A stretch of DNA of 36,966 nt from a virus. The stretch is from positions 1 through 36,966 of the IMG/VR virus record IMGVR_UViG_3300032217_000478. One strand, 5' to 3'. Every line of letters starts with the position of its first letter. Position 1 is the stretch's first letter. The notes beneath the pieces were generated by a model, which saw only the letters and a program-made list of their open reading frames with translations, was not told where the DNA came from and did no database searches. Made by a program: the position numbers and the translations under genes. Shown piece after piece: positions 1 through 36,966 of the stretch.

Positions 1-123
1 TCTACTGCCTACATGAATTATGACATTCAGAGTGGAACAGTTGGAACTGGTGGGGCTGGAATTACAGCATCATCCATCACTGCATATCCAAATGGATGGT
101 ATAGGATTACCGCTACCGCAACA
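1..123. repeat. left copy of 123-bp terminal direct repeat
   Basis: Bases 1-123 are identical to bases 36844-36966. The repeat lies inside the tail-fibre gene and keeps its reading frame, so the two window ends join seamlessly. The simplest reading is an assembly overlap on a circular or circularly permuted genome. A true short terminal repeat is possible but would be unusual in the middle of a gene. Confidence 0.95.
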
Positions 124-753
124 AGTGTAGCAAGTCCAGCAGCAAGTGGATTTCAGTTAGGATTCTCCACATCATCGAGCGCGGCGAGGACTGAGGCATA
201 CACTGTTGTATCTCCGCTCAAGTCGATTTATCTCTGGGGCGCACAGGTTGAGCAGGGAGCATTTGCCACTAGCTACATCCCTACTGTTTCCTCCTCATTA
301 ACACGCTCTGCTGACGTTTGCAGCATTACTGGATCTGATTTTACTGGAATATGGAATCGGTTTGCTGGAACAGGAATCGCAAGCATCAGTAGCATGTATT
401 CAAATTCTGGACGTTTTGTTGCAAATAATATCGGAGCTAGAGCTTTGGAAGTCTATAAAAGTGGCGGTAATACTTTGTTCTTTGAGGCTGGTGGCGCACA
501 AGAAATAATTATTTCAAGTTCATCGACAATCCCATTCAAAGCAGGAGTTGCATATGCCATAGATGACTACCAAGGATCATTTAATGGTACACTAGGTGGT
601 GTTGATACCAATACTGGAGGAACCATTCCAAATTCCACATCGCTTAGTATAGGCAATTTAAATAATGGTAATTTTCTCAATGGAACTATTTCATCAATAC
701 GTTACTACAAAAAACGTCTTCCAAATGCAAAACTTCAAACGCTAACTACATGA
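1..753 (+). CDS. tail fibre / spike protein, C-terminal part (gene crosses the window junction)
   Basis: This is the 3' part of the gene that begins at 36067. Across the 123-bp overlap the frame is unbroken: 259 residues from the right end plus 250 here give 509 residues. The sequence is rich in Ser, Thr, Gly and Ala and looks beta-stranded. The motif YLWGAQVEQGAFATSYIPT, near residue 75 of this part, is typical of concanavalin A/lectin-like domains of phage fibre and head-spike proteins. The last third (NGTISSIRYYKKRLPNAKLQ) resembles the closing strand of a LamG-type jelly roll. The likely role is binding a host surface glycan. The stop overlaps the next start (ATGA at 750). Confidence 0.75.
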   Translation, partial: STAYMNYDIQSGTVGTGGAGITASSITAYPNGWYRITATATSVASPAASGFQLGFSTSSSAARTEAYTVVSPLKSIYLWGAQVEQGAFATSYIPTVSSSLTRSADVCSITGSDFTGIWNRFAGTGIASISSMYSNSGRFVANNIGARALEVYKSGGNTLFFEAGGAQEIIISSSSTIPFKAGVAYAIDDYQGSFNGTLGGVDTNTGGTIPNSTSLSIGNLNNGNFLNGTISSIRYYKKRLPNAKLQTLTT

Positions 754-1079
754 TTGATTATCTTCTAAAGTTCCCAAGTAAAGCGGTCGCTGAACAATTT
801 GGTATTTCCAATGGATTCGCACATCTTGACGAAGAGTCTGGCGTAGTTGTCTCGTCTCTAGCATCCCACACTCACGCGCTTTGTGAGATCGGTGAGCATA
901 ATGGAGACGGCAACTATTGGGTTCTCTTTCGCGATCTTGTCGGAATTCCAATTCCTAAAGGCGGCGAGCAGTTTATCTACTGGTCATCCAATATGACGAT
1001 CACAGACGATGCGGGAAGCAAGATCTCTGTACCTCGTCCAGAGTTTAACCCTGACGTACCCAGCGTTTTCTGGGCATGA
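750..1079 (+). CDS. hypothetical protein downstream of tail fibre (109 aa)
   Basis: This 109-residue protein starts at an ATGA overlap with the fibre gene, so it is probably translationally coupled to it. I do not recognise a family with certainty. It has a hydrophobic N-terminus (MIDYLLKFPSKAVAEQFG), a His-containing stretch (ASHTHALCEIGEHNGDGNYW) and ends PDVPSVFWA. Small soluble proteins in this position are sometimes fibre chaperones or receptor-binding accessories. That role is suggested by position only. Confidence 0.65.
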   Translation: MIDYLLKFPSKAVAEQFGISNGFAHLDEESGVVVSSLASHTHALCEIGEHNGDGNYWVLFRDLVGIPIPKGGEQFIYWSSNMTITDDAGSKISVPRPEFNPDVPSVFWA

Positions 1080-1083
1080 TTTT

Positions 1084-1215
1084 ATGAAAGCAAAAAAAAC
1101 AACCACTAAGATGGATAAGGCTATGCCTAAGATGACTATGGCTCAACACAAGAAGATGATGGGTAAAGGTGAGGAAAAGGGTGAGTATGGAAAAAAAGGC
1201 AAAAAAATGTGCTAA
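1084..1215 (+). CDS. very small Lys/Met-rich basic protein (43 aa)
   Basis: The ATG at 1084 lies 4 bases after the previous stop and gives 43 residues. Fourteen are Lys and eight are Met. The C-terminal half alternates Gly, Lys and Glu and ends in Met-Cys. Its stop (TAA, 1213-1215) overlaps the next ATG as TAATG, and this coupling is the main evidence that it is real. There is no recognisable domain. It could bind nucleic acid through its lysines, or a metal through its Met, His and Cys residues. Both ideas are guesses from composition. Confidence 0.6.
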   Translation: MKAKKTTTKMDKAMPKMTMAQHKKMMGKGEEKGEYGKKGKKMC

Positions 1216-1364
1216 TGCATACCAAACCCAAAACCATGACTAAGAGTAAGAAGCAGGTTGGATACCTCCTATCAAAAGGAAGTCCGCTTACTTCTACCCA
1301 ACAGAAAAAACTCAAGAGTGAATTACACACTGGAAAAGTAAAAGTTGCTAAAACTAAAAAATAA
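1215..1364 (+). CDS. small basic phage protein (49 aa)
   Basis: The ATG at 1215 shares a base with the preceding stop (TAATG). The 49-residue product is highly basic, with the core KKQVGYLLSKGSPLTSTQQK and a lysine-rich tail ending KVAKTKK. I have seen similar short proteins (YLLSKGSPL followed by an LKSELH-type helix) in environmental phages, but their function is unknown. It forms a tight run with its neighbours and is probably late-expressed with the fibre and lysis genes. Confidence 0.65.
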   Translation: MHTKPKTMTKSKKQVGYLLSKGSPLTSTQQKKLKSELHTGKVKVAKTKK

Positions 1365-1365
1365 T

Positions 1366-1515
1366 ATGAAGACCACTATACTTGGAATCCTTACTATTGT
1401 CGGCGCAGTTGTGTCTGCTGCTACCCAGTTCCTCACTTCTGGTACTGTTGACCTGCTATCAATTGTTCCCGCCATCACGGCTGGAGTAGGACTCATCAAG
1501 GCCAAGGATCAATGA
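1366..1515 (+). CDS. small membrane protein, holin candidate 1 (49 aa)
   Basis: The ATG at 1366 follows an AATAAT leader and gives 49 residues. There are two hydrophobic stretches: residues 4-20 (TILGILTIVGAVVSAAT) and about 29-44 (LLSIVPAITAGVGLI). The protein ends in a short charged tail, KAKDQ. The stop overlaps the next start (ATGA at 1512). The second membrane protein and the endolysin follow directly, so a holin or holin-partner role is likely by position and topology. No sequence family was identified. Confidence 0.65.
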   Translation: MKTTILGILTIVGAVVSAATQFLTSGTVDLLSIVPAITAGVGLIKAKDQ

Positions 1516-1694
1516 TTACTAACGCACCAGTGAAGGATTCGATCTATGGACTGGCGGGGAGCCTAATCCCCGTAATCGCACTCATCACCTCCTATCAGGA
1601 GCAGGTAGAGTATAGTTTGCGGATCACTTCACTGGTGGTTGGTATCACTGCTAGTTTGCTTTATTGCTGGCGTACCTTACGGAAGAAGAAATGA
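1512..1694 (+). CDS. small membrane protein, holin candidate 2 (60 aa)
   Basis: This 60-residue protein has two predicted membrane spans (about residues 10-26 and 38-53) joined by a short polar loop (TSYQEQVEYS), and a strongly basic tail, WRTLRKKK. Two spans with a charged C-terminus match class II holins. It starts at an ATGA overlap with the previous membrane protein and ends at an ATGA overlap with the endolysin. Whether this or the 1366-1515 product is the holin, and the other an antiholin or spanin-like partner, cannot be decided from sequence. Confidence 0.65.
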   Translation: MITNAPVKDSIYGLAGSLIPVIALITSYQEQVEYSLRITSLVVGITASLLYCWRTLRKKK

Positions 1695-2176
1695 CGCTCA
1701 GGGAACTCATTGCACAGGCGGCAGAGGCTGAGGTGGGAGTTCGGGAGACAAAGGCTAATGGTGGAAAGCGTATTGCAGACTACCAGTCATGCACTTGGCT
1801 TCCTGTCGGTGCTTGGCCTTGGTGCGCTGCATTCGTTGACTTCTGCGTTAAGTCAGCAGTAGAGAAGTTTGGGCCTGTTACGTTTGCGTTACCTCGTACC
1901 GCAGGTGCATGGGATCTCGAAAACTGGTGCAGATCAGTTGACGATACAGTTAAGCTGAAGAAGACCAAGCAGGGCATTGCAACTGTCCAGCGTGGGGATA
2001 TCGTCATCTATAAATTTAGTCACGTTGGAATTGCTACCTCATCGTTGGATGATGATAATAATCTATCCACAATTGAAGGTAATACAAATTCTGCTGGATC
2101 TAGGGAAGGCGATGGGGTATACCGACGAACAAGAAACGTATCCCAGATCAGGAGCATTATAAAATTCACTCAATGA
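1691..2176 (+). CDS. CHAP-type endolysin (161 aa)
   Basis: This is a cell-wall hydrolase of the CHAP / NlpC-like cysteine peptidase-amidase type. The visible catalytic pattern is Cys45 in PWCAAFVDFCV, His111 in YKFSHVGIA, and Glu129/Asn131 in IEGNTN. The length of 161 residues suits a single catalytic domain with no wall-binding domain. I chose ATG 1691 because it overlaps the holin-like stop (ATGA). An upstream in-frame start at 1664 would lie well inside the previous gene. No signal peptide is visible, so export would depend on the neighbouring membrane proteins. Its stop overlaps the next start. Confidence 0.85.
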   Translation: MTLRELIAQAAEAEVGVRETKANGGKRIADYQSCTWLPVGAWPWCAAFVDFCVKSAVEKFGPVTFALPRTAGAWDLENWCRSVDDTVKLKKTKQGIATVQRGDIVIYKFSHVGIATSSLDDDNNLSTIEGNTNSAGSREGDGVYRRTRNVSQIRSIIKFTQ

Positions 2177-2478
2177 AGTTCCCAAAACAAGTTACCATTG
2201 GAGGAACCAAGATCAAGGTGGTTCTATCTGATTCGATGGATGACTTTGGAACATTTGATTCTGAGAAACTGGTCATAAAACTCAGGAAGGGAACCTACAC
2301 CGAGATGTACGAGACCTTGCGGCATGAGTTAGTCCACGCATCCTTATTCGTCAGTGGAGTTTCATTCTCCGAGCGATATGATGAGGAGGTTATCGTGCGA
2401 TGCCTTGAGAATCTATTCTGGCCCTGCTGGGAAAAACTTGAGAAGACACTAAGACCATGCCGTACAACGAAACAATAA
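2173..2478 (+). CDS. small HExxH zinc metallopeptidase-like protein (101 aa)
   Basis: This 101-residue protein carries a zinc-peptidase motif, HELVH (His51, Glu52, His55), on a helix preceded by EMYETLR. The N-terminal half is beta-rich. The layout resembles the short SprT-like or 'phage putative metallopeptidase' proteins. A third ligand could be Glu71 or Glu72 in ERYDEEVIVRCLENLF. Substrate and role are unknown. Its position right behind the endolysin (ATGA overlap) suggests late expression. The end overlaps the next gene by 22 bases. Confidence 0.65.
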   Translation: MKFPKQVTIGGTKIKVVLSDSMDDFGTFDSEKLVIKLRKGTYTEMYETLRHELVHASLFVSGVSFSERYDEEVIVRCLENLFWPCWEKLEKTLRPCRTTKQ

Positions 2479-2801
2479 TTGAAGACTATCCAGTTGAATG
2501 GATTAATTTTTACGTTGGTTATTTCCCAAACTATTCGGAATTTAAACCAACTCTCCCAAAGTGGTGGGAAGATATGCAATCACAATGTAGGAATGATGAA
2601 TGCGGCCATCAATACCCACTTAAAGATAGTGAGGTATTTGACCCATTTGTCGATCAGTCCACTTGCCGAGGCAATGAAGTCTATGTTCGCCACAATTGTC
2701 CAAAATGCGGAGAAGAGAACTATACAAGAAAAATACTATACTACATACTGGAAGATCAAATAATTGCTCATCTTTACAAACATAGAACCAATACCCAATG
2801 A
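2457..2801 (+). CDS. zinc-ribbon-like hypothetical protein (114 aa)
   Basis: This 114-residue protein has cysteines spaced as in a zinc ribbon: Cys44 and Cys49 (CRNDEC), then CPKC near residue 83 in HNCPKCGEENYTR. The rest is polar and aromatic. The frame is supported by the paired cysteines and by the ATGA overlap with the following phosphoesterase at 2798. A competing ORF in another frame at 2479-2763 has no such motif. Function unknown. A nucleic-acid or protein-interaction role would fit a zinc ribbon. Confidence 0.6.
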   Translation: MPYNETIIEDYPVEWINFYVGYFPNYSEFKPTLPKWWEDMQSQCRNDECGHQYPLKDSEVFDPFVDQSTCRGNEVYVRHNCPKCGEENYTRKILYYILEDQIIAHLYKHRTNTQ

Positions 2802-3526
2802 GTTTTAAGAAATTTCTCGTTTGTGCTGACAACCACGGCAACCTAGTAAATCAGGAGTGCGTCTCCAAATTTCGTGCTTTCAAGAAGGATTGGAAACCAG
2901 ACTACACGATCTGCTTGGGAGACCTCTGGAACCTCGATAGTTTGCGGAAGTCCGCAACGGATGAGGAGCGCAGGGAGGGTATCAAGGCGGACTTTGAGGC
3001 TGGATTTGAGTTTCTGGACATTGGGTTTAACTACCTCACCCTTGGGAACCACGATGCGAGGCTCTGGGAGGCCGCTGAAGGGGCCGCAAACGGAATCCTG
3101 AGGGAATCATGCCAAAATATGGTCAAGGCCGCCACAAGCGAATTTAAGAGCAAAAAGATCAAGTGGGTTCCGTACAACGTAAATTCATATCTACGGCTTC
3201 CAGAAGGTGGGCCGAAACTGCTACATGGGTTCCTTGCTGGGCAGAATCCCGCGAAGGCACATTTCGACCGATTCGGCAGTTGCCTATTTGGTCATGTGCA
3301 CTCTCCTTCAACATATATTGCTACCAACATAGATGGTGGTCAGGCGTACTCCCTACCATGCATGGCTGATATCGAGTCGATGAAATACGCCGACAGGTTC
3401 CCCAATCGTTTAGGTTGGAGGAATGGATGGGGATTTGGAATCATCAATACCAAGACTGGCAAGTGGAGTTTCTGGAATGTGATCAAGGAAGATGGTTCGT
3501 ACATCTCTCCTATGGGCATTCTATAA
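2798..3526 (+). CDS. calcineurin-like metallophosphoesterase (242 aa)
   Basis: The full metallophosphoesterase motif series is visible: CADNHG (residues 9-14), CLGDLW (about 40-45), LGNHDARLW (about 81-89), LLHG (about 140) and LFGHVHS (about 163-169). These bind a two-metal centre that cleaves phosphomono- or diesters. The length of 242 residues is normal for a stand-alone domain. Phage homologues are variously DNA repair phosphatases, 2',3'-cyclic nucleotide phosphodiesterases or of unknown role. The substrate cannot be inferred here. It is the last gene before an AT-rich gap with a candidate promoter. Confidence 0.8.
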   Translation: MSFKKFLVCADNHGNLVNQECVSKFRAFKKDWKPDYTICLGDLWNLDSLRKSATDEERREGIKADFEAGFEFLDIGFNYLTLGNHDARLWEAAEGAANGILRESCQNMVKAATSEFKSKKIKWVPYNVNSYLRLPEGGPKLLHGFLAGQNPAKAHFDRFGSCLFGHVHSPSTYIATNIDGGQAYSLPCMADIESMKYADRFPNRLGWRNGWGFGIINTKTGKWSFWNVIKEDGSYISPMGIL

Positions 3527-3530
3527 TATG

Positions 3531-3539
3531 TGATATAAT
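3531..3539 (+). promoter_or_regulatory. candidate extended -10 promoter for early genes
   Basis: TGATATAAT is a perfect TGn extended -10 plus TATAAT box. It lies in the 53-base gap between the phosphoesterase and the 3580 gene, about 40 bases upstream of that start. No good -35 is visible, which an extended -10 can tolerate. The rest of the gap is also very AT-rich, so the match could be partly chance. Confidence 0.4.
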
Positions 3540-3579
3540 ACTCAAATATACCTACTTTTCGTCCATTATTTAATACGTT

Positions 3580-3834
3580 ATGACAAAGAAAACAATGACC
3601 GCAATGAGTGACCTCGACTTTGCTATTCAGCATACCGAGCTAGATGGCAAGAGACCCAATGAGTTTACTGTCTTCGAGTACGTCCATAGGATGCGTGAGG
3701 AGTTTCCATCATTCACGAGAAATCAGGCGAGGACTAGACTCGACAAGATGGTCGATCAGGGCTGGCTAACCTGCCGAATGATTCCAGTCAATGGCTCAAT
3801 CTCAAGGGTGTTCTCTGCTGCTAAAAAGTCATAA
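3580..3834 (+). CDS. putative small winged-helix DNA-binding protein (84 aa)
   Basis: This 84-residue protein has the helix pattern of a winged-helix domain: FTVFEYVHRMREEFPSF, then TRNQARTRLDKMVDQGWLTC (residues about 46-65), then a strand pair ending SISRVFSAAKKS. The recognition-helix candidate is NQARTRLDKMVDQG. It is the first gene after a promoter-like gap and before the recombination genes, where a transcriptional regulator would fit. No exact family is recognised. The DNA-binding role is inferred from the pattern. Confidence 0.6.
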   Translation: MTKKTMTAMSDLDFAIQHTELDGKRPNEFTVFEYVHRMREEFPSFTRNQARTRLDKMVDQGWLTCRMIPVNGSISRVFSAAKKS

Positions 3835-3850
3835 CTGATTGATAGTCAGA

Positions 3851-3879
3851 TTGATTCCGAATCCGCGATAAATTAGATT
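3851..3879 (+). promoter_or_regulatory. candidate sigma-70-like promoter upstream of recombination operon
   Basis: TTGATT (3851-3856), a 17-base spacer and TAGATT (3874-3879) match the standard -35/-10 layout with optimal spacing. They sit in the 112-base gap before the ERF gene and would start transcription near 3886, about 60 bases upstream of its ATG. Confidence 0.4.
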
Positions 3880-3946
3880 ATTTCTATTGTGGAGACCTAA
3901 AATTGTGATTTAATGAGTTTCACAAGCGAATTGCTTGCAACACAAC

Positions 3947-4555
3947 ATGAACACAGACCACGCAACACCAGAATTGTTCGCGGCATTGGCTAAGGCCCAG
4001 AATGCTGTCGAGAATGCCACTAAGGGGAGCCTTAATCCTCATTTTAAAAATCGCTATGCTGACCTCGCCGAGGTCTTGAATACGATTCGTCCAGTATACT
4101 CAGCTAATGGGTTATCTATCATCCAGAACCCATCATTCGATGGATCGTTGGTAAACGTAACAACCATATTGGCCCACTCAGGAGGTGGGTACATCACGGC
4201 TGTTGCATCATGCGTACCATCCAAGTCGGATGCTCAGGGAATCGGCAGTGCAACTACCTACCTTCGCCGTTATTCCCTCGCGGCAATGACAGGGGTTGCT
4301 CAGGAAGATGACGATGGTCAGAGTGCATCTCACTCAGCTAAACCTACTCCAGTAAGGCCAGCGGCTAAAAGTAAGGCAGCAACTAAGGAGCAGATCGACG
4401 AGGTATCTGCAAAGGCTTTCGACCTTAATGTGGATATTGCCGCATTTGAGACCTTTATTGGATCTAAGCTAGGCGAAATGACAGAGTCTACTTATGCCAA
4501 GGCAAAGTTAGCACTTGAGGCAAAGGCTCGCAAACTCATCGAACCAATCGCATGA
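3947..4555 (+). CDS. erf: ERF family single-strand annealing protein (202 aa)
   Basis: This is an ERF-type recombinase that anneals complementary single strands, as P22 Erf does. The N-terminal block (LFAALAKAQNAVENATKG, then NPHFKNRYADLAEVLNTIRP) and the block at about residues 94-122 (GSATTYLRRYSLAAMTG, VAQEDDDG) are the ERF signature. A polar linker and a C-terminal helical tail follow. I chose ATG 3947. A TTG four codons earlier is possible but less likely. The gene is coupled to the exonuclease by ATGA (4552), the usual annealase-exonuclease pairing. In a phage with no polymerase genes this pair would recircularise or concatemerise DNA. Confidence 0.9.
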   Translation: MNTDHATPELFAALAKAQNAVENATKGSLNPHFKNRYADLAEVLNTIRPVYSANGLSIIQNPSFDGSLVNVTTILAHSGGGYITAVASCVPSKSDAQGIGSATTYLRRYSLAAMTGVAQEDDDGQSASHSAKPTPVRPAAKSKAATKEQIDEVSAKAFDLNVDIAAFETFIGSKLGEMTESTYAKAKLALEAKARKLIEPIA

Positions 4556-5376
4556 AGATCGAACATAACCTAGGAAAAGAGTACTACAATCGCAGTGCAT
4601 CTCCTAAAAATCTTAAAGGCCCAGTCAGTAAGTCATTGCTTTGGGCATTCCACAAATCTCCATTTAAATGGATGTACGGATCAAAAGATGGGTTCTCACC
4701 AACTCCAGCAATGGAATTAGGATCTCTCATCCACTGCATGGTTCTAACCCCAGCTTTGTTAAACGAAGAATTTATCGTTTCTCCATACGATTCCTTCAGA
4801 ACGAATGATGCCAAGGATTGGAGGGATGAACATAAAGCCCAAGGAATATCTGTGGTATCTCAGGAAATGTGGGATACCGCTCATTCCGCCTACTGCGAAT
4901 TGATGGATAACCCACTATTCCCAGCATCTTATGATTACAACCCAGAGGTTGCGGTATTTGGTGAAATCGATGGAGTTGAGATTAAGGGTATGATCGATAT
5001 GGTGCATCACCCACTGCATCGTGAAGGTGACTCTCTATACGATCTAAAAACAACTGCCTCTATTGAGTCCGAGGATGCCCTACAAAGGCTCATACTTAAT
5101 CGAGGCTACCATTGGCAAGCAGCACTCTACCTCGACCTCTACAATAAGGCATCAGGCGACAGTAGGGACTCATTTGTATTCGTCTTTATTGAGACTTGCA
5201 GCCCTTACGAGACCGCATTCGTGCGGATTACTAGCGACTTTATCCAGCAGGGTAGACGCGAATATATGGCAGCACTGGCACACTGGAAAATGTGCGTCGA
5301 TGCGGAGTATTTCCCCCGCAAGATTGAGGGAATTGCATCTATCTCACTTCCTAAATGGTTTAAAACAAATCTCTGA
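4552..5376 (+). CDS. PD-(D/E)XK exonuclease, RecE/DUF3799-like (274 aa)
   Basis: This is a lambda-exo/RecB-type nuclease, the partner of the annealing protein. Motifs in order are His61 in GSLIHCMV, Asp149 in EIKGMIDMVH, the Asp164-Leu-Lys166 core in YDLKTT, and the Gln189 helix in GYHWQAALYLDLY. This matches RecE-type and DUF3799 phage nucleases, and 274 residues is a normal domain size. It would resect double-stranded ends 5' to 3' to load the ERF protein. Spacing to the SSB-like gene is 8 bases. Confidence 0.85.
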   Translation: MKIEHNLGKEYYNRSASPKNLKGPVSKSLLWAFHKSPFKWMYGSKDGFSPTPAMELGSLIHCMVLTPALLNEEFIVSPYDSFRTNDAKDWRDEHKAQGISVVSQEMWDTAHSAYCELMDNPLFPASYDYNPEVAVFGEIDGVEIKGMIDMVHHPLHREGDSLYDLKTTASIESEDALQRLILNRGYHWQAALYLDLYNKASGDSRDSFVFVFIETCSPYETAFVRITSDFIQQGRREYMAALAHWKMCVDAEYFPRKIEGIASISLPKWFKTNL

Positions 5377-5384
5377 ACAAAAAT

Positions 5385-5627
5385 ATGAGTACATACGATA
5401 ATACAAATAGTGGTGCGTTATTTAAAAACGATAAGGGTGATAACGAGAAACGCCCCGATTACAAGGGCAAGATCAATATAGATGGCAAGGATTTCCAACT
5501 TGCTGGTTGGATCTCGGAGCCTAAGAATGGTGGGAAAAAGTTTATTAAACTTAAAGTATCCGAGGAGAAGCCAAAGGAGCCTGCGAGCTACATGGCCTCG
5601 CCAGACGATGACGAGATCCCATTCTAA
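5385..5627 (+). CDS. SSB-like small protein with acidic C-terminal tip (80 aa)
   Basis: This 80-residue protein has one compact beta-rich core (KINIDGKDFQLAGWISEPKN, then KKFIKLKVSEE). Its tail ends DDDEIPF, nearly the DDDIPF tip that bacterial SSB proteins use to recruit partner enzymes. Similar short OB-like proteins stand next to annealases and exonucleases in other phages. It is far shorter than a canonical SSB (about 150-180 residues), so either the OB fold is minimal or it is an SSB mimic that only competes for the tip-binding partners. Confidence 0.6.
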   Translation: MSTYDNTNSGALFKNDKGDNEKRPDYKGKINIDGKDFQLAGWISEPKNGGKKFIKLKVSEEKPKEPASYMASPDDDEIPF

Positions 5628-5638
5628 CTAATCCTCAT

Positions 5639-5662
5639 GGGTGGGGGAGAAATCCCCTGCCC
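5639..5662 (+). promoter_or_regulatory. stable 10-bp RNA hairpin with GAAA tetraloop between two genes
   Basis: GGGTGGGGGA (5639-5648) pairs with TCCCCTGCCC (5653-5662) over 10 bp, including two G-U pairs, and closes on a GAAA tetraloop. It follows the SSB-like stop at 5627 and ends 7 bases before the chosen start at 5670. No T-run follows, so it is more likely an attenuator, RNA-processing or stability element than a full terminator. It resembles the terminator at 34962. Confidence 0.65.
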
Positions 5663-5669
5663 TTCCCAA

Positions 5670-6032
5670 ATGAAAAAGATCAAACTGAACGAGGTTGGAA
5701 ACTTCGACAAGGCACATAAAGTAATCAACATCATTGTGCGTGAATTCGGAATTACGTTCGACGAAATGTTTGAGCAGAAACCATCAAATCACCACTCTGA
5801 TAACTACGAAATGCTTACTACCGCAAGATGGTTGGCACTATCACTAGTTTCCAACTTTTATACACTAGCTGCAACGAGTGCATTCATAGGCCGAAATGAC
5901 CATACAGCCGCACTCAATGCCAAACGCAAACTCGACAAACGATTGAAAAGCAATACTCAAGCCAGAGAGAAAGTAGTAAAAGTATTACAGTCCCTCAATG
6001 AGTTACTACAAAAGCAGAATACAACAAACTAG
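5670..6032 (+). CDS. stand-alone DnaA domain IV-like DNA-binding protein (120 aa)
   Basis: The 120 residues match the C-terminal DNA-binding domain of the replication initiator DnaA and little else. Visible features are VREFGITFDEMF (23-34), the ARWLALSLV helix (52-60) as in DnaA ARQIAMYL, then FIGRNDHTAALNAKRKLDKRL (72-92), equivalent to DnaA GGRDHTTVLHACRKI. In that last motif the Arg, Asp, His and Thr contact the DnaA box. There is no AAA+ ATPase domain. An earlier in-frame ATG at 5637 would put the hairpin at 5639-5662 inside the gene, so 5670 is preferred. It probably binds DnaA-box-like sites in phage or host DNA. Confidence 0.75.
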   Translation: MKKIKLNEVGNFDKAHKVINIIVREFGITFDEMFEQKPSNHHSDNYEMLTTARWLALSLVSNFYTLAATSAFIGRNDHTAALNAKRKLDKRLKSNTQAREKVVKVLQSLNELLQKQNTTN

Positions 6033-6354
6033 GACAGAAGTCAAAATTCCAACATGGGATGAGTTCGATGATGTTCGTCGAGCCTGTCACAAGTGGCTAA
6101 TGAAAAACGATGGCGAGTATCGTATGCTTCAGCAACAACTCCCTGAACGAATGAGGTTAGCAAACTGGAATGAAGATGGTCACGCAACAGAAATCGATAT
6201 GAAACCAACAATTGAAAGATCCGAACCATTCGATCATAACGGAAAAATCTATGTAGCGGTGCGCTTTGAGGGTGCATCCTATAACTGGTTTGAGACCATT
6301 GATGGAGAGGGACTGGAGAAACTAGACTACGCTGGAGAGGTGGTCTGGAAATGA
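5998..6354 (+). CDS. hypothetical protein (118 aa)
   Basis: This 118-residue soluble protein overlaps the previous gene by 35 bases and the next by ATGA. The N-terminal half is helical (WDEFDDVRRACHKWLMKN, then EYRMLQQQLPERM). The C-terminal half is beta-rich with aromatic residues (GKIYVAVRFEGASYNWFETI). I do not recognise a family. The long overlap makes the exact start uncertain, but no later ATG precedes the conserved-looking region except residue 35. Confidence 0.6.
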   Translation: MSYYKSRIQQTRTEVKIPTWDEFDDVRRACHKWLMKNDGEYRMLQQQLPERMRLANWNEDGHATEIDMKPTIERSEPFDHNGKIYVAVRFEGASYNWFETIDGEGLEKLDYAGEVVWK

Positions 6355-6632
6355 GTGCTGGCAAGGGAGATACACCGAGGCCAGTTGACTTTAAGATCTA
6401 CGGAGAAAACTACGATAATATCTTTAGAAAAATGGATACACTATTTGAAATGACTGACAACCCATCACCTAGGGTGCAGTGGATGCGCGAGAAGGGCATC
6501 TATTGTGCAGAGGTCGATGGAGTACATATGTGCTACAAGCAAGGCACTCAGGCAAATGCCAAGGCAAGTACGGAGGAGGAGGCTTGCTTAATTCTCGCTG
6601 ATAAACTAAAAACAAAAAACTGGAAACAATAA
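6351..6632 (+). CDS. conserved small phage protein, MSAGKGDxPRPV family (93 aa)
   Basis: The start MSAGKGDTPRPVDFKIYGEN followed by YDNIFRKMD is a pattern I recognise from many unrelated tailed phages, always as a protein of unknown function. The C-terminal half has paired cysteines (YCAEVDGVHMCYKQ) and an acidic helix. It starts by ATGA overlap at 6351. A bound metal is possible but cannot be claimed from two cysteines. Confidence 0.7.
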   Translation: MSAGKGDTPRPVDFKIYGENYDNIFRKMDTLFEMTDNPSPRVQWMREKGIYCAEVDGVHMCYKQGTQANAKASTEEEACLILADKLKTKNWKQ

Positions 6633-6633
6633 T

Positions 6634-6828
6634 ATGCTAATACCAAAAACATACCCGCTACTACAACAGGCAATCGAGGATGGAGTCCGCTATGGATACC
6701 GCAAGGCCCACAAGCATACGGAAGATCCAACTGAGAAAGAACTATGTGATGCCATCGAAGGTGCTGTCATGTTCCAAATCGCAGAAACCTTTTCCATTGT
6801 AGACCGCGATGACGATTATCGGAATTGA
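6634..6828 (+). CDS. conserved small helical phage protein (64 aa)
   Basis: This 64-residue, all-helical, acidic protein has the motif QAIEDGVRYGYRKAHKHTED followed by a second helix with EGAVMFQIAETF. Very similar short proteins (EDG-RYG-RAHKHT pattern) occur in the early regions of environmental phages with no assigned function. It follows an AATAATATG leader and overlaps the RuvC-like gene by 20 bases. Confidence 0.7.
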   Translation: MLIPKTYPLLQQAIEDGVRYGYRKAHKHTEDPTEKELCDAIEGAVMFQIAETFSIVDRDDDYRN

Positions 6829-7243
6829 TGCTGGTACTAATGGCGGGATTTCTTGGACCAGGCAGAATAAAACTTGTTCTGAAAAGATGCCCGATACCAT
6901 TAGAGACCTCTGGGAGGTGCTACAATCGATTGCAATGGATTCTGATGGTGAGTGCTTCGCATACCTAGAGCAGATTCATAGCAGTCCTCAGATGGGCGTT
7001 AAGAGTGCCTTTACATTTGGCAATGGATTCGGTCATTTAGAGATGGCACTTATTGCGGCTGAGATCCCATTTAGTCGAGTGCGTCCGCAGGAGTGGCAGA
7101 AGGCAATGGGATGCTTAACCAAGGGTGATAAGAATGTTTCAAAGGCCAAGGCTCAGGAACTATTCCCATCGATCAAGGTCACCCATGCTATCGCTGACTC
7201 ACTGCTTATCATGCAATATGGAATCAACAAACTAAAACTATGA
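6809..7243 (+). CDS. RuvC-like Holliday junction resolvase (144 aa)
   Basis: This RNase H-fold resolvase has the acidic catalytic set in order: Asp7 in IIGIDAGTNGGI, Glu54 in AYLEQIHSSP, and His126 plus Asp130 in THAIADSLLI. The basic stretch VRPQEWQKAMG at about residues 91-101 is typical of phage RuvC-like proteins. At 144 residues it is slightly short of host RuvC (about 170). It should resolve branched replication and recombination intermediates before packaging, consistent with the ERF/exonuclease pair upstream. Confidence 0.85.
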   Translation: MTIIGIDAGTNGGISWTRQNKTCSEKMPDTIRDLWEVLQSIAMDSDGECFAYLEQIHSSPQMGVKSAFTFGNGFGHLEMALIAAEIPFSRVRPQEWQKAMGCLTKGDKNVSKAKAQELFPSIKVTHAIADSLLIMQYGINKLKL

Positions 7244-7350
7244 TCAAAGAAATCGCAATATTTGCTGTAGCATGGCTAATACTATCAATCGTATGCCTAG
7301 CCTTCTGGAATGCTTTAATTGGAAATGATAACAACAACTACCCTCACTGA
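7240..7350 (+). CDS. single-span membrane micropeptide (36 aa)
   Basis: This 36-residue ORF starts at an ATGA overlap with the resolvase. It has one strong membrane span (residues 5-26: IAIFAVAWLILSIVCLAF and flanking residues), a positively charged N-terminus (MIKE) and a polar Asn-rich tail. It overlaps the next gene by 26 bases. There is no known family. The coupling and clean hydrophobic segment support its being real. Confidence 0.5.
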   Translation: MIKEIAIFAVAWLILSIVCLAFWNALIGNDNNNYPH

Positions 7351-7609
7351 GCTATTTGACTTCCTTGAAGCGAATAAACCAAACCAATGTACTATAACCA
7401 AACCTCCATTCTCACTAGGTGAATGGCTAAAGAACAACAAAGAAATGAACCACGCTTGCACTATGTGCGGATCACGCAACTGGCCTGATCCAGATACTAC
7501 CTGCCCATTATGTTATGGGGAGCCTGAACGAGATATAGACGATGATCTCGACGAACCACTTGGTGATGCTTGCAGCATCGAAAACCCTGAATGCGAATCA
7601 TGCCAATGA
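7325..7609 (+). CDS. zinc-ribbon-like acidic protein (94 aa)
   Basis: This 94-residue acidic protein has two zinc knuckles, CTMC (about 46-49) and CPLC (about 61-64) in CTMCGSRNWPDPDTTCPLC, and three more cysteines at the C-terminus (SIENPECESCQ). The ATG at 7325 is preferred over an in-frame TTG two codons upstream. The tail is rich in Asp and Glu. Function unknown. The CxxC pairs suggest a structural zinc site, common in small early phage proteins that bind host machinery. Confidence 0.6.
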   Translation: MITTTTLTELFDFLEANKPNQCTITKPPFSLGEWLKNNKEMNHACTMCGSRNWPDPDTTCPLCYGEPERDIDDDLDEPLGDACSIENPECESCQ

Positions 7610-7803
7610 ATATCACCCTAACACTCTGGGATGACCAGTCAGACATCGATGATACTATTGAGACGAGTATGTGGATAATGAAGCTCAATGGAGTAGAATT
7701 CCCAGAGGGGAAAAACTCTTTAATGACTTTACCATGTGCTCATAGAATTGTTAATAAAATCCTTGAAGCTGAGGAAATAGCATACAACGACGAACTATCA
7801 TGA
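7606..7803 (+). CDS. hypothetical protein (65 aa)
   Basis: This 65-residue acidic protein starts at ATG 7606 by ATGA overlap. Two earlier in-frame ATGs at 7591 and 7600 are possible. The N-terminal part (NITLTLWDDQSDIDD) is beta-like, followed by a helix, HRIVNKILEAEEIAYNDEL. No family is recognised. A sequence matching a DnaA box (TGTGGATAA, 7670-7678) falls inside the gene. Confidence 0.55.
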   Translation: MNITLTLWDDQSDIDDTIETSMWIMKLNGVEFPEGKNSLMTLPCAHRIVNKILEAEEIAYNDELS

Positions 7804-7874
7804 ACAAAGAAAACGCAAAAGAGTGCAGCCATACCCAGAAGGAGTTTTGATTTACAAACAACCAACCAATAAGC

Positions 7875-8081
7875 ATGAAGAAAGTTAAGATACACAAGTT
7901 CTGTATTCCAGCAGAGTCATCAGTCGGCCCATCAAGATACAGATTGTTTGTGGCAAAAGCAGACTATGATCGTGTAATCATACGGATCAAAAGGCTTGAA
8001 GCCGTGCTTGAAGCAAAGCTGGAATCAGAAGATGCTTTCTGGTCACGATATACTCCAGCAGAATTTATATCTACATCATAA
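7875..8081 (+). CDS. hypothetical basic helical protein (68 aa)
   Basis: This 68-residue protein follows a CAAC-rich leader. The first part is basic (MKKVKIHKF). The centre is a predicted helix or short coiled coil (DRVIIRIKRLEAVLEAKLES). No family is recognised. The 3' end is followed by the CAAC microsatellite that precedes the next gene. Confidence 0.55.
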   Translation: MKKVKIHKFCIPAESSVGPSRYRLFVAKADYDRVIIRIKRLEAVLEAKLESEDAFWSRYTPAEFISTS

Positions 8082-8096
8082 AACCCCACAACTAAA

Positions 8097-8119
8097 CAAC
8101 CAACCAACCAACCAACCAA
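8097..8119. repeat. CAAC tetranucleotide tract immediately upstream of a start codon
   Basis: CAAC is repeated five times plus CAA (8097-8119), and the next start codon follows at 8121. Shorter CCAA runs precede the genes at 7875 and 8466. As a tandem tetranucleotide in a leader it could change leader length by slippage. It also lacks any Shine-Dalgarno character. Confidence 0.85.
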
Positions 8120-8120
8120 A

Positions 8121-8465
8121 ATGACTGACACACCAGAAACAGATGATTGCGTAAAAGAAAATAAGCATATCAAATTCTTGGAAGGAGATCATTGGTCTTT
8201 GAATGGTAAATTTACATTTACGCATCCAATCGTTTTTTTATGCCGAAAGTTTGAACGTCAACTGGATGGATTGAGTTCAGCGGCAGATTGTGCAAGTGAT
8301 TTGCTTACCGATCAGCGGAACAGATTTATCAAAGCTATTGAGGCATTAAAATATTGGAGAGATATTTCTGAATGCGATTGCAGTAACCCCCTGCCACATG
8401 GAGGATGTCTGCGGTGCGATTTAGACCGCGTATTAAAGGAAACCAACCAAAACGATGGAAACTAA
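8121..8465 (+). CDS. modular accessory protein A, MTDTPETD family (114 aa)
   Basis: This 114-residue protein is built from modules shared with the next gene: an N-terminal DTPETD motif (residues 3-8) and the block SSAADCASDLLTDQRN, which matches KSAADCASDLLDAAIAERN in the 8466 product. It also has Cys pairs (CDCSNP, CLRCD) near the C-terminus and ends NQNDGN. Its stop abuts the next ATG with no gap. No function is known. The modular build suggests duplication within this genome. Confidence 0.65.
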   Translation: MTDTPETDDCVKENKHIKFLEGDHWSLNGKFTFTHPIVFLCRKFERQLDGLSSAADCASDLLTDQRNRFIKAIEALKYWRDISECDCSNPLPHGGCLRCDLDRVLKETNQNDGN

Positions 8466-8470
8466 ATGAG
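8452..8470. repeat. 19-bp gene-junction repeat, copy 1
   Basis: The 19 bases ACGATGGAAACTAAATGAG, spanning a stop and the following start, recur exactly at 9563-9581. In both places they join two members of the same modular gene family, so the junction itself was duplicated or exchanged. Confidence 0.85.
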
Positions 8471-8900
8471 TGATACACCAGAAACCGATAAACTAATACG
8501 AACGTATCACACAGTAATTGGAACCGATGCCATTGGGCTGGATTCCAAACTCACATTAAAATGCATGGATCTGGAACGCGAACGCGATGAGGCGCGAGAG
8601 CAACGGGATGCTTTTATAAAAGAAATAGAAATAGCGAATGAAAGACTTCGCGGCAAAAAGCATCCTGACGACAATGGTATTATGATCGATGGCGAGGTTA
8701 ATATTAAACAGTTATTAGAGCAACGGGACGGATTAAAATCAGCAGCAGATTGTGCAAGCGACCTTCTCGATGCTGCAATTGCCGAACGCAATGCGCTACT
8801 CCAAGCGATCAGAAATCTGCGCGATACTAAAGGCCGCTACCATACCCAACAGGCATTTGAGTCTTTGATGACCCTATTACCAAAAAACCAAAATGACTGA
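8466..8900 (+). CDS. modular coiled-coil accessory protein B (144 aa)
   Basis: This 144-residue protein starts MSDTPETD like its upstream neighbour. It then has charged heptad-rich helix (LERERDEAREQRDAFIKEIE), a Gly/Asp insert, a second LLEQRD block, the shared SAADCASDLL block and a closing helix with DAAIAERNALLQAIRNLRD. The 24-base DNA encoding LDAAIAER is identical in the 9577 gene. Such coiled-coil proteins are abundant in environmental phages but uncharacterised. It overlaps the next micropeptide start. Confidence 0.65.
   Translation: MSDTPETDKLIRTYHTVIGTDAIGLDSKLTLKCMDLERERDEAREQRDAFIKEIEIANERLRGKKHPDDNGIMIDGEVNIKQLLEQRDGLKSAADCASDLLDAAIAERNALLQAIRNLRDTKGRYHTQQAFESLMTLLPKNQND
8766..8789. 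repeat. 24-bp intragenic module repeat, copy 1
   Basis: An exact 24-base repeat of 9613-9636, encoding Leu-Asp-Ala-Ala-Ile-Ala-Glu-Arg in both genes. Identity at the DNA level, including third positions, points to recent duplication or recombination rather than protein-level selection. Confidence 0.85.
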
Positions 8901-8973
8901 CGAAACAATCCAATTAATTATTAGCTCACTTTTTGTATTGGTGATCATAATAATGATTTATACATATGAATAA
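8893..8973 (+). CDS. single-span membrane micropeptide (26 aa)
   Basis: A 26-residue ORF starts MTDETIQ and is followed by a continuous hydrophobic stretch to residue 23 (LIISSLFVLVIIIMIYTY). It begins 8 bases before the preceding stop and overlaps the next ATG by 8 bases, so it sits exactly between two real genes. The size is too small for confident calling. The complete hydrophobic span and tight packing argue for it. Confidence 0.45.
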   Translation: MTDETIQLIISSLFVLVIIIMIYTYE

Positions 8974-9292
8974 CAATCAAATCAATATAGAAATCGCTGA
9001 ACTACGCGGATGGAGATTTGTGGATAATGATCCAGACTACGAGCCATACTGGGAAGATCCTAATGGCACTAAGATCGCGGTAAATTTTATTGAACACAGA
9101 GTCTCAAACTGTGCAGGATGCCTCAACGCCATGCATGAGGCTGAGGAGTGGCTTATGAATGATGACCCACACGCCTACTTGTGCTATGTCAACAATATAT
9201 ATGATAATCATAATAATTGTATCCACCTTACTGCTCGAATTAAAGCGGAAGAACTCCTAAGGACACTTGGGAAATGGGTGGAGGAGGCATGA
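8966..9292 (+). CDS. phage ABA-sandwich-type protein (108 aa)
   Basis: This 108-residue protein follows the pattern of a widespread phage family (phage ABA sandwich domain): N-terminal IEIAELRGWRF with a short acidic loop, the block LNAMHEAEEWL at about residues 55-65, and a C-terminal helix with LTARIKAEELLRTLGKW. The function of the family is not known. It starts at ATG 8966 and ends at an ATGA overlap with the next gene. Confidence 0.65.
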   Translation: MNNNQINIEIAELRGWRFVDNDPDYEPYWEDPNGTKIAVNFIEHRVSNCAGCLNAMHEAEEWLMNDDPHAYLCYVNNIYDNHNNCIHLTARIKAEELLRTLGKWVEEA

Positions 9293-9576
9293 GAAGCAGC
9301 ACAGAAACACTTATTGAGGCACTGCGCATTCTCGCTGGTGATATACTAAGCGAAGAAGGAGTCGCTAATGTTGTTATCGCAGAAGCAGCGGATCGAATGG
9401 AAGAGCTTTGTGCTGAACTGCTATTTCAAAAACGACTAGCTGAGAAATATGTGGGAGCAGGGAAAATCTGCGCGAAGATTTACATAGCGCGGAACATCTC
9501 ACTTTCAGAGGAATGTGTCGTTTCAGCACTTGCTGAAATAGACAAAACCTACAGACCCCAACACGATGGAAACTAA
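9289..9576 (+). CDS. hypothetical helical protein (95 aa)
   Basis: This 95-residue, mostly helical protein starts at ATG 9289, which overlaps the previous stop and follows a GGAGG-like sequence. It includes LIEALRILAGDILSEEGVAN and VIAEAADRMEELCAELL, a pattern seen in many small phage proteins of unknown role. It ends PQHDGN, resembling the NQNDGN tail of the 8121 product, because both genes end in the duplicated 19-bp junction. Confidence 0.65.
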   Translation: MRSSTETLIEALRILAGDILSEEGVANVVIAEAADRMEELCAELLFQKRLAEKYVGAGKICAKIYIARNISLSEECVVSALAEIDKTYRPQHDGN

Positions 9577-9581
9577 ATGAG
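9563..9581. repeat. 19-bp gene-junction repeat, copy 2
   Basis: Exact copy of 8452-8470. It covers the stop of the 9289 gene and the start of the 9577 gene. Confidence 0.85.
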
Positions 9582-9861
9582 AACAATTAAAGAAGAACAG
9601 TTGCAAAAAGAACTCGATGCTGCAATTGCCGAACGCGATGAGGCAGTTCGATCATGCCATATCTGGCAAAAAGGCCACTCCGATATCGTTACAGAACGCG
9701 ACTTATGGCAAGAGGAAGCAAACCGCTGGCGTGGTATGTATCTTGAATACGACGAGATGCTAGAAGAGCAGGTGCAAGGAGCTGTTGCTAAACTAGAAAC
9801 CATCTGGGAAGAATTAGAGGCACTTAAAAAAAAGGTGCAAGATGACCTGCTCGATAATTAA
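9577..9861 (+). CDS. modular coiled-coil accessory protein C (94 aa)
   Basis: This 94-residue, almost wholly helical protein has heptad-like charge patterns: LDAAIAERDEAVRSC, then VTERDLWQEEANRWRG, then LETIWEELEALKKKVQ. It shares the 24-bp DNA segment with the 8466 gene and the 19-bp start junction with the 8465/8466 boundary. It is therefore a third member of the shuffled family. It begins with no gap after the previous stop. Likely oligomeric, function unknown. Confidence 0.65.
   Translation: MRTIKEEQLQKELDAAIAERDEAVRSCHIWQKGHSDIVTERDLWQEEANRWRGMYLEYDEMLEEQVQGAVAKLETIWEELEALKKKVQDDLLDN
9613..9636. repeat. 24-bp intragenic module repeat, copy 2
   Basis: Exact copy of 8766-8789, in the same frame relative to the encoded module. 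Confidence 0.85.
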
Positions 9862-9887
9862 ACAACAATCAATAAAATCACAAAGTA

Positions 9888-10247
9888 ATGGATACATCAG
9901 CACTATTTGACAATGTTCGCAAGTGGGGAGTCGAGGTCGGCATCACAGGTTCCAATGGCAAGGGCACTCGACTGAAACAACTCGACAAGATGCTTGAGGA
10001 GGCCGAGGAGACTAAGTCCGCAGTGATTGCCCTGCACGAGGCTGGAGATGGCTCCAGAGCATGGGAAATCATCAGTGAGATCGAGGATGGCATTGGAGAT
10101 ACGATGGTCACCTTGATCCTCTTAGCAGAATTGCATGGACTCCGTGCTGAGGACTGCCTAGCCTCCGCCTACCGCATCATCTCCAGACGCACTGGAACCA
10201 TGATCGATGGGCAATTCGTTAAAAATTCACCAGACAACATACTATGA
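9888..10247 (+). CDS. MazG-like nucleotide pyrophosphohydrolase (119 aa)
   Basis: This all-alpha NTP pyrophosphohydrolase-type protein has the metal-binding acidic pattern in two helices: KMLEEAEETKSAV (about 34-46) and EIEDGIGDTMVTLILLAEL (about 65-83). Its ending, ISRRTGTMIDGQFVK, is typical of phage MazG-like proteins. These hydrolyse nucleoside triphosphates to monophosphates. Proposed phage roles are nucleotide-pool adjustment or lowering host alarmone signalling. It is coupled to the next gene by ATGA. Confidence 0.8.
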   Translation: MDTSALFDNVRKWGVEVGITGSNGKGTRLKQLDKMLEEAEETKSAVIALHEAGDGSRAWEIISEIEDGIGDTMVTLILLAELHGLRAEDCLASAYRIISRRTGTMIDGQFVKNSPDNIL

Positions 10248-10483
10248 CAAAACCAAAATCCAACGCAGGACGTAAACCAATCGCAGATCCACTAGACAAG
10301 ATGGAGACCAGATACATTAGCTTACAGGCTCGTGACTGGGACGCTATCGATGAGATTGCACTCCAATACGATTGCCATCCGAAAGAGATCGTTCGCGGTC
10401 TTCTGAAGATGATAATCGACGAAGTGGAAATGTTCGAAATCACTAAAGCCGACCAAGATGAGAATACGCACAATCAAGCCTGA
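10244..10483 (+). CDS. hypothetical protein, possible small regulator (79 aa)
   Basis: This 79-residue protein begins with the basic segment KPKSNAGRKPIADPLDKME. A strand-helix-helix pattern follows (TRYISLQARDWDAIDEIALQYDCHPKEIVRGLLKMII) that could be a ribbon-helix-helix-like DNA-binding fold. The GRKP motif resembles a minor-groove contact. It overlaps the initiator gene by 26 bases. The regulator role is a guess from fold pattern and place. Confidence 0.55.
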   Translation: MTKPKSNAGRKPIADPLDKMETRYISLQARDWDAIDEIALQYDCHPKEIVRGLLKMIIDEVEMFEITKADQDENTHNQA

Positions 10484-11150
10484 TTTTTGGAGTCACGAAC
10501 TGCTCTGCCAGTGCTCCGAGTTTACTCGCCTGCTGGCGATTGCTCTGCTCAATTGGGCAGACGATGAGGGGTACTTTATGGCTAACCCAGTGGTGCTTCG
10601 CGGCAATCTATTCCCATTCGTGGATGATTCCAAGATGATTCCGAGATCCCTCCAAGACCTGTCGAGCGTAGGCTGGATTGAGTTGGCGGAGGACTCTCAT
10701 GGTCGAGCAATCGGTCGAGTGGTTAATTTCCTAAAGCACCAGCGAGTAGACAAGGGGAAACGCTCAATTATCAAGGACTTATGGCAATTCCAAGACGCAT
10801 CCACGACGATTCCAAGATCCATCCAAGACGCATCCAAGGAGGAAGGGAAGGGAAAGGAAGGGAAAAGGAAGGGAAAGGAATTGAGTGTGGTGGTCGAGCC
10901 ACCTTTCCAGTCTCCTGAATTTTGGAGTGCATGGGAGGAATGGGTAAAACATCGTAACGAGAAAAAGAAACCACTCACGGCATCCAGTGTTAAGCAGCAA
11001 TTCTCAGAAATGAAAACTATGGGAGAGGCTCGATCAATTGCCATGATCCGCCACTCAATCAAAAATGGATGGCAGGGACTGTTCGAGAATAAAGACTCAG
11101 CCGTAACGCCGATTAGGAAGCCACTAACCTCAGACCAATTTTCGATATGA
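10458..11150 (+). CDS. O-like replication initiation protein (230 aa)
   Basis: The start RIRTIKPDFWSHELLCQCSE, then FTRLLAIALLNWADDEGYF (about residues 23-41), then FPFVDDSKMIPRSLQDLSSV, is the conserved winged-helix region of phage replication proteins that sit before a DnaB-like helicase. The middle (about 126-140) is a Lys/Gly/Glu-rich linker encoded by a polypurine tract. The C-terminal part (FWSAWEEWVKHRNEKKKPLT to WQGLF) resembles DnaT/DnaD-type helicase-loading domains. It probably binds the origin with its N-terminal domain and loads the helicase with its C-terminal domain. The gene contains two 11-bp repeat arrays. Confidence 0.75.
   Translation: MRIRTIKPDFWSHELLCQCSEFTRLLAIALLNWADDEGYFMANPVVLRGNLFPFVDDSKMIPRSLQDLSSVGWIELAEDSHGRAIGRVVNFLKHQRVDKGKRSIIKDLWQFQDASTTIPRSIQDASKEEGKGKEGKRKGKELSVVVEPPFQSPEFWSAWEEWVKHRNEKKKPLTASSVKQQFSEMKTMGEARSIAMIRHSIKNGWQGLFENKDSAVTPIRKPLTSDQFSI
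10616..10659. repeat. 11-bp iteron array 1 (three clear units plus one degenerate)
   Basis: Consecutive 11-base units run without gaps: ATTCGTGGATG (degenerate), ATTCCAAGATG, ATTCCGAGATC, CCTCCAAGACC. They share the NWTCCAAGAYS consensus of array 2 at 10787-10841. An 11-base period is close to one helical turn, so a protein could bind the same DNA face in each unit. Eleven is not a multiple of three, so a simple protein repeat does not explain it. Confidence 0.75.
10787..10841. repeat. 11-bp iteron array 2 (five tandem units), candidate origin
   Basis: Five gapless units: ATTCCAAGACG, CATCCACGACG, ATTCCAAGATC, CATCCAAGACG, CATCCAAGGAG. Each matches the consensus at 8 or more of 11 positions. 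The array lies in the middle of the O-like gene and runs directly into the polypurine tract. In lambda, the iterons bound by O and the adjacent strand-asymmetric unwinding region lie in the middle of gene O. The layout here is the same. Confidence 0.8.
10836..10880. other. 45-base polypurine tract next to iteron array 2
   Basis: Bases 10836-10880 contain only A and G on the + strand. They are arranged in AAGG/GAAGGG blocks and encode a Lys/Gly/Glu linker. Such strand asymmetry can ease unwinding or form a triplex. Placed right after the iterons it is a candidate DNA unwinding element. Confidence 0.8.
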
Positions 11151-12388
11151 CAGACAACAAGGCAATGCCCAGCAGTTACCCTGCCGAGAAGGCAGTTATC
11201 TCATCCATGCTCCAGAGCAGTGCCATTGCCAGCAGAGGCAGGGCCGAGGGAATCGATACCGATTGCTTCTGGCATCCAACTACCCGCATCCTCAGCGAGA
11301 CTCTAGGCACTCTCCAGCGTAACGATGATGGTGAGGCGGATCTTATTACCCTCGTACAACAGTTGCAGGAGTCTGGAGATCTAGATCGATGCGGTGGCCC
11401 TGCGGAGGTCTACGAGGTTTACTCATACTCTCCGAGTCCTAGTGGCTGGACGGCATGGACTGATACGCTCAGGGAGATGAAAGCAAGGCGATTAGCCATT
11501 ACTGCGTCTCAGAGCCTCTCTGAGGCCGTTGATAGTGCCGAGGCTATACTGACTGCCAAAACAGCACTAGAAGCCCTTCAGAGGGCCATTACGGGCCAAA
11601 GAAGGGCCATTGGCTCAAAACAGGCATCTGCGGAGTTTATTTCTCAGTTCGAGGCTAACTACCATGCTGGGGATATCGCAGGCCAGAGTACTGGCATCGA
11701 GTGCCTAGACCAAATCTGCGGCGGGATGAGGGCAGGTGAGTTATGGGTTGTCGGCGGCAAACCAAGCAGGGGCAAGTCCGTACTCATGCTCCAGATCGCG
11801 GCTGAGGTCATCGGTGCTGGCAAGCCTGTGGCTATTTTTAGCCTCGAGATGATGGCACATGAAGTCATTGGACGACTGGTCTCCACTACTGCCAGACTGG
11901 ACTACGGATCGATCACCCAACCTCGAACTGCGAATAAGACCCAACTGAGCATCCTAAAACAGACGATTGGCAACCTTTCCACGGCTCCGCTTTGGATTGA
12001 CGCAACATCAAACCAGACCATCGATACCATCGTTGGCGAGGCAGAGAGGATCAGGGATATGCATGGCAGTCTTGATCTCGTAGTTGTGGATTATCTCCAG
12101 TTAATCAGGGGCAATCGGGGAAAGAATGAGTCCAGAGAAGAGGAAGTCGCCAGAGTCTCAGGAGGCTTGAAGCAGCTCGCTAAACTGCTCAAATGCCCTG
12201 TCCTATCAGCGACTCAGCTAAACGAGGCTAACCAGACCAGAGAGTCTAGGGCTATCGAACAGGATGCTGATGCGATCCTCTACATCTGCGATGACGGGAT
12301 AAAAGTTGGAAAACTACGGAATGGGAAACGAGATGATGTGCTTCCACTGCTCCTAGACGGCAGGATTCAGCGATTTTGCCATTCGTAA
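11147..12388 (+). CDS. DnaB-like replicative helicase (413 aa)
   Basis: This RecA-fold hexameric helicase has an N-terminal DnaB-like helical domain (residues about 8-120, starting SYPAEKAVISSMLQ). The helicase domain follows, with STGIECLDQICGGMRAGEL, Walker A GGKPSRGKS (203-211), SLEMMAHEV (232-240), Walker B DLVVVDYLQLI (Asp315), then SGGLKQLAKLLKCPVLSATQLNE and a closing EQDADAILYI. It is slightly shorter than bacterial DnaB (about 450-470 residues). It is coupled to the O-like gene by ATGA. With no phage polymerase or primase seen, it presumably recruits the host replisome. Confidence 0.9.
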   Translation: MTDNKAMPSSYPAEKAVISSMLQSSAIASRGRAEGIDTDCFWHPTTRILSETLGTLQRNDDGEADLITLVQQLQESGDLDRCGGPAEVYEVYSYSPSPSGWTAWTDTLREMKARRLAITASQSLSEAVDSAEAILTAKTALEALQRAITGQRRAIGSKQASAEFISQFEANYHAGDIAGQSTGIECLDQICGGMRAGELWVVGGKPSRGKSVLMLQIAAEVIGAGKPVAIFSLEMMAHEVIGRLVSTTARLDYGSITQPRTANKTQLSILKQTIGNLSTAPLWIDATSNQTIDTIVGEAERIRDMHGSLDLVVVDYLQLIRGNRGKNESREEEVARVSGGLKQLAKLLKCPVLSATQLNEANQTRESRAIEQDADAILYICDDGIKVGKLRNGKRDDVLPLLLDGRIQRFCHS

Positions 12389-12501
12389 GTGCTTGATTTT
12401 GAGTGATTTGTAGAAAGTTTGATTTTTGTTGAAAATAATGTGGACAGGTCGGGATCGGTATGCGAATCTCTTCTCAGTTGCAGGACGCAACGCCAAATTA
12501 G

Positions 12502-12765
12502 ATGACCTCAATCACTCCAACTCGCCAACCACTTACATGGATGGTTTCCGTGAACAACCAACAAGTAGGCTATGTATTCCAGACCCGATATAGCTGGGGA
12601 TATTGCAATGCTCGCACTGGCGGGATTCCTCGTACATTTGTTTGCTCGGATGCCAAAGATCAGGGTGATGCAGTCGCAAAACTGATCGATTCCAACGATT
12701 GGCTCATGGGGATTGCAAATGAGATAGTTGCAGGCATCAATTCTAAAAAACTCTCCAAAAACTAA
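12502..12765 (+). CDS. hypothetical protein (87 aa)
   Basis: This 87-residue protein begins after a 113-base gap. It is beta-rich at the N-terminus (LTWMVSVNNQQVGYVFQTRYSWGYCNARTGG in pieces), with a C-terminal helix (DAVAKLIDSNDWLMGIANEIVAGI). No family is recognised. The gap before it carries AT-rich TTGATT and AATAAT sequences but no convincing promoter spacing. Confidence 0.6.
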   Translation: MTSITPTRQPLTWMVSVNNQQVGYVFQTRYSWGYCNARTGGIPRTFVCSDAKDQGDAVAKLIDSNDWLMGIANEIVAGINSKKLSKN

Positions 12766-12769
12766 CAAT

Positions 12770-13000
12770 ATGAAATACGATCAGACTAAAATGACAGACC
12801 AGCAACTCGCTGGATACTACAATGGGCTAGTGGCAATCACTAAAGCATACGGATACTGCTATGTCCATGCAGGATGCAGGGCAGGTGCAACCATTGATGG
12901 GGTGCGCTACCATGTAGGAGGCTATGGACGCAGTCTCCAGCATAAAAATGGTCACAAATACAAGGTGTACGCAATCCAAGAGCAGGAGGTACTTGCATGA
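12770..13000 (+). CDS. hypothetical protein (76 aa)
   Basis: This 76-residue protein starts at ATG 12770, right after an AACAAT leader. An in-frame upstream ATG at 12728 would lie inside the previous gene. The sequence MTDQQLAGYYNGLVAITKAYGY is helical, followed by a Gly/Tyr/His-rich part (VRYHVGGYGRSLQHKNGHKY). No family is recognised. It ends at an ATGA overlap with the membrane micropeptide. Confidence 0.6.
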   Translation: MKYDQTKMTDQQLAGYYNGLVAITKAYGYCYVHAGCRAGATIDGVRYHVGGYGRSLQHKNGHKYKVYAIQEQEVLA

Positions 13001-13119
13001 TCCCACCAGTTATATCTAACCCACCAACTTGGCTTGCCATCATACTATCTGCTGCACTCGGCGGAATCGGTCTGGCATTGTTTTTTGGCCTCGTTCACCT
13101 CAAAAGCCTCATATTCTGA
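12997..13119 (+). CDS. single-span membrane micropeptide (40 aa)
   Basis: This 40-residue ORF starts by ATGA overlap with the previous gene and ends by TGATG overlap with the next. A Pro-rich N-terminus (MIPPVISNPPTW) leads into one hydrophobic span (LAIILSAALGGIGLALFFGLV). The double coupling makes it a credible gene. There is no known family. Confidence 0.55.
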   Translation: MIPPVISNPPTWLAIILSAALGGIGLALFFGLVHLKSLIF

Positions 13120-13334
13120 TGAATACTACCATGAAACCAATCAAAACAATCGTCAGCGATACCGATTCCCAAAACCGCCAGTTTATCTGGACAGCCTATG
13201 AGGATGGAACGGCGATGAGCCGTGAGATTACTTTCCATCTCGACGCATTTTTCCTAGCTAGGGAGACTTGGCGGAAGGAACATCCCGCTGGTAGCGATGA
13301 GGCCGCTATGATCCACGCGATGGAAGTCGCCTAA
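13119..13334 (+). CDS. hypothetical protein (71 aa)
   Basis: This 71-residue protein starts at ATG 13119, sharing a base with the upstream stop. A second ATG four codons later is also possible. It has a beta-like first half (KTIVSDTDSQNRQFIWTAYE) and a helical second half (LDAFFLARETWRKEHP, then EAAMIHAMEVA). No family is recognised. Confidence 0.6.
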   Translation: MNTTMKPIKTIVSDTDSQNRQFIWTAYEDGTAMSREITFHLDAFFLARETWRKEHPAGSDEAAMIHAMEVA

Positions 13335-13379
13335 TCCAAACCAATCGGGAGTTCAATCCTCCTGCAACCTAATACCGAC

Positions 13380-13529
13380 ATGACAGCATACGAAAAACAA
13401 TCACTGAAGATCCTCTTCCAAGAATCACGCAGAGGTCTCACAACAGCCGAGGCTCATCGCCTAGCCTACCTGCTGGATACGACTTCAGCGGAGATCTGGG
13501 CGGTCTACTGCGACTGGCTGGGATCATAA
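13380..13529 (+). CDS. small helical protein, last gene of early operon (49 aa)
   Basis: A 49-residue, all-helical protein reads MTAYEKQSLKILFQESRRG, then LTTAEAHRLAYLLDTTSAEIWAVYCDWLG. The second part has a helix-turn-helix-like look (TTAEAHRLAYLLDTTSAEIW). It is too short for a confident family call. It ends 30 bases before the terminator at 13560, making it the last gene of the early transcript. Confidence 0.55.
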   Translation: MTAYEKQSLKILFQESRRGLTTAEAHRLAYLLDTTSAEIWAVYCDWLGS

Positions 13530-13559
13530 CCCACATAGGCCCAACACAGGGTTCACATA

Positions 13560-13587
13560 GGCTCACCTTAATCGGGTGGGCCTTTTT
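13560..13587 (+). terminator. rho-independent terminator of the early region
   Basis: GGCTCACC (13560-13567) pairs with GGTGGGCC (13575-13582) over 8 bp (one G-U) around a 7-base loop, followed by five T. It follows the last early gene and precedes the long non-coding region. Confidence 0.8.
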
Positions 13588-14189
13588 CGCGTTTAGATCC
13601 AGCACCACAGATCCAGCCAGACTTGACGTATCAGGCAGATCCCAATCAACACTCATCAGCAAACCACCCGCAGTGGAGCTAGAGTGGCCCTAGAATCGCT
13701 TTGAATGCACCAGCAGTGTAATGATACCAGAAGCAGGATACGATGCGTCAGAATCAATCCTAGGAGCAATGTCAGGATCAGACAGGAAGGAATGAATAGG
13801 GAATCAATAGCCAGAAACAAAGATGGAATCGTTGGGAATCGCTTGGAGGCCGCGAAAACAAAAAATCACCGCACGCGAGGCCGATCCAGACTGCTCAGCT
13901 AGTTGATAGTGTTCGATGGAACGCTGTTCAGTCTCAATAAGCTATCTCAATTGTAGCCATGTAATACATACAACGTCAAGCTCAAAATAGGTAGGCCGTG
14001 GAACACTGATAAACACTAGGGTTTTTTGTGGAACACGTTCCGTATTATGTATATTGTTACAAGTTGTGATGGCGAATGTACATACACTATGCGTCCAGAT
14101 GGGGGGGGCGGGGGTCGGATTTGGATCGGGCCAAAAACCCCTGAGCGGTCAATCTCCCCTTTAAAAAATTCGCAATCGGGCCAATTGAC
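13588..14189. other. 602-bp non-coding control region between early and late genes
   Basis: No credible gene lies here. A 65-codon ORF at 13705-13902 encodes an Arg-rich product without structure and is not called. The region holds five GAATC words (13693, 13751, 13801, 13826, 13836). It also has three GGAAC sites, two of them palindromic: GGAAC-GCT-GTTC at 13918-13929 and GGAAC-AC-GTTCC at 14030-14041. GTGGAACAC occurs at 13998 and 14028, 30 bases apart. There is a G8-C-G5 tract (14101-14114), and ATCGGGCCAA at 14125 and 14175 just upstream of the late promoter. Likely uses are operators, a packaging site or an origin. Confidence 0.6.
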
Positions 14190-14215
14190 TTGACAGATCC
14201 CTAATCCCATAGCAG
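14190..14215 (+). promoter_or_regulatory. late promoter candidate P1 (tail/packaging block)
   Basis: TTGACA (14190-14195), 14 bases, TAGCAG (14210-14215), then TCCGATCTC. The same arrangement precedes the capsid block at 32375-32400. It lies directly upstream of the first late gene. The spacing is not the sigma-70 norm of 17, and the downstream box is not TATAAT, so a phage-modified or host-lineage-specific sigma usage is possible. Confidence 0.55.
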
Positions 14216-14224
14216 TCCGATCTC

Positions 14225-14476
14225 ATGCGTGGAGATTCCTATCAATTGCAGGGACAAATGGGCGGCAAGGTATTCACCTCTGCCAATGGTGCGGTGACTG
14301 GCAACTTTCGTTGGGTGCAGATCGTGAACGACACTGTATTCAGTGCGTTGGCTAGTAACATCGAGGATGGAAATAGCAAACTCATTACGATCACTCACCC
14401 TGCTGGTACTGGCATTGGTGGGATCATCACTGGGTTTACTGTTACCTCTGGCGTTGTTATTGGCTACTACGCTTAA
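14225..14476 (+). CDS. small virion-associated candidate, first late gene (83 aa)
   Basis: This 83-residue, beta-rich protein begins MRGDSYQLQGQMGGKVFTSA and then has Gly/Ile/Thr-rich strands (HPAGTGIGGIITGFTVTSGV). The ATG at 14225 is only 9 bases from the TAGCAG box, which would make the mRNA nearly leaderless. An alternative in-frame ATG at 14258 follows AGGGACAA and would leave a leader. It overlaps the tail gene by one base (TAATG). No family was identified. A small head or tail decoration role is plausible by position. Confidence 0.6.
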   Translation: MRGDSYQLQGQMGGKVFTSANGAVTGNFRWVQIVNDTVFSALASNIEDGNSKLITITHPAGTGIGGIITGFTVTSGVVIGYYA

Positions 14477-16956
14477 TGGCAAAACCTGCGTCACTGGCGG
14501 ATCTGCTGTCTAGTGCCACAAAGGCATCTGGGCAGTATCGTTCGTATGGTAGTCTGGATGACAAACCACAGGACGATCAAGATATCCAATTCACTGGGAT
14601 CAACCAGAGGCTCCAGCTAAATCAACTCCAGCCTACGGAGGTCAGGGAGAGCCTTAATGGACGCATGGATGGGTACTGGAAGCCTCGTAAGGCGGTAGTG
14701 GTGAAATCCTCGGCACTTTCTGGTACAGGCACTCCGCTAAAGATTCCATTCATCCTATTGGATACCGCCAAGGCTATTACATCAGCCTCGACAAGTGGTA
14801 CTCTGGTTACCCTGACGATAACTGCTCACGGCATCCCTGCTGGGACTGTGGCTTGGGCAAAGGTATCTGGGATTACTGGATCTACTGGCACTGACCCGAA
14901 TGGTACATTTTTGCTGACTCGTACAGGAGTTAACACGCTGACATACCCCTTAGCTACATCGAGTGGAACATACAATACGAGTTCGGCAACTCTTTCCCAG
15001 AATCCACTAAATGATAATACGGCAGTAATTTTTGGCTCCTGCCTGTTCTCTGACCCATCGAGTAATAGCGACGAGAGCATTCTGATTGCTACGTCATCCT
15101 CGATCAAGCGGGTTAACTTATCTGATTTCAATAGCACCAATCTGAGTTACCCATCTGGGGTTACCCTCACTAACGAGGTTGAGATGCTTCAGGCGTTCGA
15201 CAAAGTGATCATGTTCAGGAATGGTCGGCAGTCACTCCAATGGTTGGGCGGCACGAATACCTCACTGTACAAGTCGCCAGCTGGTGCGTTCTTCCAGCCC
15301 ACATTATTCACTCCTACCTCATTCGCCCTGTCGAACGGCAAGTTAACGATGAGGTCTAATAACAAGACCCTCAATGCAACCATCACCATTGCTGCTGGTA
15401 CTACGTTCGTGCTACCTGAGGTTTGGGATGATGGAACGCCAGCATCACTCAAGGACGATTATTATTTCGATGATACAACGAATGCTATCACAATTGGTGG
15501 AGTAGGTAACAATGTTACTGACTACGCTGCATCCACTCGGACAATTACCTTGGGGACAGCAGTCGCTGCTGGGAGTTACTTGGTATCGATTACCACTCAT
15601 GGACTCGAAATTGGTGACGTTATAATTATTTCTGCGGTATCAAACCTTAGCGGTATGAGTGTAGGAGATGAGTATGTAGTTGGATTTACTGATAGCGTAC
15701 ATCAATTTGGATTCTTTGCTAATATATCTGCTGGGTCTGGTACTACATCAGTAACCCTAGGAAAGGTTCAGACTTCTGCGATTGGATTCATGTTTCAACC
15801 AGCACCACCTTGGGCTGAGTACTTCCAGCGTAGGTTATGGGTTCCATTTAATTACTCGCAGACTGGCACATATAACAATCCAGTGTTTGCTGACAGGAAG
15901 ATTCGTGATGAGATCGCGGTATCAGACATTCTTGATAGTGATACGTTCGACCAGATCTATAGCCAATTCAAAATTTCTGGAGGAACTGCTGACTATATTG
16001 TTGGTATGCATGGATTCTACGATGATGCGATGATTATCCTTAATCGGAATAGCATCCACTCGGTAAAGGGCACTGCTGGATCGCTTGCTGATACCTCTGT
16101 CAGGGAGTTAACCTCGGAAGTTGGGTGTTTGGCTAGGAAAAGCATTGTGATGCAGGGTAATACCTTAATTTTCCTATCTGATAATGGGGTATATGCCTTA
16201 GAATTCCTTAACGATTATAACCTTCGTGGCACTGAGCAACCACTTTCCAAGAATATCCAGCCATATATCGACAGGATCAATAAAGATAAAGCAGATAAAT
16301 CAGTTGGAGTCTACTACGATAACCGATATTGGCTTGCAGTTCCGCTTGATTCATCAGTTGGTGCTGATGATGCAGTTGGAAACAACTCTATTTTAATCTT
16401 TAATTTCCTAAATGGTGCTTGGGAGTCAGTTGATACCTATGCTGATGTACGATTTAACATTTTAAATCTTCATGTTGCTAAAGCGGGAGTTAGGAATGAT
16501 TTATATATTGTAACTGCCAATGGAGGAATTCACAAAGTTGATGATTCTGATAGCAATCTAGACATTGTATCAGTTGATACTACTTCATCTCTCAAAACTT
16601 CACTGCCAATCAATGCCACTCTTACTACGAGAGGATACGATATGGGAGATATGGGAAGAAAACGCTTTAATGATATCCAAATTCAGATGCAGGCTCTTTC
16701 AACTGACTCAAGTGCAGCATTTGATATCTCATTCTCGGCAGAAGACCCAGATAATTCATCGTTCGTTGGAAACACTGAGGATTCAATTGGCGAGATTCTG
16801 AAGGAATCGGATACCGCTAACGTAAGAACTCGTATTGGAGGAATTCGCGGGTACACTGGAACAGTTATTATCAAGAGAACTAAGGGTTCACCTAAATTAC
16901 ACTCAATAAAATTGTCATCGACAATTACAAATAGATCAATCATCTCTCAAAACTAA
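14476..16956 (+). CDS. tail nozzle / tail tubular protein B-like (826 aa)
   Basis: The N-terminal region contains GINQRLQLNQLQPTEVRESLNGRMDGYW, a pattern of podovirus tail-hub proteins. The central and C-terminal region looks like a beta-propeller: DDAMIILNRNSIHSVKG, LIFLSDNGVYAL, NRYWLAVPLD, ILIFNFLNGAWESV and DLYIVTANGGIHKV. These features fit the T7 gp12 / P22 gp10-like nozzle proteins that close the short tail. A fibronectin/Ig-like insert rich in Thr and Ser occupies about residues 95-170 and probably decorates the surface. Codon style becomes visibly more A/T-rich after about 16,200. Confidence 0.6.
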   Translation: MAKPASLADLLSSATKASGQYRSYGSLDDKPQDDQDIQFTGINQRLQLNQLQPTEVRESLNGRMDGYWKPRKAVVVKSSALSGTGTPLKIPFILLDTAKAITSASTSGTLVTLTITAHGIPAGTVAWAKVSGITGSTGTDPNGTFLLTRTGVNTLTYPLATSSGTYNTSSATLSQNPLNDNTAVIFGSCLFSDPSSNSDESILIATSSSIKRVNLSDFNSTNLSYPSGVTLTNEVEMLQAFDKVIMFRNGRQSLQWLGGTNTSLYKSPAGAFFQPTLFTPTSFALSNGKLTMRSNNKTLNATITIAAGTTFVLPEVWDDGTPASLKDDYYFDDTTNAITIGGVGNNVTDYAASTRTITLGTAVAAGSYLVSITTHGLEIGDVIIISAVSNLSGMSVGDEYVVGFTDSVHQFGFFANISAGSGTTSVTLGKVQTSAIGFMFQPAPPWAEYFQRRLWVPFNYSQTGTYNNPVFADRKIRDEIAVSDILDSDTFDQIYSQFKISGGTADYIVGMHGFYDDAMIILNRNSIHSVKGTAGSLADTSVRELTSEVGCLARKSIVMQGNTLIFLSDNGVYALEFLNDYNLRGTEQPLSKNIQPYIDRINKDKADKSVGVYYDNRYWLAVPLDSSVGADDAVGNNSILIFNFLNGAWESVDTYADVRFNILNLHVAKAGVRNDLYIVTANGGIHKVDDSDSNLDIVSVDTTSSLKTSLPINATLTTRGYDMGDMGRKRFNDIQIQMQALSTDSSAAFDISFSAEDPDNSSFVGNTEDSIGEILKESDTANVRTRIGGIRGYTGTVIIKRTKGSPKLHSIKLSSTITNRSIISQN

Positions 16957-16959
16957 ATT

Positions 16960-17676
16960 ATGGCAGGAGTAATCACAACAAGTCAGACGTTTGCAAACAA
17001 TGACAACGTAACTAGCACAACACTCAATGCAATTGCTACAGGTAGTGCCTTTGGTTCTATCACTGACGTTTGTGCCAACACAACCATAACAGTTTCTGCT
17101 GGTAAGCTAAAGGTTGGAACAATTACATCGACAGAGATGGGTACTGACTCGGTATTAAATTCAAACATTATTAATGGTGCAATTACAAATGCTAAAATCA
17201 GTTCATCTGCTGCAATTGATTTGTCAAAACTAGCAACTGGCGCACTTCCTTCGGCAATCACAGTAGCCTCTGCCAACATTGTAGATGGAACTATTGCAAC
17301 AGTAGATATTGCAGATGCAAACATTACTGCACCTAAGCTAAGCGGAGCGCAAACTGGATCTGCACCTATCTATGGTGCTAGAGCAGCAGTAGATTTCAAT
17401 GCTGATGCAGCAATTGGAGGAAATTGCACGATTAGAAAAAGTTTTAATGTTTCATCTGTTAAGAAAACCGCAGTTGGAAAATTCGAGATAAATATAGCAA
17501 ACGCAATTCCAACAGATTTTGTATGTGTTGTGAATACTGGAAGCGATACAGGTGGAGCATGGGCATCAGTTGTTAAAGCTGGATCAACAGGATCTCTTAT
17601 TAAGATTACTACTACTAGTGTTAGTTTTGGTAATTATGTTGATTTGCCAAACAATAATGTAGTCATATTCGCGTGA
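16960..17676 (+). CDS. tail fibre / appendage protein with beta-helix repeats (238 aa)
   Basis: This 238-residue protein has imperfect repeats of the type INGAITNAKISSSAAID, NIVDGTIATVDIADANIT and APKLSGAQTG. These are typical of beta-helical phage fibre shafts. The C-terminal domain (PIYGARAAVDFNADAAIGG onward, about residue 140) is a compact beta domain of the kind found at fibre tips. It lies between the nozzle and the ejection proteins. It may be a second receptor-binding or accessory fibre in addition to the one at the window junction. Confidence 0.6.
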   Translation: MAGVITTSQTFANNDNVTSTTLNAIATGSAFGSITDVCANTTITVSAGKLKVGTITSTEMGTDSVLNSNIINGAITNAKISSSAAIDLSKLATGALPSAITVASANIVDGTIATVDIADANITAPKLSGAQTGSAPIYGARAAVDFNADAAIGGNCTIRKSFNVSSVKKTAVGKFEINIANAIPTDFVCVVNTGSDTGGAWASVVKAGSTGSLIKITTTSVSFGNYVDLPNNNVVIFA

Positions 17677-18008
17677 ATGATTACCTCAAGCAAACACTTC
17701 ATATCTATGAACGTAATGAGATCAATTTTCATAGCGTTCTTGATTGGCATTTATGTCATGGAATCGTTGTCTCTTGCTTTGATGGATTCGCTCTTGGCTT
17801 CTACGTTAGTAGTGAAGATCCAACAATTGCTGTCGAAATGTGCCACTCGGATTCTCTCTTTGTCACGATGTGCTGCGGCAATATGCACAAATGTTTAGAA
17901 CCATTCAAAGATGACTTTGAATACATTATCTTTCAGAGGGAATTTAAAAACTCACCAAAACTAAGAGGCTTCTCAATGAAGAAGTTCTTTAACAAACTAA
18001 AAAAATAA
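17673..18008 (+). CDS. hypothetical protein next to tail fibre (111 aa)
   Basis: This 111-residue protein starts at an ATGA overlap with the fibre gene. It contains CHGIVVSCFDGFALGFYVSS and HSDSLFVTMCCGNM, which resemble small proteins found beside podovirus tail genes with no assigned function. It ends in a basic tail (KKFFNKLKK). Proposed roles such as fibre assembly rest on position only. A competing ORF in another frame (17677-17898) looks like a shadow. Confidence 0.6.
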   Translation: MNDYLKQTLHIYERNEINFHSVLDWHLCHGIVVSCFDGFALGFYVSSEDPTIAVEMCHSDSLFVTMCCGNMHKCLEPFKDDFEYIIFQREFKNSPKLRGFSMKKFFNKLKK

Positions 18009-18012
18009 ATTT

Positions 18013-18987
18013 ATGGGAAGCAAACCTAAAATGCCTAAGCCAACAAAGTCTGACTACGCTGGTCAGACTAATAAGCTATTGGATGTATATCGTTCTACTA
18101 CTGGAGGAGTTCAAGATTTTGAGCGCAGTGCTAGAGAGGGATACATGGGCCTCAACCTAGGAGACATTACCAACTTCCTCTATGGCAATGGTCAGAATGG
18201 GTACATCTCTCAGTTTGGCAGGGCAACTGGACAGGCTCAGGATCAACTGACTGCTGCGCGAGGTGCTGAGTTTGCGTCTATGACTGGTCAGGCTGGAGCG
18301 GTGAGGGGTCTTCTAGGGGCTATGTCGCCTGAGAGTGAGCAGTTGATGCGGAATCAGGCATCGTTGGCTAATAGGTCATATCAGGAGGCTCAGGGACTTA
18401 GTGGTGAGGCTACTCGCAACGCACAACAGGCAGCTAGGGAAGCATACGCTAGTCGAGGACAACTCAGCGGAAACGCATCAGTGGCAGCAGAAGTGCTAAA
18501 CCGCGAAGGTGCAGTTCAGAATCGTCGAGCTAATGCGTCTCAACTTGGAGAGCAGGCTTTCAGAACATCACAGAACTACTACTCTCCTGTTCAGGGACTT
18601 CTTGCTGGATCTCCAGCATCAATGTCGCTAGGCCAGAACTTTATGACTACTGGGACAAACCAGATTGGGCAAGGAACTCCCAAACTATTCGATTATTCGA
18701 CTGGATTCGGAATGGAACAGGCAAGGGTTAAGGCTCAGGACGCATACAATCAGGCAAAGTATAAACAAGATCTACAGAAATATCAGTCTGGTATTGGTAA
18801 TATCGCAACACTTGCTGGAACAATTGGTGGATTTGCCATTGGAGGGCCAGCAGGAGCAATGATGGGAGCACAACTCGGTGGAGGTCTTGGTGGAGCACTG
18901 GGTGGATCGAGTTCTGGTGGAGACTACGGATCATTTACGGATAAAAACTTTGCAAGTGCTAAGGACTTCAAGGGGATTTTTGGTTAA
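18013..18987 (+). CDS. internal virion / DNA ejection protein 1 (324 aa)
   Basis: This 324-residue, Ala/Gln/Gly-rich, largely helical protein has a long central helical region (QDQLTAARGAEFASM through EATRNAQQAAREAYASRGQL). Near the C-terminus is a glycine-zipper segment (TIGGFAIGGPAGAMMGAQLG and GGGLGGALGG), able to insert in membranes. Order and composition match the first of the ejection proteins in short-tailed phages, which leave the capsid to form the DNA channel. No enzymatic motif is seen. It follows an SD-less AAATTT leader. Confidence 0.6.
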   Translation: MGSKPKMPKPTKSDYAGQTNKLLDVYRSTTGGVQDFERSAREGYMGLNLGDITNFLYGNGQNGYISQFGRATGQAQDQLTAARGAEFASMTGQAGAVRGLLGAMSPESEQLMRNQASLANRSYQEAQGLSGEATRNAQQAAREAYASRGQLSGNASVAAEVLNREGAVQNRRANASQLGEQAFRTSQNYYSPVQGLLAGSPASMSLGQNFMTTGTNQIGQGTPKLFDYSTGFGMEQARVKAQDAYNQAKYKQDLQKYQSGIGNIATLAGTIGGFAIGGPAGAMMGAQLGGGLGGALGGSSSGGDYGSFTDKNFASAKDFKGIFG

Positions 18988-19004
18988 TTTAAATAAAATA
19001 TACA

Positions 19005-20828
19005 ATGGCACTTTTAGGACAAGGATTCGATGCAAGCAGTTATACTCCAAGCTATGGCGTAGCTAATGAGGCTAATGATCAATTGTATCAGGCTCAGCGA
19101 GAAGGATTACATGGTGTTCAAAGCGGAATTAGTGACTACTCTAAGAAACAAAGTGATCTAGCAAAACAAGACAAGGAACTTGCAGCAAGAATCAAGGGTA
19201 CTATTTCTCTTCTTGATAACGCCAAGGGTATCTATAAAGATTTTGCTCCACAGATCGATGCGATGAAGACTCAGTTGTCTGATCCTTCACTATCAAATCT
19301 TAACAAAGCAGGTATTGCTGCTCAGGTCGATAACGCAATCAGTATGTTTGCTAAGTTTGGAACTGACAAGATCAATCAGGACTATCAAAACGCACAACTT
19401 CGTATTCAGCAGCAAAATGCAGAAACAAATCAGGCTAATGCCAATCAGCAGGGTCGCAAAGACTATGCACTACTTTCATCTGCCGCGGGTTCAGCGGAGC
19501 GAGCAATTAATTTCGCTGATCAGAACAAGATCCAGATTCCTAACGATACGCTTTCAGCACTTCAAGGAGCAATTGACTCTGGCGATTCCGCTCAGGCAAA
19601 TACCATTGCAAGTTCACTAGCTAAAAGCATCGACGAGGTAAGTAAGTTGCAAAGAACGGAGCCTAAAGAGGACGTTATGATCAATGGCACTAGGGCTAGA
19701 AGAGGAAAGCAAACTGGTGCTATATATGATTATGAGACTGGTAACGCTATTGCTGACTCTGCATTCCAAGGAAATCAAAAGATTAAGTTCGACTCACAAT
19801 CTGCCAAGAGAATTTTTGGACTAGTTGATGGGGGACAGGGACAAGGTGCTGGTGAAACTGGATATGATTCTCGATTCAATAACCTCCCATCAGTAGATGC
19901 AGCAGCAGAAACGAATCCAGCAGGATTTGAAGGGGATATTCAAACACTTAGTGGAGTTGTGCTTCCAAAAAATGAGACAAATATCAAGATATCTCAAGAT
20001 CCTAATTTTGACATTGCTGAATACAATGGTCAACAATATGCGATTCCAAAGCAGTCACCTCCTACAAATCCTCAGGCTAAGGTTCAACCACCAGCAAGTC
20101 CACAGGTAAATGCTATTCCAGCACAACCTCAGCAAATGAATCAACAAGCACCTGTGGTAGATAAGCCAAAGGCTCAACAAATAGTATCAGTTGCAGATAT
20201 TGACACTGCAAAGAAAACCATTGATCAAACTGATAGTGCTATCTCTACTCTTGAGTCTATGTACAAAACAATGACCGATCTTCAAAATCACAAAGGATTC
20301 AATGGAGTATTTGGGACAATAGGAACAAGTTTTATCTCTGGATCTGATGCGAAAGATGCACTAAATAAATTTGATTCAGTTAAAGGAAAGGCATTTGTTG
20401 ATGCGGTTATTGCCGCAAAAGGAAGTGGACTGAGTCCACTCAGTAATGACGAAGGTGAAAAACTACTTGCTTCACAACTTGAAATCAAAACTAACTCAAG
20501 TGAGAAGGAGGCAAGGAGGATACTAAGTGATATGAGAGGCGTTATTGAAAACAGGTTGAAATTAATGTACGATACCAGAAATGATGCTATTAATCAATTG
20601 AAACCAGTAGCTGGAGATATGATGAAACTATATGGAACCAAGCAATACAAACCATATGGTGGGGGTTCAACTACCACAATGAACTACAAGAATGAATCTC
20701 AATCATATCTAGATACTGCATCAAAAGGAGTTAATCAATCAAATCAGACATTGACTATTAGTCCACCATCTGGATATGTTCCACTAGGTGCTAGATTTGG
20801 AAACACAACAGGAAATCCAGCGCGATAA
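19005..20828 (+). CDS. internal virion / DNA ejection protein 2 (607 aa)
   Basis: This 607-residue, polar, helix-rich protein has many Gln and Asn: an N-terminal coiled-coil region (DYSKKQSDLAKQDKELAARI, about 48-67), a disordered Pro/Gln linker near residues 345-385 (QSPPTNPQAKVQPPASPQVN), and a helical domain after it with TAKKTIDQTDSAISTLESMY. This resembles the middle ejection protein of podoviruses. It lies between the glycine-zipper protein and the giant polyvalent protein, the usual three-gene order. No catalytic motif is recognised. Confidence 0.6.
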   Translation: MALLGQGFDASSYTPSYGVANEANDQLYQAQREGLHGVQSGISDYSKKQSDLAKQDKELAARIKGTISLLDNAKGIYKDFAPQIDAMKTQLSDPSLSNLNKAGIAAQVDNAISMFAKFGTDKINQDYQNAQLRIQQQNAETNQANANQQGRKDYALLSSAAGSAERAINFADQNKIQIPNDTLSALQGAIDSGDSAQANTIASSLAKSIDEVSKLQRTEPKEDVMINGTRARRGKQTGAIYDYETGNAIADSAFQGNQKIKFDSQSAKRIFGLVDGGQGQGAGETGYDSRFNNLPSVDAAAETNPAGFEGDIQTLSGVVLPKNETNIKISQDPNFDIAEYNGQQYAIPKQSPPTNPQAKVQPPASPQVNAIPAQPQQMNQQAPVVDKPKAQQIVSVADIDTAKKTIDQTDSAISTLESMYKTMTDLQNHKGFNGVFGTIGTSFISGSDAKDALNKFDSVKGKAFVDAVIAAKGSGLSPLSNDEGEKLLASQLEIKTNSSEKEARRILSDMRGVIENRLKLMYDTRNDAINQLKPVAGDMMKLYGTKQYKPYGGGSTTTMNYKNESQSYLDTASKGVNQSNQTLTISPPSGYVPLGARFGNTTGNPAR

Positions 20829-20852
20829 TCAGACCAAACAAAATTTAAAAAT

Positions 20853-23800
20853 ATGGAAATTGATGAAAGCCTTCTTCCTCAGTATAACTCTGCTGTTTAC
20901 GGAGAACTACAAAACTACCTTGGTGAAGTAGCTACAATTTCTCCACTAACTGGAGGCCCAGATAGTCAGGGTGGAGCATCAGATCCAGAGACATATCTCA
21001 AGCCAGTAGTTACTAAGGAAGACTTCCTAGCTAGAGGATTAATCAACGAGGATGGTAGCCTTACTGATTCTGGTAAGAGATTTGATGATCTAGGTGCGGC
21101 TGGGGTGATTGATAACAATGGTATGCTTACGGAAAAGGGTAAGGCATATAAATTATCGAAGGATGAACTGATAAAGCCAGATAACCTTGAAGCATTTAAG
21201 ATCGTGAGTAAGGATAAGGTGTTCCAACAACCAGACATTCCACTTACAGATCATGTAGCTGGAGCACTAGGTGGATTATGGGATGCCGCAAAGGGTGCGT
21301 TTGAACTAATTCCAACTATTAGCCCAGTATATAACGCATATCTAGCCGCAACTGGATCTCAGGACGAACTTGAAAACAAGATCAATGAGGACAAGGTAAA
21401 GATCGATGCATTCACTACATCTGGAACTAAGGCAATCATGCATTCTGCGGCATTTGCCAAGAAGGCGGGTGACTTGTTTATGAATACTGGTGGAAAGATT
21501 GATAGTGCTCAGAACTATGTAGTTTCAAGTCTACTTCCAGATAGCTGGAAAACTCCAGAGATGATTGATGCCGCAAAACTTTCTGATCAGATTGTTGAGC
21601 AAAGGTACTGGCAGTCTAAGCAACAGAACGAGGCTATCAATCATGTTATCCAAGGATACAATAATGCTAAACTAGAAAACGATATAGGTATTGCGACTAA
21701 TCTAGTCCAGAATGCTGAGAATGCTAAGGTAGCATTGCCAGAAGAAAGAGTTCAGGAGATTCAGCAGAATGTAGGATCATTCGCATCAATGGCACTCGAT
21801 CCCCTAATGTATATCCCATTTGGAAAGGCTTTCGAGGCTGGAAGAGTTGCAGAGACTGCATATACTGGTGAAAGAGCAGCAGGTAAACTAGCGGAGCAAA
21901 TTGCGAAGAAGTCAAATGCCGAACTAGCACTAGCTACGCATGAACCAGTATTAATCGCATCTCAGGATGCCGCTAATCTAGCATTAAAGAAGGCAGATAA
22001 TTTCTCATCAATCGGAGACATTCAAAGGGCTACAACAATTCGTAATTTTGCAAATAAGATGCAAAGCCGTGCGGATGCATTAAAGCCACTCGTAGAGCAA
22101 GCTGGAGTAGACATTCAAAAATCTACTCGTAACATTGAGCGTCTGTCACAATTTACTGATGCACCAGCAGTACTTGAGACAATGTCTGAAGTTGGGAGAA
22201 AGTCGGCTAGTGCAATTGCAGAGGGTATTGGTAAGGCTACTGAGAAGATCGGTACTGGTCTTGAGAAGATTGATAGTGGAATCTCTGGATTCATCAGTGA
22301 TACTGGAGTTGATCAGGCTAAGAAGGCACTTAATATCATTGGAATGGCGAAGACTGGTGCTCTATTTAGCGGAGTCCCATTATTACAAGGTGCTGTTGCG
22401 GTCATCTCATCAGGCCCACTACTTAAGTCTATTGGTAACTTCAGCAGAGTCATGGGCAAGGAGGCACTTGAAAAGATTGGTGCTGTACCATTCTGGCAAC
22501 GAGTTGCTCGTAATGAGACCATTGGGCCTATGGGCAAGGCACTATCACATTTCTTTGACTCAGCAACTACGGCTGGAATGTTTACTGGAAAGATCGCTAC
22601 CGATATGGCAAAGGGAACCGCTCACGCCATTCCAATGATGACTGGATTTGGTTTCGTGGAAAATGAGGGTAAGGTTGATCCTAATATGCTCAAGGGAGCA
22701 CTGGCAGGATCTATTGCATTCGGTGGCGTAGGTAGGGCACTGGGTGGTATGATGATCGGATCTAAGCGTGACATTCGCGTGAGTCAACTTGGTGATGAGA
22801 TGAACTTCAGGAAGCGTATTGAAGATCCAGAGCAACTATCACGATTCACAAATCTACCTGCTGGTATTAGGCGTTCAATTGGAACCTACTCTGCCGCATT
22901 CCCAGAACTGAAGTGGGACTTCAAAAAGGAAGGTGGATCATATCACTATGACAATGGAGTCACTAGTAATGTCAGCATCAATGTAAATAGTACTAACCCA
23001 CTCAAGGCACTAGTAGCCCACGAGGTTAACCACGCATTGCTCATTAAGAATGGCATGGAGGAGTCCGTAGCCTCGTTACTAGTTGGAGATGGCATTCAGA
23101 ATGGAGGAGTGCTCAGGGCATTGGATGGAACACTTGATAAGTCATTTGAGAAGTTCAAAGCAGAGTACCACGCACGAATGGAGCGTCAGGCTAGGTCAAA
23201 CAATGAGATCTACAATCCAATCGATGACCGCAAGATGGCAATCGAGTATTTCGTAGATTCAAAAGCAAATCGTATGTTGGATCTCGCCCAGACTGGTCAA
23301 CTTGGAAGGATTGCTGGAAAGTCAAAGATGAATGCCGTCTTGGATTCGGTTATCAGCTCAACCCCGATCATTAAGGATCTCCACATGAAGATGGGTGGAA
23401 CCTATGAGGCTAATGGCAGGATGGTAGAAGGTACTGGACTCGCCACTCTGATTGAAACCCCGCAGGGCAAGAAGCTATTCAACGAGATGCTACAAGACTC
23501 CGCTGGGTGGAGGCGTTCAAACAAACTAAGGGAATACAAGAAGGATTCTGGGTCTACTATCTTGCTCGATCCTAATGACCCAATGCACAAGTTGCTTGTG
23601 AGTGACTACGAGACTGATGCCAATGGAGTTATGATCCTTGATAAGAACAAGCAACCGATCCCAATTAGTCGGGATACGGATCAACGCCGTGAGGCAGGAG
23701 GATGGAAGATTGATGAGATCCAACGAGGACGAGTATCTGCTGGTGAGCAATTAAGGGATGGAGAATTACGCTACAATCCATCGACAAAGTCTTGGGATGG

Positions 23801-26585
23801 TTATTTCCTATCCAATGCGGCTATTGCCAAGCTGGAAGCTACTGGGGTATTTAATCGTCCTCAAATCGAGATGTTGCGTAGTCTGAGCAGGACTGCGGAG
23901 AAGGGTGATGGGTCACGATTCCAAGTGCTCTACAACCCCGCTACAAGCAGGGGACGAGGCGGCAAGGTAAGGTATGCCACAAGGGGAGTAAAGCTCTCTG
24001 AGATCGTTCCTGTGGGCGTTAAAGTTGGTGCTAAGGGACAGATCCTGATTGAGGTGATGGATACCCAGCAACTGGCTGAGAATATCAAGCAGATGGCATC
24101 CAAGTCAAAGGCTCAGAATCTCAATCATACGATCCACACAATCATGAATGACGCTCAGGCGATCATGGACGCTCATGGAAAGAACAAACCATCAGATCCA
24201 TACTTCAAGGATAAGTACGGAGAGAAGTGGGAGGAGTATAAGGGATTTGCCAATGCTGTATTTGGCAAGATGAGTGCGGCTCATGCTGAAAAGAATCCTA
24301 CACTCAATAAGGTCAAACCATCACGCCCAGTCTTCAGGACATATCGTCTCGATCGTACCAATAAGATCACAAGGATGAGTGGAGATGAGATGCCATTCAA
24401 CTATGGCAAGATTGTAGCAAACTACCTTCCTGATGGTAATCCATTGCTTGATAAGAATGGTGAGGTAATCAATATCAGAGAAGAGCAACAGAAGGCATAT
24501 GAGCGTATACAAATGCCAGAAAAAAGTGCGGTCGTCGGAGATTTTAATAAGCCAAATGAATTCTATCGAGTGATCCGAGGAGATAAAGCATTTAATGATA
24601 TCATTGAGAGCGGGGTAGTTAGAACAGATTACAATAGAAAGCCAATATTAACACTAGCTGATGCAGTAAATCCAGCAAATAGACCAACACAATTTCCTTC
24701 ATTTAGCAAAGGAGGAGTTAGCACGGAATACATAAAAGGTGATCCAAATCACTATATCATAACCACTTCTGATCAATCGTTAAGATTGCCTACAAGGGGA
24801 AGACATGACAAGTATTCAACTTATTTCCCTGCTGATAAAAATAGAAAAATCCAAGATGATTTATCTGGAAAGAATGTTGATGTTTACAAGCACGTTGGTG
24901 AGGGAAAATACGATCTTGTTTACTCAAAGGGACAAGAAGTAAAACCACAAGATCAAGGATCAGCATCTAACAATACCAGCTACCTTCCTGAGCCTATTCC
25001 TAAAAACTACCAGTCTAGCAAGGATGAGACATATCTCAGAAGTGTAATTGGGCCTGATGGGGTAGTTGATGCAAATCGTCCATTCAAAAGTACTGAGGCC
25101 CTGCCAACAATTGGTATGCGGCATGATTATCCAGTAGAGGATTTCAAAGTTTTCAAATTCGATAAGCGTGCATCTGTTGTATATGCAAGAAATAAGAATG
25201 GGGCTGAAATTTCATTCAAGTTTGATCCCAAGTTGATGAATGCTCCAGAGTTTAAGGACTTTGATACGGAGTATGATGGCAAGGTTGTGCAGTTAGCTAT
25301 GGCAGATAGGCATGGTGCTACTGATGGAGACATGGGTGGTCACTCGTTCCCTGACCTAAAGGTTAACCAAGAAAATCTGCTCGATGATGGCAAGGGCAAC
25401 AAGTATAAACTAGTATGGGCTAATAACGCATGGGGGCCAGTTGCCAATATGTCATCAAAGGCTCAGAAGTATGGTGCAATTCACTTGCTAACATATAACA
25501 TGGATCAACACGCTCATGATTCCAATACTAGAACTGTTCGTATCTTCTCAAACGAGATCGCTAACTCTGGATTGTCTAAAGCAGATCAGAGTACTATTCT
25601 TATCGTTCAAAATGTCGCACTCAAGAAGTCACTAACTTCCGCAAACAAGTCAGATTTAAGAAATCTAATCAAGGAGCACAATGACTTGAAGAAGCAATTG
25701 GAAGTAGATGATAAGATAGCATCTGGATCTACTCGTTACAAAGGAGTAGAAAAACTCAGCCAATCAGATCGAGATGCATTAATTGATAATATCAATACAG
25801 CTGAATCTGCTGTGAAAGATGAGGAGAAATTCTTGCAGGAATCTCTAGGTGCAAAGGATGCAACTAGGGATGAGATGAAAGTTGATAAGCTGTTCAGAGA
25901 GTATCAAACTAAACGAAGAGCCTATGAAAAAAGTCCAGAATCTGCAAAGAAGAAGCAGGCAATGGATGCGGCTGAGAATGCAATTAGAACATTCCAAAAA
26001 ACAAAGGAGTTCAAAGTAGCTGAAGGGTTGCTCCCATCGAGAGAACTTGATACCTTCTCAAATACTTTCAAGGGAAGAAAGTCATTAATTAAGGCAGTTA
26101 AGTCTGGGCCTCAATCAGCTAAGTGGGGTGGATTTGACGCTGAGAATATTTCACAAAAAATTATGGATCAGATGACTGGTGATAACATGAGCATTGTCGG
26201 TGCAGTTGAACTCTCTAGTGATCCTAATTTCAAGGCAGTATACCTTGGTGAAGATCCAAAAGAAATTGCTAGAATGACTCCTGCGGAACAAGCGGCGGCA
26301 AAACAATTAAAATCAAATCCTGACTTTGTGGCACATGAGGCATATCTCTGGGGTATGCTTGGCCCTGCCGAATCAAAGCATTATTTCAATACAAATCAAA
26401 GATCGGTGCTTGACTCGTTCCCAGACTTTGTTAATGAATACTCGCAATTGCCAGTGAAGGAAGGGAAGAAGAAACTTAACGATCCTGAGAGTAAGGCATC
26501 TGAGTTTAATATTGTTAATACGATTAGAGATCAGTCGAAGATTAAGATTGTATTCAAAAAGAATTCAGACAATGAAAACAAATAA
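20853..26585 (+). CDS. giant polyvalent ejection protein with metallopeptidase and ART-like domains (1910 aa)
   Basis: This is the largest gene, at 1910 residues. An N-terminal helical half contains hydrophobic or glycine-rich segments (about 495-520 and 615-650) that could cross membranes. A zinc-peptidase domain follows with LVAHEVNHALL (His723, Glu724, His727) and a possible third ligand Glu798 in MAIEYFVDSKAN, as in MPTase-type polyvalent proteins. At about 1221-1372 a domain has FYRVIRG (1237-1243), FPSFSKGG (1281-1288) and a Tyr-Lys-His strand, reminiscent of ADP-ribosyltransferase folds. A coiled-coil tail closes it. It is probably ejected with the DNA to modify or protect against host proteins. 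Confidence 0.65.
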   Translation: MEIDESLLPQYNSAVYGELQNYLGEVATISPLTGGPDSQGGASDPETYLKPVVTKEDFLARGLINEDGSLTDSGKRFDDLGAAGVIDNNGMLTEKGKAYKLSKDELIKPDNLEAFKIVSKDKVFQQPDIPLTDHVAGALGGLWDAAKGAFELIPTISPVYNAYLAATGSQDELENKINEDKVKIDAFTTSGTKAIMHSAAFAKKAGDLFMNTGGKIDSAQNYVVSSLLPDSWKTPEMIDAAKLSDQIVEQRYWQSKQQNEAINHVIQGYNNAKLENDIGIATNLVQNAENAKVALPEERVQEIQQNVGSFASMALDPLMYIPFGKAFEAGRVAETAYTGERAAGKLAEQIAKKSNAELALATHEPVLIASQDAANLALKKADNFSSIGDIQRATTIRNFANKMQSRADALKPLVEQAGVDIQKSTRNIERLSQFTDAPAVLETMSEVGRKSASAIAEGIGKATEKIGTGLEKIDSGISGFISDTGVDQAKKALNIIGMAKTGALFSGVPLLQGAVAVISSGPLLKSIGNFSRVMGKEALEKIGAVPFWQRVARNETIGPMGKALSHFFDSATTAGMFTGKIATDMAKGTAHAIPMMTGFGFVENEGKVDPNMLKGALAGSIAFGGVGRALGGMMIGSKRDIRVSQLGDEMNFRKRIEDPEQLSRFTNLPAGIRRSIGTYSAAFPELKWDFKKEGGSYHYDNGVTSNVSINVNSTNPLKALVAHEVNHALLIKNGMEESVASLLVGDGIQNGGVLRALDGTLDKSFEKFKAEYHARMERQARSNNEIYNPIDDRKMAIEYFVDSKANRMLDLAQTGQLGRIAGKSKMNAVLDSVISSTPIIKDLHMKMGGTYEANGRMVEGTGLATLIETPQGKKLFNEMLQDSAGWRRSNKLREYKKDSGSTILLDPNDPMHKLLVSDYETDANGVMILDKNKQPIPISRDTDQRREAGGWKIDEIQRGRVSAGEQLRDGELRYNPSTKSWDGYFLSNAAIAKLEATGVFNRPQIEMLRSLSRTAEKGDGSRFQVLYNPATSRGRGGKVRYATRGVKLSEIVPVGVKVGAKGQILIEVMDTQQLAENIKQMASKSKAQNLNHTIHTIMNDAQAIMDAHGKNKPSDPYFKDKYGEKWEEYKGFANAVFGKMSAAHAEKNPTLNKVKPSRPVFRTYRLDRTNKITRMSGDEMPFNYGKIVANYLPDGNPLLDKNGEVINIREEQQKAYERIQMPEKSAVVGDFNKPNEFYRVIRGDKAFNDIIESGVVRTDYNRKPILTLADAVNPANRPTQFPSFSKGGVSTEYIKGDPNHYIITTSDQSLRLPTRGRHDKYSTYFPADKNRKIQDDLSGKNVDVYKHVGEGKYDLVYSKGQEVKPQDQGSASNNTSYLPEPIPKNYQSSKDETYLRSVIGPDGVVDANRPFKSTEALPTIGMRHDYPVEDFKVFKFDKRASVVYARNKNGAEISFKFDPKLMNAPEFKDFDTEYDGKVVQLAMADRHGATDGDMGGHSFPDLKVNQENLLDDGKGNKYKLVWANNAWGPVANMSSKAQKYGAIHLLTYNMDQHAHDSNTRTVRIFSNEIANSGLSKADQSTILIVQNVALKKSLTSANKSDLRNLIKEHNDLKKQLEVDDKIASGSTRYKGVEKLSQSDRDALIDNINTAESAVKDEEKFLQESLGAKDATRDEMKVDKLFREYQTKRRAYEKSPESAKKKQAMDAAENAIRTFQKTKEFKVAEGLLPSRELDTFSNTFKGRKSLIKAVKSGPQSAKWGGFDAENISQKIMDQMTGDNMSIVGAVELSSDPNFKAVYLGEDPKEIARMTPAEQAAAKQLKSNPDFVAHEAYLWGMLGPAESKHYFNTNQRSVLDSFPDFVNEYSQLPVKEGKKKLNDPESKASEFNIVNTIRDQSKIKIVFKKNSDNENK

Positions 26586-26586
26586 T

Positions 26587-26904
26587 ATGAATAATAGCGA
26601 TATTGAATTAGCTAGGAAATATATTGGAACTATTAGTAATCATAATCCAAAAGTTCCAGATCTATTTGAGAGAATAGGATATAAATTGTATGATAGCGAT
26701 GGTGGGACAATCTTTGTCGTAAAAAAGAACGCTCCAGAAGAAGCTCATGCCTTGGCATCAACTGCGGCTCAGGGAGATCCTGATGCGATTGACGCTATTT
26801 ATGCCGATACGGATGCCGAGGTCGAATCCGAGTACAGGATCAAGCATAGGCCAAAGGCTTCTGGCAACTCCTCAGCAATTGCATCTGCCGCAAAGATGAA
26901 ATAA
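26587..26904 (+). CDS. hypothetical protein before terminase (105 aa)
   Basis: This 105-residue protein starts at ATG 26587 after an AATAAT leader. An in-frame ATG at 26572 inside the previous gene is less likely. The first half is alpha/beta (DIELARKYIGTISN, then ERIGYKLYDSDGGTIFVVKK). The second half is Ala/Asp-rich, and the C-terminal end is basic. No family is recognised. It sits between the ejection and packaging genes. Confidence 0.6.
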   Translation: MNNSDIELARKYIGTISNHNPKVPDLFERIGYKLYDSDGGTIFVVKKNAPEEAHALASTAAQGDPDAIDAIYADTDAEVESEYRIKHRPKASGNSSAIASAAKMK

Positions 26905-26922
26905 TCGAGCAGTATTTTCAAC

Positions 26923-27468
26923 ATGAGCAAACCAGCAATACAGGAGAATCCACCAGACGAGTGGTTCCAAAAGGTCATGGAAAGAGCTAAGTCTCATGGA
27001 GATCCACGGCAGGTCGAATCATTTAACCCATACGGAGCCGCAAAGGCCCTCTGGGGGCTGGCACAGGGCAAGAGCATACTCAGTATCAGTAAGGATACTG
27101 GGATAGATCGTAGCACCATCAGGGGCCTCGCATGGAGGCATGAGGATACACTGGAAACCAAGAGAAAGGAATTCTCCAAAAAGTACGCACTCGCGGCTGA
27201 GGAATACACAGATCTCTTGTTCGCAAAGGCGGAGCAACTCGCGGATGATCCAGATCAGTTAAAGAACATCTCACCTGACCGATTGGCACTCACGATTGGG
27301 ATTATGACCGATAAAGCCACTCAGTTGAGCGGTATGGCAGGTCTAGTCATCGAGCACAGGAAGGGTGCATCAATCGATGATGCCGCGATTATGATTGCTC
27401 AGGCTAAGTCTAGGATTGCTCAGAAGATCAAGTCTGAGGCAGTCGAAGCTGAAATTATCGACGCATGA
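26923..27468 (+). CDS. terS: probable terminase small subunit (181 aa)
   Basis: This 181-residue helical protein has a helix-turn-helix at about residues 45-75 (ALWGLAQGKSILSISKDTGIDRSTIRGLAW in pieces). A long oligomerisation-type helical region follows (KKYALAAEEYTDLLFAKAEQ), then a polar C-terminus. It directly precedes and overlaps the large subunit (ATGA at 27465). Size, HTH and position fit a small terminase that binds the packaging site. A transcription regulator is the alternative. Confidence 0.65.
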   Translation: MSKPAIQENPPDEWFQKVMERAKSHGDPRQVESFNPYGAAKALWGLAQGKSILSISKDTGIDRSTIRGLAWRHEDTLETKRKEFSKKYALAAEEYTDLLFAKAEQLADDPDQLKNISPDRLALTIGIMTDKATQLSGMAGLVIEHRKGASIDDAAIMIAQAKSRIAQKIKSEAVEAEIIDA

Positions 27469-29063
27469 AGTGGAGATCCCACCAGATTCTGACTCCTCCC
27501 ACGGATGAGGAAATCGTACTCATGGAACCAGATGAACTGGTCGAACTCCATAGAATATACCATGAGGCAATCGAGAACGCAGAGAAAGATCCATACCGCT
27601 ATGGATTCAGGCTACCCCACTGGAGTCGGGCCGAGGAACAACTGAATGAAGTTACGGAAATCCTAGCACTCGGTGGGAACCGATCAGGCAAGACTCAGTT
27701 TGGTGCGTACTCTGTAGTTCGGGCGGCAGTCGAGAATGCCAACTCTGAGATCTTCTGCTTTGCACAGACCTCTGAGGTATCTATTCGCCAGCAACAGAAA
27801 GCGGTATACGAGTGGCTACCTGCTGAGTTAAAAACAAAGCAGACAAGTGCTGGTGCATATATTTCATATACTCAGAAGAATGGCTTTACTGACTCATCAC
27901 TGATTCTTCCAAATGGATCTCAGATCATCTTTAAAACTTATGCACAATATACTAATAATCCAACAATCCTAGAGGGTGCTGAGCTTGGATCTCGTAATCC
28001 TATTTGGCATAATATCGGGGTATGGTTGGATGAGTACTTGCTTGGGCCTGAGCTAGTTAACACTCTACGATTCCGCTTGGCTACAAGGGATTCTAAGATG
28101 CTGATTACCTTTACACCTATCAATGGCTGGACTGAGGTAATCAAGGAGTTCCTAGATGGTGCTAAGACGATTGAATCACGCAATGCAGAACTACTCAACG
28201 GAGAACTAGTACCATACGTCCAGCGCAGTAAGAAGCGTAACGCATCCATCCACTATTTCCATTCTCAGGATAATCCATTCGGAGGATATGATCGGATTCG
28301 TGATACCCTAATCGGGAGACCAAAGGAGGAGATTCTTATTCGGGCCTATGGTGTACCAGTGAAGTCTCAGGCTACTAAGTTTCCCAAGTTCAACACTCTG
28401 GTCAACGTCATCGAGCCTGACAAGGTTCCAACAAAGAATGTTACTAGGTATCAAATTATCGATCCAGCAGGTGCTAAAAATTGGTTTATGTGCTGGGTAG
28501 CAGTTGCAGAGTGCGGTACTTACTATGTTTACAGGGAGTGGCCTAGCGTAGATATTGGTGATTGGGCAGAGTGGAAGAGTGGCAAGTGGGTCTCTGGAGA
28601 TGGTGCTAAGGGTCTTGGATATGGCATCAGGGACTACGTTGAACTGATAAATGATTTTGAGGAAGATGAAGAAGTGTTTGACAGATTGATAGATCCAAGG
28701 CTAGGTGCGGCAAGGTATCAGGGCACTGAGAGTGCATCATCCATTATTGAAGACTTAGCAGAAATGGAAATCGTATGCAATCCAGCCGCAGGACTAGAGA
28801 TCGAAGAGGGTCTACAGGCACTAATCAGCAAGATGAGTTACGATACTAGTAAGCCTCTAGACTCAGTGAATCGTCCGCACTTTTACATCTCAAGTGACTG
28901 CCAGAACATCATTCACGCACTGGCGGAATACACTGGTGAGCAAGGACTTAAGGAAGCATGGAAAGACCCAATCGATGTATTGAGGTATGCGGCAGTTTCA
29001 GATTTGGATCATGTTGACTCAAGAAAACTAGAAACAATAACATATCAAAATGGTGGATACTAA
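27465..29063 (+). CDS. terL: terminase large subunit (532 aa)
   Basis: This is a DNA-packaging motor with ATPase and nuclease. Walker A is GGNRSGKT (70-77). Walker B is IGVWLDE with Asp189/Glu190. A coupling-motif-like segment follows (MLITFTPINGW). The RNase H-like nuclease domain carries acidic residues Asp333 in YQIIDPAGAKNW, Asp410 in DRLIDPRLGAARY, and a third near DPIDVLRYAAVSDLD (about 510-520). At 532 residues it is full length. It translocates DNA into the procapsid and cuts concatemers. It is the best marker for placing this phage in a tree. Confidence 0.92.
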   Translation: MKWRSHQILTPPTDEEIVLMEPDELVELHRIYHEAIENAEKDPYRYGFRLPHWSRAEEQLNEVTEILALGGNRSGKTQFGAYSVVRAAVENANSEIFCFAQTSEVSIRQQQKAVYEWLPAELKTKQTSAGAYISYTQKNGFTDSSLILPNGSQIIFKTYAQYTNNPTILEGAELGSRNPIWHNIGVWLDEYLLGPELVNTLRFRLATRDSKMLITFTPINGWTEVIKEFLDGAKTIESRNAELLNGELVPYVQRSKKRNASIHYFHSQDNPFGGYDRIRDTLIGRPKEEILIRAYGVPVKSQATKFPKFNTLVNVIEPDKVPTKNVTRYQIIDPAGAKNWFMCWVAVAECGTYYVYREWPSVDIGDWAEWKSGKWVSGDGAKGLGYGIRDYVELINDFEEDEEVFDRLIDPRLGAARYQGTESASSIIEDLAEMEIVCNPAAGLEIEEGLQALISKMSYDTSKPLDSVNRPHFYISSDCQNIIHALAEYTGEQGLKEAWKDPIDVLRYAAVSDLDHVDSRKLETITYQNGGY

Positions 29064-29430
29064 AGAACACAAGCAGTCGGATATCGCAAAGAAGTTCAAC
29101 TTGAACGCAGTCGATATTAAAGCATTTCGGGACAAGCATCTAGTACACGATACTGACTGGGAGAAGGTCGGCACTACTATTATGTGGACGGATAGGGCAT
29201 TGTGGCTCCTGAAGAATTCAATCGAGCGTCCAGTCCCAGAGAATATCCAAGTTGAGGATGTATTTGTAATTTCACCTGCGGCAAATCCTAGGTTCGTGTA
29301 TGGAATCCTAAATGGTCTTAAGATCGTTATTGAGTGTAGTCCAAGAGATTCCGCAAGACTTGTTAAGAAGAATATTAAAGTTGATGTTCGTGTTGAGAAC
29401 GGAGAAACTTATTACAGCTATAAAAAATGA
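29050..29430 (+). CDS. hypothetical HTH-like protein between terminase and portal (126 aa)
   Basis: This 126-residue protein has an N-terminal helix-turn-helix-like region (KQSDIAKKFNLNAVDIKAFRD, then VGTTIMWTDRALWLLKN). A beta-rich C-terminal domain follows (IQVEDVFVISPAANPRFVYG, KIVIECSPRDSARLVKKNI, KVDVRVENGETYYSY). It overlaps terL by 14 bases and the portal by ATGA. No family is recognised. DNA binding is possible, and placement hints at packaging or head assembly. Confidence 0.6.
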   Translation: MVDTKEHKQSDIAKKFNLNAVDIKAFRDKHLVHDTDWEKVGTTIMWTDRALWLLKNSIERPVPENIQVEDVFVISPAANPRFVYGILNGLKIVIECSPRDSARLVKKNIKVDVRVENGETYYSYKK

Positions 29431-31523
29431 ATACTAATATTGAAGATATTATTGATGATGAGACATTCATGGAGGAAGTATCCGATCATGCGATGATTTA
29501 CGCAAATCCAGAGCCAGATATTTATCAGCTTAGGAAGAATTATAACCAGTGCTTGCTCCTATTGGATGAGTACTTTGAAATTTGCCGCCGAGGATATGAT
29601 GATCGTCGAAACATATGGGATGGTAAAACAACGGATTTACGCAAACAGGGTGCTAACGCATTCCCTTGGGATGGTGCAAGCGATCAAGAGGTAAACACGA
29701 TTGGTGAGCGTATTGATGCATTCGTATCTATCTTGGATCAGGCACTCAGCCGCAGTCATATTAAGGCATTCCCAACTAGCACTACATCGATTCCTCGATC
29801 AGCAGTTGTTTCATCATTCTTGAAATGGATGAAGTCTAGCTACATTCCTGACTTCAAGAATCAAATGGAACTTGGTGCTAACTACCTACTTGAGAAGGGC
29901 ATTATGGTAACCTATGTGGGTTGGAAGCGTGAGAAGCGTACTTTCCTGCAAGATGTAACTATCGACCAGTTAGCTCAGGCATCTCCTGATATGGCTCAGT
30001 TGATTATGTCTGGCGAGGATGATAAGATGTTACTGGATATGGTCGCGCTGGCATTCCCAGCGATGAAGAAGCGTCGGGCTAGGAAGCTACTCAAGGATCT
30101 CAGGACTACTGGTAAGGCTAGTGTTCCGATCCCTAGAACGTCCGTAGATTGCCCTGTAGTGCACTCTTGTGCCCCTGATGGAGAGGTTCTGTTCCCACCA
30201 TATGTCATCGACCCCCAATCGGCTCCTTACGTCTTCTGGCGAACATTCCTAACCTCTCAGGAACTTGAAAAGAAAGTTACATCTGAAGGATGGGATAGTG
30301 AATGGGTCGATGAAGCAATTGATAGTCTCCGTGGAAAAGACTCGTACTATCTTGATGGTCAAAAGGTAAAGCGATTTACTAAATTACCACTTACAAATGA
30401 TCATGATCTTGTCATGGTTTTATATGCATATCAGCGTCTTATTGATGAAGATGGTTGCGAAGGAATCTATTGTACTATTTTTAATCCTCATGTTGAAGGT
30501 TATGCTAAGAGCGAACTTCTCAATGGATATGATGACTATCCATTTATCGTGACTCGGTTATCCAATAATCAGAAGCGGATGTACGAGGTTCAGACCTTCC
30601 CTGATATTCTTCGCGGCGCACAGATGCAGATTAAGACTGAGCGTGATAGCCGTATTGATCGTGCTAGTTTGTCCATCTTGCCTCCTATCATGCACCCCGC
30701 TGGTAGACCTCCAACTGACTGGGGGCCAGCACGACGAGTACCTTATCGTCGCCTAGGTGAGATCGCATTTGGGCCTATCCCTCCAGCAGATAATGGGTCT
30801 ATCGAGGTCGAGGCATCCATGATTGCTCAGGCAGATCGTGCTGTGGGATTAGACATAAATAGTCCTATCTCCGCAGTCCGCCAGCAGTTCTTTGTGAACA
30901 AGTATCTAGATCACGTTAAGGATGTTCTTAACCTAGCGTGGAAGTTGTACCAACGCATGGGGCCAGATGAGATCTTCTTCCAAGTAACTGGAAACCCCAA
31001 TCCGCAGGTGATGAAAAAGGGATCTCCAGACGAGAACTATCAGATTGTAGTATCATTCGATTCTATCGGAGCAGATCCTGAGAATGCTGAGGCTCGCATG
31101 AAGCAAATCGGTAGCCTAGTCCAGTTTGACCGCAATGGTCGAATCGACATGGACAAATTCCTTGAATTCGCGGCTATGAGCATTGATCCAGTATTTGGTG
31201 ACTACGTCCTGCAACCTGCCGAGGAATCCTCCCAGAAGGTTCAGAAACAGGTCACAGATGACCTTGCAAAGATCTATGCTGGTATTGAGGTTCCAGCCCA
31301 GCCAAATGGCGCACAGGTGGCAATGCAGCTACTACAGGCGTATGCCCAGCAACCTGATATCGCCCAGAGAGCGCAGTCAGATCCATCGTTTAGCGAGCGT
31401 CTACAGAAGTATGCTGGTCAGTATCAATTCCAAATGCAACAGGCTCAGAATGCCCAGATTGGGCGTATCGGCACTGCTCCTGCGGAAGTAGGTGGAGTTC
31501 AAACTCAAAACATGAATCAGTAA
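29427..31523 (+). CDS. portal protein, P22-type (698 aa)
   Basis: This 698-residue portal follows the terminase. Landmarks are YNQCLLLLDEYFEICRRGYD near residue 34, then FPWDGASDQEVNTIGERIDA (about 75-95), a wing-like region, a long conserved helix region with PDILRGAQMQIKTERDSRID (about 391-410) and PPIMHPAGRPPTDWGPARRVPYR. A Gln/Ala-rich C-terminal barrel-like helix ends the protein. Length and layout match large podovirus portals such as P22 (725 residues). It forms the dodecameric DNA gate and the base for tail attachment. Confidence 0.85.
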   Translation: MNTNIEDIIDDETFMEEVSDHAMIYANPEPDIYQLRKNYNQCLLLLDEYFEICRRGYDDRRNIWDGKTTDLRKQGANAFPWDGASDQEVNTIGERIDAFVSILDQALSRSHIKAFPTSTTSIPRSAVVSSFLKWMKSSYIPDFKNQMELGANYLLEKGIMVTYVGWKREKRTFLQDVTIDQLAQASPDMAQLIMSGEDDKMLLDMVALAFPAMKKRRARKLLKDLRTTGKASVPIPRTSVDCPVVHSCAPDGEVLFPPYVIDPQSAPYVFWRTFLTSQELEKKVTSEGWDSEWVDEAIDSLRGKDSYYLDGQKVKRFTKLPLTNDHDLVMVLYAYQRLIDEDGCEGIYCTIFNPHVEGYAKSELLNGYDDYPFIVTRLSNNQKRMYEVQTFPDILRGAQMQIKTERDSRIDRASLSILPPIMHPAGRPPTDWGPARRVPYRRLGEIAFGPIPPADNGSIEVEASMIAQADRAVGLDINSPISAVRQQFFVNKYLDHVKDVLNLAWKLYQRMGPDEIFFQVTGNPNPQVMKKGSPDENYQIVVSFDSIGADPENAEARMKQIGSLVQFDRNGRIDMDKFLEFAAMSIDPVFGDYVLQPAEESSQKVQKQVTDDLAKIYAGIEVPAQPNGAQVAMQLLQAYAQQPDIAQRAQSDPSFSERLQKYAGQYQFQMQQAQNAQIGRIGTAPAEVGGVQTQNMNQ

Positions 31524-31690
31524 TGGAACTAAATTTAAAAATCTATCAATGTCCTGATGGATCTTGGCGTATTCTTTCAGAGGAATATATTGAGGACTGG
31601 GGAGATTATAAGATCCGCCACTTAACGGCAGAGGAAGCAGTCGATGAGATTGAGAGATTAATCATTCCACAGAATAAAAATAAATTATGA
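31523..31690 (+). CDS. hypothetical small protein (55 aa)
   Basis: This 55-residue acidic protein starts at a TAATG overlap with the portal stop. It has a beta-like first half (LNLKIYQCPDGSWRILSEEY) and a helix (LTAEEAVDEIERLII). It is coupled to the next gene by ATGA. No family is recognised. Confidence 0.6.
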   Translation: MELNLKIYQCPDGSWRILSEEYIEDWGDYKIRHLTAEEAVDEIERLIIPQNKNKL

Positions 31691-31833
31691 AGAAAGGACT
31701 ATACGCTAATATCCATGCAAAGCAGGCTCGTATCAAAGCGGGATCTGGAGAGAAGATGAATAAGGTCGGTAGCAAGAACGCTCCTACTGCTAAGGACTTC
31801 AAGCAAGCGGCAAAAACAGCAAAGAGGAAGTAA
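31687..31833 (+). CDS. small basic phage protein, KGLYANIHAK family (48 aa)
   Basis: The 48 residues begin MKKGLYANIHAKQARIKAGS and end with a Lys-rich helix (FKQAAKTAKRK). Short proteins starting KGLYANIHAK and containing a GSK-AP-A motif are common in environmental phages, usually near head or packaging genes, with unknown function. The strong positive charge suggests nucleic-acid contact. It sits between ATGA and TAATG overlaps. Confidence 0.7.
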   Translation: MKKGLYANIHAKQARIKAGSGEKMNKVGSKNAPTAKDFKQAAKTAKRK

Positions 31834-32075
31834 TGGAAAAGAGATTTACCAAAGTAATTACCAATCCAGAGACTGGCAGAAAGAATACTATTCGCTATGG
31901 GCAGGCTGGAAAGGCCGCTGATGGCAAGGATCGTATTCGTGCAGGAACCGCTAAGGGGGATGCATATTGTGCTCGATCTGCCAAGATTAAGGGAGACTGG
32001 AAATCAGATCCTAACTCACCAAATAATCTATCTCGAAAGAAATGGAAATGTAAGGGAACTAAATCAGTAAAATAA
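31833..32075 (+). CDS. small basic phage protein with Cys pair (80 aa)
   Basis: This 80-residue, very basic protein has the pattern NPETGRKNTIRYGQAGKA, then GTAKGDAYCARSAKI, then DPNSPNNLSRKKWKCKGTKS. The GDxYCARS...PNxLSRKKWKC pattern recurs in podovirus-like genomes next to the portal. Its function is unknown. It could be a structural or DNA-binding head component. It overlaps the previous gene by one base. Confidence 0.7.
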   Translation: MEKRFTKVITNPETGRKNTIRYGQAGKAADGKDRIRAGTAKGDAYCARSAKIKGDWKSDPNSPNNLSRKKWKCKGTKSVK

Positions 32076-32076
32076 T

Positions 32077-32283
32077 ATGATACCAAAACCAACACTAGTA
32101 GAAGCAATAGCTATCCTCAAAAATAACGAGGAATTTAAGGTCTTTATCGAGTTTATTCATTCAGAACGCGAGGCTTTTATCGGTCAACTACGCCAAACGG
32201 AGTCTCCAAATGATGTAATGAAATTAGCTGGATCGATTTCTACACTTGACGAAATCCTACAATTAGCTAGTATGACCTCGTAA
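32077..32283 (+). CDS. small helical protein, last gene of tail/packaging block (68 aa)
   Basis: This 68-residue helical acidic protein has IPKPTLVEAIAILKNNEEF, EFIHSEREAFIGQLRQTES and a closing helix. Short helical proteins of this kind follow portal genes in several phages. No function is known. It starts after an AATAATATG leader and is followed 46 bases after its stop by the terminator at 32330. Confidence 0.65.
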   Translation: MIPKPTLVEAIAILKNNEEFKVFIEFIHSEREAFIGQLRQTESPNDVMKLAGSISTLDEILQLASMTS

Positions 32284-32329
32284 CTTTGGTCGGTTACACT
32301 CTGGTTATTGTTTCATGTTGTCGTTACAG

Positions 32330-32364
32330 CACCTCAGTCATTAATTTGGCTGGGGTGTTTGTTT
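32330..32364 (+). terminator. rho-independent terminator after tail/packaging block
   Basis: CACCTCAGTCA (32330-32340) pairs with TGGCTGGGGTG (32347-32357) over 11 bp (two G-U) around a TTAATT loop, followed by TTTGTTT. It lies between the packaging block and the capsid block, directly upstream of promoter P2. Confidence 0.8.
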
Positions 32365-32374
32365 ATAAACTAGC

Positions 32375-32400
32375 TTGACAAAACTATATATTCGTAGCAG
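32375..32400 (+). promoter_or_regulatory. late promoter candidate P2 (capsid block)
   Basis: TTGACA (32375-32380), 14 bases, TAGCAG (32395-32400), and three bases later TCCGATATC. This copies the P1 layout at 14190. A perfect palindrome, GTTTATAAAC (32361-32370), sits just upstream. It is placed between a terminator and the scaffold gene, where a strong capsid promoter is expected. Confidence 0.6.
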
Positions 32401-32411
32401 CACTCCGATAT

Positions 32412-32426
32412 CGCTATCGCCTAGCG
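32412..32426 (+). promoter_or_regulatory. small leader hairpin before scaffold gene
   Basis: CGCTA-TCGCC-TAGCG forms a 5-bp stem with a 5-base loop, in the 5' leader expected from P2 and about 17 bases before the scaffold ATG. It may stabilise the capsid mRNA. A short stem of this size can be chance. Confidence 0.4.
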
Positions 32427-32442
32427 TAATTGGCGTTTTACT

Positions 32443-33471
32443 ATGAGTGAACAATCATCGGCTATCGCTGGAGCTACAGAACCAGTGTCAAATGTATCAG
32501 TAGAAGAGTATATTGCTCGTCGAACTGGTAGTGCATCAAATCAAGAGGAACCAATTGAGGAGTCAGAGGTAGAGTCTGAGGTTGAATCGGAGGATCAGGA
32601 AACTGAGACTGAAGATCAATTCGAGGATGATATCAGTGACGAATCTGAAGAACCTAGTGATGAGTCTGAAATCGATCTGCTAAATCTTACGACAGAACAG
32701 ATTCAAGATCTTGCCAAGAAGGGCAAGAGTCGCCTACTCCAACGTATTGGAGAGCTAACTGCCCATAAGAAGTTGCTTGAGGAGAAACTCTCGCAGCAGG
32801 CAGCAAATGCTCCAGTAAAGGATATCCCGCAGCATGAGAACCCATTCAGGGAGATCACAGATGCCAAGGACATTACTGCGAAGTATGCGGAACTTGAAAA
32901 AGTCTTAGAAGATACTGATAGCATCCTAGAAGAGTACGAGGATTACGCAAACGATGATATTATCGTTATCGGTGATCGCGAGTTCTCCAAGAAGGATATC
33001 AAGAAGGCAAATCGGAATGCGCGTGAGGGTATGACTAAGTACCTCCCTGCTCAGGAGAAGCAGTTGCAGAAGATGCAACATCTCGTAGCAATGGAACAGC
33101 ATTATTCAGCAGCGGCTAAGAATGAAATCCCTGAGATCCAAGACGAGAAGTCAAAGATCGGTGCTCAATTCGCAGCTATGATGAACGATCCACTCGTAGG
33201 ACAAGTACGAAATCAGATACCAGAATTGGGAGCACAAATCGAATACATCCTTGCTCATGCAGCAAACTCGATTTTCGGAGGAAAGCTAAAGGCTGGAGCA
33301 TCACAGATGGGAAGTAAGTTGAAGGCAAGTCCGCCATCATCACCTATTGGAAGTGGTACTATCAAGTCGGGTAAGCAATCTGAAAGAAAGGCGATAGATG
33401 CATATAGCAAGTTTGAACAAAGTCACTCCGTAGATGATTGGATCTCTGCTAGAATCGCTAAATACAAATAA
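32443..33471 (+). CDS. scaffolding protein (342 aa)
   Basis: This 342-residue protein lies directly upstream of the major capsid gene. It has a long Glu/Ser/Asp-rich N-terminal stretch (about residues 35-75), a helical coiled-coil centre (LQRIGELTAHKKLLEEKLSQ, YAELEKVLEDTDSILEEYED), and a C-terminal helical, basic end (WISARIAKYK) that could bind the capsid protein. Composition, size and position match podovirus scaffolds. It would guide procapsid assembly and then leave. Confidence 0.8.
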   Translation: MSEQSSAIAGATEPVSNVSVEEYIARRTGSASNQEEPIEESEVESEVESEDQETETEDQFEDDISDESEEPSDESEIDLLNLTTEQIQDLAKKGKSRLLQRIGELTAHKKLLEEKLSQQAANAPVKDIPQHENPFREITDAKDITAKYAELEKVLEDTDSILEEYEDYANDDIIVIGDREFSKKDIKKANRNAREGMTKYLPAQEKQLQKMQHLVAMEQHYSAAAKNEIPEIQDEKSKIGAQFAAMMNDPLVGQVRNQIPELGAQIEYILAHAANSIFGGKLKAGASQMGSKLKASPPSSPIGSGTIKSGKQSERKAIDAYSKFEQSHSVDDWISARIAKYK

Positions 33472-33496
33472 TTTCAAATCTAAATAAACTAATACT

Positions 33497-34492
33497 ATGG
33501 CTATTTCAAATACCTATCAACCCAATGCTCCTACTGGTCGCTCGACGACTGGTTCTGCAATCGGAAATCGCGAGGATCTCTCTAATGAGTTGACATTGCT
33601 CGCCCCAGAAGAAACACCACTTCTCAGCCTTTGCTCTAAAGGCACTGCTAAATCTACATTTACGGAGTGGACTGCTGATAAACTTGCCGCCCCTGTTACT
33701 ACTGGTATCAGTGAAGGTGTAGATGTTAATTCGTTCAGTGACAAGTTTGCTGATCGCGCTCGTTTAGGAAATTACGTCCAAATCCATCGTCGAGATTTCC
33801 TAGTTTCCAACCTGCAAGAAGCTGTGACCTCTGTTGGGCCAGCTAACATTGCACAGGCTGAAGCAAAGGCTATGCGCGAACTTAAACGTGATGTTGAGAA
33901 GACTATCTGTTCTGACAATGATCGTTCTGTAGAGGATGGTGCAGGTACTCCATACGCTACTCGTGGACTAGGTGCATGGTTGTCCTCTACTGGCCCTGCT
34001 GACGTTCCTGCCGCATATCGTACTCCTACTGGAAGCATCAAGACTAGTGCTCTTACTGAAACTAGTTTCAATGATATCGTTGCTTCGATCTTCTCGGTTA
34101 ATGGTCAAGCAAACTCTCTTACGCTTGTTGCTAACGTAGCCCTTCGTAAACTTGTATCTAACTTTACTCGTTCGTCTGCTGCCGCAGCTTCTGAAGTTGT
34201 TTATACTGTTCAACAAATGGCAGATGCCAAAAAGGTAACTCACTCTGTGCAACTATATGATTCCGATTTTGGTATCGTTAAGCTAATTAATGGAAATCCA
34301 GATTGCTTTCCTAATGCATTTGCTCGTGGATATCTAGTTAACCCAAGCTATCTTCAATATAACACTCTCATTCCTATGGGTGCTACGCGCCTTGAAAACC
34401 AAGGTGGTGGTGAGCGTGGATATGTTGATGTGACTGGCGCACTTTGTGTTAAACATCCAGGTGCACATGGTAAAATTGCATATACCGCTTAA
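33497..34492 (+). CDS. major capsid protein, DUF5309 / SU10-type (331 aa)
   Basis: This 331-residue HK97-fold capsid protein is of the DUF5309/SU10-like type. It has an N-terminal NELTLLAPEETPLLSLCSKG, then FADRARLGNYVQIHRRDFLVS (about 85-105), then an EAKAMRELKRDVEKTI helix (about 124-139), a beta-rich A-domain-like part and a C-terminal GERGYVDVTGALCVKHPGAH. It is flanked by scaffold and decoration genes and closed by a strong terminator, consistent with very high expression. The leader is A/T-rich with no SD sequence. Confidence 0.85.
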   Translation: MAISNTYQPNAPTGRSTTGSAIGNREDLSNELTLLAPEETPLLSLCSKGTAKSTFTEWTADKLAAPVTTGISEGVDVNSFSDKFADRARLGNYVQIHRRDFLVSNLQEAVTSVGPANIAQAEAKAMRELKRDVEKTICSDNDRSVEDGAGTPYATRGLGAWLSSTGPADVPAAYRTPTGSIKTSALTETSFNDIVASIFSVNGQANSLTLVANVALRKLVSNFTRSSAAAASEVVYTVQQMADAKKVTHSVQLYDSDFGIVKLINGNPDCFPNAFARGYLVNPSYLQYNTLIPMGATRLENQGGGERGYVDVTGALCVKHPGAHGKIAYTA

Positions 34493-34517
34493 TCTATAAC
34501 TATAAAAATATAATAAT

Positions 34518-34952
34518 ATGGCTAAACTTGCTAATAACGAAACCAGTGGATTCACTGATGTTGTGCGTCTTACTGCTGCTGATCTGAAAACGATTGGCAA
34601 TGGTGGAACAAAAAAAATCTTCACTGTCCCTGCTGGTGGTGCTGTTGAATTAATCGGAGGTGTCATTACTACTAGTATTGCTGGTGGAACTGCTGCTCCT
34701 TCTATCGGAGTTGGTGTAAGTGGTGCGGCAACTGAATTGCTTTCTGCATTTGCTCCAACAACTGCTCCTGCTGCTCCAGTTTTTAATACTGGTAGTCTAT
34801 TCACATCAGGTGCTACAAAGGCTATCAAAGCTGTTTCTAGCGATACAGATATCATTCTTACGCTTACTGATGCAAATATCTCTGGCATTACTGCTGGTGA
34901 GATCCTAATTGGTATTCGAATTCTTGATCTCGCTCGCTTTGTGAATGTTTAA
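34518..34952 (+). CDS. probable head decoration protein (144 aa)
   Basis: This 144-residue, beta-rich, Ala/Thr/Gly-rich protein (AADLKTIGNGGTKKIFTVPA, VELIGGVITTSIAGGTAAPS, DANISGITAGEILIGIRILD) lies immediately after the capsid gene and before a terminator. In that position and with that composition it is probably a capsid-decorating or head-completion protein. It starts after an AATAATATG leader. No catalytic motif is seen. Confidence 0.65.
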   Translation: MAKLANNETSGFTDVVRLTAADLKTIGNGGTKKIFTVPAGGAVELIGGVITTSIAGGTAAPSIGVGVSGAATELLSAFAPTTAPAAPVFNTGSLFTSGATKAIKAVSSDTDIILTLTDANISGITAGEILIGIRILDLARFVNV

Positions 34953-34961
34953 TTCATAACT

Positions 34962-34999
34962 GGGTAGGGGTAGAGTAATCTGCCCCTGCCCTTCTTTTT
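34962..34999 (+). terminator. strong rho-independent terminator after capsid genes
   Basis: GGGTAGGGGTAGA (34962-34974) pairs with TCTGCCCCTGCCC (34979-34991) over 13 bp, including two G-U pairs, around a GTAA tetraloop, followed by TTCTTTTT. It is the strongest hairpin I found in the window. It separates the capsid genes from the adaptor and fibre genes, which must then be read by leakage or from another promoter. Confidence 0.85.
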
Positions 35000-35003
35000 G
35001 ACC

Positions 35004-35291
35004 ATGAAGCTATCAGACGAGGCAATGAACCAAGCTCTCATTCGGGAGTTGTGCAGTGGACGTATGTTAATGGAGACCCAACAGAAATTTCGTGAACGAG
35101 CCTGTGCTCAGGAGGCGTTTGAGGCTAGAGGTCACAAATCAATCAAGGGACTCGGCAAGCTGGTCGCTAGTATCCCAGCGCATGAGTTCTTCCTAATTCG
35201 GGAGAAGTATGGTCACGAGTGTTTCGATGATCGTGGATTTGTTAAGGACTTCCAAAGACTTGAGCCTACAATGGCTAGTAATAAACTATAA
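35004..35291 (+). CDS. hypothetical helical protein after capsid block (95 aa)
   Basis: This 95-residue helical protein starts at ATG 35004, just after the terminator T-run. It includes DEAMNQALIRELCSGRMLME, FRERACAQEAFEARG and GKLVASIPAHEFFLIREKYG. The last part looks like a small-protein module also seen in other phages with a conserved IP-x-E/D-F pattern. Function unknown. It overlaps the next start by one base (TAATG). Confidence 0.65.
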   Translation: MKLSDEAMNQALIRELCSGRMLMETQQKFRERACAQEAFEARGHKSIKGLGKLVASIPAHEFFLIREKYGHECFDDRGFVKDFQRLEPTMASNKL

Positions 35292-36067
35292 TGCCAACTA
35301 AAACATACGCACTACTGCTCACGCTAATCCAATCGCTTTGTGGCGTTACACTTGCTGCAAATGAACTTGGACGCATCAATGCATTTATTAATCGCAGGGC
35401 ATTCTTTGCGTATCGTGCCACGAATTTTTGGCCTAGGTTCCTCCAAGTAGGTAAGGAACTATTGATGTACAATGCATCAACCTCTCAGACAAATATTGTA
35501 TCTGGCAGTATCTATGTCATCCTGACTAACCCAGCTAATGAGTTTATCGCACTAGGTGCATCTTCTGAAGCAGTTGGAACTGTTTTCACTGCAACCTCAT
35601 CCGCTACGCTTAGTTCTGGATCGGTATCTCCATATCTTGGGTATATCTCATACGATCAACCGACATTCCCTGACGTTGATACATTCATTCGGATGTTTAA
35701 CCGCAAGCCGTACCAGACCAATAGCGTCCAAGAGTATGACTATCATATTTCTACAGAGGGTGCTGTACCACTAATTGGAAGTACTAATCCATCGAGCGTA
35801 TTTGTCACATATAAATCCGTTAACTCAGCCCAATACGGCACTGCTGCTGGGGAGACTACTGAGATTCCATTGGAATGGTTCCAATACCTAGGTCATGCAG
35901 TTTATGCTGACTACTTGCGCTCAGAAGGGCAACAGGAGAAGTCTCAGCTTGTTGATCAAGAGGCTCAGATGATCTTAGAGGAGGAACTCATAAGAATCGA
36001 TAATCAACGCAACACAGGTATGCTTGGAACTCGTATTTCTACCAACTCAAATATGCAATTTCGATAA
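35291..36067 (+). CDS. head-tail adaptor candidate (258 aa)
   Basis: This 258-residue protein begins with LIQSLCGVTLAANELGRINA, then INRRAFFAYRATNFWPRFLQVG. A beta-rich middle follows. The C-terminal helical part (EWFQYLGHAVYADYLRSEGQ, then a long QEAQMILEEELIRID helix) resembles the helical bundle of podovirus adaptor (gp11/gp4-like) proteins. It lies between capsid genes and the tail fibre. Since no other adaptor is visible, this is the best candidate, but I cannot confirm the family. Confidence 0.5.
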   Translation: MPTKTYALLLTLIQSLCGVTLAANELGRINAFINRRAFFAYRATNFWPRFLQVGKELLMYNASTSQTNIVSGSIYVILTNPANEFIALGASSEAVGTVFTATSSATLSSGSVSPYLGYISYDQPTFPDVDTFIRMFNRKPYQTNSVQEYDYHISTEGAVPLIGSTNPSSVFVTYKSVNSAQYGTAAGETTEIPLEWFQYLGHAVYADYLRSEGQQEKSQLVDQEAQMILEEELIRIDNQRNTGMLGTRISTNSNMQFR

Positions 36068-36966
36068 TGGAATACTCGCTTTCAAACTCACTTGTTGGAG
36101 GATCTGGATCACTCAACCCAAATGGATTATCTCTGGATCTCCAGTTTGCCACTGATAAGACGCTCACTGCGCGTAAAGGGCCGACACCTGTATTTACTAG
36201 ATCAAGTACAGCCACATATCTTGCACCTCAATTAAGTATTGATGGCTATCTTCTTAATAGTGTTTATAATTCAACAGATGCTGGTTATCCATCATTTGCT
36301 GTTTCATATAATGGAACTCAATGGCAGATAATTAAAGATAACGATCCAGAATCTCAAAATACATATTATGCTGCTGCTGGAAATGAATCAACTCCAGACA
36401 AGGCAAATTGGTCAGCATCTGGATCAAGTCCAGTAATAAAAACATCATCCAGCATTATTTATAGTGCTGCAATAAACGCTGCTCGTTTTGATCACGAACC
36501 ACTAACTGCATCAAGTAAAGGCTTGCTAATTGAAGAATCACGCACCAATAGAACAGCATATAGCAGCAAATTCAGTAGCAGCTATTCTTTTTCTTACTGG
36601 AATAGCACAGCAAATAATGTAACAGCAATTGATTTAGTGGCGACAAGTCCAGATGGATCAGGATTATCATCTAGTTCAATTACTGAGATTGCTGGCGTTT
36701 TGATTACACGCCACATCCATGAAACAACTGGACCATTTACTCCAGCAGCAAATACTGCATACACAATGAGCGCGTGGGTAAAACAACCACCATCTGATCC
36801 AGTGCGATATGTTCAACTTGCATTCTGGATTGCTGGATTTGGTTCTACTGCCTACATGAATTATGACATTCAGAGTGGAACAGTTGGAACTGGTGGGGCT
36901 GGAATTACAGCATCATCCATCACTGCATATCCAAATGGATGGTATAGGATTACCGCTACCGCAACA
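36067..36966 (+). CDS. tail fibre / spike protein, N-terminal part (runs off the window, continues at base 1)
   Basis: An ATG at 36067 shares a base with the previous stop (TAATG) and opens 300 codons with no stop. The sequence continues at bases 124-753 through the terminal overlap, giving 509 residues. The N-terminal part has FTRSSTATYLAP, then ARFDHEPLT (about residues 140-148) followed by GLLIEESRTN. This pair of motifs is widespread in phage head-spike and tail-fibre proteins with lectin-like domains. It probably binds the host surface. Confidence 0.75.
   Translation, partial: MEYSLSNSLVGGSGSLNPNGLSLDLQFATDKTLTARKGPTPVFTRSSTATYLAPQLSIDGYLLNSVYNSTDAGYPSFAVSYNGTQWQIIKDNDPESQNTYYAAAGNESTPDKANWSASGSSPVIKTSSSIIYSAAINAARFDHEPLTASSKGLLIEESRTNRTAYSSKFSSSYSFSYWNSTANNVTAIDLVATSPDGSGLSSSSITEIAGVLITRHIHETTGPFTPAANTAYTMSAWVKQPPSDPVRYVQLAFWIAGFGSTAYMNYDIQSGTVGTGGAGITASSITAYPNGWYRITATAT
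36844..36966. repeat. right copy of 123-bp terminal direct repeat
   Basis: Exact copy of bases 1-123. See the left copy. Removing one copy gives a 36,843-bp circular map. Confidence 0.95.

Follow-up and report, generated by a model that had tools for sequence, protein, structure and literature searches.

A viral replication initiator gene with two internal arrays of gapless 11-bp units that probably form its origin

In phage lambda, the replication origin, ori-lambda, sits in the middle of the O gene (PMC7466680). For plasmid pSK41, the published account places the Rep boxes centrally in the rep gene, has them bound by the winged-helix domain of Rep, and reports that the linker encoded by the origin is dispensable and that the C-terminal domain recruits part of the replisome (PMC5703833). 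The mycobacteriophage RepA protein was described as necessary and sufficient, with the origin presumed to lie in or beside repA and repeats not found (Wetzel et al. 2020, PMC7157519). Here, we analysed a window of 36,966 nucleotides of viral DNA, the whole stretch at its full length, and we conclude that one of its genes probably encodes a replication initiator and also contains the cis-acting origin for it, based on gapless 11-bp units (Table 1). No description of 11-bp iterons in this initiator family was found in the literature searched, which left out most subscription journals.

Table 1. Features of the initiator locus, in window coordinates.
Feature	Position	Strand	Basis
Initiator gene, 230 aa	10458..11150	+	PHROG families, AlphaFold2 model, fold matches
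Array 1, four contiguous 11-bp units	10616..10659	+	Repeats, synonymous shuffles, codon identity
Array 2, five contiguous 11-bp units, in linker codons	10787..10841	+	Repeats, shuffles, codon identity
45-base pure purine tract, directly 3' of array 2	10836..10880	+	Sequence, IMG/VR 19-mer scan, glycine codons
DnaB-type replicative helicase gene	11147..12388	+	Pfam DnaB_C 7e-48, DnaB 3e-9

In a profile search, the N-terminal domain of the initiator protein matched PHROG families 1408, 16167 and 2149 (E values of 3e-25, 4e-25 and 7e-18), all labelled 'replication initiation protein' and representing the gene's own family. PHROG 5718, labelled HNH endonuclease, also matches this domain, and annotated HNH endonuclease genes adjoin the initiator gene in several Pseudomonas, Bordetella, Mycobacterium and Gordonia phages (records H38, H42, H51, L354 and others). 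The AlphaFold2 model shows the N-terminal domain (residues about 1-97, pLDDT >90) as a predicted winged helix with helices alpha1 (21-33), alpha2 (44-51) and alpha3 (60-70) and wing strands 74-78 and 84-88, followed by a low-confidence linker, whose codons hold array 2 and the purine tract, and then by C-terminal helices. Foldseek matches of the N-terminal model are winged-helix proteins, with the pSK41 Rep initiator among the best, and the fold suggests that alpha3 is the recognition helix. The DnaB-type helicase gene lies directly 3' of the initiator gene. In Marinomonas phage P12026, the order is initiator, P-like protein, DnaB. A MazG-like pyrophosphatase gene (PHROG 715) occupies window positions 9888-10247, two genes 5' of the initiator.

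The two 11-bp arrays and the 45-base purine run were found exactly where the original prediction had placed them. Array 1 had been described as three clear units and a degenerate one; the count of four units holds, but the first unit is an inverted copy rather than a degenerate one, since its core TCGTGGA is one mismatch away from TCTTGGA, the reverse complement of TCCAAGA, and this inverted unit is exact (TCTTGGA) in homologues L002 and L003. The array 1 cores occupy 10618-10624, 10629-10635, 10640-10646 and 10651-10657, and the array provides the codons of residues 53-68, running into and spanning most of the predicted alpha3. The array 2 cores start at 10789, 10800, 10811, 10822 and 10833 and read, in order, TCCAAGA, TCCACGA, TCCAAGA, TCCAAGA and TCCAAGG. 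When the gene was shuffled among synonymous codons 20,000 times, the array 1 score was reached in 251 shuffles, the array 2 score in 16, and both together in a single one. The window contains 18 copies of TCCAAGA where 7 would be expected, and a two-unit pattern allowing up to 3 mismatches has 12 matches, 7 inside the two arrays and 5 isolated; the window scan detected no tandem array of TCCAAGA units outside the initiator gene.

Elsewhere in the window, a tetranucleotide CAAC repeat of about 7.8 copies lies at 8089-8119. The segment 13335-14224, between the early genes and the genes at 14225 and 14476, contains short direct repeats (GGAATCAATAG twice near 13789 and GGAATCGCTTG-like near 13825), along with a run of eight G around 14100, and is possibly a regulatory or packaging region. 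Searches of the window found no Rfam family and no tRNA. A cumulative GC skew check, also part of the original prediction, gave no inflection at the arrays, the skew climbing over the whole window; as an origin marker it was discarded, the detrended minimum (17.4 kb) and the maximum (left end) both falling away from the arrays.

To extend the analysis to homologues, four collection scans were combined with earlier loci, yielding 339 genes, of which 234 were non-redundant after near-copies were dropped at roughly 90% DNA identity; collection relied on conserved peptide patterns, and the set does not sample the homologues at random. Autocorrelation over the 234 genes peaks at lags 11, 22 and 33 in both array regions. 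Compared with synonymous shuffles, lag 11 reached p<=0.01 in 34% of the genes in the array 1 region, where lags besides 11 and 22 did so in 0-3%, and in 44% in the array 2 region, where the other lags passed in 1-17%, with a maximum at lag 10 to which repeats of the purine tract contribute; control regions passed in 3-4%. Period 11, with its multiple 22, thus stands out clearly in array 1, and in array 2 it is the strongest one. With a unit caller, the arrays of 176 of the 234 genes beat all 40 synonymous shuffles, and 151 of these 176 carry the unit in array 1 as well as in array 2, for the most part at gene nucleotides 160-215 and 330-390. Homologues devoid of 11-bp periodicity had been named in advance as what would speak against the proposal, and about three quarters of the set do not behave this way; the remaining 58 fail the array test, with no alternative repeat period standing out among them.

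The closest relatives illustrate how the units vary. L002 (77% identity) has the same units as the window gene in more perfect form, and in L003 (62% identity) two array 2 units are inverted (TCTTGGA.ATGA.TCTTGGA) and both exact, so that the site is retained while the peptide is altered. In L005 and L006 (33-37% identity), another unit, ACGCGTGA-like, occupies both array positions and is followed by the same purine run. Marinomonas phage P12026 (gp37) and Enterobacter phage Tyrion (gp43) carry 11-bp units in matching gene positions; their records annotate the initiator as a protein alone, with no annotation of the arrays within the gene. The signal was detected in prophages of Verrucomicrobiota, Pseudomonadota, Actinomycetota, Planctomycetota, Gemmatimonadota, Thermodesulfobacteriota (as the record is classed) and Fermentibacterota, and in none of the five Bacteroidota members. 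Mx8 p19 (L359:1501-2652) has no 11-bp array, and by eye its linker region contains a candidate GIY-YIG/T5orf172-type insert (WVYFVRAESGGPVKIGTA...). A further 11-bp group, the third in the gene and made of the same units, occurs in 28 homologues (L204, L231 and L264 among them) at gene nucleotides 35-95, in codons around helix alpha1. Between 27 and 44 plasmids hold a relative, phage-plasmids and prophage insertions being pooled in this figure.

The purine tract is conserved along with the arrays. An exact scan of IMG/VR with a 19-mer from it hit 25 stretches; genes of the initiator family account for at least 22 of these hits, whereas L016 and L030 are unrelated to that family. The tract peptide consists of E, G, K and R, and 92% of glycine codons in the charged linker have a purine in third position, versus 45% elsewhere, indicating a preference for purines stronger than the peptide alone would require. 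An AT-rich unwinding region was considered and rejected: the tract is G-rich and of average stability (mean step energy of -1.37 versus -1.34 for the window) and not thermally weak. A G-quadruplex was also considered and set aside; G4Hunter scores are high (median 1.27), but only 13% of genes score above their synonymous shuffles (p<=0.05), meaning that the scores mostly follow from the peptide. In L007, L008, L354 and L357, the pure purine run is replaced by tandem 7-8-bp G-rich repeats 3' of array 2 (GGGAACA, GGGATCA, GGGGAACA and GGAACAGA). We consider the tract a candidate opening or loading element.

Array 2 lies mid-gene and adjoins an asymmetric tract that is conserved, an arrangement like that of ori-lambda. 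This position bears on the most serious alternative, in which the arrays are operators for repression or tuning of their own gene, or a titration or incompatibility locus, and replication starts elsewhere. This alternative is unlikely in our judgement: the protein is classed as a replication initiator and the window scan found no array of the unit 5' of the gene. On the other side, sites within an early gene could block transcription, array 1 stands away from the purine tract, and iteron systems often double as copy-number control.

Comparison of the units across homologues revealed extensive diversity. The 148 labelled genes fall into 16 unit classes, defined from the arrays themselves and approximate in number because similar cores were merged by hand; they include TCGACGA, ACGCGT, TCGCCGA, TCACTGA, TACCGGA, TACCGTA, TCGCGA, TCCAAGA, TCCGGA and TCCCCGA. 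Over 598 units and 13 cores, the pattern is T, C or A, three variable bases, G and A, and the unit sequences are mostly TCNNNGA-like pseudo-palindromes. The two arrays of a gene match each other: called separately, they share a core in 78% of 83 genes versus 2% between different classes. Sixteen classes imply a bare minimum of 15 switches, and 38 changes are needed on a tree built without the array 1 codons, in which many forks are poorly resolved. Differences in class go along most strongly with differences at M60, R63, K101, D98 and P62. M60, P62 and R63 belong to the predicted helix alpha3, an association that is partly trivial because array 1 encodes them, and residues 98-101, encoded by neither array, constitute its less trivial part.

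These class changes weigh on a second alternative, in which the arrays do serve as the origin but their binder is a host protein, or a phage protein different from the initiator. TCNNNGA pseudo-palindromes could suit other dimeric proteins. Yet the class has changed many times while the gene remained the carrier, which suggests a reader evolving with the gene, and the changes coincide most with residues 60-63 in the predicted recognition helix; another binder thus appears quite improbable. A bolder proposal, to which we give slightly less than an even chance, is that the DNA coding for the recognition helix doubles as a cluster of sites to which this helix binds, and that the switches (at least 15, or 38 by the tree estimate) generated many mutually incompatible origins. 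Array 1 would then be both specificity code and target, so that a switch would have to rewrite the helix, array 1 and array 2 together.

The synonymous-site test put forward with the original prediction of DNA-level selection was run on conserved residues, and it bore that prediction out, the arrays and the tract being far more conserved than the rest. In the TCCAAGA clade (4 sequences), codon identity reaches 0.96 for array 1, 1.0 for array 2 and 0.85 for the tract, compared with 0.54 for other parts of the gene; the corresponding values are 0.92, 0.88, 0.96 and 0.62 in the ACGCGT clade (30 sequences), and 0.93, 0.86, 0.95 and 0.76 in a TCGACGA clade (9 sequences), in which array 2 conservation is not significant (p 0.15). 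These data show that the arrays are selected as DNA, with synonymous codons strongly conserved in both of them and in the tract. A short charged linker is easily duplicated and the tract encodes E, G, K and R, but a periodicity of the protein (a repeated peptide in linker and helix), or a recent, functionless DNA slippage, is very unlikely, and the pure protein-level repeat was rejected. The signal is lost in shuffles that preserve the protein, and a period of 11 does not divide into whole codons. In addition, inverted units retain the site and not the peptide, codon identity is raised in the arrays, and relatives have unrelated unit sequences at the same positions.

Taken together, these results lead us to infer the following sequence of events for the initiator and its origin. 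The winged-helix N-terminal domain would bind the 11-bp units of both arrays, which are roughly palindromic. Their gapless spacing of about one helical turn would allow several protein copies to line up along the same face of the DNA and form a multi-protein complex. At the strand-asymmetric purine tract next to the arrays, this complex may open, or present, the DNA; the C-terminal domain may then bring in the phage DnaB helicase encoded just downstream for the origin to fire.

If this proposal is true, a likely origin can be read straight from the sequence for a very large phage group: prophages with the signal come from seven bacterial phyla, and genes of this kind occur, with their origin unannotated, in thousands of genomes. 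The 16 or more unit classes, each present twice per gene next to its probable reader, would constitute a data set on how winged-helix proteins change DNA specificity; unit classes would predict compatibility among phages or phage-plasmids, and small replicons would be on offer for many hosts.

How, then, does this locus compare with the described systems? Analysed with the same tools, lambda O shows four 18-bp iterons at gene nucleotides 349-433, with starts 20-24 bp apart, and array 2 here lies at nucleotides 330-384 of its gene. Both initiators have an N-terminal DNA-binding domain and repeated sites in the middle of their own gene, and in both a purine-asymmetric stretch follows the sites and a helicase-loading gene lies downstream, so that the parallel with the lambda layout drawn in the original prediction stands as regards sites and tract. 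By contrast, lambda has a single array of spaced 18-bp iterons and an AT-rich (A-rich purine) tract, versus two gapless 11-bp arrays and a G+A tract that is not AT-rich, and it has no copy of its site in the codons of the DNA-binding domain, where array 1 lies here. The designation 'O-like' did not survive a Pfam comparison: PF04492 (Phage_rep_O) matches lambda O at 6e-36 and gives no match to the initiator protein at E values up to 1. Membership in the lambda O group thus fails on sequence, unit length and tract.

The likeness to pSK41 Rep, of the RepA_N initiators of staphylococcal theta plasmids, would reside in the predicted winged-helix N-terminal domain, whose model weakly matches 4pt7, 4pql and 5kbj among many winged-helix proteins, in the central position of the sites in rep, in the origin-encoded linker, and in a C-terminal domain that would engage the replisome. 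pSK41 has four Rep boxes with A+T tracts, as opposed to 11-bp units, and the accessible part of its description mentions no second array in the codons of the DNA-binding domain (PMC5703833). Because the initiator protein has no Pfam RepA_N match, and no PDB sequence match by profile, RepA_N membership fails on sequence. Tandem sites selected as DNA in or near the initiator gene are one of the marks of an iteron-type origin, and the locus shows them. It is best explained as a device that would work like lambda O with ori-lambda or like pSK41 Rep, but with a pair of arrays and a purine tract lacking AT-richness.
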